DNA from: Sphingomonas sp.
Lineage (GTDB): Bacteria > Pseudomonadota > Alphaproteobacteria > Sphingomonadales > Sphingomonadaceae
Assembly: GCF_017304635.1 (NCBI RefSeq)
Contig: NZ_JAFKMA010000001.1
Coordinates: forward strand, 558,001-622,000
Reading direction: 5' to 3'
Length of the DNA stretch: 64,000 nucleotides
Shown here: in pieces, positions 1 through 64,000 of the stretch
How positions within the stretch are numbered: the first letter of the stretch is position 1
Layout of the letters: each line of letters begins with the position of its first letter
Translations under genes and position numbers: made by a program
Notes under the pieces: generated by a model
Seen by the model: the letters and a program-made list of their open reading frames with translations, nothing else
Told to the model about the DNA's origin: nothing
The model's database searches: none

Positions 1-1242
1 GAGCAGAATTACGCCTTCTTCACGCACAACATCTTCGAGGTTGCGCCGGGCCTGAAGCTGACGGTCGGCCTGCGCTACACGCACGAGAGCAAGAAACTGA
101 ACGGTACGTTTGCCAACAACAATACGGCGTGCCCGGCGCAGCAGGCGGCGTTGCTGCCCTATCTCAACCTGTCGCCGGCGTTGTTCGGCGGCCTGCTCGG
201 TCTGACCTGCCAGGGCAATTCGACCAGCGAGCTGAACGGCGTCAGCGTCAACGGCAGCCGGTCCGAAAACCGCCTGACCGGGACCGGGATCCTGTCGTAC
301 AAGGTCAACCCGCGCCTGCTGGTCTATGCGAGCTACGCGCGCGGCTACAAGGCGGGCGGCTTCAACCTCGATCCGTCGGCGTTGAAGAACCCGATCCCGA
401 CTTTCGCCTCGGTCGGCGGCGCGCAGGCGGTGGCCGGCAACCTGCAATTCGCGCCGGAGACCAACGACGCGCTCGAGCTCGGCGCGAAATATTCGTCGCG
501 TGCGTTCAGCCTGAACATCGCCGCGTTCCGTCAGCTGTTCAGCAATTTCCAGCTGAACACGTTCAATGGGTCGGTCTTCCTGGTGCAGAACATCGATGCG
601 TGCTCGACCAGCCTGAATGGGGCGGATCGCGACACCAGCGCGAGCACCGGCGCCTGCACCGGCAAGACGAAAGCCGGCGTCGTGTCGCAGGGCGTCGAGC
701 TAGAAGCGGTCCTCAATCCCTCGCGCTATTTCAGCGTCAATGCCGGTTTCACGCTGGCCGACACGCGGTACCGCAACAACTTGGTCGGCAACGCCGCCGG
801 GGTGCCGCTCGATCCGGCGCTACGCATGCTGCCGGGGAACCAGATGTCCAACGCGCCGCGCACGGTGACGACGATGGGCGTGTCGTGGACGCCGCCGATC
901 GGCGACACCGGGCTGAGCGCGCTGTTCTACGTCGATGGGCGCCTGACGAGCGATTTTAACACGGGCTCCGACCTGTTCCCGCAAAAGGCGCAGGACGGCT
1001 ATTTCGTGATGAACGCGCGCGTGGGCCTGCGCGGCAAGGACGATCGCTTCTCGATCGAATTGTGGGCGCAGAACCTGCTCAACACGAACTACACGCAGGT
1101 CGCATTCAGCTCGCCGTTCCAGGCGGGGGCCAGCACCGCGACGTTCACGCCCGACTCGCGCTATCCTGGCGGGGCGCAGATCTTCTCGGCGTTCCTGGCG
1201 GAGCCGCGGACGTACGGGATTACCTTGAGGGGCAAGTTCTAG
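1..1242 (+). CDS. TonB-dependent receptor, C-terminal part (5' end outside window)
   Basis: This is the outer-membrane beta-barrel part of a TonB-dependent receptor. The reading frame is open from base 1, so the signal peptide, TonB box and most of the plug domain lie outside the window. The visible 413 residues have alternating aromatic and polar beta-strand character, with typical receptor strings such as YASYARGYKAGGFN, ELGAKY and FNAG-type strands. The protein ends YGITLRGKF, with the terminal Phe expected of an outer-membrane barrel recognised by the BAM machinery. Receptors of this class import large substrates using TonB/ExbBD energy. The neighbouring catabolic cluster suggests an organic substrate rather than a siderophore, but that is inference. 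The substrate cannot be read from the sequence. Confidence 0.9.
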   Translation, partial: EQNYAFFTHNIFEVAPGLKLTVGLRYTHESKKLNGTFANNNTACPAQQAALLPYLNLSPALFGGLLGLTCQGNSTSELNGVSVNGSRSENRLTGTGILSYKVNPRLLVYASYARGYKAGGFNLDPSALKNPIPTFASVGGAQAVAGNLQFAPETNDALELGAKYSSRAFSLNIAAFRQLFSNFQLNTFNGSVFLVQNIDACSTSLNGADRDTSASTGACTGKTKAGVVSQGVELEAVLNPSRYFSVNAGFTLADTRYRNNLVGNAAGVPLDPALRMLPGNQMSNAPRTVTTMGVSWTPPIGDTGLSALFYVDGRLTSDFNTGSDLFPQKAQDGYFVMNARVGLRGKDDRFSIELWAQNLLNTNYTQVAFSSPFQAGASTATFTPDSRYPGGAQIFSAFLAEPRTYGITLRGKF

Positions 1243-1387
1243 GCTAGCGGCCGCGAAATAGCGTCGCTATTCCGCGCCCGGCCACGCCGGGCCGAGAGCC
1301 CGGCTGGCGATGCGCAGCATCGGCCGACGGCGCGGATTTACTCCGCGCCGGGCTGGTTCGTGGGTGGGAGCGGCTGTCAAATATGCC

Positions 1388-1416
1388 CGAAACTCCGGCC
1401 TAGAGCCGGAGTTTCG
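1388..1416. terminator. 12-bp GC-rich hairpin after the TonB receptor gene
   Basis: Two 12-base arms (1388-1399 and 1405-1416) pair perfectly around a 5-base loop. The 3' flank on the plus strand is only moderately T-rich (CTCTTTC). The hairpin lies between convergent genes, the receptor and the TetR gene, so a bidirectional terminator is plausible. The rest of 1243-1600 holds only other short GC-rich hairpins and the repeat at 1510-1596. No gene is visible there. Confidence 0.5.
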
Positions 1417-1509
1417 CTCTTTCGTATCGGACGCAGGAAGAAGCGGGACCCGGATCAAGTCCGGGGCGACGAGGGTAATTCAAAAGCGGGTGCTCTGCGG
1501 TGACGCTTC

Positions 1510-1596
1510 GTCGCCCCGGCGAAGGCCGGGGCCGCCGGGTTTTTGTTGGCGAACCCTCGAACCACATATAGCGGCCCCGGCCTCCGCCGGGGCGAC
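1510..1596. repeat. Palindromic intergenic repeat (GTCGCCCCGG type)
   Basis: Two 25-base arms, 1510-1534 and 1572-1596, are reverse complements with one mismatch around a 37-base spacer. The arms begin GTCGCCCCGG, and each arm is itself self-complementary. The element belongs to a dispersed family found in most intercistronic gaps of this window. It lies just downstream of the TetR stop codon. Confidence 0.85.
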
Positions 1597-1600
1597 GATT

Positions 1601-2839
1601 TCAGCCGACTATGCCGTCGTCAAAAAGCCCGAATGCCAGCGTCGAGGCGTAATATTTCACCGCGCGGTCCCGCGGCATCGTGCTCGCCCATTTGCGCATG
1701 TCGAACGCCGCGTTTTGCAATGCCATCAGCGACTGCGCGACGATCATCGGGTCGACCGGGCGGAGCGATCCCTCGGCCGCACCATCGGACAGCATCCCGG
1801 CATAGCGCCGCGCGATCCGGTCCGACCGGTCGATCATCGCGCGCCGCACCGGCGTCGGCAGGCCGTTGAGCGCGGTGGTGCGCAACAGCGGCCCGCGCTC
1901 CGAGAATTGCACATCGAGCAAGGTCGCGACGATGCTCGACAGACGGTGCCACCAGTCGCCGCCGGCGGTGTCGCCGGCTTGCTGCACCTCGACGATCATG
2001 TCGAAGCTGCGCTTGAAGCACTGGATGATGAGGTCGTCCTTCGCGTCCAGATGGTGGTAGAAGCTGCCCTTGGTGACGTTCAGTTCCGACGCGATCCGCT
2101 GCACGCTGGCACCGCGATAGCCGAGTTCGTTGGTCAGCCGGGTGGCCGCGCGCAGGAACGCCTCGCGCCCCGGTTCCGCTTCCTCATGCTCGACGTCGAG
2201 CAGGGTCGGCTCCCAGCGCGCGCCCGGTCCGGCGAAACCATGGCGGAACATGTCCATCAGCCGCGCCTCGACTCGGTCGAACTGGTCGAGGTCGTAGCGT
2301 TCGATCCAGGCCGGAATCCAGAACGTATTCTCCAGCAGGACGTGCGCGCGCGCGCCGTTCAGATCCTTCTGCCGGCGATCGGCGGGCTCGCCCCACAGCG
2401 CGCGCGTGCGGCGGAACACGTCGCGCCAGCCGGCCATCAGCCGGCCGAGCATCGGCTCCTCCATCGCGCGCAGGTCGGACAGCGAGGCGAGCGCGCGCTC
2501 GTCATGCTCGCGAATCCGTGCGTACCGCACCATGTTGAGCGCGACGTAGCGGGCGACCCGCGCCTCTGCGGTCGGCTCGGCATGCGCGGCGTCGAGCATC
2601 TCGCCCAGCACTTCCAGCGTGTGTTCGAAACACGCCTGCGCCAGATCTTCCTTGCGCTTGAAATAATAGGTCACGCTGGTCGTGTTCAGCCCGACCCGCC
2701 GCGCGACGTCGGCGAAGGTCATGCCCTTCGCGCTCTGCTCGTTGATCGCTTCGGACGCGGCGGCGAGGATGGCGTCGCGCTTGGCGCGGAATCGCTTGGT
2801 CCGGACTTCTTCGACGTCGGCGATTTCTACGTGCCCCAT
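1601..2839 (-). CDS. Tandem double-TetR transcriptional regulator
   Basis: This 412-residue protein consists of two complete TetR units in one chain, about twice the usual TetR length. The first DNA-binding domain has its helix-turn-helix at about residues 41-62 ([19 protein letters not shown]), followed by a helical ligand domain. The second helix-turn-helix is at about residues 244-265 ([20 protein letters not shown]), followed by a second ligand domain ending at residue 412. A single chain can therefore act like a TetR dimer, with two non-identical recognition helices. It is transcribed divergently from the acyl-CoA dehydrogenase operon, with 164 bp between the starts, and probably represses that operon and itself, relieved by an acyl-CoA. 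The inducer is unknown. Confidence 0.88.
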
Positions 2840-2946
2840 CGGTCGATCCTAACAGGTTCGAAGGACAGGACCAGCGGTTTCATAATCGTGACGGCTGCAT
2901 CTTTTCGTTTTTTCGTTCACATATCAAAAGGACGCGAGAACGGCTT

Positions 2947-2962
2947 TACCGAAAATGCGGTA
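2947..2962. promoter_or_regulatory. Candidate TetR operator (TACCG-N6-CGGTA)
   Basis: A perfect 5-bp inverted repeat with a 6-bp spacer lies 41 bp upstream of the acyl-CoA dehydrogenase start, in the only divergent gap shared with the double-TetR gene. It is followed by a second small palindrome, GGTATACC at 2964-2971. The position and symmetry suit a TetR-type operator, but no second copy was found near the other operons, so this is a prediction only. Confidence 0.35.
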
Positions 2963-3003
2963 CGGTATACCCGACTCGCCTACAGCCACAGGAGAGCGAT
3001 GCG

Positions 3004-4287
3004 ATGGACTTCACGTTGAGCGAGCGCGAGACCTATTTCCGCGACCGGGTGAAGGCGTTCATCGACAAGGAAATCGCGCCCCGCAACCACCTCTATCACG
3101 AGCAATCGCACGAGGGGGATCGCTGGAAGGTGCTGCCGGTGATCGAAGAGGTGAAGGCGATCGCCAGGGCGCAGGGGCTGTGGAATTTCTTCATGCCGCC
3201 GCATTCGGGCCAGACTCACGTCGACGACAGCTTCGAGTTCGAAGGGACGCAGCTCACCAACCTCGAATACGCCCTTTGTGCGGAAGAGATGGGCAGGATC
3301 GGCTGGGCGTCCGAATGTTTCAACTGCTCGGCACCCGACACCGGCAACATGGAAGTGTTCCACCGCTACGGCACGCGCGAGCAGAAGGAGCGCTGGCTCA
3401 AGCCGCTGATGAATGGCGAGATTCGTTCCGCCTTCCTGATGACCGAGCCGGCGGTCGCCTCGTCCGACGCGACCAATATCGAGACCAGCATGGTCCGCGA
3501 TGGCGATCACTACGTCATCAACGGGCGCAAATGGTGGTCGTCGGGCGTCGGCGATCCGCGCTGCGCCGTCGCGATCGTGATGGGCAAGACCAATCCCGAC
3601 AACAAGCGGCACCAGCAGCAGAGCCAGATCCTCGTCCCGATGGACGCGCCCGGCGTGACGATCGAGCGGATGCTGTCGGTCTATGGCTACGACCACGCGC
3701 CGCACGGGCATGGTCAGGTGCTGCTGGAGAATGTCCGCGTGCCGGTCGAGAACATCCTGCTCGGCGAGGGGCGCGGCTTCGAGATCGCGCAGGGCCGGCT
3801 CGGGCCGGGGCGCATCCATCACTGCATGCGCACGATCGGCACCGCCGAGACCGCGATCGAGGCGATGGCCAAGCGCCTGCTGAGCCGCGTCGCATTCGGC
3901 AAGCGGATCGCCGACCATTCGATTTGGGAACAGCGCATCGCGCGCGCGCGGATCGACATCGAGATGACCCGGCTGCTCTGCCTCAAGGCCGCCGACATGA
4001 TGGATAAGGCCGGCAACAAGTCGGCCCAGCTCGAGATCGCGATGATAAAGGTGCAGGCGCCGACCATGGCGTTGCAGATTCTGGACGATGCGATCCAGGC
4101 GCATGGCGGCGGCGGCGTCAGCGACGACTTCCCGCTCGCGCACCAATGGGCGGCGATGCGAACTTTGCGCTTCGCCGACGGGCCGGACGAAGTGCACAAC
4201 CGCGCGATCGCCCGGAACGAGTTCGGCAAATATGGCGACTATCGCACCGACCTGCCGTCGAGCGGGGATATCGGGGTCAGCCGCTAA
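3004..4287 (+). CDS. Acyl-CoA dehydrogenase, ACAD10/11 type
   Basis: This FAD-dependent acyl-CoA dehydrogenase family protein has 427 residues, longer than the usual 380. The N-terminal helical domain is at about 1-150, the beta domain starts with [16 protein letters not shown], and the C-terminal helical domain carries [13 protein letters not shown]. In place of the usual YEGT catalytic segment it has [10 protein letters not shown] at about 389-398, with an acidic residue at 392. This is the signature of the ACAD10/11 and LvaC group, which removes phosphate from 4-phosphoacyl-CoA rather than simply dehydrogenating. The matching kinase partner is encoded at 5599. The start is set by AGGAG about 9 bases upstream; an out-of-frame ATG at 2999 is ignored. 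It is the first gene of the operon. Confidence 0.9.
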
Positions 4288-4296
4288 CGCTTATCC

Positions 4297-4385
4297 GTCA
4301 TGCCGGACTTGTTCCGGCATCCACCGCGCAGCAATTTCCACCGAAGCGGATGGCACGGTGGACCCCGACACAAGGCCGGGGTGAC
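4297..4385. repeat. Palindromic intergenic repeat
   Basis: Arms 4297-4325 and 4357-4385 (29 bases each) are imperfect reverse complements beginning GTCATGCCGG and ending CCGGGGTGAC. It fills the gap between the acyl-CoA dehydrogenase and alcohol dehydrogenase genes. The ribosome binding site of the next gene starts directly after its right end. Confidence 0.8.
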
Positions 4386-4400
4386 GAAGGGAAGAGCAAG

Positions 4401-5483
4401 TTGAAGGCAGCCGTTTTGTTCGAGGCGAAGCAGCCGCTCGAAATCCGCGACGTCGACGTGGCCAAGCCTGGCCCGCACGAGGTGCTGATCCGGACAGCCG
4501 CATGCGGCGTATGCCGCTCCGACCTGCATTTCGTCGATGGCGCCTATCCGACGCCGCTGCCCGCCATCCCCGGCCATGAAGCAGCCGGCATCGTCGAGGC
4601 GGTCGGCAGCGAGGTCCACACGGTCAAGCCGGGCGACGCGGTCGTGACCTGCCTGTCGGCCTTCTGCGGCCATTGCGAGTTCTGCGTGTCGGGCCGCATG
4701 TCGTTGTGCGTCTCGGCCGAGGTGCGACGGCAGCAGGGCAGCGAGCCGCGCCTGTCGATGGACGGCGCGCCGGTCCATCAGATGCTCAACCTGTCGGCCT
4801 ATGCCGAGATGATGCTGGTCCACGAACATGCCTGCGTGCGCGTTGATACCGACATGCCGCTCGACCGCGCGGCGCTGCTCGGCTGTGCGGTCACGACGGG
4901 GGCGGGGGCAGTGTTCAATTCGAGCCCGGTGACGCCAGGCGAGACCGTCTGCGTGGTTGGCTGCGGCGGGATCGGCCTGGCCGCGGTCAACGCCGCCAAG
5001 ATCGCGGGCGCGGGCAAGATCATCGCGCTCGACCCGGTGCCGGAGAAACGCGCCCTGGCCGAAAAGCTCGGCGCGACGCACAGCTTCGATGCGACCGCCG
5101 ACGGTACGGTCGGCGAGGTAGTCGAGCTGACCAAAGGCGGTGTCCATCATGCGATCGAGGCGGTCGGGCGCGAGGCGTCGGCGGAAACCGCGGTCAAGGT
5201 GCTGCGGCGCGGCGGCACCGCGACGATCCTCGGCATGATGCCGCTCGGCAGCAAGGTCGGGCTGTCGGCGCTCGACCTGCTCGGCTCGAAGAAATTGCAG
5301 GGCGGGCTGATGGGCGGCAACCGCTTCCCGGTCGATATTCCCCGGCTGGTCGATTTCTACCTGCGCGGGCTGCTCGACCTCGACTCGATCATCGCCGAGC
5401 GGATGCCGCTGGAGCGGATCAACCATGCGTTCGACGAACTGCGCAAGGGCGATGCTGCGCGTAGCGTGATCGTGTTCGGATGA
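4401..5483 (+). CDS. Zinc-dependent medium-chain alcohol dehydrogenase
   Basis: A 360-residue NAD(P)-dependent alcohol dehydrogenase of the medium-chain family. Catalytic zinc ligands are visible in ACGVCRSD, PGHEAAG and the Cys of LLGCAVTTGAG. The structural zinc lobe is CGHCEFC plus a fourth Cys in MSLC. The Rossmann motif is VVGCGGIGLAAV. The start is a TTG at 4401, read as MKAAVLFEAKQPLEI, with AAGGGAAG just upstream. Upstream in-frame codons fall in the repeat element and are rejected. It should oxidise or reduce an alcohol/aldehyde intermediate of the same pathway as its operon partners. The substrate cannot be read from the sequence. Confidence 0.9.
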   Translation: MKAAVLFEAKQPLEIRDVDVAKPGPHEVLIRTAACGVCRSDLHFVDGAYPTPLPAIPGHEAAGIVEAVGSEVHTVKPGDAVVTCLSAFCGHCEFCVSGRMSLCVSAEVRRQQGSEPRLSMDGAPVHQMLNLSAYAEMMLVHEHACVRVDTDMPLDRAALLGCAVTTGAGAVFNSSPVTPGETVCVVGCGGIGLAAVNAAKIAGAGKIIALDPVPEKRALAEKLGATHSFDATADGTVGEVVELTKGGVHHAIEAVGREASAETAVKVLRRGGTATILGMMPLGSKVGLSALDLLGSKKLQGGLMGGNRFPVDIPRLVDFYLRGLLDLDSIIAERMPLERINHAFDELRKGDAARSVIVFG

Positions 5484-5498
5484 TGCCGACCGGCCCTC

Positions 5499-5587
5499 GT
5501 CATCCCCGCGCAAGCGGGGACCCATCTCCCGACCGTTGCGCTGGGTGGGACGGGCACGAGATGGGCCCCCGCTTGCGCGGGGGTGAC
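5499..5587. repeat. Palindromic intergenic repeat
   Basis: Two 30-base arms, 5499-5528 and 5558-5587, pair with two mismatches. Each arm also folds on itself (CCCCGCGCAAGCGGGG). It fills the gap between the alcohol dehydrogenase and kinase genes. The kinase Shine-Dalgarno GGGAGGG starts directly after the GTGAC end. Confidence 0.85.
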
Positions 5588-5598
5588 GGGAGGGTTTT

Positions 5599-6687
5599 AT
5601 GACGACGGCGCATCCCGACGACGCCCCCAAGACGGTTGCGGTCGACGAGAGGAACGCGCTCGACCTCGACCGGCTGGCCGCGTGGATGGCGGCGAACGTT
5701 GCCGGGTTCGCCGGCCCGCTCGACTACACCAAGTTCGCCGGCGGCCAATCCAACCCGACCTACAAACTGAGCGCGGCATCGGGCGACTATGTCCTCCGTC
5801 GCAAGCCGTTCGGCAATCTGCTCCCCTCGGCGCACGCCGTCGATCGCGAATATCGCGTGATCGCGGGGCTGTACCCGACCGGCTTCCCGGTCGCGCGGCC
5901 CTATGGCCTGTGCACCGACCCGGCCGTCATCGGCACCGACTTTTACGTCATGGGTTTCGCCGACGGGCGGAGCCTATGGGACGGGACGCTGCCCGATTAC
6001 ACGCCGGCGGAGCGGACCGGCATCTACAACGCGATGTGCGACACGCTCGCCGCGCTCCACAACACCGATCATGTCGCCGCAGGGCTCGGCGAATATGGCA
6101 AACCCGGCAATTATTTCGAACGCCAGGTCGCGCGCTGGACGAAGCAGTACAAGCTGGCCGAAACCGAACACATGCCGGCGGTCGAAAGCCTGATCGAGTA
6201 TTTGCCGCGCACGATTCCCGAGCAGACACGCAGGTCGATCGTCCATGGCGACTACCGCATCGACAACATGATGTTCCACGCGACCGAACCGCGCGTGATC
6301 GCGCTGCTCGACTGGGAACTGTCGACGCTGGGCGATCCGCTGGCCGATTTCAGCTATTTCCTGATGAGCTGGGTGACCGTGCCGGAGGGACGGTCGGGCA
6401 TCCTGGGCAAGGCCGGCGGCGACAGCGGCATCCCGACGATCGACGACATGGTCGCGCGCTACTGCGCCGCGACGGGGCGCGACGGGGTGCCCGACCTCAA
6501 CTGGTACTTCGCCTACAACCTGTTCCGGCTGACCGGCATCGTCCAGGGCATCAAGAAGCGCATCGTCGAGGGTACCGCGTCCTCGGCGCAGGCCGGGATC
6601 GCTGGCCGCATCGCGCCTTCGCCAACGGCCCCGGCCTTCGCCGGGGTGACGAGATGGGAGGAGAGAAAATGTCGCTGTTCGACCTGA
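5599..6687 (+). CDS. APH-fold acyl-CoA kinase, ACAD10/11-associated type
   Basis: A 362-residue aminoglycoside-phosphotransferase-fold kinase. The nucleotide loop is FAGGQSNPTYKL (46-57), the catalytic loop HGDYRIDN (216-223) and the metal-binding segment LLDWE (236-240). GNLLPSAHAVDREYRV (72-87) and GIPTIDDMVARYC closely resemble the kinase domain fused to acyl-CoA dehydrogenase in animal ACAD10/11 and the free kinase LvaA of Pseudomonas levulinate catabolism. That enzyme phosphorylates the 4-hydroxyl of a 4-hydroxyacyl-CoA. Residues from about 327 to 351 are encoded by a palindromic repeat, so the native C-terminus has been replaced by APSPTAPAFAGVTRWE-type sequence. The last 19 bases overlap the next gene. 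The fold and the family link are secure; the substrate is inferred. Confidence 0.88.
   Translation: MTTAHPDDAPKTVAVDERNALDLDRLAAWMAANVAGFAGPLDYTKFAGGQSNPTYKLSAASGDYVLRRKPFGNLLPSAHAVDREYRVIAGLYPTGFPVARPYGLCTDPAVIGTDFYVMGFADGRSLWDGTLPDYTPAERTGIYNAMCDTLAALHNTDHVAAGLGEYGKPGNYFERQVARWTKQYKLAETEHMPAVESLIEYLPRTIPEQTRRSIVHGDYRIDNMMFHATEPRVIALLDWELSTLGDPLADFSYFLMSWVTVPEGRSGILGKAGGDSGIPTIDDMVARYCAATGRDGVPDLNWYFAYNLFRLTGIVQGIKKRIVEGTASSAQAGIAGRIAPSPTAPAFAGVTRWEERKCRCST
6578..6650. repeat. Palindromic repeat inside the 3' end of the kinase gene
   Basis: GGCCCCGGCCTTCGCCGGGG near the right end, and the left half with GGCGCAGGCCGGGATCGCTGG, match the dispersed palindromic family of this window. Here the element is read through as codons of the upstream kinase. 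Its right end, GTGAC, leads into the GGGAGGAGAG ribosome binding site of the following dehydrogenase. Confidence 0.7.
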
Positions 6688-7433
6688 CCGGCAAGATCGC
6701 GATCGTCACCGGATCGTCGAAGGGGATCGGCAAGGCGTCGGCGTTCGAACTCGCCGAGCATGGCGCGAAGGTCGTCATCTCGAGTCGCAAGCAGGACGCG
6801 TGCGACGCGGTCGCGGCGGAGATCAACGCGACATACGGCGACGGCACCGCGATCGCGGTCGCCGCCAACATCTCCGACAAGGCGGCGCTGCAGTATCTCG
6901 TCGACAAGACGCGGGCGGCGTTCGCGCGGATCGATGTGCTGGTCTGCAACGCCGCGTCCAACCCCTATTACGGCCCGCAGGCGGACATCAGCGACGAGCA
7001 GTTCCGCAAAATCCTCGACAACAATATCGTGTCGAACCATTGGCTTATATCGATGGTCGCGCCGGAGATGCGCGAGCGCCGCGACGGCGCGATCATCATT
7101 GTCTCGTCGATCGGGGGACTTCGCGGATCGCCCCAGATCGGCGCCTATTGCATTTCGAAAGCGGCCGACATGCAACTCGCGCGCAATCTCGCGCACGAAT
7201 ATGGCCCCGACAATGTCCGGGTGAACTGCATCGCGCCGGGCCTGGTCAAGACCGACTTCGCTCGCGCGCTGTGGGAGGATCCGGCGCGGCAGAACGCGGC
7301 CAACCGTTCGGTCCCGCTCCGTCGCATCGGCGAGCCGGCGGACATTGCCGGCGGCGTCGTGTTCCTGGCGTCGCGCGCGGCGGCGTTCACCACGGGCCAG
7401 ACAATCGTGATGGATGTCGGCGTGACGATCTAG
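6669..7433 (+). CDS. Short-chain dehydrogenase/reductase
   Basis: A 254-residue classical SDR. The cofactor motif is TGSSKGIGKAS near residue 14, NAAS follows the fourth strand, the catalytic Ser is in IVSSIGG and the catalytic Tyr/Lys in YCISKAA. The C-terminal half ends with the family's usual GQTIVMDVG. The ATG at 6669 is preceded by a strong GGGAGGAGAG. It overlaps the kinase stop by 19 bases because the kinase 3' end has been extended by a repeat. In an lva-like pathway an SDR oxidises the 3-hydroxyacyl-CoA made after phosphate elimination; that role is inferred from the context. Confidence 0.92.
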   Translation: MSLFDLTGKIAIVTGSSKGIGKASAFELAEHGAKVVISSRKQDACDAVAAEINATYGDGTAIAVAANISDKAALQYLVDKTRAAFARIDVLVCNAASNPYYGPQADISDEQFRKILDNNIVSNHWLISMVAPEMRERRDGAIIIVSSIGGLRGSPQIGAYCISKAADMQLARNLAHEYGPDNVRVNCIAPGLVKTDFARALWEDPARQNAANRSVPLRRIGEPADIAGGVVFLASRAAAFTTGQTIVMDVGVTI

Positions 7434-7440
7434 ATTGTCC

Positions 7441-7545
7441 GTCATCCCGACCTCGTGCCGGGATCCACCATGCCGCGAGCGTGGGACGAGAGTTTCAACG
7501 GCGGGCCAAGCCGCCCGGTAGATGCCGGGACAAGCCCGGCATGAC
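7441..7545. repeat. Palindromic intergenic repeat
   Basis: Arms 7441-7469 and 7517-7545 (29 bases each) are imperfect reverse complements, starting GTCATCCCGAC and ending CCGGCATGAC. It occupies nearly the whole gap between the two SDR genes. The GGAGG ribosome binding site of the second SDR starts directly after it. Confidence 0.82.
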
Positions 7546-7556
7546 GGAGGATGAAA

Positions 7557-8357
7557 ATGGCAAGGTTTACCGACAAATCGATCATCGTCACCGGCGCGGG
7601 CTCGGGTATCGGCCGCGCCACCGCCCTTCTGTTCGCGCGCGAAGGCGGGCGGGTGATCGTCGCCGACCGGACCAAGGGTGCGGAGGAAACCGCGCGGATG
7701 ATCCTCGACGCCGGCGGCCAGGCGGTCGCGATCGAGATCGACGCAGGGCTTGAGGATGACGTCGTCCGCACCGTCGATCTGGCGGTCGAGCGGTTCGGTG
7801 GGCTCGACATCATGTTCGCCAATGCCGGGATTTCGGGCGGCGTGGCCAACATCTTCGACACCGATGTCGAGCTGATCTCGGAGGTGTTGCGCGTCAACCT
7901 GATCGGCCCGTACCTCGCGATCAAGCACGCCGCGCCGAAAATCGCGGAGCGGGGCGGCGGCGCGATTGTGCTGACCGCCAGCGTCGCCGGCATCCGTTCC
8001 GGCGCAGGCTCGCCGGCCTATTCGGCATCGAAGGCTGGGGTCATCAACCTGGCGATGACCGCGGCGCAGCAGCTGTCGGGATCGAACGTCCGCGTCAACG
8101 CGATCTGCCCCGGTTTGACCGAGACCGGCATGACCAAGCCGACCTTCGATTATGCGCGGGATGCTGGCAAGATGGACCGGGTCGGCCGGCTTAACCCACT
8201 GCGGCGTGGCGCGCAGCCCGAGGAACTGGCCGAAGTCGCCGCCTTCCTCGCCAGCGACGCCGCGAGCTACGTCAACGGCCAGGCGATCGCGGTCGACGGC
8301 GGCCTGTCGTCGAGCCACCCGGTGACCAAGCAGGAATATGGACGGACCGCGGTATGA
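7557..8357 (+). CDS. Short-chain dehydrogenase/reductase
   Basis: A 266-residue classical SDR with [12 protein letters not shown] as the dinucleotide motif, NAGIS, the catalytic Ser in LTASVAG and YSASKAG for Tyr/Lys. The C-terminal GQAIAVDGG is typical. Of two in-frame ATGs (7551 and 7557), the second has GGAGG at a 6-base spacing and is preferred; the first would abut the Shine-Dalgarno. It differs clearly from the preceding SDR, so the operon has two distinct oxidation steps. Its stop overlaps the next start (ATGA). Confidence 0.92.
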
Positions 8358-8656
8358 CCTTGCTCATCATGGGAACGGTGCGCATCCCCAACGGCGCGCT
8401 CGATGCGGCGCGGCCGGCAATGGTGGCGATGCTGGCGGCGAGCCGCGCGGAGGATGGATGCCTGGCGTACAGCTACGCGCAGGACGTACTCGACCCGCGC
8501 GTCATCCATGTCAGCGAGCGGTGGCGCGACCGCGCCGCGCTCGACGCGCATTTCACGACACCGCATATGGCGGCGTGGCGCGCGCAATTCGCGACGCTCG
8601 GCATCACCGACCGCGACCTGACGCTATACGAAAGCGACGACGGCGCGCCGATCTGA
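8354..8656 (+). CDS. ABM-domain monooxygenase-like protein (YgiN type)
   Basis: A 100-residue protein of the antibiotic-biosynthesis-monooxygenase fold, a ferredoxin-like dimer. Typical features are [14 protein letters not shown] at the start, [13 protein letters not shown] in the centre, and [21 protein letters not shown], the W-x-D-x-x-A-L-x-x-H signature of the group. Relatives act as quinol monooxygenases or small cofactor-independent oxygenases. The start overlaps the SDR stop by 4 bases, so it is translationally coupled and is the last gene of the rightward operon. The substrate is unknown. Confidence 0.82.
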
Positions 8657-8674
8657 CCGCGCCGCCGGCGGGGA

Positions 8675-9586
8675 TCAGTCGCGTGGCGTGCGCCTGCGGA
8701 TCAGCCCTTCCTGCGCGGTGCTCGCGATCAGGCGGCCGTCGCGCGTGAAAATGCGCCCGCGGTTGATGCCACGGCCATGCCCGGCCCACGGCGCGTCCAT
8801 CGCGTAGAGCAGCCACTCGTCGGCGCGGAACGGCTCGTGAAACCACATGGCGTGGTCCAGGCTGGCGGTCTGCATCCCCGGCGTCATCCAGTTGACGCCG
8901 TGTGGCATCATGCTCGTCGCCATCAGCCCCATGTCGCTGGCATAGGCCAGGACGGCGCGGTGCATCGCCGGGTCGGCGTCGAGCGGCGCGACCGCACGGA
9001 TCCAGGTGTAGTTGACCGGCTCGCGCACGTCGGGCGCGACCCAGTTGCGCGGATAGAGTGGGCGCACCTCGATCGGGCTGGACCAGCGCAGGAACCGCTG
9101 GCGATGCTCCTCGGGCAAGTCCTTCGCGGCGTCGACGCGCAGTTCGGCGTCCGATTTCAGGCCCTCGGGCGGGGGAATGTTGGCGGGGAACGCGTCCTGG
9201 TGATGGAAGCCGTCCTCGGCGACCTGGAAGCTGGCGGCGAGGTTGAGGATGGGCTGGCCGTTCTGGGTCGCGATGACGCGGCGCGTCGCGAAGCTCCGGC
9301 CGTCGAAATCGCGCACGACGCGATATACGATCGGCAACGCGTCGTCGCCGGCGCGCATGAAATAGGCGTGGAGCGAGTGCGCCGCCTTGCCCTCGGTCGA
9401 ACGCTGCGCCGCCTGGAGCGCCTGGCCGATCACCTGCCCGCCGAACACGCGCCCGCGACCACCGGGCAGCCGCGCGCCGCGATACAGGTCGGTATCGAGC
9501 TCCTCGACATCGAGCAGGTCGACCAGCCCGGCGACGAGCTGCTCGGGCGTGCGCGGCGGGCGAGGGGTTGGGTCTTCTTCGGCCAT
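8675..9586 (-). CDS. tesB: Acyl-CoA thioesterase II
   Basis: A 303-residue double-hotdog thioesterase. The substrate-entry motif is RVFGGQVIGQAL near residue 45. The active-site Asp lies in YASDMGLM and the Gln in STAQEGLIR near the C-terminus. It hydrolyses acyl-CoA to free acid and CoA, acting as a release valve during beta-oxidation. It is the last gene of the leftward operon, separated from the acyl-CoA dehydrogenase by a 100-bp gap that holds a palindromic repeat. Confidence 0.93.
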   Translation of the reverse strand: MAEEDPTPRPPRTPEQLVAGLVDLLDVEELDTDLYRGARLPGGRGRVFGGQVIGQALQAAQRSTEGKAAHSLHAYFMRAGDDALPIVYRVVRDFDGRSFATRRVIATQNGQPILNLAASFQVAEDGFHHQDAFPANIPPPEGLKSDAELRVDAAKDLPEEHRQRFLRWSSPIEVRPLYPRNWVAPDVREPVNYTWIRAVAPLDADPAMHRAVLAYASDMGLMATSMMPHGVNWMTPGMQTASLDHAMWFHEPFRADEWLLYAMDAPWAGHGRGINRGRIFTRDGRLIASTAQEGLIRRRTPRD

Positions 9587-9602
9587 GCTGGTTCCTTAGC
9601 AG

Positions 9603-9680
9603 CGTTCCAGCGAAAGCAGGAACCCAGAGCCACAGGCGGCGTCGCTGGTAACCCTGGGCTCCTGCTGTCGCAGGAGAACG
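9603..9680. repeat. Palindromic intergenic repeat (CGTTCCAGCG type)
   Basis: The left arm, about 9603-9630, and the right arm, about 9651-9680, pair imperfectly: CGTTCCAGCGAAAGCAGGA with TCCTGCTGTCGCAGGAGAACG. The arm sequence differs from the GTCATCCC family, so this is a second repeat class. It fills the gap between the thioesterase and acyl-CoA dehydrogenase genes. Confidence 0.7.
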
Positions 9681-9686
9681 GGCGGC

Positions 9687-10814
9687 TCAATACCCCGCCG
9701 CGCGCGCCAATCGGTCGGCGTGGTAGTTCGCGTCGCCGAACATCTCGGCCAGTACGCGCTGGCGCTTCATGTAGAAGCCGATATCATATTCGTCGGTCAT
9801 GCCGATGCCGCCGTGCATCTGCACGCCTTCCTGCACCCCCAGCATCGCGGCGAGCGACGCCTGCGCCTTGGCGACCGATACCGCCTCGTCGGCCTGGGGC
9901 GAACCGGCGTCGAGCAGTTGCTGCGCTTTCAACGTCGCGGCGCGGGCGACCTCGAGCTCGGCATAGAGGTGCGCCGCGCGGTGCTGGAGCGCCTGGAACG
10001 TGCCGATGACGACGCCGAACTGCTTGCGCTGTTTCAGGTAATCGACGGTCAGGTCCATCGCGCCGCCGCCGACGCCGAGCAATTCGGCCGCCGCCCCCGT
10101 GCGCCCGGCGCGGAGCAGGCGGTCGAGTGGATCGCGGCCGGCATCGACCTCGCCGATCACCGCGTCGGCAGTGACCTCGACATTGTCGAACGCGAGCCGT
10201 GCCGCGATGCTCGAATCGGCCAGCCGCTCGGCTTCGGCGGTCAGGCCGGCGGCGCTCTTGTCGATCGCGAACAGCGTCACGCCGTCGCGATCGTCGGCCG
10301 ACCCAGCGGTGCGCGCGGCGACGATGATGAGGTCGGCGACATGGCCGTGCGTCACGAACTGCTTCTTGCCCGACAGACGGAAGCCGTTGCCCGACCGCTC
10401 GGCCGTGAGCGATACGGCGTCGCGGAACTTCGGCCCCTCGTCGATCGCCAGCGCGGCGACGGTCTCACCCGCGACGATGCCGGGGAAGTAGCGCGCCGCC
10501 TGCGCGGTGCCCTTCAGCGCTTCGACCGCGGCGACGGCGGTGGCGAGGAACGGGGACGGCGACAGGTTGCGGCCGATCTCCTCCAGCACCACGCCCGCCT
10601 CGACATGGCCGAGCCCGAGCCCGCCCTGATCCTCGCCGATCAGGATGCCGGTGAAGCCCATTTCGGCGAACTGCTTCCACAGGTCGCGACTGAACCCGGT
10701 GACGTCGTTTGCGTCGCGCAAGTGCCGCATATGCTGCACGGGCGCGTGTTCGGCGACGAAATCCTTCGCAGTATCGCGCAGCATCGCCTGTTCGTCGTTC
10801 AAATACAAAGGCAT
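9687..10814 (-). CDS. Acyl-CoA dehydrogenase, likely non-catalytic partner subunit
   Basis: A 375-residue acyl-CoA dehydrogenase family protein with all three domains: helical 1-120, beta 120-220, helical to the end. QMHGGIGMTDEYDIGFYMKR is near residue 335. The region that normally carries the catalytic Glu (YEGT) reads LAEMFGDANYHADR, so that Glu is absent. The next gene upstream in the operon, 10932-12116, is a second family member that keeps it. Paired, unequal acyl-CoA dehydrogenases forming alpha2beta2 complexes are known for sterol side-chain oxidation (FadE26/27 and FadE28/29 groups). Such a complex is inferred here. Confidence 0.88.
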   Translation of the reverse strand: MPLYLNDEQAMLRDTAKDFVAEHAPVQHMRHLRDANDVTGFSRDLWKQFAEMGFTGILIGEDQGGLGLGHVEAGVVLEEIGRNLSPSPFLATAVAAVEALKGTAQAARYFPGIVAGETVAALAIDEGPKFRDAVSLTAERSGNGFRLSGKKQFVTHGHVADLIIVAARTAGSADDRDGVTLFAIDKSAAGLTAEAERLADSSIAARLAFDNVEVTADAVIGEVDAGRDPLDRLLRAGRTGAAAELLGVGGGAMDLTVDYLKQRKQFGVVIGTFQALQHRAAHLYAELEVARAATLKAQQLLDAGSPQADEAVSVAKAQASLAAMLGVQEGVQMHGGIGMTDEYDIGFYMKRQRVLAEMFGDANYHADRLARAAGY

Positions 10815-10829
10815 CCATCGTTCCTGTTC

Positions 10830-10917
10830 GTCGCCCCGGCCTTGGGCCGGGTTCCACCGAGCCTCTCGACCAAAGCACCGGTGGATTGAGTGGACCCCGG
10901 CACAAAGTCGGGGTGAC
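10830..10917. repeat. Palindromic intergenic repeat
   Basis: The left arm 10830-10858 starts GTCGCCCCGG and the right arm 10890-10917 ends GTCGGGGTGAC. They pair imperfectly around a spacer of about 31 bases. It fills the 117-bp gap between the two acyl-CoA dehydrogenase genes. Confidence 0.8.
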
Positions 10918-10931
10918 GGCTATTGTCTTGA

Positions 10932-12116
10932 TTACCGGTCCGGCAATTCCAGAATCCGCTTCGAGATGATGTTGAGCTGGACCTCGCTGGTTCCGCCCTC
11001 GATCGAATTGGCCTTAGTGCGCAGCCATGCACGCGGGGCACGGCCGCCGTCGGAGCGTTCGCTCTCCCATTCGACCGCATCCGATCCGCCGGCCGCCATC
11101 TCCAGCTCGTGGCGCGACTTGTTCAGTTCGGTGCCGTAATATTTCATCATGCTGGGCTGCGCGGGATGCGCCTTGCCCGCCTTGAGATCGTCGATGAACT
11201 TCTCCGACATCGCGCTGAAGGCCCGCGCGCGAACTTCGTGCAATGCGATCTGGCCGCGCAGGATCGGGTCGGCGAGGCGGCCCTGCGCGTCGAGCCCGAG
11301 CCGGTCGAGCGCGGTGCCGACCAGCGTCCCGCCGCTCGACAGGCCCAGCCCCATGCCGGAGATCATCTCGCGCTCGTGCCCGAGCAGGTATTTGGCGACG
11401 TCCCAGCCCTTGTTGAGCTCGTGGACCAGGTTCTCCTTGGGCACCGTCACATTGTCGAAGAACGTCTCGCAGAACGGCGAATAGCCACTGATGAGCAGGA
11501 TCGGCCTGGTCGAGACGCCGGGCGAGGCCATGTCGAACAGCAGGAAGCTGATCCCGGCCTGCTTGACCGACTTGTCGGTGCGGACGAGGCAGAAGATCCA
11601 GTCGGCCTTGTCGGCGTAGCTTGTCCAGACCTTCTGCCCGTTGACCAGGAAATGGTCGCCCTTGTCCTCCGCGCTGGTCGCCAGCGCGGCAAGGTCGGAC
11701 CCGGCATTGGGTTCCGAATAGCCCTGGCACCAGCGGATTTCGCCACGCGCGATCCTGGGCAGATGCTCCTTCTTCTGCGCCTCGTTGCCGTATTTCAGCA
11801 ACGCCGGGCCGAGCATCGAGATGCCGAAGCTGTTGAGCGGGTTGCGGCATCCCATCGCGCGCATTTCCTCGCGCAGCACCTTGCTTTCGGCCGGGCTCAG
11901 CCCGCCGCCGCCATATTCCTTGGGCCAGTCGGGCACGGTCCAGCCGCGCGCGCCCATCGCGTCCATCCACGCTTTCTGCGCCGGGCTCAGCATCGACTGG
12001 TCGCGGCCGCCCCACACGGCGTCTTTCTCGCTCCGCATCGGCTCGCGCATCTCCGGCGGGCAGTTCGCCTCCAGCCACGCGCGGGTTTCCTGGCGGAAGG
12101 TATCGAGGTCGCTCAT
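10932..12116 (-). CDS. Acyl-CoA dehydrogenase, catalytic partner subunit
   Basis: A 394-residue acyl-CoA dehydrogenase. WCQGYSEPNAGSDLA is the flavin/substrate loop that opens the beta domain, and KVWTSYADKADW follows it. The C-terminal helix carries NSIEGGTSEVQLNII, whose Glu matches the catalytic base of the family. Its start overlaps the amidase stop by 4 bases (ATGA), so the two are translationally coupled. It probably introduces the alpha-beta double bond of an acyl-CoA, together with the second, Glu-less subunit encoded downstream. Confidence 0.9.
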   Translation of the reverse strand: MSDLDTFRQETRAWLEANCPPEMREPMRSEKDAVWGGRDQSMLSPAQKAWMDAMGARGWTVPDWPKEYGGGGLSPAESKVLREEMRAMGCRNPLNSFGISMLGPALLKYGNEAQKKEHLPRIARGEIRWCQGYSEPNAGSDLAALATSAEDKGDHFLVNGQKVWTSYADKADWIFCLVRTDKSVKQAGISFLLFDMASPGVSTRPILLISGYSPFCETFFDNVTVPKENLVHELNKGWDVAKYLLGHEREMISGMGLGLSSGGTLVGTALDRLGLDAQGRLADPILRGQIALHEVRARAFSAMSEKFIDDLKAGKAHPAQPSMMKYYGTELNKSRHELEMAAGGSDAVEWESERSDGGRAPRAWLRTKANSIEGGTSEVQLNIISKRILELPDR

Positions 12117-13438
12117 CGCATTACTCCATGCGCCAGCCGTGCGACGGCGATGGCGGTGTGGTCCTGATAGGTGTCGGCGATCGCCTGCACGCCGATCGGC
12201 AGGCCGTCGGGGTCGGTGGCGATTGGGAAGCTGGTCGCGGGCAGCATCGGGAAGGTCGCGAGCCCGGGAAAGGCGAACTGCGCGCCGAACGGGGTCGGCT
12301 CGCCGTTCACCGTGACCATCCGCTCCGGGATCGGGGTTGCGTCGTGCGGAAAGGCGGTGATGCCGAGATTGGGCGCGATCACCGCGTCATACTGCGCGAA
12401 CAGCCGCGCCCAGGCGCGCTTGTTGCGGGCCTGGCGGTCGCGCAGGTCGAACCACTCGATCAGCGTCGCCGGCGGCGTCCCCTCGGGCGGCTGCCCACGC
12501 ATGATCGTGATGTTGAGCATCTTCCAGTAATCGCGGTGCTGCGCGACGAGATCGGGCAGCAGGTCGCTGTGCCGGTCGACCATGACGCCCGCCGCGTGGA
12601 GCGCATTCGCCAGCCGGTCGATCGCCTCTGCCATCGACGACGCGACGGGGGCGAGCGGATGACCGTCCAGCACCAGCACGCGCCAGCCGCTCGGCGAGCG
12701 ATCAGCGGCCTGCGCCAGCGGATGATCGGCGAGGATGTCGAGCGCCAGCGCCAGGTCGTCCGGATCGCGCGCCATCGGGCCGATCACCGACAGTTCGCCC
12801 GGCGCGCCGTCGGTGCCGGGGAAATAATGCCCGTCGCGGGAGAGGGCACCGAACGTCGGCTTGTGCCCCCAGACGCCGTTGAATGCGGCCGGCACCCGGA
12901 TCGACCCGCCGATGTCGCTGCCGAGTTCGAGCGGCACCATCCCCGCCGCCAGCGCCGCCGCCGCGCCGCCCGACGACCCGCCCGCGACGCGCTCGGGATG
13001 ATGCGGGTTGTTGGTGCGGCCATAGATCGGATTGTCCGATTGCAGGTCGGCGAGCAGCGGCGGCACGTTGGTCTTGCCCAGGATGACCGCGCCGGCACGC
13101 TTCAAGCGGCGCACCGCCTCGGCATCGGCCTGCGCGACGAAATCGCGCGCGGCCTCCAGTCCCCAGGTGGTCCTGAGCCCGGCGACGTCGAAACTCTCCT
13201 TGACCGTCATCGGCACGCCGAGCAGCGGTCCGGTCTCGCCAGCCGCCAGCCGGCGGTCGGCCGCGCGCGCTTGTTCCCGCGCCCGGTCGAAATCGCGCAC
13301 GACGACCGCGTTGATCGGTCCGTCGCGCGCCTCGATCCGGGCGATCGCGGCCTCCGTCTCGGCGAGCGCGCTGGTCTCGCCGGCGCGGATCGCCGTGGCG
13401 ATGGCGATGGCGGAGCGTTCGGTCATCGCGACGGTCAT
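12113..13438 (-). CDS. Amidase signature family hydrolase
   Basis: A 441-residue amidase-signature enzyme with the Ser-cisSer-Lys triad: Lys in PMTVKESFD, cis-Ser in [12 protein letters not shown] and nucleophilic Ser in [20 protein letters not shown] follows, as in the family. It hydrolyses a carboxamide or possibly an ester or lactam. The start chosen is ATG 13438 (MTVAMTERS) with GGTGGG about 9 bases upstream; ATG 13426 is an alternative. The long open frame upstream of 13438 runs through a repeat and antisense to the hydratase/dehydrogenase gene, so it is not coding. Its place in a beta-oxidation operon suggests release of an acid from an amide precursor, but this is inference. Confidence 0.88.
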
Positions 13439-13453
13439 CGCACTAATCCCACC

Positions 13454-13558
13454 GTCACCCCCGCGAAAGCGGGGGCCCAGCTTCTGCGGTCGCGACAGCC
13501 ACGACCGGTGTTTGCCGGGCGAGCCAGGAAGCTGGGTCCCCGCGTTCGCGGGGATGAC
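13454..13558. repeat. Palindromic intergenic repeat
   Basis: 30-base arms 13454-13483 and 13529-13558 pair with few mismatches, and each arm folds on itself (CCCCCGCGAAAGCGGGGG). It fills the gap between the hydratase/dehydrogenase and amidase genes. Confidence 0.85.
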
Positions 13559-13580
13559 GACGTTTGAAGGGCAGGGGGCG

Positions 13581-15614
13581 TCAAAACCGCTCCCCCGCCT
13601 CGGCCTTGCGGCGGAGCAGCGGGGCGACCTCGACGCCGTTCGCTTCCAGCCCGGCGACCACCTTGTCGAGCCCGACCGTGTTCGCCCAGAACATCGGCCC
13701 GCCGCGATAGACCGGCCAGCCGTAACCGTAGATCCACACCGTATCGATATCCGACGCGCGCTGCGCCATGCCCTCGTCGAGGATCTTCGCGCCTTCGTTG
13801 ACCATCGGGTAGAGCGTCGCGGCCAGGATGTCGTCGTCGGTGAAGTCGCGCTTCGCCTGGTTCGATTTCGAGCGGAATTCCTCGATGATCTCGGCGACTT
13901 CGGGCGAGGGGGTGGGGTTCCGCTTCTCGTCGTAATCGTAGAAGCCCTTGCCGGTCTTTTGCCCCCAGCGGCCTTTCGCGGCGAGCGCATCGCGGATGCT
14001 TTCGATCCGGGTCGGGTCGCGGTGCCAGCCGATATCGACGCCGGCCAGGTCGCTCATCTGGAACGGTCCCATCGGCATGCCGAAGTCGACGATCGCCTTG
14101 TCGATCTGGTCGGGCCGCGCACCTTGCATCAGCATCGCGTTGGCCGGGCCTTGGCGCTGCGACAGCATGCGGTTGCCGATGAAGCCGGGGCACACGCCTG
14201 ACACCACCGCCACCTTGCCGATCGGCTTGGCCAGCGCCATCACCGTGGCCAACACGTCGGGCGCGGTCTTCGCGCCGCGCACGACCTCCAGCAATTTCAT
14301 GACGTTGGCCGGCGAGAAGAAGTGCATGCCGATCACGTCCGCCGGCCGCTTGGTTGCGGCGGCGATCTCGTCGACATTGAGGTAGGAGGTGTTGGACGCC
14401 AGGATCGCGCCCGGCTTGGCGATCGCGTCAAGCTTGCCGAACAGCTCCTTCTTGACGTCCATATTCTCGTAGATCGCCTCGATGATGAGGTCGCAATCCT
14501 TGAGCGCGTCGAGGTCGAGCGTCGGGGTCAGCAGGCCCATCAGCTGATCGACCTTGTCAGCGGTAAACCGGCCCTTTTTCGCCGAATTGTCGTAGTTGCG
14601 GCGGATCGTCGCGACGCCGCGGTCGAGCGCGTCCGGCGCGGTTTCGACGATCGTCACCGGGATGCCGGCCTGGAGGAAGTTCATGCTGATGCCGCCGCCC
14701 ATCGTGCCGGCGCCGACCACGCCGACCGACTTGATCGAGCGGAGCTGCGTGCCCTCGGGAATGTCGTCGACCTTCGCCGCCTGCCGCTCGGCGAAGAACA
14801 TGTAGCGCTGGGCCGCCGATTGCGTACCCATCATCAACTTCATGAACTCGTCGCGCTCGAACACGATGCCTTCCGCGAAGGTCGAGCCGTCGGCGGCCTT
14901 TTCGATGCAGCGGATGTTCGCGGCCGGCGCGTCGAAACCGCGGAACTTGCGGGCGTTAGCGGCCTTGAATGCGGTGACCGCGTCCGGGTCGGGCGTCGCG
15001 GTCTGCTCCGAGGCGCGGGGCAGGGGGCGCTTGGCCGCTACCTCGCGCGCGAAGGCGACCGCATCCGCTTCCAGCGACTCCTCACCGACGATCCTGTCGA
15101 TCAGCCCGGCGTCGTGTGCGCGCTTGGCCGAGATCGGATTGCCGATCGCGGTCATCTCCAGCGCCAGCGCGACCCCGGCGATGCGCGGGATGCGCTGCGT
15201 GCCGCCGGCGCCGGGCAGCAGGCCGAGCTTCACCTCCGGCGTGCCGATCTTCGCCGACGGCACCGCGACGCGATAGTGGCAGCCGAGCGTGACCTCGCAC
15301 CCGCCGCCGAGCGCGGTCCCGTGGATCGCGGCGACCACCGGCTTGTCCGACGCCTCGATCATGTCGATCACGGTGCCGAGGCCAGGGCCCTTCATCGGCT
15401 TGCCGAACTCGGTGATGTCGGCGCCCGCGAAGAAGGTGCGGCCGTCGCAGCGGATCACCATCGCGGTGATGCTGGCATCGGCGGTACCCTGCTTGATCGC
15501 CGCCTCCAGCCCCTCGCGCACCGCCGCGCCCAGCGCGTTGACCGGCGGGTTGTTGGAGATGATGACGAGCACGTCGTCGTGGCGTTCGGTGCGGATGGGG
15601 CTGGTCAATGTCAT
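13581..15614 (-). CDS. Bifunctional enoyl-CoA hydratase / 3-hydroxyacyl-CoA dehydrogenase (FadJ/FadB-like)
   Basis: A 677-residue multifunctional beta-oxidation enzyme. The N-terminal crotonase domain spans about 1-190, with an oxyanion-hole segment [13 protein letters not shown] and the acid/base Glu regions around [13 protein letters not shown]. The NAD-binding domain starts at [13 protein letters not shown] near residue 295. The dehydrogenase catalytic His is in [17 protein letters not shown], and duplicated C-terminal domains follow. The length suits the monomeric peroxisomal-type MFE rather than the longer E. coli FadB. It hydrates the enoyl-CoA made by the downstream dehydrogenases and oxidises the product. 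No thiolase gene is present in this window, so the last beta-oxidation step must be encoded elsewhere. Confidence 0.93.
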
Positions 15615-15625
15615 CTCCTGTCATC

Positions 15626-15717
15626 GTCATCCCCGCGCAGGCGGGGATCCATTTTCGCTCGGCTCGGTAAGAGCCACGCCGTTAGCCAGAATGGATTCCC
15701 GCCTGCGCGGGAATGAC
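15626..15717. repeat. Palindromic intergenic repeat
   Basis: Arms of about 28 bases, 15626-15653 and 15690-15717, pair imperfectly (GTCATCCCCGCGCAGGCGGG with its complement). It fills the gap between the esterase and hydratase/dehydrogenase genes. Confidence 0.85.
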
Positions 15718-15736
15718 GGCGTTGTGTATTTCGGTG

Positions 15737-16960
15737 CTAGGTCAGCGCGGCATAGATCAGGGTCTTCAGCTCGCGGCGGATCGGGTAGAGGCTCGACGGG
15801 CTCAGCTGCGTCATGAACACCATGTGCAGCCGCTCGACCGGGTCGATGAAAAACGCGGTCGAGAACATCCCGCCCCAATAATATTCGCCGACCGACCCCG
15901 GGATCATCGTCTTCGCCGGATCGAGGTTGACCGCGAAGCCGAGCCCGAAGCCGACGCCGGCATTGGTCGCTTCGCTGAACAGCGACCGCGACAGCGAGGC
16001 GAGATCGGCCCCGCCCGGCAGGTGATTGACCGTCATCAGCTCGAGCGTCTTGCGCCCGATCACCCGCGCGCCCTCCAGCTCGCCGCCGTTCAGGCACATG
16101 CGGCAGAAGCGGTGATAGTCGAGCGCCGTCGAGACGAGCCCGCCGCCGCCCGACAATTGCGTGGGCTGGCGGGACCACGCGCTCTCGGCGCCGCGATCGT
16201 ACATCACGCGACCCTTGCCAGGCGCGAAGGTGTAGCAGTCGACCAGCCGGTCGGTCTTGTCGGCGGGGACGACGAAGGCGGTGTCCTCCATCCCCAGCGG
16301 CTGGAAGATGTGCTCCGCGAAATAAAGGTCGAGTGGCTGGCCCGACACGCGCTGGACGACGGCGCCGAGCACGTCGGTCGACAGCGAATAGTTCCACGCC
16401 TCGCCCGGCGAGAATTCGAGCGGTAGTTCGCCGAGCGCCGCGACCAGCCCGTCGAGGTCGAGATTGCCATGCCACGCATCGATCTTGCCCGCGCGATAGG
16501 CGGCGTCGATGTTGCCGCGGTTCTGGAAGCCGTAGGTCAGTCCCGACGTGTGGCGCAGCAGGTCGAGCATCCGCATCGGTTCGGCGGTCGGCTTGGTCGC
16601 GAACGGCACGCCGGCCCCGCCGCCATTATAGACGCCGATATTCTTGAATTCGGGCAGGACGTGGTGGACCGGCGTGTCGATTGCGACCTTGCCTTGTTCG
16701 ACCAGTTGCATGAACGCGATCGAGGTGATCGGCTTGGTCATGCTGGCGATGCGATAGATCGAGCGGTCGTCGACCGGCGCCGGACCGTCCGCGCGCGCCG
16801 CGCCCTGGCTGGAGAAATGGACGATCTCGCCATCGCGCGCGACCAGTAGTTGGGCGTTCGCCAGCTTACCCGAATCGAGGTACCGTTCCTTCAGGAACGG
16901 GTCGATGCGCGCCAGCCGACCAGCGTCGAAGCCATGCGATTCGGGCGCCGTCATCAGCAT
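15737..16960 (-). CDS. Serine hydrolase of the beta-lactamase / family VIII esterase fold
   Basis: A 407-residue serine hydrolase with the penicillin-binding fold. The S-x-x-K pair is Ser73-Met-Thr-Lys76 in RIASMTKPITS. The Tyr motif reads NYSLSTDVLG, the Y-S-x form usual in family VIII carboxylesterases rather than the Y-A-N of class C beta-lactamases. RHTSGLTYGF is the usual following loop. No signal peptide is evident (MLMTAPESHGFDAGR), which argues against a periplasmic beta-lactamase. As first gene of the leftward operon it may open an ester substrate for beta-oxidation. Confidence 0.87.
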   Translation of the reverse strand: MLMTAPESHGFDAGRLARIDPFLKERYLDSGKLANAQLLVARDGEIVHFSSQGAARADGPAPVDDRSIYRIASMTKPITSIAFMQLVEQGKVAIDTPVHHVLPEFKNIGVYNGGGAGVPFATKPTAEPMRMLDLLRHTSGLTYGFQNRGNIDAAYRAGKIDAWHGNLDLDGLVAALGELPLEFSPGEAWNYSLSTDVLGAVVQRVSGQPLDLYFAEHIFQPLGMEDTAFVVPADKTDRLVDCYTFAPGKGRVMYDRGAESAWSRQPTQLSGGGGLVSTALDYHRFCRMCLNGGELEGARVIGRKTLELMTVNHLPGGADLASLSRSLFSEATNAGVGFGLGFAVNLDPAKTMIPGSVGEYYWGGMFSTAFFIDPVERLHMVFMTQLSPSSLYPIRRELKTLIYAALT

Positions 16961-17082
16961 CGCGTGTCCATACCCTCGTTTCTAATCCGCGACCTCTATT
17001 GCCTTGAGCGCGGCGTGAATCAACTCTAACGTTACGCCAAATCCGGCAAACCGGAATCGCCGAAGAGACGAATGGAGAGGCT

Positions 17083-18828
17083 GTGTCGACCAACCCCGTG
17101 ATCGCGCTGGACTCGAGCTGGCCGAAGGTTTCGCTGAAGGACGCGACCGCCGCGCTGACCGCGCCGGGGACGAAGTTCGAGATGGCGACGGTGACGATCC
17201 GCGGCGTGCCGACTCGCGTGTGGAAGAATGCGCCGCACGATATCGGCCAGCTCGTCGACCTGTCGCGGATGCATGGCGACCGGGTGTTCGTGGTCCATGA
17301 CGACGAGCGGGTGACGTACGCGGCGTCGTACCGCGCGATCGCGACGCTGGCGCGTGCGCTGGTCGACATGGGGGTGGGGAAGGGCGACCGCGTCGCGTTC
17401 GCGATGCGCAACCTGCCGGAATGGCCGGTGATCTTCTTCGCGATCACCACGATCGGCGCGATCGCGGTGCCGCTGAACGCGTGGTGGACCGGCGGCGAGC
17501 TGGAATACGGGATCAACGATTCGGGTGCGAAAGTCCTGCTGGTCGATGCCGAGCGCTACGATCGGATCGCGTCGCATCTGGCGGCGACCCCGGCGGTCGA
17601 GCGCGTCATCGTGACCCGCGCGCCACAGCCGATCGCGGGGACGATCGCGCTGGAGGACATCATCGGCGGCCCGAAAGATTGGGCGACGCTCCCCGCCGAC
17701 GACCGTCCGCGCATTGCGATCGACAGCGATGACGATGCCACGATCTTCTACACCAGCGGGACGACCGGCAATCCGAAGGGCGCGCTGGGCACGCACCGCA
17801 ATCTGATGACCAACATCCTGTCGGGCGCGTTTTCCGCCGCGCGCAGCTTCATCCGGCGCGGCGAGGCGATCCCCGATCCGACGCCGCGCACGATGCTGAC
17901 GGTGATCCCGATGTTCCACGTCACGGCGTGCTCGGCCGGGCTGATGGGGATGCTGGCGAGCGGCAGCACCACGATCTTCATGCGCAAATGGGACCCGATC
18001 CGCGCGATGGAGATCATCGAGCGCGAGAAGGTCCACTTCACCGGCGGCGTGCCGACGATCGCGTGGCAGCTGCTCGAACATCCCGACCGGCATCTTTACG
18101 ATCTCTCCTCGATCGAGGCGATCGGCTATGGCGGGGCGCCGTCCGCGCCCGAGCTGGTGAAGAAGATCTACGAGGAATTCGGCGCGTTGCCCTCGAACGG
18201 CTGGGGCATGACCGAGACAATGGCGACGGTCACGGGTCATTCGGCGGAGGACTATCTCAACCGCCCGACCAGCGCCGGGCCGCCGGTCGCGGTCGCCGAC
18301 CTGGAAATCCGCGCCGACGACGGCGTCACCGTGCTGCCGATCGGAGAGGTCGGCGAATTGTGGGCGCGCGGGCCGATGATCGTGAAGGGCTATTGGAACA
18401 AGCCGCAGGCGACCGCCGAGACCTTCGTCGACGGCTGGGTCCGCACCGGCGACCTGGCGCGGCTGGACGAGGAGGGGTTCGTCTACATCGTCGATCGCGC
18501 CAAGGACATGGTGATCCGCGGCGGGGAGAACATCTATTCGTCCGAGGTCGAGAACGCGCTGTACGAACATCCCGCGGTGACCGACGCCGCGGTGATCGGC
18601 GTGCCGCACCGGTCGCTGGGGGAGGAACCGGCGGCGGTCGTCCATCTGGCACCCGGTACCAGCGCCAGCGAGGCGGAACTCCAGGCATGGGTGCGCGAGC
18701 GGCTGGCGGCGTTCAAGGTGCCGGTCGCGATCCGCTTCGCGCCCGAAACGCTGCCGCGCAACGCCAATGGCAAGATATTGAAGAAGGACCTGAAGGGCCT
18801 GTTCGCCGACCGCGCCGTAGCCGCCTGA
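17083..18828 (+). CDS. AMP-forming acyl-CoA synthetase
   Basis: A 581-residue adenylate-forming enzyme. The phosphate-binding loop is IFYTSGTTGNPKGAL near residue 224, the A5 motif NGWGMTETMATV, the A7 motif DGWVRTGDLARLDEEG and the A10 lysine is in NANGKILKKDLK near the C-terminus. It activates a carboxylic acid to acyl-CoA with ATP and CoA. The start is GTG 17083, with GGAGAGG three bases before it. It is transcribed away from the esterase operon and shares its 122-bp divergent region, so both are probably co-regulated. The acid cannot be specified from the sequence. Confidence 0.92.
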   Translation: MSTNPVIALDSSWPKVSLKDATAALTAPGTKFEMATVTIRGVPTRVWKNAPHDIGQLVDLSRMHGDRVFVVHDDERVTYAASYRAIATLARALVDMGVGKGDRVAFAMRNLPEWPVIFFAITTIGAIAVPLNAWWTGGELEYGINDSGAKVLLVDAERYDRIASHLAATPAVERVIVTRAPQPIAGTIALEDIIGGPKDWATLPADDRPRIAIDSDDDATIFYTSGTTGNPKGALGTHRNLMTNILSGAFSAARSFIRRGEAIPDPTPRTMLTVIPMFHVTACSAGLMGMLASGSTTIFMRKWDPIRAMEIIEREKVHFTGGVPTIAWQLLEHPDRHLYDLSSIEAIGYGGAPSAPELVKKIYEEFGALPSNGWGMTETMATVTGHSAEDYLNRPTSAGPPVAVADLEIRADDGVTVLPIGEVGELWARGPMIVKGYWNKPQATAETFVDGWVRTGDLARLDEEGFVYIVDRAKDMVIRGGENIYSSEVENALYEHPAVTDAAVIGVPHRSLGEEPAAVVHLAPGTSASEAELQAWVRERLAAFKVPVAIRFAPETLPRNANGKILKKDLKGLFADRAVAA

Positions 18829-18918
18829 CGCGCCCAGTTAACCCTCTCTCGGTGACATGGCCCGGAACCATGCTCCGGCGGCCGTCGTTCTGGCGGCGGA
18901 ACAGTAAGGAGGAGTATC

Positions 18919-19053
18919 ATGTCCGAGATCCGCACCGAGGAAAACGCCAGCGTCGCGCGCACGAGCTTCAACGTGGCCAACGTCATCATCGCGATCGCCA
19001 TTCTGTTGCTGGTGCTCGGCGTGCTGAAATATTTCGGCGCCTCGCCGTTCTAG
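18919..19053 (+). CDS. 44-residue single-span membrane protein
   Basis: A very short gene with an exceptionally good ribosome binding site (AAGGAGG, 6 bases before ATG). The 44-residue product has a charged N-terminus (MSEIRTEENASVARTSF) and one hydrophobic span of about 20 residues, VANVIIAIAILLLVLGVLKY, ending near the C-terminus. It stands alone between the acyl-CoA synthetase and the Crp/Fnr gene. Similar tiny hydrophobic proteins often attach to membrane complexes, but no function can be assigned. Confidence 0.65.
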   Translation: MSEIRTEENASVARTSFNVANVIIAIAILLLVLGVLKYFGASPF

Positions 19054-19118
19054 CCGCCCGGTCCGCCTAGCGTGAAAAGCATTGCCGCGCGTAACGATTT
19101 CGCCGTAGCGTCGCGGCG

Positions 19119-19844
19119 ATGCTGACTGACAATTTCCTGAAGGGCCGCCGTCGTCGCGAGATGAGCGCCGAAGAGCGCGCAGCACTCGAATCGGTGATGG
19201 GCGATCCGGTCACGCTGCCGCGTCGCCGGATCGTGGCGCGGCGTGACGAGGTGGTCGCCCAATCGACCTTCCTCGTTTCCGGCTTCATGTGCCGGTACAT
19301 GGACAGCCTGGACGGGCAGCGGCAGCTCGTCAGCATCCAGACCTCGGGCGATTTCGTCGACCTGCACGGTTACCCGCTGCAACGGCTCGATCACGACGTC
19401 GCGACCTTGAGCGAATGCGTCGTCGCCTATGCGCCGCATGACAAGCTGACCGAACTCATCGAGGCGTTTCCCCACCTCGGACGGTTGCTGTGGTTTTCGA
19501 CGATGGTCGATGCGGCAATGCATCGCGAGTGGATCTTCCGGCTCGGCCGGCTCGACGCGGTCGGGCGAGTCGCGCACATGCTGAGCGAGACCTATTGCCG
19601 GCTCCATTCGGTCGGGCTGGTCAAGAACCACAGCTTCGACTGGCCGCTGACGCAGCAGGATTTGGGCGAGGCGTGCGGGCTGACCGGCGTCCACGTCAAC
19701 CGCACGCTGCGCGTCCTGCGCGAGGCGGGGATGGCGGAAGTGTCGGACCATGTCGTGACGGTGCTCGACTACGACCGGCTGGCATCGGCCGGCGAGTTCG
19801 ATTCGGACTATCTGTACCTGAACGACCACACGCGGACGCCGTAG
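19119..19844 (+). CDS. Crp/Fnr family transcriptional regulator
   Basis: A 241-residue regulator with a cyclic-nucleotide-binding-type beta-barrel (about 40-130), a long dimer helix and a C-terminal winged helix. The recognition segment is PLTQQDLGEACGLTGVHVNR, followed by TLRVLREAGM. The N-terminal FNR iron-sulfur cysteines are not present, so it is not an oxygen sensor of the classical FNR kind. The barrel retains GQRQLVSIQTSGDFVDLHGY in the position of the cAMP pocket, but key cAMP contacts cannot be confirmed. It is monocistronic and its signal is unknown. Confidence 0.9.
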   Translation: MLTDNFLKGRRRREMSAEERAALESVMGDPVTLPRRRIVARRDEVVAQSTFLVSGFMCRYMDSLDGQRQLVSIQTSGDFVDLHGYPLQRLDHDVATLSECVVAYAPHDKLTELIEAFPHLGRLLWFSTMVDAAMHREWIFRLGRLDAVGRVAHMLSETYCRLHSVGLVKNHSFDWPLTQQDLGEACGLTGVHVNRTLRVLREAGMAEVSDHVVTVLDYDRLASAGEFDSDYLYLNDHTRTP

Positions 19845-19924
19845 CGGGGCTGGCGGCTGGTTCGTCCTAGGCCGCGCGGGAGCACGCTTCTTAGAACATC
19901 AGGGGTTGGACGGGCTCTTGTCGC

Positions 19925-21406
19925 CTAGTCGGCCGCCGCGACTACCGACTTCACCGCTCGCTGCCAGCCGTCGAGGCGCTTCTGCCGCGCCGCCGCGTCC
20001 ATTGTTGGTGCGAACGTCGTTACCGCGCCGCGCATCGCGCTCGCCGCGTCCAGATCGGCGAACAGACCGCAGCCGACGCCCGCGAGCATCGCCGCGCCCA
20101 GTGCCGTCGTCTCGATGAACGCGGGCCGCTCGACGCTAACGTCGAGCAGGTCGGCCAGGTCCTGCGCCATCCAGTCGTTGGCGACCATGCCGCCATCGAC
20201 TCGCAGCGTCGTCCAGTCGGTGCCGTCGGCGGCGAACGCCGTCTTCAGGTCGTGCGCCTGATGCGCCATCGCCTCCAGCGCCGCCCGTGCGATATGCGCG
20301 CGCGTCGCCGAAAAGCTCAGCCCCGACAGCGCCGCGCGCGCATCGGCCTCCCACCACGGCGCCCCGAGTCCGGACAAAGCGGGGACCAGATAGACCCCGG
20401 CATTGTCGGCGACCGACCGCGCCAGTTCCTCGGTCTCCGCCGCGGTCGCGATCAGCTTCACCGAATCGCGCAGCCACTGGACCAGGCTGCCGGCGACGAA
20501 CACCGACCCCTCCAGCGCGTAGTGCCGCTTGCCGCCAAACTGCCACGCCACCGTCGCGAGCAGGCGATGGTCGGAATGGGGCACGTTCTCGCCGCACTGC
20601 GCCAGCACGAACGCGCCGGTGCCGAACGTCGCCTTGGTATCGCCGGGCGCGAGGCACGCCTGGCCGATCGTCGCCGCCTGCTGGTCGCCTGCCATGCCGC
20701 AGATGGGAATCGCCGCGCCAAACAGGGTGGTTTCGCCATAATGCCCCGCGCAATCGACGATCTCCGGCAGCGCGGCGCGCGAAGCGCCGAATAGCTCGAT
20801 CAGCTCGTCGTCCCATCCGCCATCGAGCGCCATCAGCGCGGTGCGGCTGGCGTTGGTCGCGTCGGTCACGTGCACGCCGCTGCCGCGCTCGCCCGCGGTC
20901 AGCTTCCACACCAGCCAGCTGTCGATCGTACCGACCGCCAGCCGATCGCCCGCCTCGCGCAGCTGCGGCCATTCGCCCATCGCCCAGCCGATCTTCGATC
21001 CCGAGAAATAGGGATCGAGCAGCAGCCCGGTGCGCTGCTGCACCATCGCCTCGTGCCCGGCCTGCTTCAGCTGGCGACAGATCGCGGCGGTGCGGCGGTC
21101 CTGCCAGACGATCGCGGGCGCCAGCGGCTCGCCGGTCGTCTTGTCCCAGAACACGATCGTCTCGCGCTGGTTGGTGATACCAATCGCGGCGATCCGCTCG
21201 GCCCCGCCAGCCTTGTCGACCATCGCCCGCGCACAGGCGAGCGTGCGGTCCCAGATCTCGCTGGCGTCATGCTCGACCAGGCCCGGGCCGGGATAATGCT
21301 GCGTCAGGTCGGCGGACTGGCTGCCGAGGCAACGGCCGTCGGGCGTGAACAGCATCGCGCGGGTGGACGTCGTCCCCTCGTCGATGACCAGCAGAATCTC
21401 TCCCAT
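19925..21406 (-). CDS. glpK: Glycerol kinase
   Basis: A 493-residue FGGY-family kinase. It starts with LLVIDEGTTSTRAMLF (the phosphate-1 motif), followed by GITNQRETIVFWDKTTGEP and IVWQDRRTA in the family positions. GDTKATFGTGAFVL is the phosphate-2/adenosine region, and RVDGGMVANDWMAQ ends the nucleotide site. The length and motifs match bacterial glycerol kinase, which makes sn-glycerol 3-phosphate from glycerol and ATP. No glpF or glpD is beside it; the gene stands alone, back to back with the AI-2E family permease gene with 54 bp between the starts. Confidence 0.95.
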   Translation of the reverse strand: MGEILLVIDEGTTSTRAMLFTPDGRCLGSQSADLTQHYPGPGLVEHDASEIWDRTLACARAMVDKAGGAERIAAIGITNQRETIVFWDKTTGEPLAPAIVWQDRRTAAICRQLKQAGHEAMVQQRTGLLLDPYFSGSKIGWAMGEWPQLREAGDRLAVGTIDSWLVWKLTAGERGSGVHVTDATNASRTALMALDGGWDDELIELFGASRAALPEIVDCAGHYGETTLFGAAIPICGMAGDQQAATIGQACLAPGDTKATFGTGAFVLAQCGENVPHSDHRLLATVAWQFGGKRHYALEGSVFVAGSLVQWLRDSVKLIATAAETEELARSVADNAGVYLVPALSGLGAPWWEADARAALSGLSFSATRAHIARAALEAMAHQAHDLKTAFAADGTDWTTLRVDGGMVANDWMAQDLADLLDVSVERPAFIETTALGAAMLAGVGCGLFADLDAASAMRGAVTTFAPTMDAAARQKRLDGWQRAVKSVVAAAD

Positions 21407-21460
21407 CGCGCCACGCTAGCCGGGATTACAAAGCGCGCCAATGTCGCTACCACCGGCAGG

Positions 21461-22639
21461 ATGGACGATACGACGACGACACCGCCGACGACCGACGCCG
21501 TGCCGGACGAATTGCCGGTGGTCGACGATCGTCGCGACCGGTTGCTCGCCGGGCTGACGCTGATCGCCGGCGTGGCGCTGGTCGTCGGGTTGCCGTTCGC
21601 GTTGAAGGCGGGGGCGGAATTCTTCCTGCCGGTCACGATCTCGCTGGTGATCGCGATCGCGCTGATCCCGGTGCTCGAATGGTTCGAGCGGCGGCGGTTG
21701 CCGTCGTGGCTGGCGGCGCTGACCTGCGTGCTCGGCTTCCTGATCGCGGCGAACGTCGCGCTGGCGGCGATCGTCGTCCCGGCGATCGAGTTCTTCCGCA
21801 AGCTGCCCGAGCGGATCGACCGCATCCAGACCAACCTGGCGCCGCTGATCGACCTGTACGCGACGCTGCAGAAGTACCTCAATCGCACGATCACGCATCT
21901 GGCCAATACCGGCCCGGTCAAGACGCCCGCCACCACTGCCGTGGCGCCGCCCAGCTCGCTGCTCGAACTCGCCGCGACCTCGGCGCCCACCGCGATCGTG
22001 CAGGTCATCTTCGGCATCCTGGTCGTGTTCTTCTTTCTGGCCGGGTGGACGCGGGCGCGACGCAAGACGATCACCAGCCGCACCAGCTTCGACGGCGCGA
22101 TGGCGACGGCGCGCGTGATCCAGGACGTGGTCGACGACGTGTCGGCGTATCTGGGCACGATCACCCTCATCAACCTGGTGCTGGGCGGGATCGTCGCGGC
22201 GGCACTGTGGACGATCGGCATGCCGTACCCGCTGATGTGGGGCGGCATCGCGGCGTTGCTCAACTACGTGCCGTATTTCGGGCCGATCGTGGCGGCGTTG
22301 CTGCTCGGACTGGGCGGGCTGATGACGTTCAGCGACATCTGGGTCGCGCTGATCCCGGCGGCGATCATGATCGGGTGCCATCTGGTCGAGGCGAACGTGG
22401 TGACGCCGCTGATCGTCGGGCACCGGCTGACGATCAATCCGGTGCTGATCCTGATCTCGCTGAGCTTCTGGAGCTGGGTGTGGGGGACGCCGGGCGCGGT
22501 GCTCGCGGTGCCGCTGCTCATCATCATCCAGACCGTGATCGGCGCGGCCGGCAAGCCCGACATCGCCGGCTTCCTGTTCGAACGCGGCACGCTGGTCCGC
22601 GAGCAGAAAAAGCCGCGGTTCGGGCTGCGGCGGAATTAG
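21461..22639 (+). CDS. AI-2E family (PerM/TqsA-like) membrane transporter
   Basis: A 392-residue polytopic membrane protein of the AI-2E transporter superfamily. After a charged N-terminus it has hydrophobic spans near residues 27-45, 48-66, 77-100, 175-195, 230-255, 260-285, 290-315 and 330-360. LLNYVPYFGPIVAALLLGL is the family signature in the last third. Members export diverse small molecules or ions, and a quorum-sensing role cannot be assumed. The start is ATG 21461 (MDDTTTTPPTTD). The upstream open frame is antisense to glpK and is not coding. Confidence 0.88.
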   Translation: MDDTTTTPPTTDAVPDELPVVDDRRDRLLAGLTLIAGVALVVGLPFALKAGAEFFLPVTISLVIAIALIPVLEWFERRRLPSWLAALTCVLGFLIAANVALAAIVVPAIEFFRKLPERIDRIQTNLAPLIDLYATLQKYLNRTITHLANTGPVKTPATTAVAPPSSLLELAATSAPTAIVQVIFGILVVFFFLAGWTRARRKTITSRTSFDGAMATARVIQDVVDDVSAYLGTITLINLVLGGIVAAALWTIGMPYPLMWGGIAALLNYVPYFGPIVAALLLGLGGLMTFSDIWVALIPAAIMIGCHLVEANVVTPLIVGHRLTINPVLILISLSFWSWVWGTPGAVLAVPLLIIIQTVIGAAGKPDIAGFLFERGTLVREQKKPRFGLRRN

Positions 22640-22663
22640 GCGAGATTAGTTCCGGAACCGTTG

Positions 22664-22692
22664 TTGACAGGCCGGCGACCCTCCCGTAGTGG
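22664..22692 (+). promoter_or_regulatory. Promoter of tRNA-Asp
   Basis: A perfect -35 hexamer TTGACA (22664-22669) is followed by a 17-base spacer and a weak -10, TAGTGG (22687-22692). The tRNA begins 20 bases further on. The spacing and position fit a sigma-70-type stable-RNA promoter. Confidence 0.55.
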
Positions 22693-22712
22693 CCGCGCCT
22701 CACGCTTCTCAA

Positions 22713-22789
<77 letters not shown>

Positions 22790-22867
22790 CAGCGTCGTCC
22801 GAAAGACGCGCTGGCGAAGCCATCGCGCATTCGGACAAGCTCGGCCGGCCTCGCTGCAAGCGAGGTC

Positions 22868-22892
22868 CGACGACGCGGCTTCGCCGCGGCGC
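22868..22892. repeat. 25-bp repeat, inverted copy of 24179-24203
   Basis: The 25 bases are an exact reverse complement of 24179-24203. The core folds into a hairpin (CGCGGC-TTC-GCCGCG). It lies between the tRNA and the toxin gene and may end transcription of one or both. Confidence 0.75.
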
Positions 22893-22894
22893 CG

Positions 22895-23164
22895 CTAGCG
22901 TAACTGGCGTCCGTGCCGAATGCTCGCGATATATGCGACCTCGTCCACGACGAAATACCGCAGCACATATGGCGGCACGCTGACCAGTTCGCGAAACCCG
23001 TCGCCCGCCGGGCGCCCACGATTGGGAAAGTCGCACAGGCTCTCGCCGGCAGCATTCAACCGCCGGGCGATGTCGTTCGCGGCGTCCATGTTGAATTGCC
23101 CGATATAGGCGCGGATCGCATCGATACTGGCCAGAGCGTCGGCCAGCCAGATTACGCGAGCCAT
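22895..23164 (-). CDS. RelE/ParE-superfamily toxin
   Basis: An 89-residue toxin-like protein. MARVIWLADALASIDAI and ARRLNAAGESLCDFPNRGR are the typical ParE helices. FRELVSVPPYVLRYFVVDE is the central beta-sheet and IASIRHGRQ the conserved C-terminal I-x-x-I-x-H-x-x-R/Q strand. The start at 23164 overlaps the antitoxin stop by 13 bases, the usual order for a type II toxin-antitoxin operon. A longer reading from 23212 would double-read the antitoxin and is rejected. It probably inhibits gyrase (ParE type) or cleaves mRNA (RelE type); the two cannot be separated from the sequence alone. Confidence 0.87.
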   Translation of the reverse strand: MARVIWLADALASIDAIRAYIGQFNMDAANDIARRLNAAGESLCDFPNRGRPAGDGFRELVSVPPYVLRYFVVDEVAYIASIRHGRQLR

Positions 23165-23328
23165 TCGGGCGGGATCGGCGTTTCCTCCGGCGTGCCCCAT
23201 TTGAGCAGCCATTCGCGAACCAACTCATGCGGAACGCCTTTGCCGGCGGCGATATCGGCCAGCGCCCGGCGATCCGATTCGGCCTGCGCCTGTGCACTCA
23301 TGCGGAAGATGTCGGGCTCGACCTTCAT
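23152..23328 (-). CDS. Small antitoxin of the ParE-type pair
   Basis: A 58-residue acidic protein directly upstream of the toxin gene and overlapping it by 13 bases. The segment SAQAQAESDRRALADIAAGK forms one helix, VPHELVREWLLKWGTPEET the next, and PPEWLA ends the chain. The HE-x-V-x-x-WL-x-x-WG pattern is typical of small proteins found beside ParE toxins, though I cannot name the family precisely. No classic ribbon-helix-helix is obvious. The start is ATG 23328 with only a weak ribosome binding site. Confidence 0.75.
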   Translation of the reverse strand: MKVEPDIFRMSAQAQAESDRRALADIAAGKGVPHELVREWLLKWGTPEETPIPPEWLA

Positions 23329-23352
23329 GCCGGACTTTCTATCATGCGCTCG

Positions 23353-23583
23353 TCACGATTTCCACCGCCCGGTCTCCATCCAGCTCAGCATCCGCCGCAT
23401 CGGCAGCAGCCACAGCCACGCCACGCCGGCCGCGACGTAGAACGCCAGTTGCAGCACGCCCGGCCATGTCCCGACCCAGCGCGACAGGCTGGCGACGGCG
23501 ACGCACCACACCACCAGCATCGCGACGATCGCAAGCATGCCGACCGGCTTCTGCCAGCGGGGCGTCGGCGCGTTCGCATTCAT
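23353..23583 (-). CDS. DUF2842 small membrane protein
   Basis: A 76-residue protein with two hydrophobic spans (about 15-35 and 43-62). It has the DUF2842 pattern: PRWQKPVGMLAIV at the start, SLSRWVGTWP in the loop and PMRRMLSWMETGRW at the end. DUF2842 is an alphaproteobacterial inner-membrane family of unknown function. It starts 10 bases after the cyclo-ligase stop and is probably cotranscribed with it. Confidence 0.85.
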   Translation of the reverse strand: MNANAPTPRWQKPVGMLAIVAMLVVWCVAVASLSRWVGTWPGVLQLAFYVAAGVAWLWLLPMRRMLSWMETGRWKS

Positions 23584-23593
23584 CGAGGGAAGC

Positions 23594-24154
23594 TCATCGC
23601 AGCATCAATCCTTGTTCGGTCACGATCGCGTGGAGCGGCACGTCCCACGCGTCGACGGGCAGCGCATCGACTTCCTGCACGCTCCACGCGACGCCCAGCC
23701 GCCATGCGTCGGGAAACAGCGCGAAGGCGCGGTCGTAATGGCCAGCACCCTGGCCGAGCCGGTTGAGCGACGCGTCGAATGCGACCAGCGGGGTCAGGAT
23801 GATGTCGGGTGCGAGCGCGGGGGCCGCATGGTGCGGCTGGTGCAGCCCGAATGCGCCAGGGACCAGATCGTCCTCCGCGTCCCAGGCGAGGAAGCGCATC
23901 GGCTCGGCGCGGCTGACGACGTGGGGGAGGGCGACGGCGCAGCCGGCGGCGACGGCCGCGCGGGCGAGCGGCGACGGGTCGGCCTCGCTGCCGAGCGGGA
24001 CGTAGGACGCGATCGTGACGCCGTGGCTGAGGCGCTCGCGCAGGGCATCGGGAACGGGGATAGTGGGAGCTTCGATCGCCACGAAGACGTCGCGCGCAGC
24101 GCGGATTTGGGCGCGGAGGAGGGACTTGGCGGTGGCGGTGCGGGGGGAAGTCAT
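23594..24154 (-). CDS. 5-formyltetrahydrofolate cyclo-ligase
   Basis: A 186-residue enzyme that converts 5-formyl-THF to 5,10-methenyl-THF with ATP. AKSLLRAQIRAAR near the start carries the basic ATP-site residues. TPLVAFDASLNRLGQGAGHYDRAF has the family hallmark G-x-G-x-G-x-Y-D-R loop, here GQGAGHYDR. The order zapA, 6S RNA, cyclo-ligase is the conserved ssrS-ygfA arrangement of proteobacteria. Confidence 0.93.
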   Translation of the reverse strand: MTSPRTATAKSLLRAQIRAARDVFVAIEAPTIPVPDALRERLSHGVTIASYVPLGSEADPSPLARAAVAAGCAVALPHVVSRAEPMRFLAWDAEDDLVPGAFGLHQPHHAAPALAPDIILTPLVAFDASLNRLGQGAGHYDRAFALFPDAWRLGVAWSVQEVDALPVDAWDVPLHAIVTEQGLMLR

Positions 24155-24178
24155 GCGAGCCGGCCGTATCGAAGAGGC

Positions 24179-24203
24179 GCGCCGCGGCGAAGCCGCGTCG
24201 TCG
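24179..24203. repeat. 25-bp repeat, inverted copy of 22868-22892
   Basis: An exact reverse complement of 22868-22892, containing the hairpin CGCGGC-GAA-GCCGCG. It lies 25 bases upstream of the cyclo-ligase start in the 294-bp gap below zapA. The two copies bracket the cyclo-ligase, DUF2842 and toxin-antitoxin genes. Confidence 0.75.
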
Positions 24204-24307
24204 AAGCTCGGCTGAGGCCGAGCCCGGCCGCGCTAGCGCGTCTTGGCAGCAGCTTCGCTACCGCTCCGCGCGCGGCGCGGTGGCGGGACCACCATGGATC
24301 GGTGGCC

Positions 24308-24413
24308 GGGTTATCCTCTGACGCACGGTACGTCAGGTGGGGACCATGTACGTCGGACCAGGATCCGGGCAGGGACAGCCCCCATGGATGATGAATAGCC
24401 TCAGGGATAATAA
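24308..24413 (-). ncRNA. ssrS: Probable 6S RNA
   Basis: The gap between zapA and the 5-formyl-THF cyclo-ligase gene is where 6S RNA sits in many proteobacteria. On the minus strand TTATCCCTGA (24410-24401) pairs over 10 bp with TCAGAGGATAA (24321-24311), leaving one bulged A. This forms a closing stem around a long, imperfectly paired interior, the overall shape of 6S RNA. A promoter with 17-base spacing lies just upstream. The predicted length, about 105 bases, is shorter than the usual 150-200, so the 3' end may reach into 24280-24307, where another small hairpin lies. 6S RNA binds sigma-70 RNA polymerase in stationary phase. The call rests on synteny and fold, not on a covariance search. 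Confidence 0.55.
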
Positions 24414-24418
24414 AGGCT

Positions 24419-24447
24419 CGTATCGGGCAGTACCCGCCGCCGGACAA
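24419..24447 (-). promoter_or_regulatory. Promoter for the 6S-like RNA
   Basis: On the minus strand, -35 TTGTCC (24447-24442) and -10-like GATACG (24424-24419) are exactly 17 bases apart. The expected start falls at about 24412, at the base of the closing stem. The hexamers match consensus only partly. Confidence 0.4.
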
Positions 24448-24448
24448 T

Positions 24449-24728
24449 CTAGGCGTCCGGCGCCGGTTTCTCAAGGGTGTCGGCGATCCCCTCGAGCCGA
24501 TCGGCCAGCGTCGCGAGATAGGCGGCGCTCGGCCCGCCGCCAGTCGCGGGGCGGTGTTCGGCCGCATACAGGCTGTCGGCCAGCATCAGCGCGACCAGCA
24601 GCATCGTCCGTTCGGCGTTGAGCCCGCCCGACGCGCGATTGGCCGGCGCCCAGCGCTGGTCGAGCATCTCGCCCGCGACAGGTGACGTTGTGGCGGCGGT
24701 CCCCGATCGTCAGCGTGACCTCAGCCAT
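24449..24728 (-). pseudogene. zapA: zapA with an apparent frameshift
   Basis: The first 17 codons from ATG 24728 read MAEVTLTIGDRRHNVTC, the beta-hairpin start of ZapA. The expected continuation, ML(D)QRW...GGLNAERTMLLVALMLADSLY, which is the ZapA coiled-coil core, is in another frame from 24667 to the stop at 24449. The break lies within 24668-24677, where a short segment also seems to be missing. Staying in the first frame gives unrelated Arg/Ala-rich sequence. ZapA cross-links FtsZ filaments at the division site. The alternatives are a sequencing or assembly error, or a truncated 72-residue protein started at 24667 that lacks the beta-hairpin. Confidence 0.65.
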
Positions 24729-24894
24729 GCTTCGCCCCCAGCGCGTCGAGCGCGGCGATCGCTTCGCCGACCCGCCCACGCAACGCGTCGTGGCGTTGCC
24801 GCAGTTCCGCGGTCGCACGATCGCGCGCCGCGACCGCTCGCTCGATCCGCGCCAGCGCGGCGTCGATGCGATCGGTGGGGGAAGCGTCTGTCAT
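24721..24894 (-). CDS. Small coiled-coil protein upstream of zapA
   Basis: A 57-residue, highly charged, Ala-rich helical protein (IDAALARIERAVAARDRATA, then ELRQRHDALRGRVGEAIAAL) with a heptad pattern over almost its whole length. Its stop overlaps the zapA start by 8 bases. Small coiled-coil genes directly before zapA are common in alphaproteobacteria, so a division-related role is possible. No family could be named. Confidence 0.7.
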   Translation of the reverse strand: MTDASPTDRIDAALARIERAVAARDRATAELRQRHDALRGRVGEAIAALDALGAKHG

Positions 24895-25051
24895 AATCCT
24901 GGAATAGCACGGGGCAGGGGGGCGGCAAGATCGATTCGCCGCGCGCGCGATGCGTCCCGGCGGTTGACGCGATGGCCGCGCATCCCCAAAGGCTCGCGGC
25001 GACCGCCGGCCCCCAATCGCGCGCGTGCCGGCAGCAGGAGGAGCACGACAC

Positions 25052-26059
25052 ATGGCGGTGAAGGTAGCGATCAACGGGTTCGGGCGGATCGGGCGGCTGG
25101 TCGCGCGCGCGATGCTGAAGCAGCAGGACAGCGGGCTGGAGCTCGTCGCGATCAACGACCTGGGCGACGCCAAGTCGAACGCCTTCCTGTTCAAGCGCGA
25201 CTCGGTCCACGGCAAATGGGACGGCGAGGTGTCGGCCGACGGCAACGACCTGGTGATCGACGGCAAGCGCATCCGCGTGACCGCCGAGCGCGACCCGGCC
25301 AAGCTGCCGCACAAGGAACTGGGCGTCGACCTGGTGCTCGAATGCACCGGCTTCTTCACCGATCGCGACGCTTGCCAGAAGCATATCGATGCCGGCGCCA
25401 AGAAGGTGCTGATCTCCGCGCCCGGCAAGAATGTCGACCTGACCGTCGTCTACGGCGTCAACCACGACAAGCTGACCGCCGACATGACGATCGTGTCGAA
25501 CGCGTCGTGCACGACCAACTGCCTGGCGCCGGTCGCCAAGGTGCTGAACGACACGTTCGGGATCGAGCGCGGGCTGATGACGACGGTCCATGCCTACACC
25601 AACGACCAGAAGATCCTCGACCAGATCCATTCCGACATGCGTCGCGCGCGCGCCGCCGGCATGTCGATGATCCCGACCACGACGGGCGCCGCGCGCGCCG
25701 TCGGCGAAGTGCTGCCGGAGTTGAAGGGCAAGCTCGACGGTTCGGCGATCCGCGTGCCGACCCCCGACGTGTCGCTGATCGACCTGACCTTCACGCCGAA
25801 GCGCGACGTGACGAAGGACGAGGTCAACGCCACGCTGAAGGCGGCGGCCGAGGGGCCGCTGAAAGGCGTGCTCGATTACACCGACGAGCCGCTGGTCTCG
25901 ATCGACCTGATGGGCGCGCCCGCTTCGTCGACCGTCGACAGCCTGGAGACCGCGGTGCTCGAAGGCAAGCTGGTCCGCGTGGTCAGCTGGTACGACAATG
26001 AATGGGGCTTCTCCAACCGCATGGTCGACACCGCCAAGGCGATGGCGGCGCTGATCTGA
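25052..26059 (+). CDS. gap: Glyceraldehyde-3-phosphate dehydrogenase
   Basis: A 335-residue type I GAPDH. The NAD motif is [16 protein letters not shown] at the start, the active-site Cys is in [12 protein letters not shown] near residue 153, and the catalytic His follows in [24 protein letters not shown] at the C-terminus is a family signature. It catalyses the phosphorylating oxidation of glyceraldehyde 3-phosphate in the cytosol. The start is ATG 25052 with AGGAGG 10 bases upstream. The 157-bp upstream gap holds a TTGACG at 24964 that could be a -35, but no good -10 follows. It leads the glycolytic operon. Confidence 0.97.
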
Positions 26060-26070
26060 TGGCCACATCC

Positions 26071-26153
26071 GTCGCCCCGGCGCAGGTCGGGGCCGCTAAG
26101 TTGGAGGGCGATGCGCTCGGCCACGCAGCGGTCCCGGCCTGTGCCGGGACGAC
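26071..26153. repeat. Palindromic intergenic repeat
   Basis: The left arm 26071-26096 (GTCGCCCCGGCGCAGGTCGG...) and the right arm 26128-26153 pair imperfectly. It lies between gap and the MOSC gene. An in-frame ATG at 26059 would translate it, which is why that start is rejected for the MOSC gene. Confidence 0.8.
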
Positions 26154-26160
26154 GGGAATA

Positions 26161-26601
26161 GTGGCCGGCATCGCCCGCCACGCGCGGCCGAAGGCGCCGA
26201 TGGAGCTGATCGACCATGCGACGATCACCTTCGCCGGCGGCGTCCAGGGCGACTTTCGCGGCGCGATGAAGGGCAAGCCGTACAAGCGGCAAGTCACCCT
26301 GATGGAGGCGAGCGACTGGGCGACCGCGCAGGCGCTCGTCGGGCACAACATCCCCTGGCAGGAACGGCGCGCCAATCTGCTGGTCGAGGGGCTGGACTTG
26401 CCGCAGACCGCCGGTGCCCGGCTGCGCGTCGGCACCGCGTTGCTCGAGGTCACGGTCGAGACCGACCCCTGCGAGCGGATGGAGAAACTGGCCGAAGGAT
26501 TGCGTGCGGCGCTCACTCCGGACTGGCGCGGCGGCGTCTGCACGAAGGTGGTCGAGGAAGGCGCGATCGCCGTCGGCGACACGATAAGGATCGAGGAATG
26601 A
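26161..26601 (+). CDS. MOSC-domain protein
   Basis: A 146-residue MOSC (molybdenum cofactor sulfurase C-terminal) domain protein of the short YiiM-like group. [18 protein letters not shown] starts the fold, GGVQGDFRG follows, [14 protein letters not shown] is in the centre, and the conserved Cys is in ETDPCERM. Such proteins are linked to handling of molybdenum cofactor or of sulfur on cofactors and substrates. The start chosen is GTG 26161, because everything upstream to ATG 26059 is translated repeat. It lies between gap and pgk and its stop overlaps the pgk start (ATGA), an unusual insertion in a glycolytic operon. Confidence 0.82.
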
Positions 26602-27788
26602 GCAGGACTTTTCGGACGCTGGACGATATCGGCGACATCGCCGGCAAGCGTGTGCTGGTGCGCGAGGACCTCAACGTGCCGATGGCCGACGGGGCGGTGA
26701 CCGACGACACCCGGCTGCGCGCCGCGGTGCCGACCGTCGCCGAACTCGCCGACAAGGGCGCGCGGGTGATCGTGCTCGCGCATTTCGGGCGGCCCAAGGG
26801 CCAGCGCAGCCCCGACATGAGCCTGGCGCTCGTCACCAAGCCGTTCGAGCAGGTGCTGGGGCGCCCGGTCCGCTTCATCAACAGCGACGGCGCGGCGGAC
26901 GCGGTGGCGACGCTGAAGGACGGCGATGTGGCGATCCTGGAGAATACGCGCTTCTTCGCGGGCGAAGAGAAGAACGACCCGGAAGTGATTGATATGCTGG
27001 CCGCGCTCGGTGACCTCTATGTCAACGATGCCTTCTCCGCCGCGCACCGCGCGCATGCCTCGACCGAGGGGCTGGCGCGCACGCTGCCGGCCTTTGCCGG
27101 GCGGCAGATGGAGGCCGAGCTCGACGCGCTCGACAAGGCGCTGGGTAGTCCGGAGCACCCGGTCGCGGCGGTGGTCGGCGGGGCAAAGGTGTCGTCGAAG
27201 CTCGACGTGCTCAAGCATCTGGTCGACAAGGTCGATCACCTCGTCATCGGCGGCGGTATGGCCAACACCTTCCTGGCGGCACGTGGGGTCAATGTCGGCA
27301 AGAGCCTGGCGGAGCATGATCTGACCGGCACGGCGGAGGAAATCTTCGACGCCGCCGACCGCGCTGGCTGCACGATCCATCTGCCCTACGACGTGGTGGT
27401 CGCAACCGAGTTCCGCCCCAATCCGCCGACGCGCACCGTCAACGTCCACGAAGTCGCGCCCGACGAGATGATCCTCGACATCGGCCCGGCGGCGACCGAA
27501 GCGCTGGGCGACGTGCTCAAGAATTGCCGGACCCTGGTGTGGAACGGCCCGCTCGGCGCGTTCGAGACGCCGCCGTTCGACGTCGCCACGATGAGCCTGG
27601 CGAAGACCGTCGCCGCGCTGACCCGCGACGGCTCGCTCGTCTCGGTCGCCGGCGGCGGCGACACTGTCGCGGCGCTCAACCAGGCCGGCGTCGCGGGCGA
27701 CATGACCTTCGTTTCCACCGCCGGGGGTGCGTTCCTGGAATGGATGGAGGGCAAGGAACTGCCGGGGGTGAAGGCGTTGACGCGATAG
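26598..27788 (+). CDS. pgk: Phosphoglycerate kinase
   Basis: A 396-residue two-domain kinase. [13 protein letters not shown] and LAHFGRPKG are substrate-site motifs of the N-domain. [15 protein letters not shown] opens the nucleotide domain, WNGPLGAFE is in the second half, and [12 protein letters not shown] is the ATP loop. It transfers phosphate from 1,3-bisphosphoglycerate to ADP. The start overlaps the MOSC stop by 4 bases, and the stop TAG shares its G with the GTG start of the next gene. Confidence 0.97.
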
Positions 27789-29047
27789 TGTCCAGCCGTG
27801 CGGACCTGGCGTTCGCAGCCCTGCGCGCCGGTGACGATGCACGTGCCCTGTTTACTGCTGCGATAGCGGCCGATCCCAGCAATCCGCAATTGCGGATCGG
27901 CGAGGCGGAAGCGCGATTTGCGGCCGGGGAAACTGAGCCATGGGCGTGCCTCGACCCCCTGCTAGCTGCGCAACCGGAGTGGCTGGACGGACAAAATCTC
28001 CGCGCGGCGCTTCGTTGGGAAGGCGGGTGGGGACCTGCGTTCGCCGATGGTTTTCGGACGGCTATTGCGCGACGGCCCGATCACGCCGGTCTGTGGAATG
28101 CGTATATCACGATACTTGCCGGCGTTGGCGATCATGACGGGGCCGCGAATGCCGCGCACGATGCGCAGGCGCGGTTCGATGCGCCGATCCTGCGCTTGAT
28201 CGAGGCTTCTCATGCCGGCTTGGCCGGCGATGTGCCAAGGGCCGATCGCCTCCTAATGTCTCTGCCGGAAGACCTGCCGGGACGAGCGCTCGTCGACGTC
28301 CGCCAAGCGTTGCGCCACGCGAAGTTCGATACCGCCGAAAGCCTGCTCGCGACCGCGAGAAACGAAAGTCCGGCCGATTTCGGTACATGGGCTTTGTTCG
28401 ACATCGTATGGCGGCTGCTGGACGATGCGCGTGCGGACTGGCTGTCACGACAGGAAGGCTTGATCGCGACCGTCGAATTGCCCCTGTCGTCGGGCGATAT
28501 CGAAGAGCTGTCATCGACACTGCGCACGCTCCATCGGCAACGTGCGCAGCCGGTCGGTCAGAGCGTGCGGGGCGGCACGCAGACTCGCGGTCCCCTGTTC
28601 GATCGGCGCGATCCTGCCATCCAGCATCTGCATCGCGCAATCCAGGACGGGGTCGATCGTTATCGCGCGAATCTTCCCGGACACGACGACGAACATCCGT
28701 TGCTGCGACATCGCGACCGCCGCCTTCTCGCCCGGGGTGGCTGGTCGGTACGGCTGCAGGGTTCGGGACATCACGTTTCGCACATTCATCCCGGCGGTAT
28801 TCTGAGTTCCGCTTGTTATCTGGTCGTACCCGCGCTCGATGCCGAAACGCAGGAAGGTTGGTTGGAATTGGGTGCGCCGCCGCGTGACCTGATGGTGGAT
28901 CTACCGCCGCTCGCGATCGTCGAGCCCAAACCCGGTCGCCTCGTCCTCTTTCCGAGTTACCTGTACCACGGCACGCGTCCGTTCGGGGCGGGCGAGCGGT
29001 TGACGGTGGCATTCGACGCGGTTGCGGAGGGCCGATCCGCTGTCTAA
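27788..29047 (+). CDS. TPR-like protein with a C-terminal 2OG-Fe(II) oxygenase domain
   Basis: A 419-residue protein. The N-terminal 230 residues are a helical, TPR-like repeat region (LAFAALRAGDDARALFTAAI, then IAADPSNPQLRIGEAEARFA). The C-terminal part is a putative 2-oxoglutarate/iron oxygenase with the metal/substrate pattern SHIHPGGILSSACYLV, LVLFPSYLYHGTRPF and a distal Arg. The H-x-H...H layout matches the PF13759-like group rather than classic prolyl hydroxylase. The start is GTG 27788, overlapping the pgk stop by one base. The gene is somewhat poorer in GC than its neighbours. The substrate is unknown; a protein or small-molecule hydroxylase is possible. Confidence 0.78.
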   Translation: MSSRADLAFAALRAGDDARALFTAAIAADPSNPQLRIGEAEARFAAGETEPWACLDPLLAAQPEWLDGQNLRAALRWEGGWGPAFADGFRTAIARRPDHAGLWNAYITILAGVGDHDGAANAAHDAQARFDAPILRLIEASHAGLAGDVPRADRLLMSLPEDLPGRALVDVRQALRHAKFDTAESLLATARNESPADFGTWALFDIVWRLLDDARADWLSRQEGLIATVELPLSSGDIEELSSTLRTLHRQRAQPVGQSVRGGTQTRGPLFDRRDPAIQHLHRAIQDGVDRYRANLPGHDDEHPLLRHRDRRLLARGGWSVRLQGSGHHVSHIHPGGILSSACYLVVPALDAETQEGWLELGAPPRDLMVDLPPLAIVEPKPGRLVLFPSYLYHGTRPFGAGERLTVAFDAVAEGRSAV

Positions 29048-29091
29048 CAGCCCGCCATCACATACGAATGCATGAAAACAAAGGGGAAGCC

Positions 29092-30000
29092 ATGAACACC
29101 GCCAAGATCGCCGCCGGGCACGGTTTCATCGCCGCGCTCGACCAGTCGGGCGGGTCGACGCCCAAGGCGCTGAAGGGTTATGGCATCGAGGCGGACGCCT
29201 ATTCGAACGATGCCGAGATGTTCGACCTGATCCACCAGATGCGCGTACGCATCATTACTTCGCCCAGCTTCACCGGCGACAAGGTGATCGGCGCGATCCT
29301 GTTCGAGCGCACGATGGATGGAAATATCGGGGATGGCGACGCGGCGGGCGTTGCCGTGCCGCAGGCGCTGCATGATCGCGGCGTGGTGCCGTTCCTCAAG
29401 ATCGACAAGGGGCTGGAGGACGAAGCGAACGGCGTCCAGCTGATGAAGCCGATGCCGGGGCTCGACGACCTGCTGGCGCGTGCGGCGAAGCTCGGGATTT
29501 TCGGCACCAAGGAGCGCTCGGTCGTCAACGCCGCCAACCGCGACGGCATCGCCGCGATCGTCAAGCAGCAGTTCGAGGTTGCCGAGCAGGTGCTCGGCCA
29601 CGGCTTGGTCCCGATCATCGAGCCCGAGGTCAATATCAAGAGCCCCGACCGCGCCGACAGCGACGCGATCCTGGCCGACGAGCTGAAGAAGGCGCTCGAC
29701 GCGATGCCGGGCGACAAACAGGTGATGCTGAAGCTGTCGCTACCCGCGGTGGGCGGGACTTATGAGCCGTTGATCCACCACCCGCGCGTGCTCAAGGTCG
29801 TGGCGCTGTCCGGCGGGTTCCACCGCCCCGAGGCGTGCGCCGAACTGGCGAAGAACAAGGGCATGATCGCGAGTTTCAGCCGCGCGTTGCTCGAGGATCT
29901 GCGCCACCAGATGACCGACGCCGAGTTCGACGCCGCGCTCGCCGAGGCGATCGACCAAATCTACGTTGCCTCGACCGAGAAGACGCCGGACGCGAAGTGA
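29092..30000 (+). CDS. fda: Fructose-bisphosphate aldolase, class I
   Basis: A 302-residue class I (Schiff-base) aldolase of the bacterial Fda type. FIAALDQSGGSTPKAL is the start of the barrel, FLKIDKGL contains a conserved substrate-site Lys, and LKLSLP includes the lysine expected to form the Schiff base. There are no class II zinc ligands. It cleaves fructose 1,6-bisphosphate to triose phosphates. The start is ATG 29092 with AAAGGGGAAG upstream; ATG 29068 lacks one. It completes a gap-pgk-aldolase set. Confidence 0.93.
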   Translation: MNTAKIAAGHGFIAALDQSGGSTPKALKGYGIEADAYSNDAEMFDLIHQMRVRIITSPSFTGDKVIGAILFERTMDGNIGDGDAAGVAVPQALHDRGVVPFLKIDKGLEDEANGVQLMKPMPGLDDLLARAAKLGIFGTKERSVVNAANRDGIAAIVKQQFEVAEQVLGHGLVPIIEPEVNIKSPDRADSDAILADELKKALDAMPGDKQVMLKLSLPAVGGTYEPLIHHPRVLKVVALSGGFHRPEACAELAKNKGMIASFSRALLEDLRHQMTDAEFDAALAEAIDQIYVASTEKTPDAK

Positions 30001-30674
30001 TGGTCGAGCGCACGCAGCCGCAGGATGCCTGCTGGGCGGCGGTCGATGACGATATCGGTGAGCGATTGCTCGGCGCGGATGCCGTGTTGAGCGGGGCGCT
30101 TGCCGCCAATGCCGCGGCCGGATTGCCGGACATCGACGTTTCGCCAGCGCAGGGGCGGATGCTGCACCTGTTCGCGCGGATGGCGAGGGCGCGGGCGATC
30201 CTGGAGATCGGGACGCTGGGCGGTTATTCGACGATCGAACTGGCGCGGGCGCTGCCCGGCGGTGGGCGGCTGGTGACGCTGGAGATCGATCCGCACCATG
30301 CCGAGGTCGCGCGGGCGAACGTCGCGGCCGCAGGGCTGGGCGATCGCGTCGAGGTCGTCACCGGGCCGGCGCTCGACAGCCTGGTCGCGCTCGACGGACC
30401 GTTCGATTTCGTGTTCATTGACGCCGACAAGCAGAATAATGCGGCCTATGTCGAGCACGCCATCCGGCTGTCGCGGCCCGGCACGACGATCGTCGTCGAC
30501 AACGTGATTCGCGAGGGCGGTGTGCTCGATGCGGAGAGCGCCGATGGTCGTATTGTAGGCACGCGCGCGCTGTTCGATCTGGTGGCGGGGCACCCGCGGC
30601 TGACCGCGACGGCGGTGCAGACGGTCGGGGTCAAGAAGTGGGACGGGTTCCTACTCGCCATCGTCGACGCCTGA
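30000..30674 (+). CDS. O-methyltransferase (class I SAM, CCoAOMT-like)
   Basis: A 224-residue SAM-dependent O-methyltransferase of the catechol/caffeoyl-CoA group. The SAM motif is ILEIGTLGGYSTIELARAL near residue 64. The metal-binding Asp lies in FVFIDADKQNN and the second metal site in TIVVDNVIREGG. The ATG overlaps the aldolase stop by one base, so the gene is coupled to the glycolytic operon. The acceptor is unknown. The 212 bp after it show no gene, no THI-box and no convincing terminator. Confidence 0.9.
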   Translation: MVERTQPQDACWAAVDDDIGERLLGADAVLSGALAANAAAGLPDIDVSPAQGRMLHLFARMARARAILEIGTLGGYSTIELARALPGGGRLVTLEIDPHHAEVARANVAAAGLGDRVEVVTGPALDSLVALDGPFDFVFIDADKQNNAAYVEHAIRLSRPGTTIVVDNVIREGGVLDAESADGRIVGTRALFDLVAGHPRLTATAVQTVGVKKWDGFLLAIVDA

Positions 30675-30886
30675 CCGCCGGACGCGCCAACTTCCGAAGC
30701 GTCTGATGCGGAAATTTTACGTTTTTCGGCCGGAATCGCCGCTCGATTGGGGGCGGCGTCACTTTCGGACCATGGTTGCACACGGCTTTTCGGCATCCGC
30801 CGCTATTCGTTTCGGATGCGAAACGTAGACAGCGAGCCCGTGGTTGTGCGTGACAACTTCGCCAACTTTGGCGATGGCGGTGGACG

Positions 30887-31585
30887 ATGACCGACGACGA
30901 CCAACTCGACCCCCTCGATCCCGATTTCGCGACGTCGTTCAGGCGCGACGATCGCCGGCCGGCCGGCCAGCTCTATCTCATCTCGCCGCTCGACGTCGGC
31001 GGCGGGTTCGCCGACCGGCTGGCGCGCGCGCTCGACGCTGGACCGGTCGCGGCGTTCCAGTTCCGGGTGAAGCACATCGACCAGCACGAGGCGGCACGGC
31101 TGGCCGAGCCGCTCCAGCGTGTCTGTGCCGACCGCGAAGTCGCCTTCATCGTCAACGACAGCGTCAGTCTCGCCAAGCGGCTCGGCGCCGACGGCGTCCA
31201 TCTCGGCCAGGGCGACGGCGACCCGCGCGAAGTCCGCCACATCCTCGGTCCCGACGTCCAGATCGGCGTGACGTGCCACGACAGCCGTCACCTCGCGATG
31301 GAAGCGGGGGAGGCGGGCGCCGATTACGTCGCGTTCGGCGCTTTCTACCCGACGACGACCAAGGACACGACGCACCGGCCGGACCCGTCGATCCTGAGCT
31401 GGTGGGCGACCTTGTTCGAGCTGCCCTCGGTCGCGATCGGCGGGATCACGCCGACGAACGTCGCGCCGCTGGTCGCGGCCGGTGCCGACTTCCTCGCCGT
31501 GTCCAACGCCGTGTGGGGCGGGGACGAGGCGGCGGCAGTGCGCGCGTTCGCCGCCGTGCTTGCCGGAACGGGGGCGTCCGGCTAA
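30887..31585 (+). CDS. thiE: Thiamine-phosphate synthase
   Basis: A 232-residue TIM-barrel enzyme joining HMP-pyrophosphate and thiazole phosphate. [15 protein letters not shown] carries the pyrophosphate-site Arg/Lys, [22 protein letters not shown] is the classic ThiE segment, and [11 protein letters not shown] is the mobile loop. [12 protein letters not shown] and [10 protein letters not shown] complete the phosphate site. An extra N-terminus of about 30 residues ([16 protein letters not shown]) precedes the barrel. No TPP riboswitch was seen upstream. Confidence 0.92.
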
Positions 31586-31619
31586 GGGCCCCGCTTTCCC
31601 TATTCGCAGGTACATCGTC

Positions 31620-32183
31620 ATGAAGATCAGCGGCGTGGACATTCGTCCCGGCAATATCATCGAATATGAAGGCGGCATCTGGCGCGCGGTCAAGATCCAG
31701 CATACGCAGCCGGGCAAGGGCGGTGCCTACATGCAGGTCGAGATGAAGAACCTGCGCGACGGCCGGAAGAACAACGTCCGCTTCCGCTCGGCGGAGACGG
31801 TCGAGCGCGTGCGGCTCGATACCAAGGATTTCCAGTTCCTGTTCGCCGACGGCGACAGCCTGGTGTTCATGGACAAGGAAACCTACGACCAGACGACGCT
31901 GCCGCGCGACCTGCTCGGCGACGCCGCCGCGTTCCTGCAGGACGGCATGGACGTGGTGATGGAGCTGTACGACGAGGAGCCGATCAGCGTGCAGTTGCCT
32001 GACACGATCGAAGCGACGATCGTCGAGGCCGATGCGGTGGTGAAGGGGCAGACCGCCTCGTCGAGCTACAAGCCCGCGATCCTCGACAACGGCGTCCGCA
32101 TCATGGTCCCGCCGCATATCGCGAGCGGTACGCGGATCGTCGTCGACGTGTACGAGCAAGCTTATGTCCGCCGCGCGGACTGA
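31620..32183 (+). CDS. efp: Elongation factor P
   Basis: The 187-residue length is standard for [23 protein letters not shown] begins the KOW-like domain, and [16 protein letters not shown] holds the tip loop with the Lys that is usually post-translationally modified. [14 protein letters not shown] and [15 protein letters not shown] close the third domain. It relieves ribosomes stalled at polyproline stretches, such as those in the NuoC tail encoded nearby. The start is ATG 31620. Confidence 0.96.
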
Positions 32184-32187
32184 ATAA

Positions 32188-32300
32188 TTCCCCTCCCGCT
32201 TGCGGGAGGGGGTAGGGGTGGGCTCACGCTCACCATCGAGACCACCGCAAGCGGCAGGCCGGGCGCCCACCCCCGACCCCTCCCGCAAGCGGGAGGGGAG
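32188..32300. repeat. Palindromic intergenic repeat (CCCCTCCCGC type)
   Basis: The left part 32189-32223 and right part 32266-32300 are near-perfect reverse complements. Each end also forms its own hairpin (CCCCTCCCGC-TT-GCGGGAGGGG). This is a third repeat class in the window. Its right end, GGGAGGGGAG, appears to serve as ribosome binding site for the next gene. Confidence 0.88.
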
Positions 32301-32308
32301 TAAGACAA

Positions 32309-33121
32309 TTGCCCAGCCATTCCGGCCTCTTCACCGTCATCGAGCGTGCCGCGCGCAAGGCGGCGCCGCGCCTGCGGCGTGACTTCAACGAGGTCCAGCA
32401 GCTCCAGGTGAGCCGCAAGGGGCCGGCCGACTTCGTGTCGATGGCCGACAAGCGGGCCGAGCAGACTCTGGTCGAGGAACTGCGCAAGGCGCGGCCCGAC
32501 TGGGCGATCCTGGCGGAGGAGGGCGGCGAGACCCCGGGCGATCCGAACAAGCCGCGCTTCATCATCGATCCGCTCGATGGCACGACCAACTTCCTCCACG
32601 GCCTGCCGCATTTCGCGATGTCGATCGCGGTCGAGGAGCCGCTGGCGTCGGGCAAGCGCGAGGTGACGACCGCGCTCGTTTACCAGCCGCTGACCGACGA
32701 GAGCTTCTGGGCGGAAAAGGGCAAGGGCGCGTGGTTGCAGGACCAGCGCTTGCGCGTGTCCTCGCGGCGCGACCTGTCGGAATCGCTGATCGCGACCGGC
32801 ATCCCGTTCCTGGGTCATGGCAATTTCGCCGAGTGGAGCCGCATCTTCGGTGCGATCGCGCCCGAAGTCGCCGGCATCCGCCGCTTCGGCTCGGCCGCGC
32901 TCGACCTTGCCTGGGTCGCGGCGGGGCGGTTCGACGGATATTGGGAATCGTCGTTGCAACCGTGGGACGTCGCGGCCGGCATGCTGCTGGTCAAGGAAGC
33001 GGGCGGGTTCGTGACCGATTTCCGCGGCGGCGACCGCGCCATGGAGCGCAGCGAGTTCCTCGCCGCCAACGACGCGCTGCATTCGCGGTTGCACAAGCTG
33101 ATCGCCGGCGCGCTGCGCTGA
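32309..33121 (+). CDS. suhB: Inositol monophosphatase family protein
   Basis: A 270-residue Mg-dependent phosphatase. ILAEEGGE and FIIDPLDGTTNFLHGLPHF are the metal-site motifs. QPWDVAAGMLLVKEAGG is the C-terminal W-D-x-A-G signature. It removes phosphate from inositol or a related sugar phosphate; the SuhB group may also act in rRNA maturation. The start is TTG 32309, with GGGAGGGGAG of the repeat about 8 bases before it. No ATG offers a full-length N-terminus. Confidence 0.88.
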   Translation: MPSHSGLFTVIERAARKAAPRLRRDFNEVQQLQVSRKGPADFVSMADKRAEQTLVEELRKARPDWAILAEEGGETPGDPNKPRFIIDPLDGTTNFLHGLPHFAMSIAVEEPLASGKREVTTALVYQPLTDESFWAEKGKGAWLQDQRLRVSSRRDLSESLIATGIPFLGHGNFAEWSRIFGAIAPEVAGIRRFGSAALDLAWVAAGRFDGYWESSLQPWDVAAGMLLVKEAGGFVTDFRGGDRAMERSEFLAANDALHSRLHKLIAGALR

Positions 33122-33200
33122 TCGTCGGGCATTGGCCCGCGCAATCGGGGTTTTGCGAGCAATAACGCCGTCTTAACCGCGTCGGGTCTATCGCGACCGG

Positions 33201-34394
33201 ATGGCCGCGCGCGCCCCATCCCTGTCCGTCGACGACGCGCCACTTAAAGCGCGGATCGACGCGATCTACGCGATCGTGTTTGCCATGATCGCGATGGATA
33301 CGCTGGGCTCGGTGATGGTCGCCGACCTGATCTGGCGGATCGACGGGCCGCGATCGACCCTGTTGTGGATGAGCGCGAACGGCGCCGTCATCGCCGCGCG
33401 GGTCGTGATGGCCGCCGCCTATCGCCAGGGTCGCTGGCCGTCGATGACGACGGCAATGTGGGCGCGGTCGCTGGTCATCCTCAGCGCACTGTCGGGCATC
33501 CTGTGGGGTATCGCCGCCGGGCTCATCATCGCGACCGGCTCCGACAATCAGGTGATGTATGTCGTCTGCGTCGCGCTGTCGGGGCTGACACTGTCGATCG
33601 CGCACGTACCGTACTGGCCGGTCTATGCCGTGTTCGAGGCGCCGATCATGGCCGCCGCCAGCCTGGCCTTCGCGATCGGCGAGCGGCCCGGCCACTGGCA
33701 GCTGTCGGGTGCCGCCGCATTGCTCGGCATCGTCATGATGTGGACCAGCCGCCGGCTGGCGCGGCAAGTGTTGCAGGCGCACGAACTGGCCACCGCCAAC
33801 CAGGCGCTGGTTGAATCGCTCGGCCAGCGCGGGCGTGAGCTGGAGCGGGCGTGCGACGCGCTGGAGCGGGTGAGCCGGACCGACCCGCTGACGGGGCTCG
33901 CCAATCGCCGGTCGCGCGACGATCGGCTCGCCGACGAATGGGCGCGCGCGGTGCGCAGCGGCGGGTCGCTTGCGGTGGTCGCGATCGACGTCGATCGCTT
34001 CAAACGCTTCAACGACACGCACGGCCATGCCGCCGGCGACCAAGCGCTGCGCGCGGTCGCCGAGATGCTGCAATCGGGCATCCGCAGCCCGATCGATCTG
34101 GCCGCGCGGCAGGGCGGCGAGGAGTTCATGCTGATCCTGCCCGGTGTCGACCTCGCCGGCGCCACCTCGATCGCCGAGCGGGTGCGTGTGCTGGTCGCGC
34201 ATTGCCACGACGATCCCGCGTTCGATCTGCCGGAGAAGGTCACGATCAGTCTTGGCGTCGCGGCGATGCACCCGGCGGCGGCGCGATCGGTCCACGAACT
34301 GACGATCGCCGCCGACGCCGCGCTGTACCAAGCCAAGCTCGGCGGGCGGAACCGCTACGAGGTCGGCGTCGTCGCCACCACCAACGCCGCCTGA
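33201..34394 (+). CDS. Membrane-bound diguanylate cyclase (GGDEF)
   Basis: A 397-residue protein with an N-terminal membrane domain (about 22-185, with five or six hydrophobic spans), a short coiled linker (about 190-225) and a GGDEF domain from SRTDPLTGLANRRSRDD to the end. The active-site loop is GGEEF at 305-309 and the Mg/GTP segment VVAIDVDRFKRFND is intact, so cyclic di-GMP synthesis is expected. The I-site position, five residues before GGEEF, reads SPID instead of RxxD, so feedback inhibition by product is probably lost. Confidence 0.92.
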   Translation: MAARAPSLSVDDAPLKARIDAIYAIVFAMIAMDTLGSVMVADLIWRIDGPRSTLLWMSANGAVIAARVVMAAAYRQGRWPSMTTAMWARSLVILSALSGILWGIAAGLIIATGSDNQVMYVVCVALSGLTLSIAHVPYWPVYAVFEAPIMAAASLAFAIGERPGHWQLSGAAALLGIVMMWTSRRLARQVLQAHELATANQALVESLGQRGRELERACDALERVSRTDPLTGLANRRSRDDRLADEWARAVRSGGSLAVVAIDVDRFKRFNDTHGHAAGDQALRAVAEMLQSGIRSPIDLAARQGGEEFMLILPGVDLAGATSIAERVRVLVAHCHDDPAFDLPEKVTISLGVAAMHPAAARSVHELTIAADAALYQAKLGGRNRYEVGVVATTNAA

Positions 34395-34439
34395 CCCCGC
34401 CGCGCGGGCGGCGGACGAACCTGCCCAATCGCCTTTAAT

Positions 34440-34454
34440 TGCGAGTCATTCTCA
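34440..34454. promoter_or_regulatory. Fur-box-like site upstream of nuoA
   Basis: TGCGAGTCATTCTCA matches the 7-1-7 Fur pattern TGATAAT-N-ATTATCA at 10 of 14 positions. It lies 77 bp before the nuoA start, in the promoter region of an operon that consumes much iron. No binding evidence exists. Confidence 0.35.
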
Positions 34455-34530
34455 CCGCTCTCCACCCTTGCCCCACCGGGGGGTGCGTCCTAGAGACGCG
34501 CCAAGCGTTTCGCGCCTCGTGAGAAAGCCA

Positions 34531-34905
34531 TTGGTCGACCTGTCGCAATATCTTCCGATCCTGTTGTTCCTGGGGATCGCGCTCGTTCTGTCGAGCGCCT
34601 TCGTGTTCCTGCCGATGATCGCCGCGCGCTTCACCGGGGCGCATCGGCCGAATCCGGAAAAGCTTAGCGAATATGAGTGCGGTTTCCCCGCGTTCGAGGA
34701 TCCGCGCAGCCAGTTCGACGTACGCTTCTACCTCGTCGCGATCCTGTTCATCGTCTTCGACCTCGAAGCGGCGTTCATCTATCCCTGGGCGGTCAGCGTG
34801 TTCTCGCTCGGCTGGACGGCGTGGATCAGCATGATGGTGTTCATCGCCGAACTCGCGCTGGGCCTGGTCTATGCGTGGAAGAAGGGGGCGTTGGATTGGG
34901 AATGA
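34531..34905 (+). CDS. nuoA: NADH-quinone oxidoreductase subunit A
   Basis: A 124-residue complex I membrane subunit with three transmembrane helices (about 7-27, 62-84 and 92-112). [20 protein letters not shown] carries the conserved Cys-containing loop, and [11 protein letters not shown] the conserved acidic residues in helix 2. The start is TTG 34531 ([13 protein letters not shown]) with GAGAAAG before it; the upstream TTG at 34468 would add a non-homologous N-terminus. First gene of the nuo operon. Confidence 0.95.
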
Positions 34906-35471
34906 GCGACATTCTTCCCCATTCCGGTCCGGTCGAGCTGCCCGTCGGTGGCGGCGGCCAGGCGGTGGTGCCGCCCGATCAGGCGTTCTTCGACGGACTG
35001 AACGGCGAACTGACCGACAAGGGCTTCCTGGTCACCTCGACCGAGGAACTGTTCCAGTGGGCGCGGACGGGCTCGCTGTGGTGGATGACGTTCGGGCTCG
35101 CGTGCTGCGCGGTCGAGATGATCCACGTCAACATGCCGCGTTACGACCTCGAACGGTTCGGTGCGGCACCGCGCGCATCGCCGCGCCAGTCGGACGTGAT
35201 GATCGTCGCGGGCACGCTTTGCAACAAGATGGCGCCGGCCTTGCGCAAGGTCTACGACCAGATGTCGGAGCCGAAATACGTCATCTCGATGGGCAGCTGC
35301 GCGAACGGTGGCGGCTATTACCATTACAGCTACAGCGTCGTGCGCGGCTGTGACCGCATCGTACCGGTCGACATCTACGTTCCCGGCTGCCCGCCGACCG
35401 CCGAGGCGTTGTTGTACGGCATCATGCAGTTGCAGCGGAAGATTCGCCGCGTCGGGACGGTGGAGCGGTGA
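34902..35471 (+). CDS. nuoB: NADH-quinone oxidoreductase subunit B
   Basis: A 189-residue subunit binding cluster N2, the last iron-sulfur centre before quinone. The tandem Cys pair is in GLACCAVEM, the third in [11 protein letters not shown] and the fourth in [12 protein letters not shown]. The start overlaps the nuoA stop by 4 bases (ATGA). Confidence 0.97.
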
Positions 35472-35782
35472 GCACGCGCGGGCCGATCTGGCGCTCGATC
35501 CTGTGGGTCGAGCAATTCCTGCCGAAACCGACGCCGGCTTTGCCCGAATCCGAACGGGCGGCGGCGCGGCGTCGCGCGGCCTTCGTGCCGCTGATCGCCT
35601 TTCCTGCGATCTTCGTCCCGAGCCTGCTGCGCAACCGGCATGAGCTCGGCACGCTGCTGCGGCAGAACATGGTGGCGGTGCAGCAGGCGTTCCTGGGTCT
35701 GGCCGTCATCTGTGCGCTGGCCGTGATGGTCGCCGCCATAGTGACGTTGCGTCGCGAGCGGCGGCGGGAGCTTGGTCGATGA
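35468..35782 (+). CDS. Unidentified membrane protein inside the nuo operon
   Basis: A 104-residue protein that I do not recognise. The N-terminus is basic/Pro-rich ([19 protein letters not shown]). There are two hydrophobic stretches, about 40-54 ([15 protein letters not shown]) and 70-93 ([19 protein letters not shown]), and an Arg-rich tail. The start is GTG 35468. It overlaps nuoB and nuoC by 4 bases each, so it is translated as an integral part of the operon. Confidence 0.75.
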
Positions 35783-36801
35783 GGGCGCCGGCCCCTGCCT
35801 ACGCCTCGAACGATGGCGTGATCGACGCGGCGGGCAAGGCGCTTGGCGCGCGCGTGCTGTCGAGCCTGGAGGCGGTCGGCGAAGTGTCGTTCACCGTCGA
35901 TCGCGAAAGCCTGATCGAGACGATGACGCTGCTGCGGGATGCGCCCGGTCTCGAATACCAGCAGCTGATGGAGATCGCCGGGGTCGATTACCCGGACCGG
36001 CCCGACCGGTTCGACGTAGTCTATTGCCTGCTCAGCCTTACCCGCAATCACCGCATCCGCGTCCATGTCCAGACCGACGAGGTGAAGCCGGTGCCGTCGG
36101 TGACGGGTATCTGGCCGGTCGCCGGCTGGCTCGAGCGCGAAGTATACGACATGTACGGCGTGCTGTTCGAGGGCAATCCCGATCTGCGCCGCATCCTGAC
36201 CGATTACGGCTTCGTCGGGCATCCGCAGCGCAAGGACTTTCCGCTGACCGGCTATGTCGAACTGCGCTATTCGGAGGAGACCAAGCGCGTCGCCTACGAG
36301 CCGGTGCAACTGGCGCAGGATTTCCGTACGTTCGATTTCATGAGCCCGTGGGAAGGCGCGGAATACGTGCTGCCGGGCGACGAGAAGGGGCTGGCGCTGC
36401 CCGAGGCGAAGGGCGCGCCGACGCCGCTCAAGGCCGACGCGATCCAGAAAGCGGACGCCGCCGAGACCGCGAAGGCGCAGCCCGCGACGCCCAAGACCAC
36501 CGACAGCCCGGCCCAGACCGGCGCCGGCAAGGACAGCCCCGACGGTGCGCCCACGCCGGCCAAGGCGAAGGCCAAGCCCAAGAAGGGCGGCGACGCCGCG
36601 CCGCCGCCGCCGACGGATGGCAAGTCGGCGAACGCCGCGCCCGACAAGAGCGCCGACGTCGCCGCTGCGCCTGCGGCCGGTGAGGCGCCGAAACAACGCA
36701 AGGTTGCTGCGAAACCGCGCGTGAAACCCGATGCCGCGACCGCTACCGAACCGGCCAAGCCGGCGCGGGCGCGCAAGAAGCCGGAGCCCAGGAATGGCTG
36801 A
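35779..36801 (+). CDS. nuoC: NADH-quinone oxidoreductase subunit C with a long low-complexity tail
   Basis: The 30-kDa subunit of the complex I Q-module, followed by an unusual extension. The conserved core runs to about residue 205: [19 protein letters not shown], the 30-kDa signature [19 protein letters not shown], and [17 protein letters not shown]. From about 215 to 340 the chain is almost only Ala, Pro, Lys, Asp and Gly ([17 protein letters not shown] and similar), probably disordered and positively charged at the end. Family members normally stop near 200-220. It overlaps nuoD by 8 bases. Proline-rich parts may need EF-P, encoded 4 kb upstream. Confidence 0.95.
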
Positions 36802-38029
36802 CCAGCTCGACAAATTGCTCGATCGTACCGATGCCGAGGATCCGACCACCGGCGACGTCACGATCCAGAACTACACGATCAACTTCGGCCCGCAGCATCC
36901 GGCGGCGCATGGCGTGCTGCGGCTCGTCATGGAGCTCGACGGCGAGATTATCGAGCGGATCGACCCGCATGTCGGCCTGCTCCATCGCGGCACCGAGAAG
37001 CTGATCGAGTACAAGACCTACGCACAGGCATTGCCCTATTTCGATCGGCTCGATTATTGCTCGCCATTGTGCATGGAGCACAGCTTCGTGCTCGCGATCG
37101 AGAAGCTGCTCGACCTCGAAGTGCCGGTCCGCGCGCAGTACCTCCGCGTGTTCTTCGCCGAACTGACGCGCATCTCGAACCACATGCTCAACCTCGGCAG
37201 CCACGTCATGGACGTCGGCGCGATGACGCCCAACCTGTGGCTGTTCGAGATCCGCGAGGATTGCCTCAATTTCTTCGAGCGCATGTCGGGCGCGCGGATG
37301 CACCACAATTACCTGCGGCCGGGCGGGGTGCATCAGGATGTGCCGCTCAAGCTGCTGACCGACATCGCCGACTGGCTCGACACACGCCTGCCGCGCCTGT
37401 TCGAGGATGCGATCTCGCTGGTCGCCGACAACCGCATCTTCAAGCAGCGCAACGTCGATATCGCGATCGTTGCCCGTGAGGACGCGGTGAAGTGGGGCTT
37501 CTCCGGCCCGATGATCCGCGGATCGGGCATTCCGTGGGATCTGCGCAAGTCGCAGCCCTATGATGTCTACGCGAAAATGGACTTCGAGGTGCCGGTCGGC
37601 ACGCGCGGCGACTGCTACGATCGCTTCATGGTGCGCGTGGAGGAAGTCCGCCAGTCGGCGCGGATCATGCGCCAGTGCCTCAACGAAATGCCCGGCGGCC
37701 CGATCGCCAGCGACGACCGCAAGGTGGTGCCGCCGAAGCGCGCCGAGATGAAGCAATCGATGGAAGCGCTGATCCATCACTTCAAGCTCTACACCGAAGG
37801 CTTCCATGTCCCCGCCGGCGACGTGTATGTCGCGACCGAAAGCCCCAAGGGCGAGTTTGGCGTGTACCTCGTCGCCGACGGCAGCAACAAGCCGTACCGC
37901 TGCAAGATCCGCCCGACCGCGTTCAGCCACCTCCAGGCGATGGATTTCATGTCGAAGGGCCACATGCTCGCGGATACGACCGCGATCCTGGGCGCGATCG
38001 ACGTGGTGTTTGGGGAGTGCGACCGGTGA
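36794..38029 (+). CDS. nuoD: NADH-quinone oxidoreductase subunit D
   Basis: The 411-residue 49-kDa subunit that forms the quinone pocket with Nuo[21 protein letters not shown] is the beta-sheet/quinone loop with the conserved His. [18 protein letters not shown] follows. [16 protein letters not shown] and [17 protein letters not shown] are conserved helices, and [16 protein letters not shown] is the typical C-terminus. The start ATG 36794 has AGGA in front and lies within the end of nuoC. Confidence 0.97.
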
Positions 38030-38271
38030 TCTTCTTCAAATTGAGCGAGCAAGAACGGAAAAACGCGACAATTGCGCTGACGTTCATGGTGGCGCCTGTC
38101 GTACTCATCTCCCGCACCATCGCCGCATCGCATGGCACTACCATTGCGACAGTCTTCGTCGCTGCCATGGCCATCGTCGGCGCTTTGATCGGCGTGCAAA
38201 TCCACCTGTCATCGCGGCAAGATGCGGCGGCCAGTGCGTCAAGCGTGGATCAGGACAGCATCGATGGCTGA
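38026..38271 (+). CDS. Unidentified two-span membrane protein between nuoD and nuoE
   Basis: An 81-residue protein with two hydrophobic stretches, [18 protein letters not shown] (about 18-35) and [20 protein letters not shown] (about 41-60), and a polar tail. It is not recognised. The start is GTG 38026, overlapping the nuoD stop; its end overlaps the nuoE start by 8 bases. Codon use is more AT-rich than the flanking nuo genes (AAA, TTG, ACA, ATT occur close together), a hint of separate origin. Confidence 0.7.
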
Positions 38272-38929
38272 GGCCCCTCAAATCCCCGACGAAGCCGAGG
38301 TCCGCGCGCGCTGGGGCGATTTCGCGTGGAACGACGCGAGCGGCGTCAAGGCGAAGGAAATCCTCGGCCGCTATCCGCCGGGGCGGGAGCAATCGGCGTC
38401 GCTGCCGCTGCTCGATCTCGCCCAGCGCCAGGTCGGGACGGAGACCAACACGCAGGGCTGGCTGCCGGTCCCGGTGATCGAGTTCGTCGCCAAGCAGATC
38501 AACGTCGCCTACATGCGCGTCTACGAGGTCGCGACCTTCTACACGATGTTCAACATGGCGCCGGTCGGCCGCTATCACGTTCAGGTGTGCGGCACGACGC
38601 CGTGCATGCTGAGCGGGTCCGACGACGTGCTGGCGGCGTGCAAGAACCACGGGCTGGTCAAGGGGCGGACGACGCCGGACGGGCTGTTCACGCTGACCGA
38701 GGTCGAGTGCATGGGCACTTGCGCCAATGCGCCGATGGTCCAGATCAACGACGATAATTACGAGGATCTGGATTACGATCGCACGATCACCGTGCTCGAG
38801 GCGCTGGCGCGCGGCGAGACGCCGGCCGCCGGCTCGACGATCGGCCGCCGCGCGAGCTGTCCCGAGGGTGGGCCGACCACGCTGAAGGCGATGGTCGATG
38901 AGAACCACGATTATCGGGGGCAGTGGTGA
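38264..38929 (+). CDS. nuoE: NADH-quinone oxidoreductase subunit E
   Basis: The 221-residue 24-kDa subunit with a thioredoxin-like [2Fe-2S] domain (cluster N1a). Its four Cys are in VCGTTPCMLSG and EVECMGTCANAPM. VYEVATFYTMFNMAPVGRYH precedes them as usual. It joins NuoF in the NADH-input module. The start is ATG 38264 ([13 protein letters not shown]), overlapping the previous small gene by 8 bases. Confidence 0.96.
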   Translation: MAEAPQIPDEAEVRARWGDFAWNDASGVKAKEILGRYPPGREQSASLPLLDLAQRQVGTETNTQGWLPVPVIEFVAKQINVAYMRVYEVATFYTMFNMAPVGRYHVQVCGTTPCMLSGSDDVLAACKNHGLVKGRTTPDGLFTLTEVECMGTCANAPMVQINDDNYEDLDYDRTITVLEALARGETPAAGSTIGRRASCPEGGPTTLKAMVDENHDYRGQW

Positions 38930-39114
38930 TCCGGCAACGCGAACTTGGAACGGTGTTGCTCGTCATCGGCCTGGCGATGCTGGGCGTGGCGATCGCGCGC
39001 AGTGTGTTGTGGCATACGTCGGTCGGGCGGTCGATCGTGATCGCCAGCCTGTTCGTCGGGCTCGGCTTCGCGGTGCGCCGCGGGCTGCTGGCGAAGACGG
39101 AGGCGCGGCGATGA
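38926..39114 (+). CDS. Unidentified small membrane protein after nuoE
   Basis: A 62-residue protein with two hydrophobic stretches, GTVLLVIGLAMLGVAIA and VIASLFVGLGFAVR, and basic ends. The start is GTG 38926 (or GTG 38923), overlapping the nuoE stop. Its end overlaps the next small gene by 4 bases. No family recognised. Confidence 0.65.
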   Translation: MIRQRELGTVLLVIGLAMLGVAIARSVLWHTSVGRSIVIASLFVGLGFAVRRGLLAKTEARR

Positions 39115-39275
39115 CCGGCAATCCGCTCATTACCGTGCTGGCGATCGTCGGCGGGCTCGTCCTGCTCGGCATCGTACTGAAAGTCGCGTTCGCGCTGATC
39201 GGGCTCGCGATCACCGTCGGCATCGTGCTGATGCTGGTCTATTTCATCAAGAACATGGTGGGGGGACGGCCATGA
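39111..39275 (+). CDS. Unidentified 54-residue membrane protein in the nuo operon
   Basis: A 54-residue, almost wholly hydrophobic protein. [20 protein letters not shown] and [20 protein letters not shown] form two closely packed spans. ATG 39111 overlaps the preceding stop, and its stop overlaps the next start (ATGA). No family recognised. Confidence 0.65.
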
Positions 39276-39358
39276 GTCCCGCGATCATCGCCGCGCTCGT
39301 CTGCTCGTTCTGCGGCGCGTTCGTGTGTATCCTCGCCGCCAAGAAGCGGAGCCGTTGA
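39272..39358 (+). CDS. 28-residue membrane micro-protein before nuoF
   Basis: A predicted 28-residue peptide, one hydrophobic span with two Cys ([20 protein letters not shown] has three Cys in all), ending in the basic AAKKRSR. It overlaps the previous gene by 4 bases (ATGA) and its stop TGA shares its A with the nuoF ATG. Perfect coupling on both sides argues for translation. It could also be a mere coupling ORF that carries ribosomes to nuoF. Confidence 0.5.
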
Positions 39359-40662
39359 TGCTCGCGGACAAGGATCGCATCTTCACCAACGTCTACGGTT
39401 TCCAGCCCTGGGGGTTGGCTGCGGCGCAGGCGCGTGGGGATTGGGACAACACCAAGAAGCTGCTCGAGATCGGCGCCGACACGATCATCGACCGGATCAA
39501 GGCGTCGGGCCTGCGCGGGCGCGGCGGGGCGGGGTTCCCGACCGGCACCAAGTGGGGCTTCATGCCCAAGGAGCCGCGGCCGGATCGTCCCAACTTCCTG
39601 GTCATCAATGCCGACGAGTCCGAGCCCGGATCGTGCAAGGATCGCGAGATCATCCGTCACGATCCTCACAAGCTGCTCGAAGGGGCGCTGGTCGCCGGTT
39701 TCGCGATGCGTGCGCGGGCAGCCTACATCTACATTCGTGGCGAGTATATCCGCGAGGCGGAGACGTTGTTCGCCGCGATCGCCGAGGCGTATGATGCCGG
39801 CTTGCTCGGCAAGAATGCGTGCGGGTCGGGCTACGATTTCGACGTGTTCTGCCATCGCGGGGCGGGGGCGTACATCTGCGGCGAAGAAACCGCGATGCTC
39901 GAAAGTTTGGAGGGCAAGAAAGGCCAGCCGCGGCTGAAGCCGCCGTTCCCGGCCGGTGCGGGGCTCTATGGTTGCCCGACGACGGTCAACAACGTCGAAT
40001 CGATCGCGGTCGCCCCGACGATCCTGCGGCGTGGGCCGGAATGGTTCGCGAGCTTCGGCGCGGAGAACAACAAGGGCACCAAGCTCTTCCAGATCAGCGG
40101 CCATGTGAATAAGCCGTGCGTGGTCGAGGACGCGATGAGCATCCCGTTCCGCCAACTGATCGAGGAACATTGCGGCGGCATTCGCGGCGGGTGGGACAAT
40201 CTGCTCGCGGTGATCCCGGGCGGATCATCGGTGCCTCTGGTCCCGGCGGCGCAGATCATGGACTGCCCGATGGATTTCGACGGGCTGAAGGCAGTCGGCT
40301 CGGGTCTCGGCACCGCGGCGGTCATCGTCATGGACAAGTCGACCGACATCGTCCGCGCGATCAGCCGCATCAGCTATTTCTACAAGCACGAAAGCTGCGG
40401 ACAGTGTACCCCGTGCCGCGAAGGCACCGGCTGGATGTGGCGTGTGATGGAGCGGCTGCGCACCGGCGACGCCGACGTGTCGGAAATCGACACTCTGTTC
40501 AACGTGACCAAACAGGTCGAAGGTCACACCATCTGCGCGCTGGGTGACGCCGCGGCCTGGCCGATCCAGGGCCTGATCCGCCACTTCCGCCCCGAGATCG
40601 AGCGCCGCATCACGGAACGCGCCGGCGGCGATCTGGCGCCGATGCAGGAGGCGGCGGAGTGA
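39358..40662 (+). CDS. nuoF: NADH-quinone oxidoreductase subunit F
   Basis: The 434-residue, 51-kDa NADH- and FMN-binding subunit. [19 protein letters not shown] is the FMN site, and AYIYIRGEY and [17 protein letters not shown] are in the NADH region. The N3 [4Fe-4S] Cys are in [12 protein letters not shown] and HTICALGD. The start is ATG 39358 ([14 protein letters not shown]). Its stop overlaps the following secreted-protein gene. Confidence 0.97.
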
Positions 40663-41375
40663 ATCGACCGATTGTTATGGGTATCCTCCAACTCGCCGCA
40701 GGGCTCGCGGGGATGACGGCAGCTAACCCTTCGCTCGGCCAAGACCGGCCGACTGGATCGATGCTGCAAGTACGCCCCGTGGCAATCGCGCCCGAACGAC
40801 TGGGTGAGATGCAAGTCGAGTTCGGTCGATGCATCTATGGCAGCAATCCCCGCGCCGCCGCAGCCTTGTTGACACACAGCGACGCGTTTGCCGCCGATCT
40901 CAAGGCCGCGCGCATCAACGATCCCAGGATATCGTTCGATACGGACCGTTGCCTCCGTCAGGAACGGCGCGACGATGAGCCAAACCTCGATGTCGCGATC
41001 ACACCGCTCGGCGTACGTGCGATGTTGCTTGAGCCCGCTTATCTCGAGGCGTACCGTCATCCCCCGGTGTTGGCGGCGGGTGCTGTTGAAGCGCTGCCGC
41101 GTCAGTTCGTGTCGACCGGCGATCAACTCGTCCGGGCACGCCAGTTAGCCGTTTTTGCCGATTGCGTTGTCTTTCACGATCTGACCGGGGCCGATGCGCT
41201 AGTGCGTACGATGCCCGGCACGCCGTCGGAGGTCGCTGCCGCAAGAGCGCTCGCGCCGTCGCTGGGCGCCTGTCTGGCGCAGGGGCAGCGCTTCAGCCTT
41301 GCCGCCAAGAATGTTCGCGCCGTCGTTGCCGACGGCCTGTGGACCCGCTTCGTGCGGGCAACCCCGGCGCAATAG
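40659..41375 (+). CDS. Unidentified secreted protein inserted between nuoF and nuoG
   Basis: A 238-residue protein starting at GTG 40659 ([20 protein letters not shown]), with a signal-peptide-like N-terminus likely cleaved near ANPSLGQD. The mature part has four Cys (FGRCIYG, TDRCLRQ, FADCVVF and LGACLAQ), fit for two disulfides, and is mainly helical. It has no nuo homology. It overlaps nuoF by 4 bases and lies 12 bases before nuoG. Codons are less GC-rich than in its neighbours. No function can be assigned. Confidence 0.75.
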
Positions 41376-41387
41376 GAAGATCGAGCA

Positions 41388-43403
41388 ATGCCCAAGCTCA
41401 AAGTAGACGGGATCGAGGTTGAAGTGCCGCAAGGAGCCACCGTGCTCCAGGCGTGCGAGGCGGCGGGGAAGGAAATCCCGCGCTTCTGCTATCACGAACG
41501 CCTCAGCATCGCCGGCAATTGCCGGATGTGCCTGGTCGAGGTGAAGCCCGGGCCGCCCAAGCCGCAGGCGTCGTGTGCGCTGCCGGCGGCGGACAATCAG
41601 GAAATCTTCACCAACACGCCGATGGTCAAGAACGCGCGCGAAGGCGTGATGGAGTTCCTGCTCATTAACCATCCGCTCGATTGCCCGATCTGCGATCAGG
41701 GCGGTGAGTGCGACTTGCAGGATCAGTCGGTCGCCTATGGCCGCGGCGCCACGCGCTATACCGAGAACAAGCGCGCGGTGACCGAGAAATATATGGGGCC
41801 GATCGTGAAGACGGTCATGACGCGCTGCATCCAGTGCACGCGCTGCATCCGCTTCGCCGAGGAAGTGGCTGGGGTCGAGGAAATCGGCGCGATCTATCGC
41901 GGCGAGGACATGCAGATCACTAGTTACCTCGAACAGGCGGTGACGAGCGAATTGTCGGGCAATGTGGTTGATCTGTGCCCGGTCGGCGCGCTGACCAGCA
42001 AGCCGTATGCGTTCGAGGCACGGCCGTGGGAGTTGAAGAAGACGTTGTCGATCGACGTGATGGACGCGGTCGGCACCAACATCCGGCTCGACAGTCGCGG
42101 GCGGCAAGTGCTGCGCGCGCTGCCTCGCGTCAACGACGACGTCAACGAGGAGTGGGCGACCGACAAGACGCGGCATGCGGTCGATGGTCTCGTGCGGCGG
42201 CGGCTCGACCGGCCGTATGTGCGGCGCGACGGCAAGCTGGTCCCGGCGAGCTGGGACGAGGCGTTCGCAGCGATCGCGGCGGTGAAGGCCGGCGACAGCG
42301 TCGCGGCGGTGCACGGCGATCTGGTCGATTGCGAGACGATCTTCGCAGCCAAGGCGCTGGTGCAGGCGATGGGCGGCTCGCTGCTCGAAGGACGCCAGAC
42401 CGGCATGGACTATGACACGTCCAGCCTCGCGGCGGTCAATTTCAACACGACGATCGCGGGTGCCGAGCAGGCCGACGCGGTCCTATTGGTCGGCACCAAC
42501 CTGCGCTGGGAAGCGCCGCTGGTGAACACGCGCGTGCGCAAGGCGATCAAGAAGGGCGCGAAGGTCTTCGCGATCGGGCCTGACGTCGACCTGACGTACA
42601 AGGTCGAATGGCTGGGCAACGACTTGTCGCTGCTCGGCAAGTTGCCGCAGGTGGCGGCCGACGCGTTCGCGGCGGCCAAACGTCCGATGGTGATTGTCGG
42701 CGGCGCGGCGTTGAAGAACGGGCAGGGCGCGAGCCTGGCGCTCGCCAAGTCGCTGAATTTGGTACGCTCGCTCGAGGACGGGAGCGCGTGGAACGGCTAT
42801 AACGTCCTGCACTTCTCGGCGGCGCGGAACGGCGGGCTGTTGCTCGGCTTCGCGCAGGCGGGCGGGATGGCGGACCTGTACGCCGCGAACCCCAAATTGG
42901 TGTTCCTGATGGGCGCCGACGAGGTCGATTTCGGCCAGCTCAAGAAGAGCTTTACGGTCTATGTCGGGCATCACGGCGACCGCGGCGCGCACCATGCCGA
43001 CATCGTCCTGCCGGGGGCGAGCTATGCCGAGAAATCGGGAACGTTCGTCAATCTCGAAGGGCGTGTGCAGCGGGGCGAGCGCGCGGTGTTCCCACCGGGC
43101 GACGCGCGTGAGGACTGGACGATCCTGCGCGCGCTGTCGGACCATCTCGGCGTGACGCTGCCGTTCGACAGCCTGGACGAACTGCGCGCGCAAATGGCGC
43201 TCGACACACCGGCGCTGGGGAAGCTCGGGCTGATCGCCCACGACTGGAACCCGCCATCGCTCGACACGGCGGGGTCGGGCGAGATCACCTATCCGATCAA
43301 GGACTTCTACCTGACCAACGCGATCTGCCGCGCGAGCCCGACGATGCAGCAATGCTCGGCCGAACTGCTCCACGGCGGTGATCTGGCGGAGGCGGCGGAG
43401 TGA
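41388..43403 (+). CDS. nuoG: NADH-quinone oxidoreductase subunit G
   Basis: A 671-residue subunit carrying the iron-sulfur relay of the NADH arm. The [2Fe-2S] Cys are in [17 protein letters not shown] and QASCALP. The His/Cys N5 site is in [20 protein letters not shown]. The N4 site is in [10 protein letters not shown] with a distal Cys in [15 protein letters not shown]. The rest is a molybdopterin-oxidoreductase-like domain without cofactor. The length is typical for alphaproteobacteria, shorter than the enterobacterial form. The start is ATG 41388, and its stop overlaps nuoH. Confidence 0.97.
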
Positions 43404-44455
43404 CCTCTTGGTTCACCTATCTCGGGCTGCCTTATGGCTGGGCGTGGTTCGTCGCGACGATCATCGACATCCTGGTGATCGCGCTGCCGCTGATGCTGGC
43501 AGTCGCGATGATAATCTATGCCGATCGCAAGATCTGGGCGGCGATGGCGCTGCGGCGCGGGCCGAACGTGGTCGGGCCGCTCGGCCTGCTGCAATCGTTC
43601 GCGGACGGGCTGAAGGTCTTCCTGCAGGAAACGATCATCCCCAGCGCCGCGAACAAAGCGTTGTTCCTGATCGCGCCGATCATAACCTTCACCGTCGCGC
43701 TGATCGTGTGGGCGGTGGTGCCGTTCCAGGCGGGTGTGGTGCTGGCGAACATCAATGTCGGGCTGCTTTACGTGCTCGCGGCGTCGAGTCTGGGCGTCTA
43801 CGGCATCATCATCGCCGGCTGGGCGTCGAACTCGAAATATCCGTTCTATTCGGCGCTCCGCGCTGCGGCACAGATGGTCAGCTACGAAGTGTCGATCGGA
43901 TTCGTGCTGATCTCGGTCGTATTGTGGTCGGGCAGCTTCAACCTCGGCGCGATCGTCGAAGGGCAGCGGGCGATCTACTCCTGGCTGCCGGTCAACGGCT
44001 ATGCGTTCAACTGGCTGCTGTTCCCGATGGCGGTGGTGTTCTTCATTTCGTCGCTGGCCGAGACGCAGCGCGCGCCGTTCGACCTGACCGAGGCGGAAAG
44101 CGAGCTCGTCGCCGGCTACCAGACCGAATATTCGTCGATGAGCTTCGCCCTCTACTGGCTCGGCGAATATGCCAACGTCATCCTGATGTGCGCGCTCAAC
44201 GCGATCCTGTTCTGGGGCGGGTATCTGCCGCCGTTCGACTGGGCGCCGCTCTACGTCTTGCCGGGAATCATCTGGCTGTTCATCAAGATGCTCTGTTTCT
44301 TCTTCGTGTTTAGCTGGGTGAAAGCGACCGTCCCGCGCTACCGCTACGACCAGCTGATGCGGCTGGGGTGGAAGGTGTTCCTGCCGCTGTCGCTGATCTG
44401 GGTGTTTATCGTGTCGGGCTGGCTAATGTGGACCCGCGTGGGAGTCGGTTCATGA
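43400..44455 (+). CDS. nuoH: NADH-quinone oxidoreductase subunit H
   Basis: A 351-residue membrane subunit with eight helices, connecting the quinone site to the proton-pumping arm. [20 protein letters not shown] and [14 protein letters not shown] are the first conserved loop. [20 protein letters not shown] is the invariant acidic loop, and [20 protein letters not shown] closes the fold. The start is GTG 43400, overlapping nuoG by 4 bases. Confidence 0.97.
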
Positions 44456-44937
44456 GCGTCGGTCAATTCATCAAATCGTTCACGCTGTGGGAATTCGTGA
44501 AGGCGCACGCGCTGACCTTCAAGTATTTCTGGAAGCCCAAGGCGACGATCAATTATCCGTTCGAAAAGAACCCGATCTCGCCACGGTTCCGCGGCGAGCA
44601 TGCGCTGCGGCGTTATCCGAACGGCGAGGAACGCTGCATCGCGTGCAAGCTGTGCGAGGCGATCTGTCCGGCGCTGGCGATCACGATCGAGGCCGAACCG
44701 CGCGAGGACGGCAGCCGCCGCACCACGCGCTACGACATCGACATGACCAAGTGCATCTATTGCGGGCTGTGCCAGGAAGCGTGCCCGGTGGATGCCATCG
44801 TCGAGGGGCCGAACTTCGAATTCTCGACCGAGACGCGCGAGGAGCTGATCTACGACAAGGCGAAGCTGCTCGATAACGGCGACCGCTGGGAACGCGCGAT
44901 CGCCGCGAACCTTGCCGCCGATGCACCGTATCGGTAG
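44452..44937 (+). CDS. nuoI: NADH-quinone oxidoreductase subunit I
   Basis: A 161-residue ferredoxin-like subunit holding clusters N6a and N6b. The motifs are [16 protein letters not shown] and [16 protein letters not shown], each with four Cys. It starts with an amphipathic membrane-facing helix. The start is ATG 44452 and overlaps nuoH by 4 bases. A 132-bp gap with a palindromic repeat follows. Confidence 0.97.
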
Positions 44938-44980
44938 GCGGGCGGCAACAGTGGGACGTTCGATGATTCACCTTCAATCC

Positions 44981-45060
44981 GTCATCCCGGCGCCAGCCGG
45001 GATCGCTGATGGCAAGGGCGCGGTAGCCAATATGGCGGCCACGGCCTTCGCCGGGGCGAC
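44981..45060. repeat. Palindromic intergenic repeat between nuoI and nuoJ
   Basis: The left arm starts GTCATCCCGGCGCCAGCCGG and the right arm ends GGCCTTCGCCGGGGCGAC. Pairing is imperfect. It is the dispersed family again, here inside the nuo operon. The next gene starts 9 bases after it. Confidence 0.72.
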
Positions 45061-45069
45061 GGTGCGCGC

Positions 45070-45684
45070 ATGATCCAGGCAATCGCCTTCTACCTGTTCG
45101 CCGCGATCGTGATCCTGTCGGGGGCGCTGACGATCACGTCGCGCAATCCGGTGCACAGCGTGCTGTGGCTGATTCTGGCGTTCTTCAACGCGGCCGGGCT
45201 GATGCTGATCGCGGGGGCCGAGTTCATCGCGATGCTGCTGGTGATCGTCTATGTCGGCGCAGTCGCGGTGCTGTTCCTGTTCGTCGTGATGATGCTCGAC
45301 ATCGATTTCGCCGAATTGCGCGCGGGCTTCGTCCGCTATGCCGCGATCGGACTGGCCTTCGCGGTCGCGTTGGCGTGCGAGATCTTCATCGCGATCGGCG
45401 CGTGGTCGGCGGGCGGGCTGAAGCTCGATCAGCGGATCGCGCCGATGCCGGAGGCGCACGTCTCCAACATCCGCGCAATCGGGCAGCTGCTCTATTCCCG
45501 CTACCTCTACGTGTTCGAAGGCGCGGGCCTCGTCCTCTTGGTCGCGATGATCGGCGCGATCGTGCTGACCCACCGCCAGCGCGGCGGGGTCAAGGGCCAG
45601 AAGATCAGCCGCCAGGTTTCCCGCCGGCCGCAGGACGCGACGCGCAACGTCAAGCCGCCCGTGGGGCAGGGGGTGGAGCTGTGA
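45070..45684 (+). CDS. nuoJ: NADH-quinone oxidoreductase subunit J
   Basis: A 204-residue, five-helix membrane subunit. [19 protein letters not shown] and [18 protein letters not shown] with the pi-bulge helix are typical. The C-terminus extends with basic residues ([18 protein letters not shown]). The start is ATG 45070 and its stop overlaps nuoK. Confidence 0.96.
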
Positions 45685-45986
45685 TCGGCCTGACGCACTA
45701 TCTGGTGGTCGCCGCCATCCTGTTCGGGATGGGGGTGATGGGCCTGATCGCGAACCGCAAGAACCTGATCGTCATGCTGATGGCGATCGAGCTGATCCTG
45801 CTCGCGGTGAACCTTAACCTCGTCGCTTTCTCGGCGTACCTGCACGATTTGGTCGGCCAGGTGTTCGCGATGTTCGTGCTGACGGTCGCGGCGGGCGAAG
45901 CGGCGATCGGGCTCGCGATCCTGGTCATCTATTTCCGCGGCCGCGGCACGATCGCGGTCGACGACGTCAACCGGATGAAGGGATGA
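45681..45986 (+). CDS. nuoK: NADH-quinone oxidoreductase subunit K
   Basis: A 101-residue, three-helix subunit homologous to MnhC. The conserved Glu residues lie in [15 protein letters not shown] and [16 protein letters not shown]. The start is GTG 45681, overlapping nuoJ by 4 bases. A repeat-bearing gap of 103 bp follows. Confidence 0.97.
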
Positions 45987-46000
45987 TGGTTGTGAGGTTC

Positions 46001-46085
46001 GTCATCCCGGCGAAGGCCGGGATCGCTGGCGGCAAGCGCGCGCCATCCACCGCGACGGCGCCGGCCTGCGCCTGGTCGATGGTCG
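46001..46085. repeat. Palindromic intergenic repeat between nuoK and nuoL
   Basis: The left arm begins GTCATCCCGGCGAAGGCCGG. The right arm (GCGCCGGCCTGCGCCTGGTCGA) is degenerate. The inner spacer GATCGCTGGCGGCAAG is nearly the same as in the nuoI-nuoJ copy, so the two are recent relatives. Confidence 0.68.
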
Positions 46086-46089
46086 TCGC

Positions 46090-48147
46090 ATGATCCAGCT
46101 CATCGTCTTCCTGCCGCTGCTCGCGGCCGCCGTCGCCGGGCTCGGCAACCGCACGATCGGCAACGTGCCGGCGAAGGTCGTGACGACCGGCGCGCTGTTC
46201 GTGTCGTGCGCGTTGTCCTGGCCGATCTTCATCCATTATCTCGGTGGCGCCGATCCGACGATCGCGCCGGTCCTGACCTGGATGAAGTCCGACGCGCTCG
46301 ACGTGCAATGGGCGTTGCGCGTCGACAGCCTGACCGCGGTCATGCTGGTCGTCATCACCAGCGTTTCGGCGCTCGTCCACCTCTATTCCTGGGGGTATAT
46401 GGACGAGGATCCCGACCAGCCGCGCTTCTTCGCGTATCTGTCGTTGTTCACCTTCGCAATGCTGATGCTCGTGACCGCGAACAATCTGGTCCAGATGTTC
46501 TTCGGCTGGGAAGGCGTTGGCCTCGCCAGCTACCTGCTGATCGGATTCTGGTTCAGGAAACCCAGCGCCAATGCCGCGGCGATCAAGGCGTTCGTTGTCA
46601 ATCGCGTCGGCGACCTGGGCTTCATGCTCGGCATGTTCGGCACGTTCCTGGTGTTCGGCACCGTGTCGATCCCGGAAATCCTGGCGGCGGCGCCCAGCCA
46701 TGCCGGATCGACGATCGGCTTCCTGGGCCATCGTTTCGACACGATGACGGTCTTGTGCCTGTGCCTGTTCGTCGGCGCGATGGGCAAGTCGGCGCAGCTC
46801 GGCCTGCACACCTGGTTGCCTGACGCGATGGAGGGTCCGACCCCCGTCTCGGCGCTGATCCACGCCGCGACGATGGTGACCGCCGGCGTGTTCATGGTGT
46901 GCCGCCTGTCGCCGATGTTCGAAACCAGCGAGACCGCGTTGACCTTCATCGTCACGATCGGCGCCGCCACCTGCATCTTCGCCGCGACGATCGGCACGGT
47001 GCAGAACGACATCAAGCGGGTGATCGCCTATTCGACCTGCTCGCAGCTCGGCTACATGTTCTTCGCGGCGGGCAGCGGCGCGTACGGCGCGGCGATGTTC
47101 CACCTGTTCACGCACGCTTTCTTCAAGGCCTTGCTGTTCCTGGGCGCGGGATCGGTGATCCATGCGATGCACCACGAGCAGGACATGCGGTTCTATGGGG
47201 GCCTGCGGAAGTCGATCCCGGTGACGTTCTGGGTGATGCTGCTCGGCACGCTGGCGATTACCGGCGTCGGTATTCCCGGCATCTTCGGCCTGCCGCAGAT
47301 CGGGTTCGCCGGGTTCCATTCGAAGGACGGTATCCTCGAGCTGGCGTTCGCCTCCGGCCGCGGTACCGGGGCGTTCTGGGTCGGCGTGCTCGCGGCGCTG
47401 TTGACCAGCTTCTATTCGTGGCGGCTGATGTTCCTGACCTTCTGGGGCAAGCCGCGCTGGGCGCAGTCCGAGCATATCCAGCACGCGCTGCACCATCATG
47501 AGGACGAGGCCCACTCGACCCATAGCGACACCGCGCACGAGGATGTGCACGCAACCGATGCGCACGACCTGCCCACCGGCACCGGCGGCTATCACCCGCA
47601 CGAAAGCCCGGTGTCGATGCTGATCCCGCTGATCCTGCTGAGCGTCGGTGCAGTCGCGGCCGGGTTCGTGTTCCACGGCTTCTTCATCGAGCCGGCATCG
47701 GGTGAGGAATATTGGCGCGGCGCGATCGCATTCAACGAACATCTCTATCATGCCGCGCACGGCGTGCCGGTGTGGGTCAAGCTGTCGGCGACGATCGTGA
47801 TGCTGCTGGGGCTGTGGACCGCGTGGATGAGCTATATTCGCCACCCGAGCTTCCCGGCGAAGTTCACGCAAATGTTCCGCGTGCTCTACGCGTTCCTGCT
47901 CAACAAATGGTATTTCGACGAGCTCTACGACAAATTGTTCGTCCGTCCCGCCTTCGCGCTCGGTCGCCTGTTCTGGAAAGCTGGGGATGAGGGCACAATC
48001 GACCGGTTCGGGCCGAACGGATCGGCCTGGGTCGTTGGCCTCGGCAGCCGCGTCGCGGCGCGCGTGCAAAGCGGATATCTCTACACTTATGCCTTCGTCA
48101 TGCTGATCGGCCTGACCGCCGCCGTTACCTGGGCGATCACGCGATGA
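46090..48147 (+). CDS. nuoL: NADH-quinone oxidoreductase subunit L
   Basis: The 685-residue antiporter-like subunit at the distal end of the pump arm. [19 protein letters not shown] contains the key Glu, [20 protein letters not shown] the key helix with Lys/His neighbours, and [17 protein letters not shown] a conserved segment. A His-rich loop ([20 protein letters not shown]) sits before the lateral helix. The start is ATG 46090, and its stop overlaps nuoM. Confidence 0.97.
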
Positions 48148-49691
48148 GCGGCTTCCCGATCCTGTCGGTGATGCTCGCCGTGCCGATGGCGGCGGCGATC
48201 GCGTGCCTGTTCACCAGTGCCAGCAACGCGCGCTGGTTGGCGCTGGCGGCAACGTTGGTCGACCTCGCGCTCGGCGTCGTGCTGTGGAGCAATTTCCAGA
48301 TCGGCGGGCCGCAATGGCAGTTCGTCGAGCACGTGCCGCTGACCGGCACGTTCGGCTGGTCGCTCGGTATCGACGGCTTCGCGCTGCTGCTGATCGAGCT
48401 CAGCGTCTTCCTGATGCCGATCTGCATCGGCGCCAGCTGGCAGGCGATCGAGAAACGCGTGCCAGAATACATGGCGGCGTTCCTGCTGACCGAAGTGCTG
48501 ATGATAGGCACGTTCGCGGCGCAGGATTTGTTCCTGTTCTACATCTTCTTCGAAGGCGGTCTGATTCCGATGTTCCTCATCATCGGCATCTGGGGCGGGG
48601 CGAACCGGATCTACGCGAGTTACAAGTTCTTCCTCTACACGTTGTTCGGTTCGGTGCTGATGCTGGTGGCGATGCTGTGGATGGTCCACCAGGCGGGGAC
48701 GACCAGCATCCCGGTGCTGCTCAACCATGACTTCCCGGTGCAGGCACAGACATGGCTATGGCTCGCCTTCTTCGCGTCGTTCGCGGTGAAGATGCCGATG
48801 TGGCCGGTCCATACATGGTTGCCCGACGCGCACGTGCAGGCGCCGACCGCCGGGTCGGTAATCCTGGCCGGCGTGCTGCTGAAGCTCGGCGGCTATGGCT
48901 TCCTGCGCTTTTCGGTGCCGATGTTCCCCGAAGCGTCGGCGAGCCTGACCTGGCTGGTGTTCGCGCTGTCGGCGGTGGCCGTGATCTACACCTCGCTGGT
49001 CGCGTTGGTGCAATCCGACATGAAGAAGCTGATCGCCTATTCGTCGGTCGCGCATATGGCGATCGTGACGATCGGCCTGTTCGCGTTCAATCGCCAGGGG
49101 ATCGAGGGCGGAATGATGGTGATGCTGGGCCACGGCCTGGTATCGGGTGCGTTGTTCCTATGCGTCGGTGTGATCTACGACCGGCTGCACACGCGCGAGA
49201 TCGACCGCTACGGCGGGCTCGCGATCAACATGCCGCGCTATGCCTTGTTCTTCATGCTGTTCACGATGGCCTCGGTCGGGCTGCCCGGCACGAGCAATTT
49301 CGTCGGCGAGTTCCTGAGCCTGGCCGGCACCTATCAGGTGTCGACCACCATCACCCTGCTTTGCACCACCGGCATCATCCTGGGCGCGGCCTACATGCTT
49401 TACCTCTACCGCCGCGTCGTGTTCGGCGAAATCAAGTCCGACGACGTCGCCGCGATGCCCGACCTGAACGCGCGCGAGCTGTGGCTGCTGGCGCCGATCG
49501 CGGTGGCGGCGCTGTGGATGGGCGTCTATCCCGAAAGCTTCCTGGCGCCGATGCGCGGGGACGTGAAGGTGTTGCTCGACCGGATCGATCGCGCGAAGCC
49601 CGCGGGCGATGCCGCGCCGACGGCCGGCAAGCCGACCGCGGTCAAGGCCGCGACGGCGCACGCCGCTGAAACCGGCGGGGAGGCCAAGTGA
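48144..49691 (+). CDS. nuoM: NADH-quinone oxidoreductase subunit M
   Basis: A 515-residue antiporter-like subunit. [20 protein letters not shown] has the conserved Glu, and [20 protein letters not shown] the central Lys/His region. The C-terminal 40 residues are Ala/Lys-rich ([16 protein letters not shown]), which is unusual and reminiscent of the NuoC tail. The start is ATG 48144. Confidence 0.97.
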
Positions 49692-51136
49692 TGGGCTGGG
49701 CGCTTTCCCTTCAGGCGACGTTGCCCGAACTCGTTCTGTCGGTTGGATCGCTGGCGCTGATGCTGGTGGCCGCCTGGGGCGGACAGGGCGCGACGCGCGC
49801 GGTCGGTTGGACCGCGATCGCCGTGCTGATCGGCGCGGGGATTTCGCTGGCCGGGCCGGCGTCGAGCGCAGGATCGGTGTTCGGCGGCCTTTATCGCGCC
49901 GATGCGTTCGCGGCGTTCGCCAAGGTATTGATCTACATCGCCGCCGCCGTGTCGATCGTGATCGCACCGCGCTTCTTCGATCGCAACGACGGCGACGCGT
50001 TGCATCCCGAATATCCGGTGCTGATCCTGCTGTCGTCGGCGGGCATGGGTATGATGGTGTCGGCGGGCGACATGCTGACGCTGTATGTCGGGCTCGAGTT
50101 GCAGAGCCTTGCCGCATACGTGCTCGCGAGCTTCATGCGCCGCGACCAGCGGTCGGCCGAGGCGGGGCTCAAATATTTCGTGCTGGGCGCGCTGGCGAGC
50201 GGCATCCTGCTCTACGGGATCAGCCTCGTCTACGGGTTCAGCGGCACGACGCTGTTCCCCGGCATCGCCACCGCCTTCGCCGGCGCGCATTCGCTGGGGC
50301 TGACGTTCGGGCTGGTGTTCGTGTTCGCCGGCCTCGCGTTCAAGATGTCGGCGGTGCCGTTCCACATGTGGACGCCCGACGTATATGAGGGCGCGCCGAC
50401 GCCGGTGACGACCTTCTTCGCCTCGGCGCCCAAAGTCGCGGCGGTAGCGCTCGGCGTACGCGTCGCGATCGAGGCGATGGGACCGGCGGTCGACCAGTGG
50501 CGCCAGATCGTGATCTTCGCGAGCCTCGCCTCGATCATCTTCGGCGCAGTCGCTGCCGTCGGACAGCGCAACATCAAGCGGCTGCTGGCTTATTCGTCGA
50601 TCAACAATGTCGGCTTCCTGCTAGTCGGTCTTGCCGCCGGTACGGCCGAGGGTGTCGCGTCGGTGCTCCTATATCTGACCATTTACGTCGCGATGACGCT
50701 GGGCGGGTTCCTCGTCGTGCTGCAGATGCGCGATGGCGACGGCCGCCCGGTCGAGAGCATCGAGAGCATGGCCGGCCTGTCGCAGAACAGCCCGGGGCTG
50801 GCAGCGGCAATGGCGATCTTCATGTTCAGCCTCGCCGGCATCCCGCCGCTGCTCGGCTTCTTCGCCAAGCTGGCCGTGTTCCAGGCGGCGGTGAATGCCG
50901 GGCTCTATCCGCTCGCGGTGGTCGGCTTCGTCGGCTCGGTGATCGGCGCCTTCTATTATCTGCGCGTCATCAAGGTGATGTATTTCGATCCCGCCGCGCC
51001 GGCCTATCAGCGCAGCAACGCGGTGGTCGAATATGCGATCATCGCGGTCATGGCGGTGTTCATTTCGCCGCTCGGCTGGTTTGCATTGCGCCTGATCGGG
51101 TTGTGGACGGCGGCGGCGGCGAAGGCGCTGTTCTGA
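49691..51136 (+). CDS. nuoN: NADH-quinone oxidoreductase subunit N
   Basis: A 481-residue antiporter-like subunit. YVGLELQSLAAYVLASFMR carries the conserved Glu. KMSAVPFHMWTPDVYEGAPT is the family signature with the key Lys. LAYSSINNVGFLLVGLA follows. ATG 49691 (MGWALSLQ) shares its A with the nuoM stop; GTG 49688 just before is a possible alternative. Last gene of nuo. Confidence 0.96.
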   Translation: MGWALSLQATLPELVLSVGSLALMLVAAWGGQGATRAVGWTAIAVLIGAGISLAGPASSAGSVFGGLYRADAFAAFAKVLIYIAAAVSIVIAPRFFDRNDGDALHPEYPVLILLSSAGMGMMVSAGDMLTLYVGLELQSLAAYVLASFMRRDQRSAEAGLKYFVLGALASGILLYGISLVYGFSGTTLFPGIATAFAGAHSLGLTFGLVFVFAGLAFKMSAVPFHMWTPDVYEGAPTPVTTFFASAPKVAAVALGVRVAIEAMGPAVDQWRQIVIFASLASIIFGAVAAVGQRNIKRLLAYSSINNVGFLLVGLAAGTAEGVASVLLYLTIYVAMTLGGFLVVLQMRDGDGRPVESIESMAGLSQNSPGLAAAMAIFMFSLAGIPPLLGFFAKLAVFQAAVNAGLYPLAVVGFVGSVIGAFYYLRVIKVMYFDPAAPAYQRSNAVVEYAIIAVMAVFISPLGWFALRLIGLWTAAAAKALF

Positions 51137-51855
51137 TCGCCGACCCGCGCGAAGGCCGCGTCCGCACGGTTGCGGAAACCGGATCGACCAATGCCGATAT
51201 GATCGCGCTCGCCGCGAACGGGCTGGAGGAAGGCGTATGGCTACGCGCCGAGCGCCAGACGGTCGGGCGCGGGCGGCAGGGGCGAGCGTGGGTGTCGCCG
51301 GCCGGCAACCTCTATGCGAGCACATTGGTCCGCGTCCGGCCGAGCGATCCGCCCGCCGCGACGCTGGCGCTGGTCGCCGCCGTGGCACTGCAGGAGGCGG
51401 TAAGCGCGTATCTGCCCGGCCTCGCCGCCATCAAATGGCCCAACGACCTGCTGATCGACGGCGCCAAGCTGTCGGGTATCCTGCTCGAACGTGCCGGGAC
51501 GGCGGTGGCGGTCGGGATCGGCGTCAATCTGGCGCACCATCCGGACGACACCGATCGCCTCGCGACCAGCCTGGCCGCGCAGGGCGCGGCGGTCGGGCCG
51601 GCGGATTTCATCGAGACGCTGGCCGACGCCTTCGCACGCTGGGTAGAGCGCTGGCGCGGGGAGGGGATCGACGTCGTCCGCCGCCGCTGGATGGAGCGCG
51701 CGCACCCCTCGGGCACCCCGCTGACCGCGCGCCTGCCCGATGGCGCGGTATTCGACGGCTTGTTCGAGGCGCTCGACGTCGAGGGTGCGCTTATCCTGCG
51801 CTTGGCGGATGGCACGCGGCGTGTCATTCACGCCGGCGACGTGTTTCTGCTGTGA
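51103..51855 (+). CDS. birA: Biotin--[acetyl-CoA-carboxylase] ligase (no HTH domain)
   Basis: A biotin protein ligase of the short, non-regulatory type: [16 protein letters not shown], then [20 protein letters not shown] (biotinyl-AMP loop), [19 protein letters not shown] and a C-terminal SH3-like domain. It attaches biotin to carboxylase carrier proteins. No DNA-binding domain precedes it. The start is uncertain: GTG 51103 is the nearest usual codon, giving 250 residues and a 34-base overlap with nuoN, but homology begins near [11 protein letters not shown], so a CTG or ATC at 51133-51136 is possible. Confidence 0.9.
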
Positions 51856-51863
51856 CATCGCTT

Positions 51864-51941
51864 CCGTTCGTTTCGAGCGACGTCGAGAAACGGCAGCGCG
51901 CGCGAACCTCGGCGTGTCTCGACGTCGCTCGACACGAACGG
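51864..51941. repeat. Palindromic intergenic repeat (CCGTTCGTTTCGAGC type)
   Basis: 29-base arms 51864-51892 and 51913-51941 pair with two mismatches around a 20-base spacer. The arm sequence (CCGTTCG-x-x-TCGAGCGACG) defines a fourth repeat class. It fills the gap between birA and coaX. Confidence 0.88.
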
Positions 51942-51958
51942 ATTGGAGCTTGAGTTCG

Positions 51959-52735
51959 ATGCTGCTTGCGGTCGATGCCGGCAACACCAATATCGTCTTC
52001 GCCCTGTTGGATGGGCGTGAGGTCAAGGGCCGCTGGCGGATCGCGACCGATCCGCGACGCACCGCCGACGAATATGCGGTGTGGCTCAGCCAGTTGCTCA
52101 GTCTGGAAGGATATGACCGCAGTGACGTGACTGGCGTAGTGATCTCGACCGTTGTCCCGCGCGCGACACACAATTTGCAGGTGCTGGCGGAGAAATATTT
52201 CAAGACGACCGCGTCGATTGCCGGCCAGGCGCCGCTCGAATACGGCATGGCGATCGACGTCGCTGAGCCGCAAAGCCTGGGTGCCGACCGCGCGGTCAAT
52301 GCGATCGCGGCGCACGCTCTGCACCAGGGCGACCTGATCGTGATCGACTTCGGTACCGCGACGACGGTCGACTGGATCGACTATCGCGGTGCCTACAAAG
52401 GCGGGATCATCGCGCCGGGCATCAATCTGTCGCTCGACGCGCTGGTCAACGCCGCGGCGAAGCTGCCGCGGATCGCGATCGAGGCGCCGGCCGACCCGAC
52501 CGTGATCGGCCGCGATACGGTCAGCCAGATGCAGATCGGCATCTATTGGGGCTATATCGCGATGATCGAGGGGTTAGTCGCTCGGATGAAGGCGGAAGTT
52601 GCGCGGCCCGTCATGGTCGTCGCGACGGGGGGCTTGGCGGTTCTGTTCGAGAAGCATACCGCGATCTTCGACCATGTGGAGTCGGATCTGACCATCCAGG
52701 GGCTCGCGATGATGTGGGAACGCGCCGGGAAATAG
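51959..52735 (+). CDS. coaX: Type III pantothenate kinase
   Basis: A 258-residue ASKHA-fold kinase for the first step of CoA synthesis. [18 protein letters not shown] is the N-terminal ATP/metal motif. [14 protein letters not shown] and [15 protein letters not shown] follow with the catalytic Asp. [15 protein letters not shown] is the pantothenate loop, and [11 protein letters not shown] the second ATP motif. The start is ATG 51959 with TTGGAGC before it. Confidence 0.95.
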
Positions 52736-52736
52736 G

Positions 52737-52815
52737 CGCCACCCCGGCGCAGGCTGGGGTCGCTGGCGGCTCTTCCCTCTAATAACTAAGCGGTCCCGGC
52801 CTGCGCCGGGACGAC
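52737..52815. repeat. Palindromic intergenic repeat
   Basis: The left half with ACCCCGGCGCAGGCTGGGGT and right half GGTCCCGGCCTGCGCCGGGA pair imperfectly. It lies between coaX and the ribonuclease J gene and ends 3 bases before the latter's ATG. Confidence 0.75.
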
Positions 52816-52818
52816 GGA

Positions 52819-54471
52819 ATGGAAGATATTTTGATACCCAAGAACGAACTGCTTTTCGTCGCGCTCGGTGGGTCCGGCGAGATCGGCATGAACGTCAACC
52901 TGTACGGTTGCCAGGGCAAATGGCTGATCGTCGACATGGGCGTGACCTTCGCCGACCCCGCCTATCCTGGCGTCGACCTGATCCTGCCCGACCTGCAATT
53001 CATCGAGGAGCAGCGCGAGAATCTGGTCGGCATCGTCCTGACGCATGGGCATGAGGATCATATCGGCGCGCTGCCGTACCTGGCCGACGAACTCGACGTG
53101 CCACTCTATGCGACCAAATTCACCGCCGGGCTGATCCGCGGCAAGCTGGAGGAGGAGGGCATCGCCGATCGCGTGCCGCTCCATGTGATCGAGCCGGGCC
53201 GGCCGATCGATCTCGCGCCGTTCAGCGTGCGGTTCGTGCCGCTGGCGCATTCGATCCCCGAAGCGAGCGGGCTCGCGATCGAGACGCCGTTCGGCACCGT
53301 GTTCCACACCGGGGACTGGAAGCTCGACGACAGCGACGCGGTGATGGGCCGTCCATCGACTCCGGCCGACCTGACCGCGATCGGCGATGCCGGCGTGCTG
53401 GCGCTGGTGTGCGATTCGACCAACGTGTTCAACGCCGACCCGTCGGGCAGCGAGGCTAGCGTGCGCGACGGGCTAGTCGCCGCGATCGGCAAGGCGCGAG
53501 GGCGGGTGGTCGTCACCACCTTCGCGTCGAACGCGGCGCGGTTGCAGACGCTGGCGGAGGTCGCGAAGCAGACCAGGCGCAAGCTGTGCGTGACTGGGCG
53601 CTCGCTCGACCGCATCGTCACCGTTGCGCGGGCGACCGGCTATTTCCGCAAGTTCCCCGATCCGATCAGTCCGGAAGCGGCGATGGGCCTGCCCGGGCGC
53701 GACGTGCTGATCGTCGCGACCGGCGGCCAAGGCGAGCCGCGCGCGGCGCTGGCGCGGATCGCTGAGGGGACGCACACAGTCAAGCTGAGCGCGGGCGACA
53801 CCGTGATCTTCTCGTCCAAGCAGATTCCGGGCAACGAGCTTGCGATCGGGCGCATCCAGAACCGGCTGGCCGCCGACGGCGTCGAGATGGTGACCGAGCG
53901 GCAGGAGCATGTCCACGTCTCCGGTCATCCCGGTCGCCCCGAACTCGCGCAGATGTACGGCTGGATCCGCCCGCAGATCCTGGTGCCGGTGCATGGCGAG
54001 ATGCGGCACATGATGGAGCAGGCGCGGTTCGGCGTCGCGAGCGGCATCCCGCAGGCGATCGTCCAGAACGATGGCGAAATCGTGCGACTGGCGCCCGGTG
54101 CGCCGGAAAAGCTCGGCCATGCCCAGGTCGGGCGATTGATGCTCGATGGCGACGTCATCCTGCCCGCCGACGGCGCGACGATGAACGAGCGCCGGCGACT
54201 GGCGAGCTTCGGCCAGATGTCGGTCGCGGTCGCGATCGATCGCGTTGGGCGGCTGGTCGGCACACCGCAGTTCAAGTTCCAGGGCGTGCCGGTCGAGGAG
54301 GATCGCGACGCGTTCCGCGACGAGGCGGTCGACGCGGCGGCGGACGCGGTACGCAGCCATCGGGGCGGACGTGATGATCTGCTCGAGAAGTTGCGGCTGG
54401 CGGTACGCCGGGTCGCGACGCGCTGGACTGGCAAGAAGCCGGTGGTCGACGTCCTGCTGATCGAGGCGTAG
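52819..54471 (+). CDS. rnj: Ribonuclease J
   Basis: A 550-residue metallo-beta-lactamase/beta-CASP nuclease. LFVALGGSGEIGMNVNLYG is the N-terminal strand set. LTHGHEDHIGALPYL is the zinc motif H-x-H-x-D-H, and HTGDWKLD the next metal ligand. The beta-CASP domain carries VCDSTNVFN, IVATGGQGEPRAAL and HVHVSGHPGRPEL, and VPVHGEMRHMMEQ supplies the last ligand. It degrades and matures RNA from the 5' end or internally. Start ATG 52819 is taken; a TTG at 52834, nearer the first conserved strand, is possible. Confidence 0.95.
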   Translation: MEDILIPKNELLFVALGGSGEIGMNVNLYGCQGKWLIVDMGVTFADPAYPGVDLILPDLQFIEEQRENLVGIVLTHGHEDHIGALPYLADELDVPLYATKFTAGLIRGKLEEEGIADRVPLHVIEPGRPIDLAPFSVRFVPLAHSIPEASGLAIETPFGTVFHTGDWKLDDSDAVMGRPSTPADLTAIGDAGVLALVCDSTNVFNADPSGSEASVRDGLVAAIGKARGRVVVTTFASNAARLQTLAEVAKQTRRKLCVTGRSLDRIVTVARATGYFRKFPDPISPEAAMGLPGRDVLIVATGGQGEPRAALARIAEGTHTVKLSAGDTVIFSSKQIPGNELAIGRIQNRLAADGVEMVTERQEHVHVSGHPGRPELAQMYGWIRPQILVPVHGEMRHMMEQARFGVASGIPQAIVQNDGEIVRLAPGAPEKLGHAQVGRLMLDGDVILPADGATMNERRRLASFGQMSVAVAIDRVGRLVGTPQFKFQGVPVEEDRDAFRDEAVDAAADAVRSHRGGRDDLLEKLRLAVRRVATRWTGKKPVVDVLLIEA

Positions 54472-54480
54472 AGCCGTTCC

Positions 54481-54756
54481 ATGCGCTGGACCTCGCTGCT
54501 CGCGATCTACTTCCTGTTCTGGTCGTTCTCGGTATTCCTCGTGCTACCGTTCGGCGTGCGCACGACGCATGAGGCGGGCGGCGAGCTAGTCCCAGGACAG
54601 GCGGAGAGCGCACCGCACGAGTTCAGCCTGAAGCGAGTCGCGATCCGGGTGACGATCGTCGCAACGATCCTGTGGGGATTGTTCGTGTTGAACTATGTGT
54701 TCGGCTGGGTGTCACCGGAGATGCTCGACATGTTCGATCCGGCGAACGCGAGTTGA
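54481..54756 (+). CDS. DUF1467 family membrane protein
   Basis: A 91-residue protein with two transmembrane helices (about 6-24 and 55-75). The DUF1467 pattern is FLVLPFGVRTTHEAGGELVP in the loop, then GQAESAPHEFSLKR. It is an alphaproteobacterial inner-membrane family of unknown function. It starts 9 bases after the ribonuclease J stop and is probably cotranscribed. Confidence 0.87.
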   Translation: MRWTSLLAIYFLFWSFSVFLVLPFGVRTTHEAGGELVPGQAESAPHEFSLKRVAIRVTIVATILWGLFVLNYVFGWVSPEMLDMFDPANAS

Positions 54757-54759
54757 ATG

Positions 54760-54835
54760 CGTCATTACGAACGTAGTGACGCAATCCAGGATATATCGCT
54801 AAACGCTGTATTGCCGCGCGACGCTCGCGATGACG
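54760..54835. repeat. Palindromic intergenic repeat (CGTCATTRCGA type)
   Basis: 30-base arms 54760-54789 and 54806-54835 pair imperfectly (CGTCATTACGAACGTAGTGA with TCGCGATGACG-type sequence). This is a fifth repeat class. It sits between the convergent DUF1467 and coiled-coil genes. Confidence 0.82.
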
Positions 54836-54842
54836 ACAGCGA

Positions 54843-56651
54843 TCAGCGCAACCGCTCGATCGCCTGGGCCAGCGCGACGTAGAGTTTACCCATGTCCGAC
54901 GACAGCAGCACGACGCCCATCGGCGCGCTGTCGCGTTGAGCGAGAACGGCGCGAAGCATCGCTTCGAAATCGTGGATGTAGCGGTTGATCTGCTCGCGCG
55001 CGGTGGGATCGCCCTCATAGGCGGTAGTGACTGCGCGGATGTCGCCCGTATCAAGCAGCTTGACCGCGCGCCGGCTGAACGTGCCGCGCTCGCCCTTGAG
55101 ATACGCGGCCCACGACGAATCGAGCACATCCTTGGCATAGATGCCCGACAGGTCGATTGCCGCCGATTGCAGCGTTTCGGTCAGCTGCGTTACGCGCCGC
55201 GCGAAGCCGTCGGCGTCGTGGGTGTCGGCCAGCCGCGCGTCGATCTCGTTCGAGGCATCGGCCAGCGCGAGCATCTGCTGGTTGAGCTGATCGGACGCCT
55301 GCACCGCGGATGCAGCGGCGATTTCCTGCGCCTCGGCGATCGCGCTCAGGCTCTCTTCTAGCGCCTGACGGCCGGCCTCCTCGATCGATCCGGTCGCGTC
55401 GGGCACGATCTTCGCTATCGCTTCGCGCGCGTGATCGGCGGCGGCGTTGGCGGTGTCGCGGATCCGCATCAGGCTTTCAAGCAGTTGCGGCGCGGCCTCG
55501 CCGGCAAAGCGCTGGGCGGCGTCGTTCGAATCGGCGATCGTCTGCGTCATCGTCGCGATCCGCGCCTCGCCCTCGGCGATGGTCGCGGCGACTTGGTTCA
55601 CCACCGTCTCGATCGCGGTGATCCGCTCCGCCAACGCCGCGGCGCTGTCGGTTGCGGTGCGGTCGAGCGTCGCCTGATTGGTCGCCACCATCGCCTGCAT
55701 CGCATCGCCCTGCGCGGTGATGCCCTTGCGCGCTTCGTCGACTGCGCTGGCGGTGCGGTCGAGCAGGCCGTCTACCGTGCTCGACATGCCCGCGGTCACA
55801 CTTTCGAGCCGGGCGGCGGCGGTCTCGCTGGTCGCTTCCATCCGCGCGATATTGGCGGCGAGCCGTTCGGCTGCGCCGCTGGTCAGCGCATCGGCCTCGC
55901 GCCCGCGTTCACCGAGCGCGACGATCTGCGAGTCGAGCGCGGCGGCGTGCTGGCTCGCGGTCAGCCCGGTCGCTTCGATCCGCGCGATGAGCGCCTCGGT
56001 ATCGGTATGCGCGCGAGGCAGCGAGGCCAGCACGACCTGCAGCTTTTCCTCCGCGGTGCGCGCGGCGGCGTCGAGGCTGGCGGCCTGACGCTCGGCATCG
56101 GCGATCTGTTCGGCCATGCCGCTGGCGGCGGCCATCATCGTCGTGACTTGCGAGCCGAGCGCGGCGCGGTTTGCGTCGATCGTCCGCGACATCGCCGCGA
56201 CGACATTTTCCAGATGCTCGGCCTCGACGCGCATCGCCTGCGCGGTCGCCTGGAACCGCCGCGCCGCGACCGCGCTCGACCGGTGTGCGATCAGCCACAG
56301 CACGCCGAGCAAGATCAGCGGGATTGTCGCCAGCGCGATCGTCTGCGCCAGCGCGAAGAAACCGGCGCTGAGCGGCGGCGCCACGAACCAGCCGTAGAAT
56401 CCGACCCAGCCGATCGCGACCAAGATCAGCAGGCCGGCGAACACGCGTTCCCACGGGAAAGTCCGCGGTTCGTCCGCGACGTCGTCGGTCAGGTCGAGCA
56501 TCGCGGGCTCCGCATACAGTTCCGCGACCGGCGTGGCGACGGGTGGCGCGATGGGCGTGCCGATCGCGGTGGCGGCGGGAAAGACGATCGGATCGCCGTC
56601 CGGGATCACGTCGCTGAGACGTAGGTCGATAATGTCCGAAGCCCCCTTCAT
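54843..56651 (-). CDS. Two-TM, long coiled-coil membrane protein (TipN-like architecture)
   Basis: A 602-residue protein. The N-terminal 65 residues are acidic and Pro/Ala-rich. Two transmembrane helices follow, about 70-90 and 98-122. Then comes a coiled-coil region of about 350 residues (130-480), dominated by Ala, Glu, Thr and Arg heptads. The compact C-terminal 110 residues (from about LSGIYAKDVLDSSWAAYLKG to VALAQAIERLR) look globular and helical. This layout resembles the Caulobacter polarity protein TipN and other polar scaffolds, but sequence identity with TipN cannot be claimed. It is divergent from the HPt-like gene. Confidence 0.75.
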   Translation of the reverse strand: MKGASDIIDLRLSDVIPDGDPIVFPAATAIGTPIAPPVATPVAELYAEPAMLDLTDDVADEPRTFPWERVFAGLLILVAIGWVGFYGWFVAPPLSAGFFALAQTIALATIPLILLGVLWLIAHRSSAVAARRFQATAQAMRVEAEHLENVVAAMSRTIDANRAALGSQVTTMMAAASGMAEQIADAERQAASLDAAARTAEEKLQVVLASLPRAHTDTEALIARIEATGLTASQHAAALDSQIVALGERGREADALTSGAAERLAANIARMEATSETAAARLESVTAGMSSTVDGLLDRTASAVDEARKGITAQGDAMQAMVATNQATLDRTATDSAAALAERITAIETVVNQVAATIAEGEARIATMTQTIADSNDAAQRFAGEAAPQLLESLMRIRDTANAAADHAREAIAKIVPDATGSIEEAGRQALEESLSAIAEAQEIAAASAVQASDQLNQQMLALADASNEIDARLADTHDADGFARRVTQLTETLQSAAIDLSGIYAKDVLDSSWAAYLKGERGTFSRRAVKLLDTGDIRAVTTAYEGDPTAREQINRYIHDFEAMLRAVLAQRDSAPMGVVLLSSDMGKLYVALAQAIERLR

Positions 56652-56733
56652 GACAGCATGTTTACCATGAAATCGCCGAGCGCAAAGCGATTACGCAACG
56701 ATTGGTTAAGCCGCGCCGGACTAGGGCGGCGGC

Positions 56734-57024
56734 ATGGCCTATGACCCCGGAGCGATCGATGCGACCCTGGCGGCGGCGGTGGGTGACGATGCGTCGCTGA
56801 TCGCCGAACTCCGTATTGCCTTTGTCGACGGCGCTGAGCGCGCGATCGAGGCACTGGAGACCGCGACCGACACCGATGGCTGGACGTCGTCGGCGACGCG
56901 GCTGAAGGGGCTGGCGGCGAGCTTCGGCGCGGTCCGCCTGATGGCGCTGGCCGGACAGGCGGCGGAGCATCCCGGCGACGCCGATGTCGTCGCCAAGCTG
57001 CGCCGCGCGGTCGCTCGCCTCTAA
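56734..57024 (+). CDS. HPt-like protein lacking the phospho-acceptor histidine
   Basis: A 96-residue helical protein with the shape of an Hpt domain. The segment SSATRLKGLAASFGAVRLMA corresponds to the Hpt signature A-H-x-L-K-G-x-A-x-x-x-G-A. The position of the phospho-His is Thr55, directly before RLKG (56-59). It therefore should not take part in a phosphorelay but could still bind a receiver or kinase partner. It heads a run of four rightward genes. The fold assignment is good; the role is inferred. Confidence 0.75.
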   Translation: MAYDPGAIDATLAAAVGDDASLIAELRIAFVDGAERAIEALETATDTDGWTSSATRLKGLAASFGAVRLMALAGQAAEHPGDADVVAKLRRAVARL

Positions 57025-57064
57025 CCTTTTGCGTTGACGGCCAAGTCGCCCTAACAGCCTCGCG

Positions 57065-58246
57065 ATGATTGCGGGGTTGCTGTTCGCGACGGCTGAGGCG
57101 TCGGATCGCCATGATGCGCTGGCGGCGACCTTGCCGATCGGCGGGGTGACGCTGGTCGAGTTCCAGGCGCGATTGCTCATCGCGGCGGGCGCGACGCAAA
57201 TCGTCGTCGTCGTGTCGCGGATGACGCCCGAACTGCTCGGCGCGGTCAACCGCATCGGGCGGCGCGGCATCGCGATCGATACCGTACGGACGCCGGGCGA
57301 GGCGATCGCCAAGCTGCACCCGCTGGCGCGCGTGGTCTGGCTGGCCGACGGACTGGTGACGACAGGTGCGGTGGTCGAGGCGATGGCGGCGCGCGATCAC
57401 GACACGCTGCTGGTGTCGGCTAAAGGCGAGGGGCTTGAGCGGGTCGGGCCCGACGCGGTATGGGCGGGGATCGCGACGATCGATGCGCAGCGGATCGCCG
57501 ATGTCGCCCGGCTGCCGACCGATTACGACTTCGCCTCCGCCCTGCTGCGGACGGCGGCGCAGCGCGGTGCCGAGCATGTGACGTTGCCCGACAGCGCGGC
57601 GCGCGCCGGGCACGGTATCGAGCGCGATTCGCGGATGCTGGCGGCGAAGGGGCGCGCGGCGTTGATCGCCGCGCTGGGCGAGCGGGCCAACTGGGTCGAT
57701 CGCTACCTGATCGCGCCACTCGCGAAGGCCGTGCTGCCGCCGCTGATCGCGCGGAGCGTGCCGGCGTTCGTGATGGTCGCGATCGCAACGGCGGCAGCGT
57801 TGGTGGGGCTCGTCGCGCTGGCGCTGCGTTGGTCGGTGACGGGTCTGGTGTTCACGATCGTGGCGCTGGCATTGTTCGCGCTGGGCGATACGCTCGGCTG
57901 GCTACGCGACGAGGGGCGGTTGCGCACCGCGGTACGCTGGGCGGGACCGGGCGTGGTTGGGGCGAGCGTGCTGGCGTTCGGGTGGCAGGCGAGCGCGGAG
58001 GCGACGACCGCGATGGTGCTGGCGATCGCGCTCGTCATCGCCGCCGCGCTGGCCGAGCGGGCGGCGTCGGCGGTCGCACGGCGGCTGTGGTGGGCGGTGC
58101 CGGCGGCCTATCCGCTGATCCTGCTGGTGGCGGCGATCCTCGGCCGGCCCGCTATCGGGCTGGTGGCGGCGGGACTATATGCGGCGGCGACGCTGGGCAC
58201 GGCGATCGAGCGGTTGCGCGCGCGGCTCGCCGGCGCGACTGGCTAA
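57065..58246 (+). CDS. Nucleotidyltransferase-like protein with C-terminal membrane domain
   Basis: A 393-residue protein that I cannot place with certainty. Residues 1-180 have alternating strands and helices like an NTP-transferase: PIGGVTLVEFQARLLIAAGA, then TQIVVVVSR and VVWLADGLVTT. From about residue 210 there are six or more hydrophobic spans, starting after RYLIAPLAKAVLPPLIARS. The order resembles bifunctional nucleotidyltransferase/CDP-alcohol phosphotransferases. However, the D-x-x-D-G-x-x-A-R motif is missing; the equivalent spot reads GDTLGWLRDEG. It may be a catalytically changed relative acting on membrane lipids or polyols. Confidence 0.6.
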   Translation: MIAGLLFATAEASDRHDALAATLPIGGVTLVEFQARLLIAAGATQIVVVVSRMTPELLGAVNRIGRRGIAIDTVRTPGEAIAKLHPLARVVWLADGLVTTGAVVEAMAARDHDTLLVSAKGEGLERVGPDAVWAGIATIDAQRIADVARLPTDYDFASALLRTAAQRGAEHVTLPDSAARAGHGIERDSRMLAAKGRAALIAALGERANWVDRYLIAPLAKAVLPPLIARSVPAFVMVAIATAAALVGLVALALRWSVTGLVFTIVALALFALGDTLGWLRDEGRLRTAVRWAGPGVVGASVLAFGWQASAEATTAMVLAIALVIAAALAERAASAVARRLWWAVPAAYPLILLVAAILGRPAIGLVAAGLYAAATLGTAIERLRARLAGATG

Positions 58247-58281
58247 CCTCGCCTTAAGGACAGCCAGGCTAACGATAGCGC

Positions 58282-59337
58282 ATGTCGATCGAACGCGACA
58301 TTGGTGACGGCGTGGAAAGCGCCAGTCCGCTGCTCGCGCGCGCGACGGCCGCGGCGACGCATGGCGCGCACCGGCTGGCCGGATCGATCGACGATTTCTT
58401 CACCCCCGATGATGCGCGGCTCGACGAGCGGACGCGGACCTTGGCGGCGAGGTCGCTGGCAGCGATGGTCGGGTTGGTCGAGCGCGACGTGCGGCGGCAG
58501 GCGGCACGGGCGTTCGGCGATGGCGGCCCAGGTACGCGCGTTGCGGAGGGGGCGCCTGTCCTTGACCGCCTGATCGCGGCGGGCGTTGTGCGGGACCCGG
58601 CACTGATGCACGAGTTGCTCACGCGCGTGCGGCTCGACCTGCTCGGCGACGGACTGACCGATGCCGCCACCGATGAGCGTGGCGCGGCGAGCCTGCTGAC
58701 GCGATTGGCCGCGAGCGGCGATGCCGCGGTTGCGCAGGCGGCGATGGCGGTGATGGCGAGCGCCGCCCGTCGGCGGGGATTCCTCGACGGCAACCGGCTA
58801 GATACGACCGAGCTGCCGGCCGAATTGCACCATCGCCTGGTCTGGTGGATCGCAGCGGCGATCCGCGAGCAACTCGGCGACAGCGGCGCCGACCGGGCGC
58901 TGACCGACGCGGCGCTCCGTCACCTCGCGCAGTATGACGAGAGCGACCGGCTCGAAGCGGCGGCGGAGCGGCTGGTCGTGGCGATCGATGCGAAGCCCGC
59001 CGAGCTTCCGGTGCTGCTGGTCCACGCGATCGGCGGGCGGCACGTCGTCCTGTTCGCAGCGTTGCTTGGCGCGGCACTTCGGATCGACCTGTCAACGATG
59101 CGCGAGATCGTGAGCGAGCGCGACGCCGCCCTGTGGCTGGCCTTGCGTGCGGCGGAGCTCGACCGCACCACCGTTGCGCGGATCGGGCTGGCGCTGGCAC
59201 CCGACGCCGAGACGTTCGCCGATCAGCTCGACGAGATCATGGCGGTCGATCCGGCGGCCGCGCGGCAGGCGCTGGCCCGCTACGCGCTGCACCCGGATCT
59301 GCGCGCGGCGCTGACCGCGATCGAAGCGGCGCGATGA
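58282..59337 (+). CDS. DUF2336 family protein
   Basis: A 351-residue, almost wholly helical, Ala/Arg/Leu-rich protein of the DUF2336 type. The repeats resemble HEAT-like units (LERDV-type helices such as ARSLAAMVGLVERDVRRQAA and RHLAQYDESDRLEAAAERLV). DUF2336 proteins are found in alphaproteobacteria, often near two-component genes. Its stop overlaps the next start by 4 bases (ATGA), so it is coupled to the kinase-like gene. Confidence 0.75.
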   Translation: MSIERDIGDGVESASPLLARATAAATHGAHRLAGSIDDFFTPDDARLDERTRTLAARSLAAMVGLVERDVRRQAARAFGDGGPGTRVAEGAPVLDRLIAAGVVRDPALMHELLTRVRLDLLGDGLTDAATDERGAASLLTRLAASGDAAVAQAAMAVMASAARRRGFLDGNRLDTTELPAELHHRLVWWIAAAIREQLGDSGADRALTDAALRHLAQYDESDRLEAAAERLVVAIDAKPAELPVLLVHAIGGRHVVLFAALLGAALRIDLSTMREIVSERDAALWLALRAAELDRTTVARIGLALAPDAETFADQLDEIMAVDPAAARQALARYALHPDLRAALTAIEAAR

Positions 59338-60701
59338 GCGACACCGTTCGCGGCATGGTCGATCCCGCCGGCCGCCTGGTCGGCGCCGAGCCGGCGCTCG
59401 AAGCCCTGAACGCGCGTGCGGGCGGTACGCTCGGCGAGGCATTCGCGATCCCGCAGGTCGCGGTGCTCGCGCGATTGGCGCACCGGCTTGGCATCACCGT
59501 ATCGCGCCACGTCACCGCGGCCGACGGGCCCGACGAGATCGAACTGTGGGTACGCGCGCTGCCCAAAGCGGACGGCGTCGCGCTGGAGATCGCCGGCTGG
59601 CGCCTGCGCCCGGCCTGGGTGCCTGCCGAATCGGCGCGGCGCGAGCGCGACCTGTTGCTCGGCGATGCCGACTGGTCGTGGGAGACCGACGCCTCGTTGT
59701 CGATCACCGCGATTACGCCGAACGCGGCGCAGCACGGCATCGTCGTCGCCAGCCTGCTCGGCCAGCCGATCGACGCGCTGATGACGCCTGAGGTGGACGA
59801 GCATGGCGGCATGCCGCTTTATGCGTTGCTGCTCGGGCATGGGCCGTTCGACGACGAGCCGGCGACGATCCGCATGACCGGCGCTCGCGTGCTGCTGTCG
59901 GCGCGGCCACGGCTCGACGCCGGCGGTACCTTTGCCGGCTACATCGGCGCGGCGCGGCATGCCGAAGTCGCGCCGGCAACGCCCGAGCCGGCGGTCCATC
60001 GCGGCACCGTCCATCCCGACGCGCTGACCGCGGCGTTCAGCGCACAGCTCGACCGCGCGCTTCGCGGGCCGCTCGATCGCATCATCGCCAATGCCGACAG
60101 CATCAACGCGCAGACCGACGGCCCGATTCGCCAGGACTATGCGGACTATGCCGCCGATATCGCGAGCGCCGGGCGGCATCTGCTCGGGCTGGTCGACGAC
60201 CTCGTCGATCTTCAGGCGATCGAGCGGCTCGACTTTGCGCCGGCGGCGGAGCCGATCGACCTTGTCGATCTCGGCCGCCGCGCCGCCGGATTGCTCGCGG
60301 TGCGCGCGGCCGAGCGTGGCGTGCGGATCGACGTACCACAGGATATCGACCGAGCGCCGGCGACGGGCGAGTTCCGCCGCGTGCTTCAGATCCTGCTCAA
60401 CCTGATCGGCAATGCGGTCCGCTATTCGCCGGAAGGCGGGATGGTCTGGGTCCGCACGCATCGCGATCGCGACAGCGCGGTGGTGATCGTCGCCGACCAG
60501 GGTAAGGGCATCGCCGTCGGGGACCAGGCGCGCATCTTCGATAAGTTCGAACGCGTCGATCCGAGCGAGCCGGGCGGTAGCGGGCTAGGCCTGTACATCG
60601 CCCGCCGGCTGGCGCGCGCGATGGGCGGCGACCTCACCGTCGATTCGGCGCCGGGGCAGGGCGCGCGGTTCGTCTTGCGATTACCGGCGCAGGCCGGCTG
60701 A
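59334..60701 (+). CDS. PAS/HATPase sensor kinase-like protein without H-box histidine
   Basis: A 455-residue soluble protein. The N-terminal 215 residues include a PAS-like domain (about 105-215, with LLLGDADWSWETDASLSITA). The DHp-like helix pair is at about 230-300, and the HATPase domain has N-box NLIGNAVRYSPEGG (Asn360), G1 DQGKG (388-392) and G2 GGSGLGL (414-420). The usual H-E-L-R-T-P-L reads R-A-L-R-G-P-L at 241-247, so the phospho-His is Arg241. It should bind ATP but cannot autophosphorylate in the usual way. The fold is secure. Its partners are probably the upstream DUF2336 and HPt-like proteins. Confidence 0.85.
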   Translation: MSDTVRGMVDPAGRLVGAEPALEALNARAGGTLGEAFAIPQVAVLARLAHRLGITVSRHVTAADGPDEIELWVRALPKADGVALEIAGWRLRPAWVPAESARRERDLLLGDADWSWETDASLSITAITPNAAQHGIVVASLLGQPIDALMTPEVDEHGGMPLYALLLGHGPFDDEPATIRMTGARVLLSARPRLDAGGTFAGYIGAARHAEVAPATPEPAVHRGTVHPDALTAAFSAQLDRALRGPLDRIIANADSINAQTDGPIRQDYADYAADIASAGRHLLGLVDDLVDLQAIERLDFAPAAEPIDLVDLGRRAAGLLAVRAAERGVRIDVPQDIDRAPATGEFRRVLQILLNLIGNAVRYSPEGGMVWVRTHRDRDSAVVIVADQGKGIAVGDQARIFDKFERVDPSEPGGSGLGLYIARRLARAMGGDLTVDSAPGQGARFVLRLPAQAG

Positions 60702-60703
60702 TC

Positions 60704-60892
60704 CTAACGCCGCCGGCTCCATAGCATCAGCATCGCGCCGAACAGCGCGATCACCGCGCCCCACACCATCCAGATACGCTGGTCGAGCATGAAGCTCGAC
60801 GCCGGCCAGTGCACCACTCCCGCGCCTTGCAGGAAGAACAGCATACCGAACGCAACGCACAGAATGCCGACGAAGCGAAACGCCCGGCGCAT
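60704..60892 (-). CDS. Small two-span membrane protein downstream of gltA
   Basis: A 62-residue protein with two hydrophobic helices (about 8-26 and 41-58), a basic N-terminus (MRRAFRF) and basic end (WSRRR). Its start ATG 60892 overlaps the gltA stop, so it is coupled to gltA. No family recognised. Confidence 0.7.
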   Translation of the reverse strand: MRRAFRFVGILCVAFGMLFFLQGAGVVHWPASSFMLDQRIWMVWGAVIALFGAMLMLWSRRR

Positions 60893-62169
60893 CAGCGCTG
60901 GTCGACGGGAACGTAATCGCGCTGGGTCGGGCCGGTGTAGAGCTGGCGCGGGCGACCGATCTTCTGCGCCGGATCGGAGATCATCTCGTTCCACTGCGCG
61001 ACCCAGCCGACCGTGCGGGCCAGCGCGAACAAAGCGGTGAACATCGTCGTCGGGAAACCGATCGCCGACAGGATCACGCCCGAATAGAAATCGACGTTGG
61101 GGAACAGCTTCTTCTCGACGAAATACGGATCGTTGATCGCCATTTCTTCGAGTTGCAGCGCGACGTCGAACACGGGGTCGCTGACGTTCATCGCCTTGAA
61201 CACCTCACGCACGGTCTGCTGCATTACCGTCGCGCGTGGGTCGTAATTCTTGTAGACTCGGTGGCCGAAGCCCATCAGGCGGAACGGGTCGTTCTTGTCC
61301 TTGGCGCGCGCGATGAACTCGGGGATGCGGTCGGGGGTGCCGATCTCGCGCAGCATGTTGAGCGCGGCTTCATTGGCGCCGCCATGCGCCGGGCCCCACA
61401 GACAGGCGATGCCGGCCGCGATGCACGCAAACGGATTGGCGCCCGACGAGCCGGCGAGGCGGACGGTGGAGGTCGACGCGTTCTGCTCATGGTCGGCATG
61501 GAGGATGAAGATGCGGTCGAGCGCCTTTTCCACCACCGGGTTCACGACATAGGGCTCGGCCGGCACGCCGAACGTCATGCGCAGGAAATTGCCGGTGTAG
61601 GACAGGCTGTTGTCGGGATAGAGGAACGGCTGGCCGACGCTGTACTTGTATGCCATCGCCGCGATCGTCGGCATCTTCGCGATCAGCCGGTGCGAGGCGA
61701 TCATCCGCTGGTGCGGGTCGTTGATGTCGCTCGAATCGTGATAGAAGGCCGAAAGCGCGCCGACCACGCCGCACATCACCGCCATCGGGTGCGCGTCGCG
61801 GCGAAACCCGCGATAGAATGTCGCTAGCTGCTCGTGCAGCATCGTGTGGCGCGTGATCGTGGTCGTGAACGACGCGAGCTCCGCCTTCGACGGCAGTTCG
61901 CCGTTCAGCAGCAGGTAGCTGACTTCCATGAAGCTCGACTGCTCGGCCAACTGACCGATCGGATAGCCGCGGTGGAGCAGCACGCCCTCGTCGCCGTCGA
62001 TATAGGTCAGCGCGCTTTCGCAGCTGGCGGTCGAAGTGAAGCCGGGATCGTAGGTGAACTTGCCGCTGTCGGCATAGAGCTTGCGGATATCGATAACGTC
62101 GGGTCCGACGGTGCCGGACATGACGGGATAGTCGTGGTCGCCGAGTTTGATGGTCATGTCGGTCATCAT
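60892..62169 (-). CDS. gltA: Citrate synthase
   Basis: A 425-residue type II (hexameric) citrate synthase. [19 protein letters not shown] lies in the N-domain. The catalytic residues are His in [13 protein letters not shown], His in [16 protein letters not shown] and Asp in [11 protein letters not shown]. It condenses oxaloacetate with acetyl-CoA and drains acetyl-CoA produced by beta-oxidation. The start at 62169 has AAGGA 5 bases upstream; a second ATG follows at once. It lies 16 bases after gltX in the same operon. Confidence 0.97.
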
Positions 62170-62185
62170 ACTTTTCCTTCGAAAC

Positions 62186-63655
62186 TCACGCGGTCGCGTC
62201 GGCGATCCGGCCCAGGCTTTCCTCGCGGCCCAGCAAGGCGAGCACGTCGAAGATGCCGGGTGAGGTGCGCTTGCCGGTCAATGCCGCGCGTAGCGGCTGT
62301 GCGACCTGCCCCAGCTTGATCCCGGCGTCCTCGGCAACCTGCCGAACCGCATTTTCGAGGACCTCCGTATCCCAGTCTTCGACGGCGTCAAGCGCAGTGT
62401 GCACCTGCGAAAGGATGGCGCGTGCATCACCCTGCAACAACAGCGCCGCATCCTGGTCCATCGGCAGCGGTCGCGCATGGAAAAGGAAGGCCGCGCCCGT
62501 CGCGAGCTCGTTCAGATTCGCCGCGCGCGGCTTCAACACCGGCATGGTGCGTTGCAGCAGGTCAAGGTCGGGCGGGGTCAGGTCGAGCGGGATACGATCG
62601 GCTACCAGCCGAGTCAGCCGCGCATCGTCGGCCTCGCGGATGTAATGGCCGTTGAGGTTCTCGAGCTTCTTGAGGTCGAAGCGGCTGGGCGACTTCCCGA
62701 CGCCGGCCAGGTCGAACCATTCGATCGCCTGGTCGCGACCGATAATCTCGGCATCGCCGTGGCCCCAGCCGAGCCTAAGCAGGTAATTGTCGACCGCCTC
62801 CGGCAACAACCCCATCTCGTCGCGATAGGCATCGACGCCCAGCGCGCCGTGCCGCTTCGACAGCTTGGCGCCATCCGATCCGTGGATCAGCGGGATGTGC
62901 GCGTAGCTCGGGTCGGGCCAGCCCCCCTCTATTTCATCTAGCGCGCGATAGATCGGCAATTGCCGGAACGCGTTGTTCAGATGGTCGTCGCCGCGGATGA
63001 CATGCGTGACGCCCATGTCGTGATCGTCGACCACGACCGCGAGCATATAGGTCGGCGTGCCGTCGGAGCGCAGCAGGACGAGGTCGTCGATCTCGCTGTT
63101 CTGGACGGTGACTTCGCCTTGGACGAGGTCGTGGATCGTCGTCGCGCCCTCGGTCGGTGCCTTCAGGCGGATGACGTGCGGGGCTTGTGGGTCGTTCGGC
63201 ACTTGGTCGCGCCATGGCGAGCGGATGCGCAGCGGCTTCTTCGCCGCTTCCGCCTCGGCACGCATCTGGGCAAGCTCGTCCTGCGTCAGGTAGCAGCGAT
63301 AGGCGGCGCCTTTCGCGACCATCGCCATCGCGACTTCGGCATGGCGGTCCGCCCGCGCGAACTGATACGTCTCCTCGCCGTCCCAGTGCAGGTCGAGCCA
63401 GCGCATGCCGTCAAGGATCGCGTCGATCGCCGGCTGGGTCGATCGTGCGCGGTCGGTATCCTCGATCCGCAGCAGGAACTTGCCGCCATGGTGCCGTGCG
63501 AACAGCAGGTTGAACAGCGCGGTCCGCGCGCCGCCAATGTGCAGAAACCCGGTCGGCGAGGGCGCGAATCGAGTGACGACCGCTGCTCCGGCGGACGCCG
63601 TGGCCGAAGGAACGGGTGCGCCGGCGGGCGACCCGGGATCAGAACTTGCGCTCAA
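62186..63655 (-). CDS. gltX: Glutamyl-tRNA synthetase
   Basis: A 489-residue class I tRNA synthetase. The HIGH motif is [20 protein letters not shown], followed by [12 protein letters not shown]. The KMSKS-type loop is [13 protein letters not shown]. The C-terminal anticodon domain is helical. The start chosen is TTG 63655 ([14 protein letters not shown]), with GGGAG 9 bases upstream; the open frame extends further to 63715 into the comEC region and is not needed. The gene is divergent from comEC with 28 bp between starts. Confidence 0.94.
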
Positions 63656-63683
63656 CCGCGCGTGCTCCCAAGCTGAAGAACAT

Positions 63684-64000
63684 ATGGCGACGATCGCCGA
63701 GGGGGGCTCTAGCACGCGCGGTTCGTGGCTTCAAACGCGAGCCGCGGCGGGTCGGCGTGCGTTCGATGCACTCGAACGCTGGCTGGAGGCGGAGCGCGAC
63801 CAGTTGCCACTGTGGGTGCCGGTAGCGCTGGGGCTGGGGATCGCGGCGTGGTTTGTCCTGCCGCAGCCGGCAAAATGGATCGCGGTGATATGTGCGGCTG
63901 GGGCGGTGTCGCTGGCGGCCGTCGCGATGGGGCGGCACGGGCGAGCCGGGCGCGCGCTGGCGATTGGCGGGGCGTTGGCGGCGCTGGGCGTCGGGTTGGC
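63684..64000 (+). CDS. comEC: ComEC/Rec2 family DNA-uptake channel, N-terminal part (cut by window end)
   Basis: The first 105 residues of a large membrane protein. After a polar N-terminus, [20 protein letters not shown] leads into the first hydrophobic helices ([14 protein letters not shown], then AVICAAGAV-type). This start pattern is typical of alphaproteobacterial ComEC, the inner-membrane channel for single-stranded DNA in transformation. The competence and hydrolase domains lie beyond the window. Its place next to gltX is common in sphingomonads. Confidence 0.8.

Follow-up and report, generated by a model that had tools for sequence, protein, structure and literature searches.

Within the window, by which we mean the whole 64,000-nucleotide stretch of Sphingomonas sp. 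DNA that was analysed, a kinase and an acyl-CoA dehydrogenase are encoded in one putative operon together with an alcohol dehydrogenase, two short-chain dehydrogenases/reductases (SDRs) and an ABM-domain protein, and are followed by further genes of acyl-CoA metabolism (Table 1). The genes named in an earlier sequence-only reading of this DNA were recovered from ORFs and translations in the places and frames it gave, and its motifs were found again, GGQSNPTY, LLPSAHAVDRE and HGDYRIDN in the kinase (5599-6687) and ADGPDEVH in the dehydrogenase (3004-4287). Pfam assigned the kinase to APH (171 bits), gave the dehydrogenase the acyl-CoA dehydrogenase N, middle and C domains, and recognised a zinc-type MDR alcohol dehydrogenase, both SDRs and the ABM protein among the operon genes. 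The alcohol dehydrogenase, whose top PDB match is S-(hydroxymethyl)glutathione dehydrogenase (279 bits), probably starts at the TTG at 4401, within a longer ORF. The kinase stop (6687) and the SDR 1 start (6669) overlap, and the top PDB matches of SDR 1 carry the name SDR family member 4. Comparison with PHROGs gave no match.

Table 1. Features of the operon and its surroundings (positions in the window).
Feature	Position	Strand	Basis or remark
TonB-dependent receptor, C-terminal part; start upstream of window	151..1242	+	TonB barrel
Double-TetR regulator (both DNA-binding domains on a single chain), divergent from operon	1601..2839	-	two TetR_N stretches
ACAD10/11-type acyl-CoA dehydrogenase (P0001)	3004..4287	+	ACAD11 match, active-site residues
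REP-like inverted repeat, dehydrogenase/alcohol dehydrogenase gap	4296..4386		34-nt arms, 76% complementary
Zinc-type MDR alcohol dehydrogenase	4401..5483	+	Pfam; TTG start inferred
REP-like inverted repeat, alcohol dehydrogenase/kinase gap	5498..5588		39-nt arms, 87% complementary
Kinase core (P0002, residues 1-332)	5599..6594	+	R83-E84, R175, D218, N223, D238
Kinase C-terminal replacement (30 residues plus stop)	6595..6687	+	read from REP-like repeat
SDR 1, overlapping kinase end	6669..7433	+	Pfam / NCBIfam
REP-like inverted repeat, SDR 1/SDR 2 gap	7438..7548		39-nt arms, 74% complementary
SDR 2	7551..8357	+	Pfam / NCBIfam
ABM-domain protein	8354..8656	+	PF03992, 61 bits
TesB-like acyl-CoA thioesterase	8675..9586	-	Pfam / NCBIfam
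Acyl-CoA dehydrogenase, PimD-like (small-subunit)	9687..10814	-	below that model's cut-off
Acyl-CoA dehydrogenase, PimC-like (large-subunit)	10932..12116	-	below that model's cut-off
FadB-like enoyl-CoA hydratase / 3-hydroxyacyl-CoA dehydrogenase	13581..15614	-	model matches
Acyl-CoA ligase	17083..18828	+	CasG model 458 bits, cut-off 750

The top solved match of the dehydrogenase is ACAD11 (E 1.2e-130, 439 bits); the highest-scoring acyl-CoA dehydrogenase not of the ACAD10/11 type reaches 142 bits. Its D392 aligns with ACAD11 D753, to which a catalytic role is ascribed in PMC12440821, an Asp where other family members have Glu, and R265, R270, H273 and R276 align with ACAD11 R626, R631, H634 and R637, of which R626, H634 and R637 bind phosphate and R631 is conserved. 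In a tree of 55 hand-picked dehydrogenases (after removal of hits with an aligned length of 270 residues or below), all five residues are present in 41, and these form exactly one clade (support 98/87) that contains ACAD11; the full set occurs in none of the remaining 14. The window protein belongs to ACAD11's own 36-row clade (100/100). Given this clean split of the chosen rows, the five-residue signature could help to spot more enzymes of this kind. Solitary relatives of the dehydrogenase were also seen on plasmids, including HCH plasmids and pHG1, where their surroundings yielded no clue to the substrate.

For the kinase, the closest solved protein is Ralstonia eutropha Reut_A1007 (PDB 3dxp; E 1.5e-114, 386 bits), on which the model of an orthologous kinase (locus L136) fits at TM 0.87, and ACAD11 comes second (E 2.9e-73), with 40% identity over 324 columns. 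D218, N223 and R175 correspond to the catalytic D220 and N225 and the CoA-side R176 of ACAD11, given here in the numbering of the paper, which for these three is one above that of the aligned chain; R83-E84 corresponds to the Arg beside the helix-C Glu, its equivalence to the paper's R86 resting on the described position, because this offset does not bring R86 onto R83. The catalytic residues are invariant across 26 aligned rows. In a tree of hand-picked rows, from which Rv3168 (3ats) was left out and a short-hit filter removed none, the kinase and ACAD11 share one clade (97/99), with long-branch warnings on the ACAD11 row, and two other kinase clades stand apart. The sequence-only reading had taken a position of the kinase outside this clade as evidence against its proposal; relative to ACAD11, the tree places it inside.

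Across 150 genomes of the phylum, 37 hold both genes, one holds only the kinase, none only the dehydrogenase and 112 neither (cut-offs E<=1e-40, the kinase value, and 1e-80, chosen after the scores were seen). At E 1e-8 kinase matches occur in 40 of the 150, that is, the 37 with both genes and three with the kinase only. The Fisher p of 2e-34 ignores shared ancestry, and the counts are not independent because the genomes are related. Of the 37 genomes having both, 16 lack any kinase-dehydrogenase pair spaced 5 kb or less, and for 26 of 50 dehydrogenase genes there is no kinase inside that distance; on two sphingomonad plasmids the two genes overlap by 4 nt. Scores, signature residues and trees agree in bearing out the earlier assignment of both proteins to the ACAD10/11 types. 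That an aminoglycoside-type phosphotransferase merely happens to stand beside an ordinary acyl-CoA dehydrogenase, with unrelated functions, is hardly credible: the kinase has the APH Pfam fold and several plasmid relatives are annotated as aminoglycoside phosphotransferases, but with the APH(3') model it scores 19 bits where the cut-off is 205, and tree, residues and co-occurrence speak otherwise. Plasmid relatives of the operon are annotated merely as generic phosphotransferase and acyl-CoA dehydrogenase.

Gene presence was scored at 45% identity in 80 named loci, the best 80 of 204 that the kinase search returned. A contig end or the 9-kb flank clips some of the 80; counts are limited to these 80, since 20 others (L051-L070) overlap them (L051, for instance, is L137). 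Most of the 80, mainly from Sphingomonas, carry the double-TetR regulator, dehydrogenase, alcohol dehydrogenase, kinase and two SDRs. The regulator was found in 66, SDR 2 in 76, the TesB-like thioesterase in 49 and the TonB-dependent receptor in 14; counts of paired dehydrogenases at this identity may take in the second pair upstream. Of the full gene set proposed by the sequence-only reading, the alcohol dehydrogenase (72/80) and SDR 1 (66/80) proved common yet not universal, and the ABM gene, present in seven of these best 80 loci, is not widely conserved. A literature search that combined Sphingomonas with the names of these genes found nothing. The widely conserved Sphingomonas operon now becomes testable as a 4-hydroxy-acid pathway.

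The sequence-only reading had likened the module to lvaABCDE. We take LvaB, the 12 kDa partner, to be a member of the DUF6285 family. PF19802 (DUF6285) has no match in the window's genome at E<=0.001, and in our tree the DUF6285-linked kinases form another clade, distant from the window kinase. At five loci with such a kinase (L107-L111) the dehydrogenase close by shares 30-36% identity, and at a sixth (L103) one with 53% identity is found some 3-4 kb away from the kinase. No recognisable lvaABC was found in 25 genomes of one genus or in 119 of its family within the phylum. As the lva operon of Pseudomonas putida is described in PMC6692424, LvaA, LvaC, LvaD and LvaE are kinase, dehydrogenase, SDR and ligase types, each with a window gene of corresponding type; the parallel is partial. 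The window also differs in its extra alcohol dehydrogenase and SDR and in its TetR-type regulator, that of lva being sigma54-type. The missing lvaB is not by itself fatal to a true levulinate or 4-hydroxyvalerate operon, because an lva-like cluster of P. citronellolis, according to the same source, also does without it. Such an operon is nevertheless unlikely here: the window kinase is 40% identical to ACAD11, compared with the 29% reported for LvaA and the ACAD10/11 kinases in PMC11342911 (alignment methods differ), and the two pairs of ordinary acyl-CoA dehydrogenases, TonB receptor, thioesterases, amidase and serine hydrolase of the region are unlike a short-acid operon.

The surroundings point to a larger pathway. 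Kinase clusters of relatives also hold a ligase, paired dehydrogenases or FadB. The PimD-like protein has counterparts of 58% identity in L211 and 63% in L115, the PimC-like protein of 69% and 77% in the same loci, and the FadB-like protein of 62-66% in L113, L114, L115 and L212. Inclusion of the ligase, about 9 kb away, as the sequence-only reading had proposed, is probably right as judged by gene neighbourhood, because three relatives have orthologs within their kinase clusters (65% in L115, 54% in L211, 63% in L212), but the ligase occupying the corresponding place on two sphingomonad plasmids (L113, L114) is only 28-29% identical. A receptor relative (L118:17950-19998) has both plug and barrel. 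Each NCBIfam match shown for the ligase falls short of its cut-off, and neither a steroid nor a pimelate pathway was assigned, since the CasG, PimA/C/D and IpdE2 matches are all below their model cut-offs. The surrounding genes hint at a larger, lipophilic substrate, and a 4-hydroxy acid other than that of lva is plausible from gene content. The 25-hydroxy steroid kinase (PDB 9fsg) shares the fold and, going by the title of its entry, transfers phosphate to a hydroxyl group on a lipophilic substrate, but it is 18% identical and acts on the free steroid rather than on an acyl-CoA.

We therefore consider it quite probable that the locus holds a split ACAD10/11-type module within a larger acyl-CoA catabolic cluster, using the known 4-phosphoacyl-CoA route. 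ACAD10/11 act on 4-hydroxy acids and eliminate the phosphate to a 2-enoyl-CoA, for which they need no external electron acceptor, as stated in PMC12440821 and PMC11342911. By analogy, a probably lipophilic carboxylic acid, perhaps imported by the TonB receptor, would be activated by the ligase, and one or both SDRs might adjust it, should it bear a 4-keto group or have its 4-hydroxyl in the wrong configuration. The kinase, judging by its family, its residues and the activity shown for relatives, would phosphorylate the acyl-CoA at its 4-hydroxyl; the dehydrogenase, using FAD and with Asp392 serving as base, would expel the phosphate to give a 2-enoyl-CoA, again with no external electron acceptor; and the product would enter beta-oxidation via the neighbouring FadB-like, paired dehydrogenase and thioesterase enzymes, the double-TetR protein probably controlling the operon. 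A disposal route for 4-hydroxyalkenals and other products of lipid peroxidation, in which the alcohol dehydrogenase would act on an aldehyde or lactol, might be suggested by that enzyme's place in the operon and by the processing of 4-hydroxy acids by mammalian ACAD10/11 (PMC12440821), but is improbable: Pfam recognised none of the operon genes as an aldehyde dehydrogenase, the operon is embedded in a large catabolic cluster, and the alcohol dehydrogenase is absent at 45% identity from seven of 67 uncut loci.

Mammalian ACAD10/ACAD11 (ACAD11: PDB 8v3u, 8v3v) thus resemble the window pair in both protein types, in the checked active-site residues and presumably in 4-phosphoacyl-CoA chemistry. 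ACAD11, however, fuses kinase and flavoenzyme, whereas here they are two polypeptides with the alcohol dehydrogenase gene between, and the operon adds two SDRs, a double-TetR regulator and a replaced kinase tail. Split pairs are already known: according to PMC11342911, the Burkholderia pseudomallei LvaA/LvaC orthologs stand in for the ACAD10 domains in vitro. The operon adds another unfused counterpart of the mammalian enzyme.

The replaced tail was absent from the sequence-only reading. The usual C-terminal segment, our own criterion and outside any published definition of an ACAD10/11-type pair, is present in all 80 named loci (best 80 of 204) and missing from the window kinase, whose last 30 residues are unlike those of relatives and are encoded by a REP-like repeat. 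The tail is predicted to be disordered (pLDDT below 50, as expected for a tail without relatives in the alignment), and the segment is well folded in the structure model of an ortholog. With 12-bp repeats at the junction, the replacement is best explained by a 99-bp deletion between them. Because the segment of relatives has been lost, the activity of the window kinase may be reduced or changed. An inactive or impaired kinase, with the pathway blocked or decaying in this genome, is a possibility to be taken seriously, if not the favoured one: the lost segment, the disordered tail and the repeat junction fit it, but the catalytic residues are intact, core dN/dS is 0.081 against the nearest relative, which indicates purifying selection, and the window branch carries 5 versus 3 substitutions over 265 sites, with no clear excess. 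More speculative, and rather doubtful, is that function was retained after a repeat-mediated deletion rebuilt the tail, and that the operon provides the entry step, at the gamma-hydroxyl, of a pathway supplied through the TonB receptor with some bulky 4-hydroxy acid or lactone that resembles a terpenoid or steroid; the two SDRs would then form a 4-hydroxyacyl-CoA epimerase pair whose product goes to an R-selective kinase. The REP-like pattern of the 5498..5588 repeat has 28 copies in the genome (none in the reversed control), and the tail deletion offers a clear example of a gene-adjacent REP-like repeat reshaping the end of a gene.

The system in the window is ordinary in kind, its family is well supported and the end of its kinase is unusual. 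Between 3004 and 8656, in a genome of 3.18 Mb (7 contigs), we found the genes named in the sequence-only reading, namely an acyl-CoA dehydrogenase, an MDR alcohol dehydrogenase, an APH-fold kinase, two SDRs and an ABM-domain protein, and the motifs cited there were present in both kinase and dehydrogenase. Among solved structures the dehydrogenase scored highest with ACAD11 (439 bits), then with 4hr3 (433 bits) and, outside the ACAD11 type, with no more than 142 bits; it was the sole ACAD11-type dehydrogenase detected in the genome (runner-up match, 118 bits). The Arg, Arg, His, Arg and Asp which, according to PMC12440821, serve ACAD11 in substrate binding and as base are all retained. Among 55 aligned dehydrogenases of our choosing, all five residues occur in 41, precisely the 41-row clade that includes ACAD11 (98/87), and in 0 of the remaining 14, which include the two ordinary dehydrogenases of the window.

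The kinase matched 3dxp best (386 bits), followed by ACAD11 (250 bits) and then 9o56 (189 bits), again among solved structures. A tree of 54 rows places it in a clade of 39 that also holds ACAD11 and 3dxp (97/99), separate from the 9o56 group (99/98), and its catalytic residues are invariant in two alignments, one of 32 rows and one of 26. The program flagged the ACAD11 row for its length and unusual composition, so the exact place of ACAD11 in this tree is unsure. The kinship with a clade of LvaA and ACAD10/11 on which the sequence-only reading depended holds in its ACAD11 half. Over 324 columns the window kinase and ACAD11 share 40% identity, whereas 29% was reported, by a different method, between LvaA and the ACAD10/11 kinases (PMC11342911). 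Eight kinases linked to genes of the DUF6285 family form a clade of their own (100/100), apart from the window kinase. The dehydrogenases of five loci near DUF6285 genes (L107-L111) are just 30-36% identical to that of the window, yet keep all five signature residues; together with the DUF6285-linked kinases they perhaps constitute a second, diverged kinase-dehydrogenase family.

Among 150 genomes sampled from the phylum, the dehydrogenase was detected in 37 at E<=1e-80 and the kinase in 38 at E<=1e-40: both genes were present in 37, the kinase alone in 1, the dehydrogenase alone in 0 and neither in 112. Kinase-only genomes rose to 3 of 150 at a looser kinase cut-off of 1e-8. The pair lay within 5 kb in 21 of the 37 genomes and not in the other 16, and 24 of 50 dehydrogenase genes had a kinase within this distance. 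Two plasmids, one from Novosphingobium capsulatum and a conjugative one from Sphingobium, carry the two genes with a 4-nt overlap, followed by SDR, SDR and FadB genes. Solitary ACAD11-type dehydrogenases also occur: one on pISP1 of Sphingomonas sp. MM-1 (L116, 10001-11239; 71% identical) sits between linX and gorA amid IS6100 copies, and three further Sphingobium plasmids gave the same 71.2% match. At ten loci (L071, L073-L080 and L083) with kinases 46-57% identical, no ACAD11-type gene was detected in the 14-20 kb stretch fetched.

A search with the kinase gave 204 loci, of which the best 80 (57-93% identity; 66 labelled Sphingomonas) served for the neighbour counts below, in which the regulator is a single chain with two TetR domains.

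Features of the window and their conservation near the kinase (at least 45% identity; some of the 80 loci are cut by contig ends or the 9-kb flank, which affects the ligase most)
Feature	Position (nt)	Named loci (of 80)	Uncut loci (of 67)
SDR 2		76	65
Dehydrogenase	3004-4287	74	65
Alcohol dehydrogenase		72	60
Double-TetR regulator	1601-2839	66	61
SDR 1		66	56
FadB	13581-15614	53	
Each paired dehydrogenase	9687-10814, 10932-12116	53	
Thioesterase		49	
Serine hydrolase		26	
Amidase		20	
TonB receptor		14	
Ligase	17083-18828	10	
ABM		7	3
REP-like inverted repeat	gap 4296-4386		
REP-like inverted repeat	gap 5498-5588		
REP-like inverted repeat	kinase end 6581-6646		
REP-like inverted repeat	gap 7438-7548		

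The distant acyl-CoA ligase, counted as a module member in the sequence-only reading, looks like part of the pathway from its gene context, since three relatives have an ortholog of it in their clusters, 4-25 kb away from the kinase: a Hyphomicrobiales bin (L211, 54% identity), Parasphingopyxis (L212, 63%) and Croceicoccus (L115, 65%). Two of these clusters (L211 and L115) also hold the paired dehydrogenases, and those of L115 and L212 hold FadB. An argument against membership is that the cluster ligases of two plasmids (L113, L114) are just 28-29% identical to the window ligase. Immediately upstream of the window come a further ligase, a thioesterase, another pair of acyl-CoA dehydrogenases and the start of the TonB receptor.

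We propose that the kinase would phosphorylate a 4-hydroxyacyl-CoA, from which the dehydrogenase would eliminate phosphate without an external electron acceptor, and that the resulting 2-enoyl-CoA would enter beta-oxidation. Phosphorylation, phosphate elimination and entry into beta-oxidation have been demonstrated for ACAD10/11, and either ACAD10 domain can be replaced in vitro by Burkholderia pseudomallei orthologs (PMC11342911 and PMC12440821). Since the ACAD10 kinase prefers the R form (same sources), the two SDRs could, as a guess, fix stereochemistry or reduce a 4-keto group. The paired dehydrogenases and the TonB receptor hint at a bulky lipophilic acid; all matches to substrate-fixing families were below their cut-offs. 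The split bacterial pair, its kinship to ACAD10/11 and its span across Alpha-, Beta- and Gammaproteobacteria are already published (PMC11342911, PMC12440821 and PMC6692424), and searches of an open-licence collection that lacks most subscription journals turned up no account of this Sphingomonas operon.

One REP-like inverted repeat lies at every one of the four gene junctions between dehydrogenase and SDR 2, and a pattern built from one of these occurs 28 times in the genome versus 0 for the reversed control. The usual ortholog kinase ends in ...SSAQAEKSAAGVYRLADAAWDFAQKAGA, a segment kept in all 80 named loci (in 77 it was recognised by its motif together with a score of 43 or more, in the remaining 3 by eye). 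The window kinase instead runs, in its replaced end (6581-6687), into the repeat-encoded GIAGRIAPSPTAPAFAGVTRWEERKCRCST, with a segment score of 18 versus a shuffled mean of 15.9. In L137, the closest relative by identity among the best 80 of 204 (93%, residues 5-332), the 12-mer CGGCGCAGGCCG occurs within kinase codons and recurs 99 bp further along, inside a REP-like repeat past the stop. The window has a single in-gene copy, with coding sequence to its left and repeat to its right. The tail may be an assembly error; the simplest account of these sequences is that a 99-bp deletion between two 12-bp copies of this kind produced it. AlphaFold2 gave two C-terminal helices in the ortholog L136 (block pLDDT 88-96) and pLDDT below 50 for the window tail, a low score that is partly expected because the tail has no relatives in the 26-row input alignments. 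The kinase core, with a dN/dS of 0.081 against L137, is under purifying selection, and lineage changes numbered 5 versus 3 in 265 sites; the event that replaced the tail would therefore be recent, tolerated, or both.
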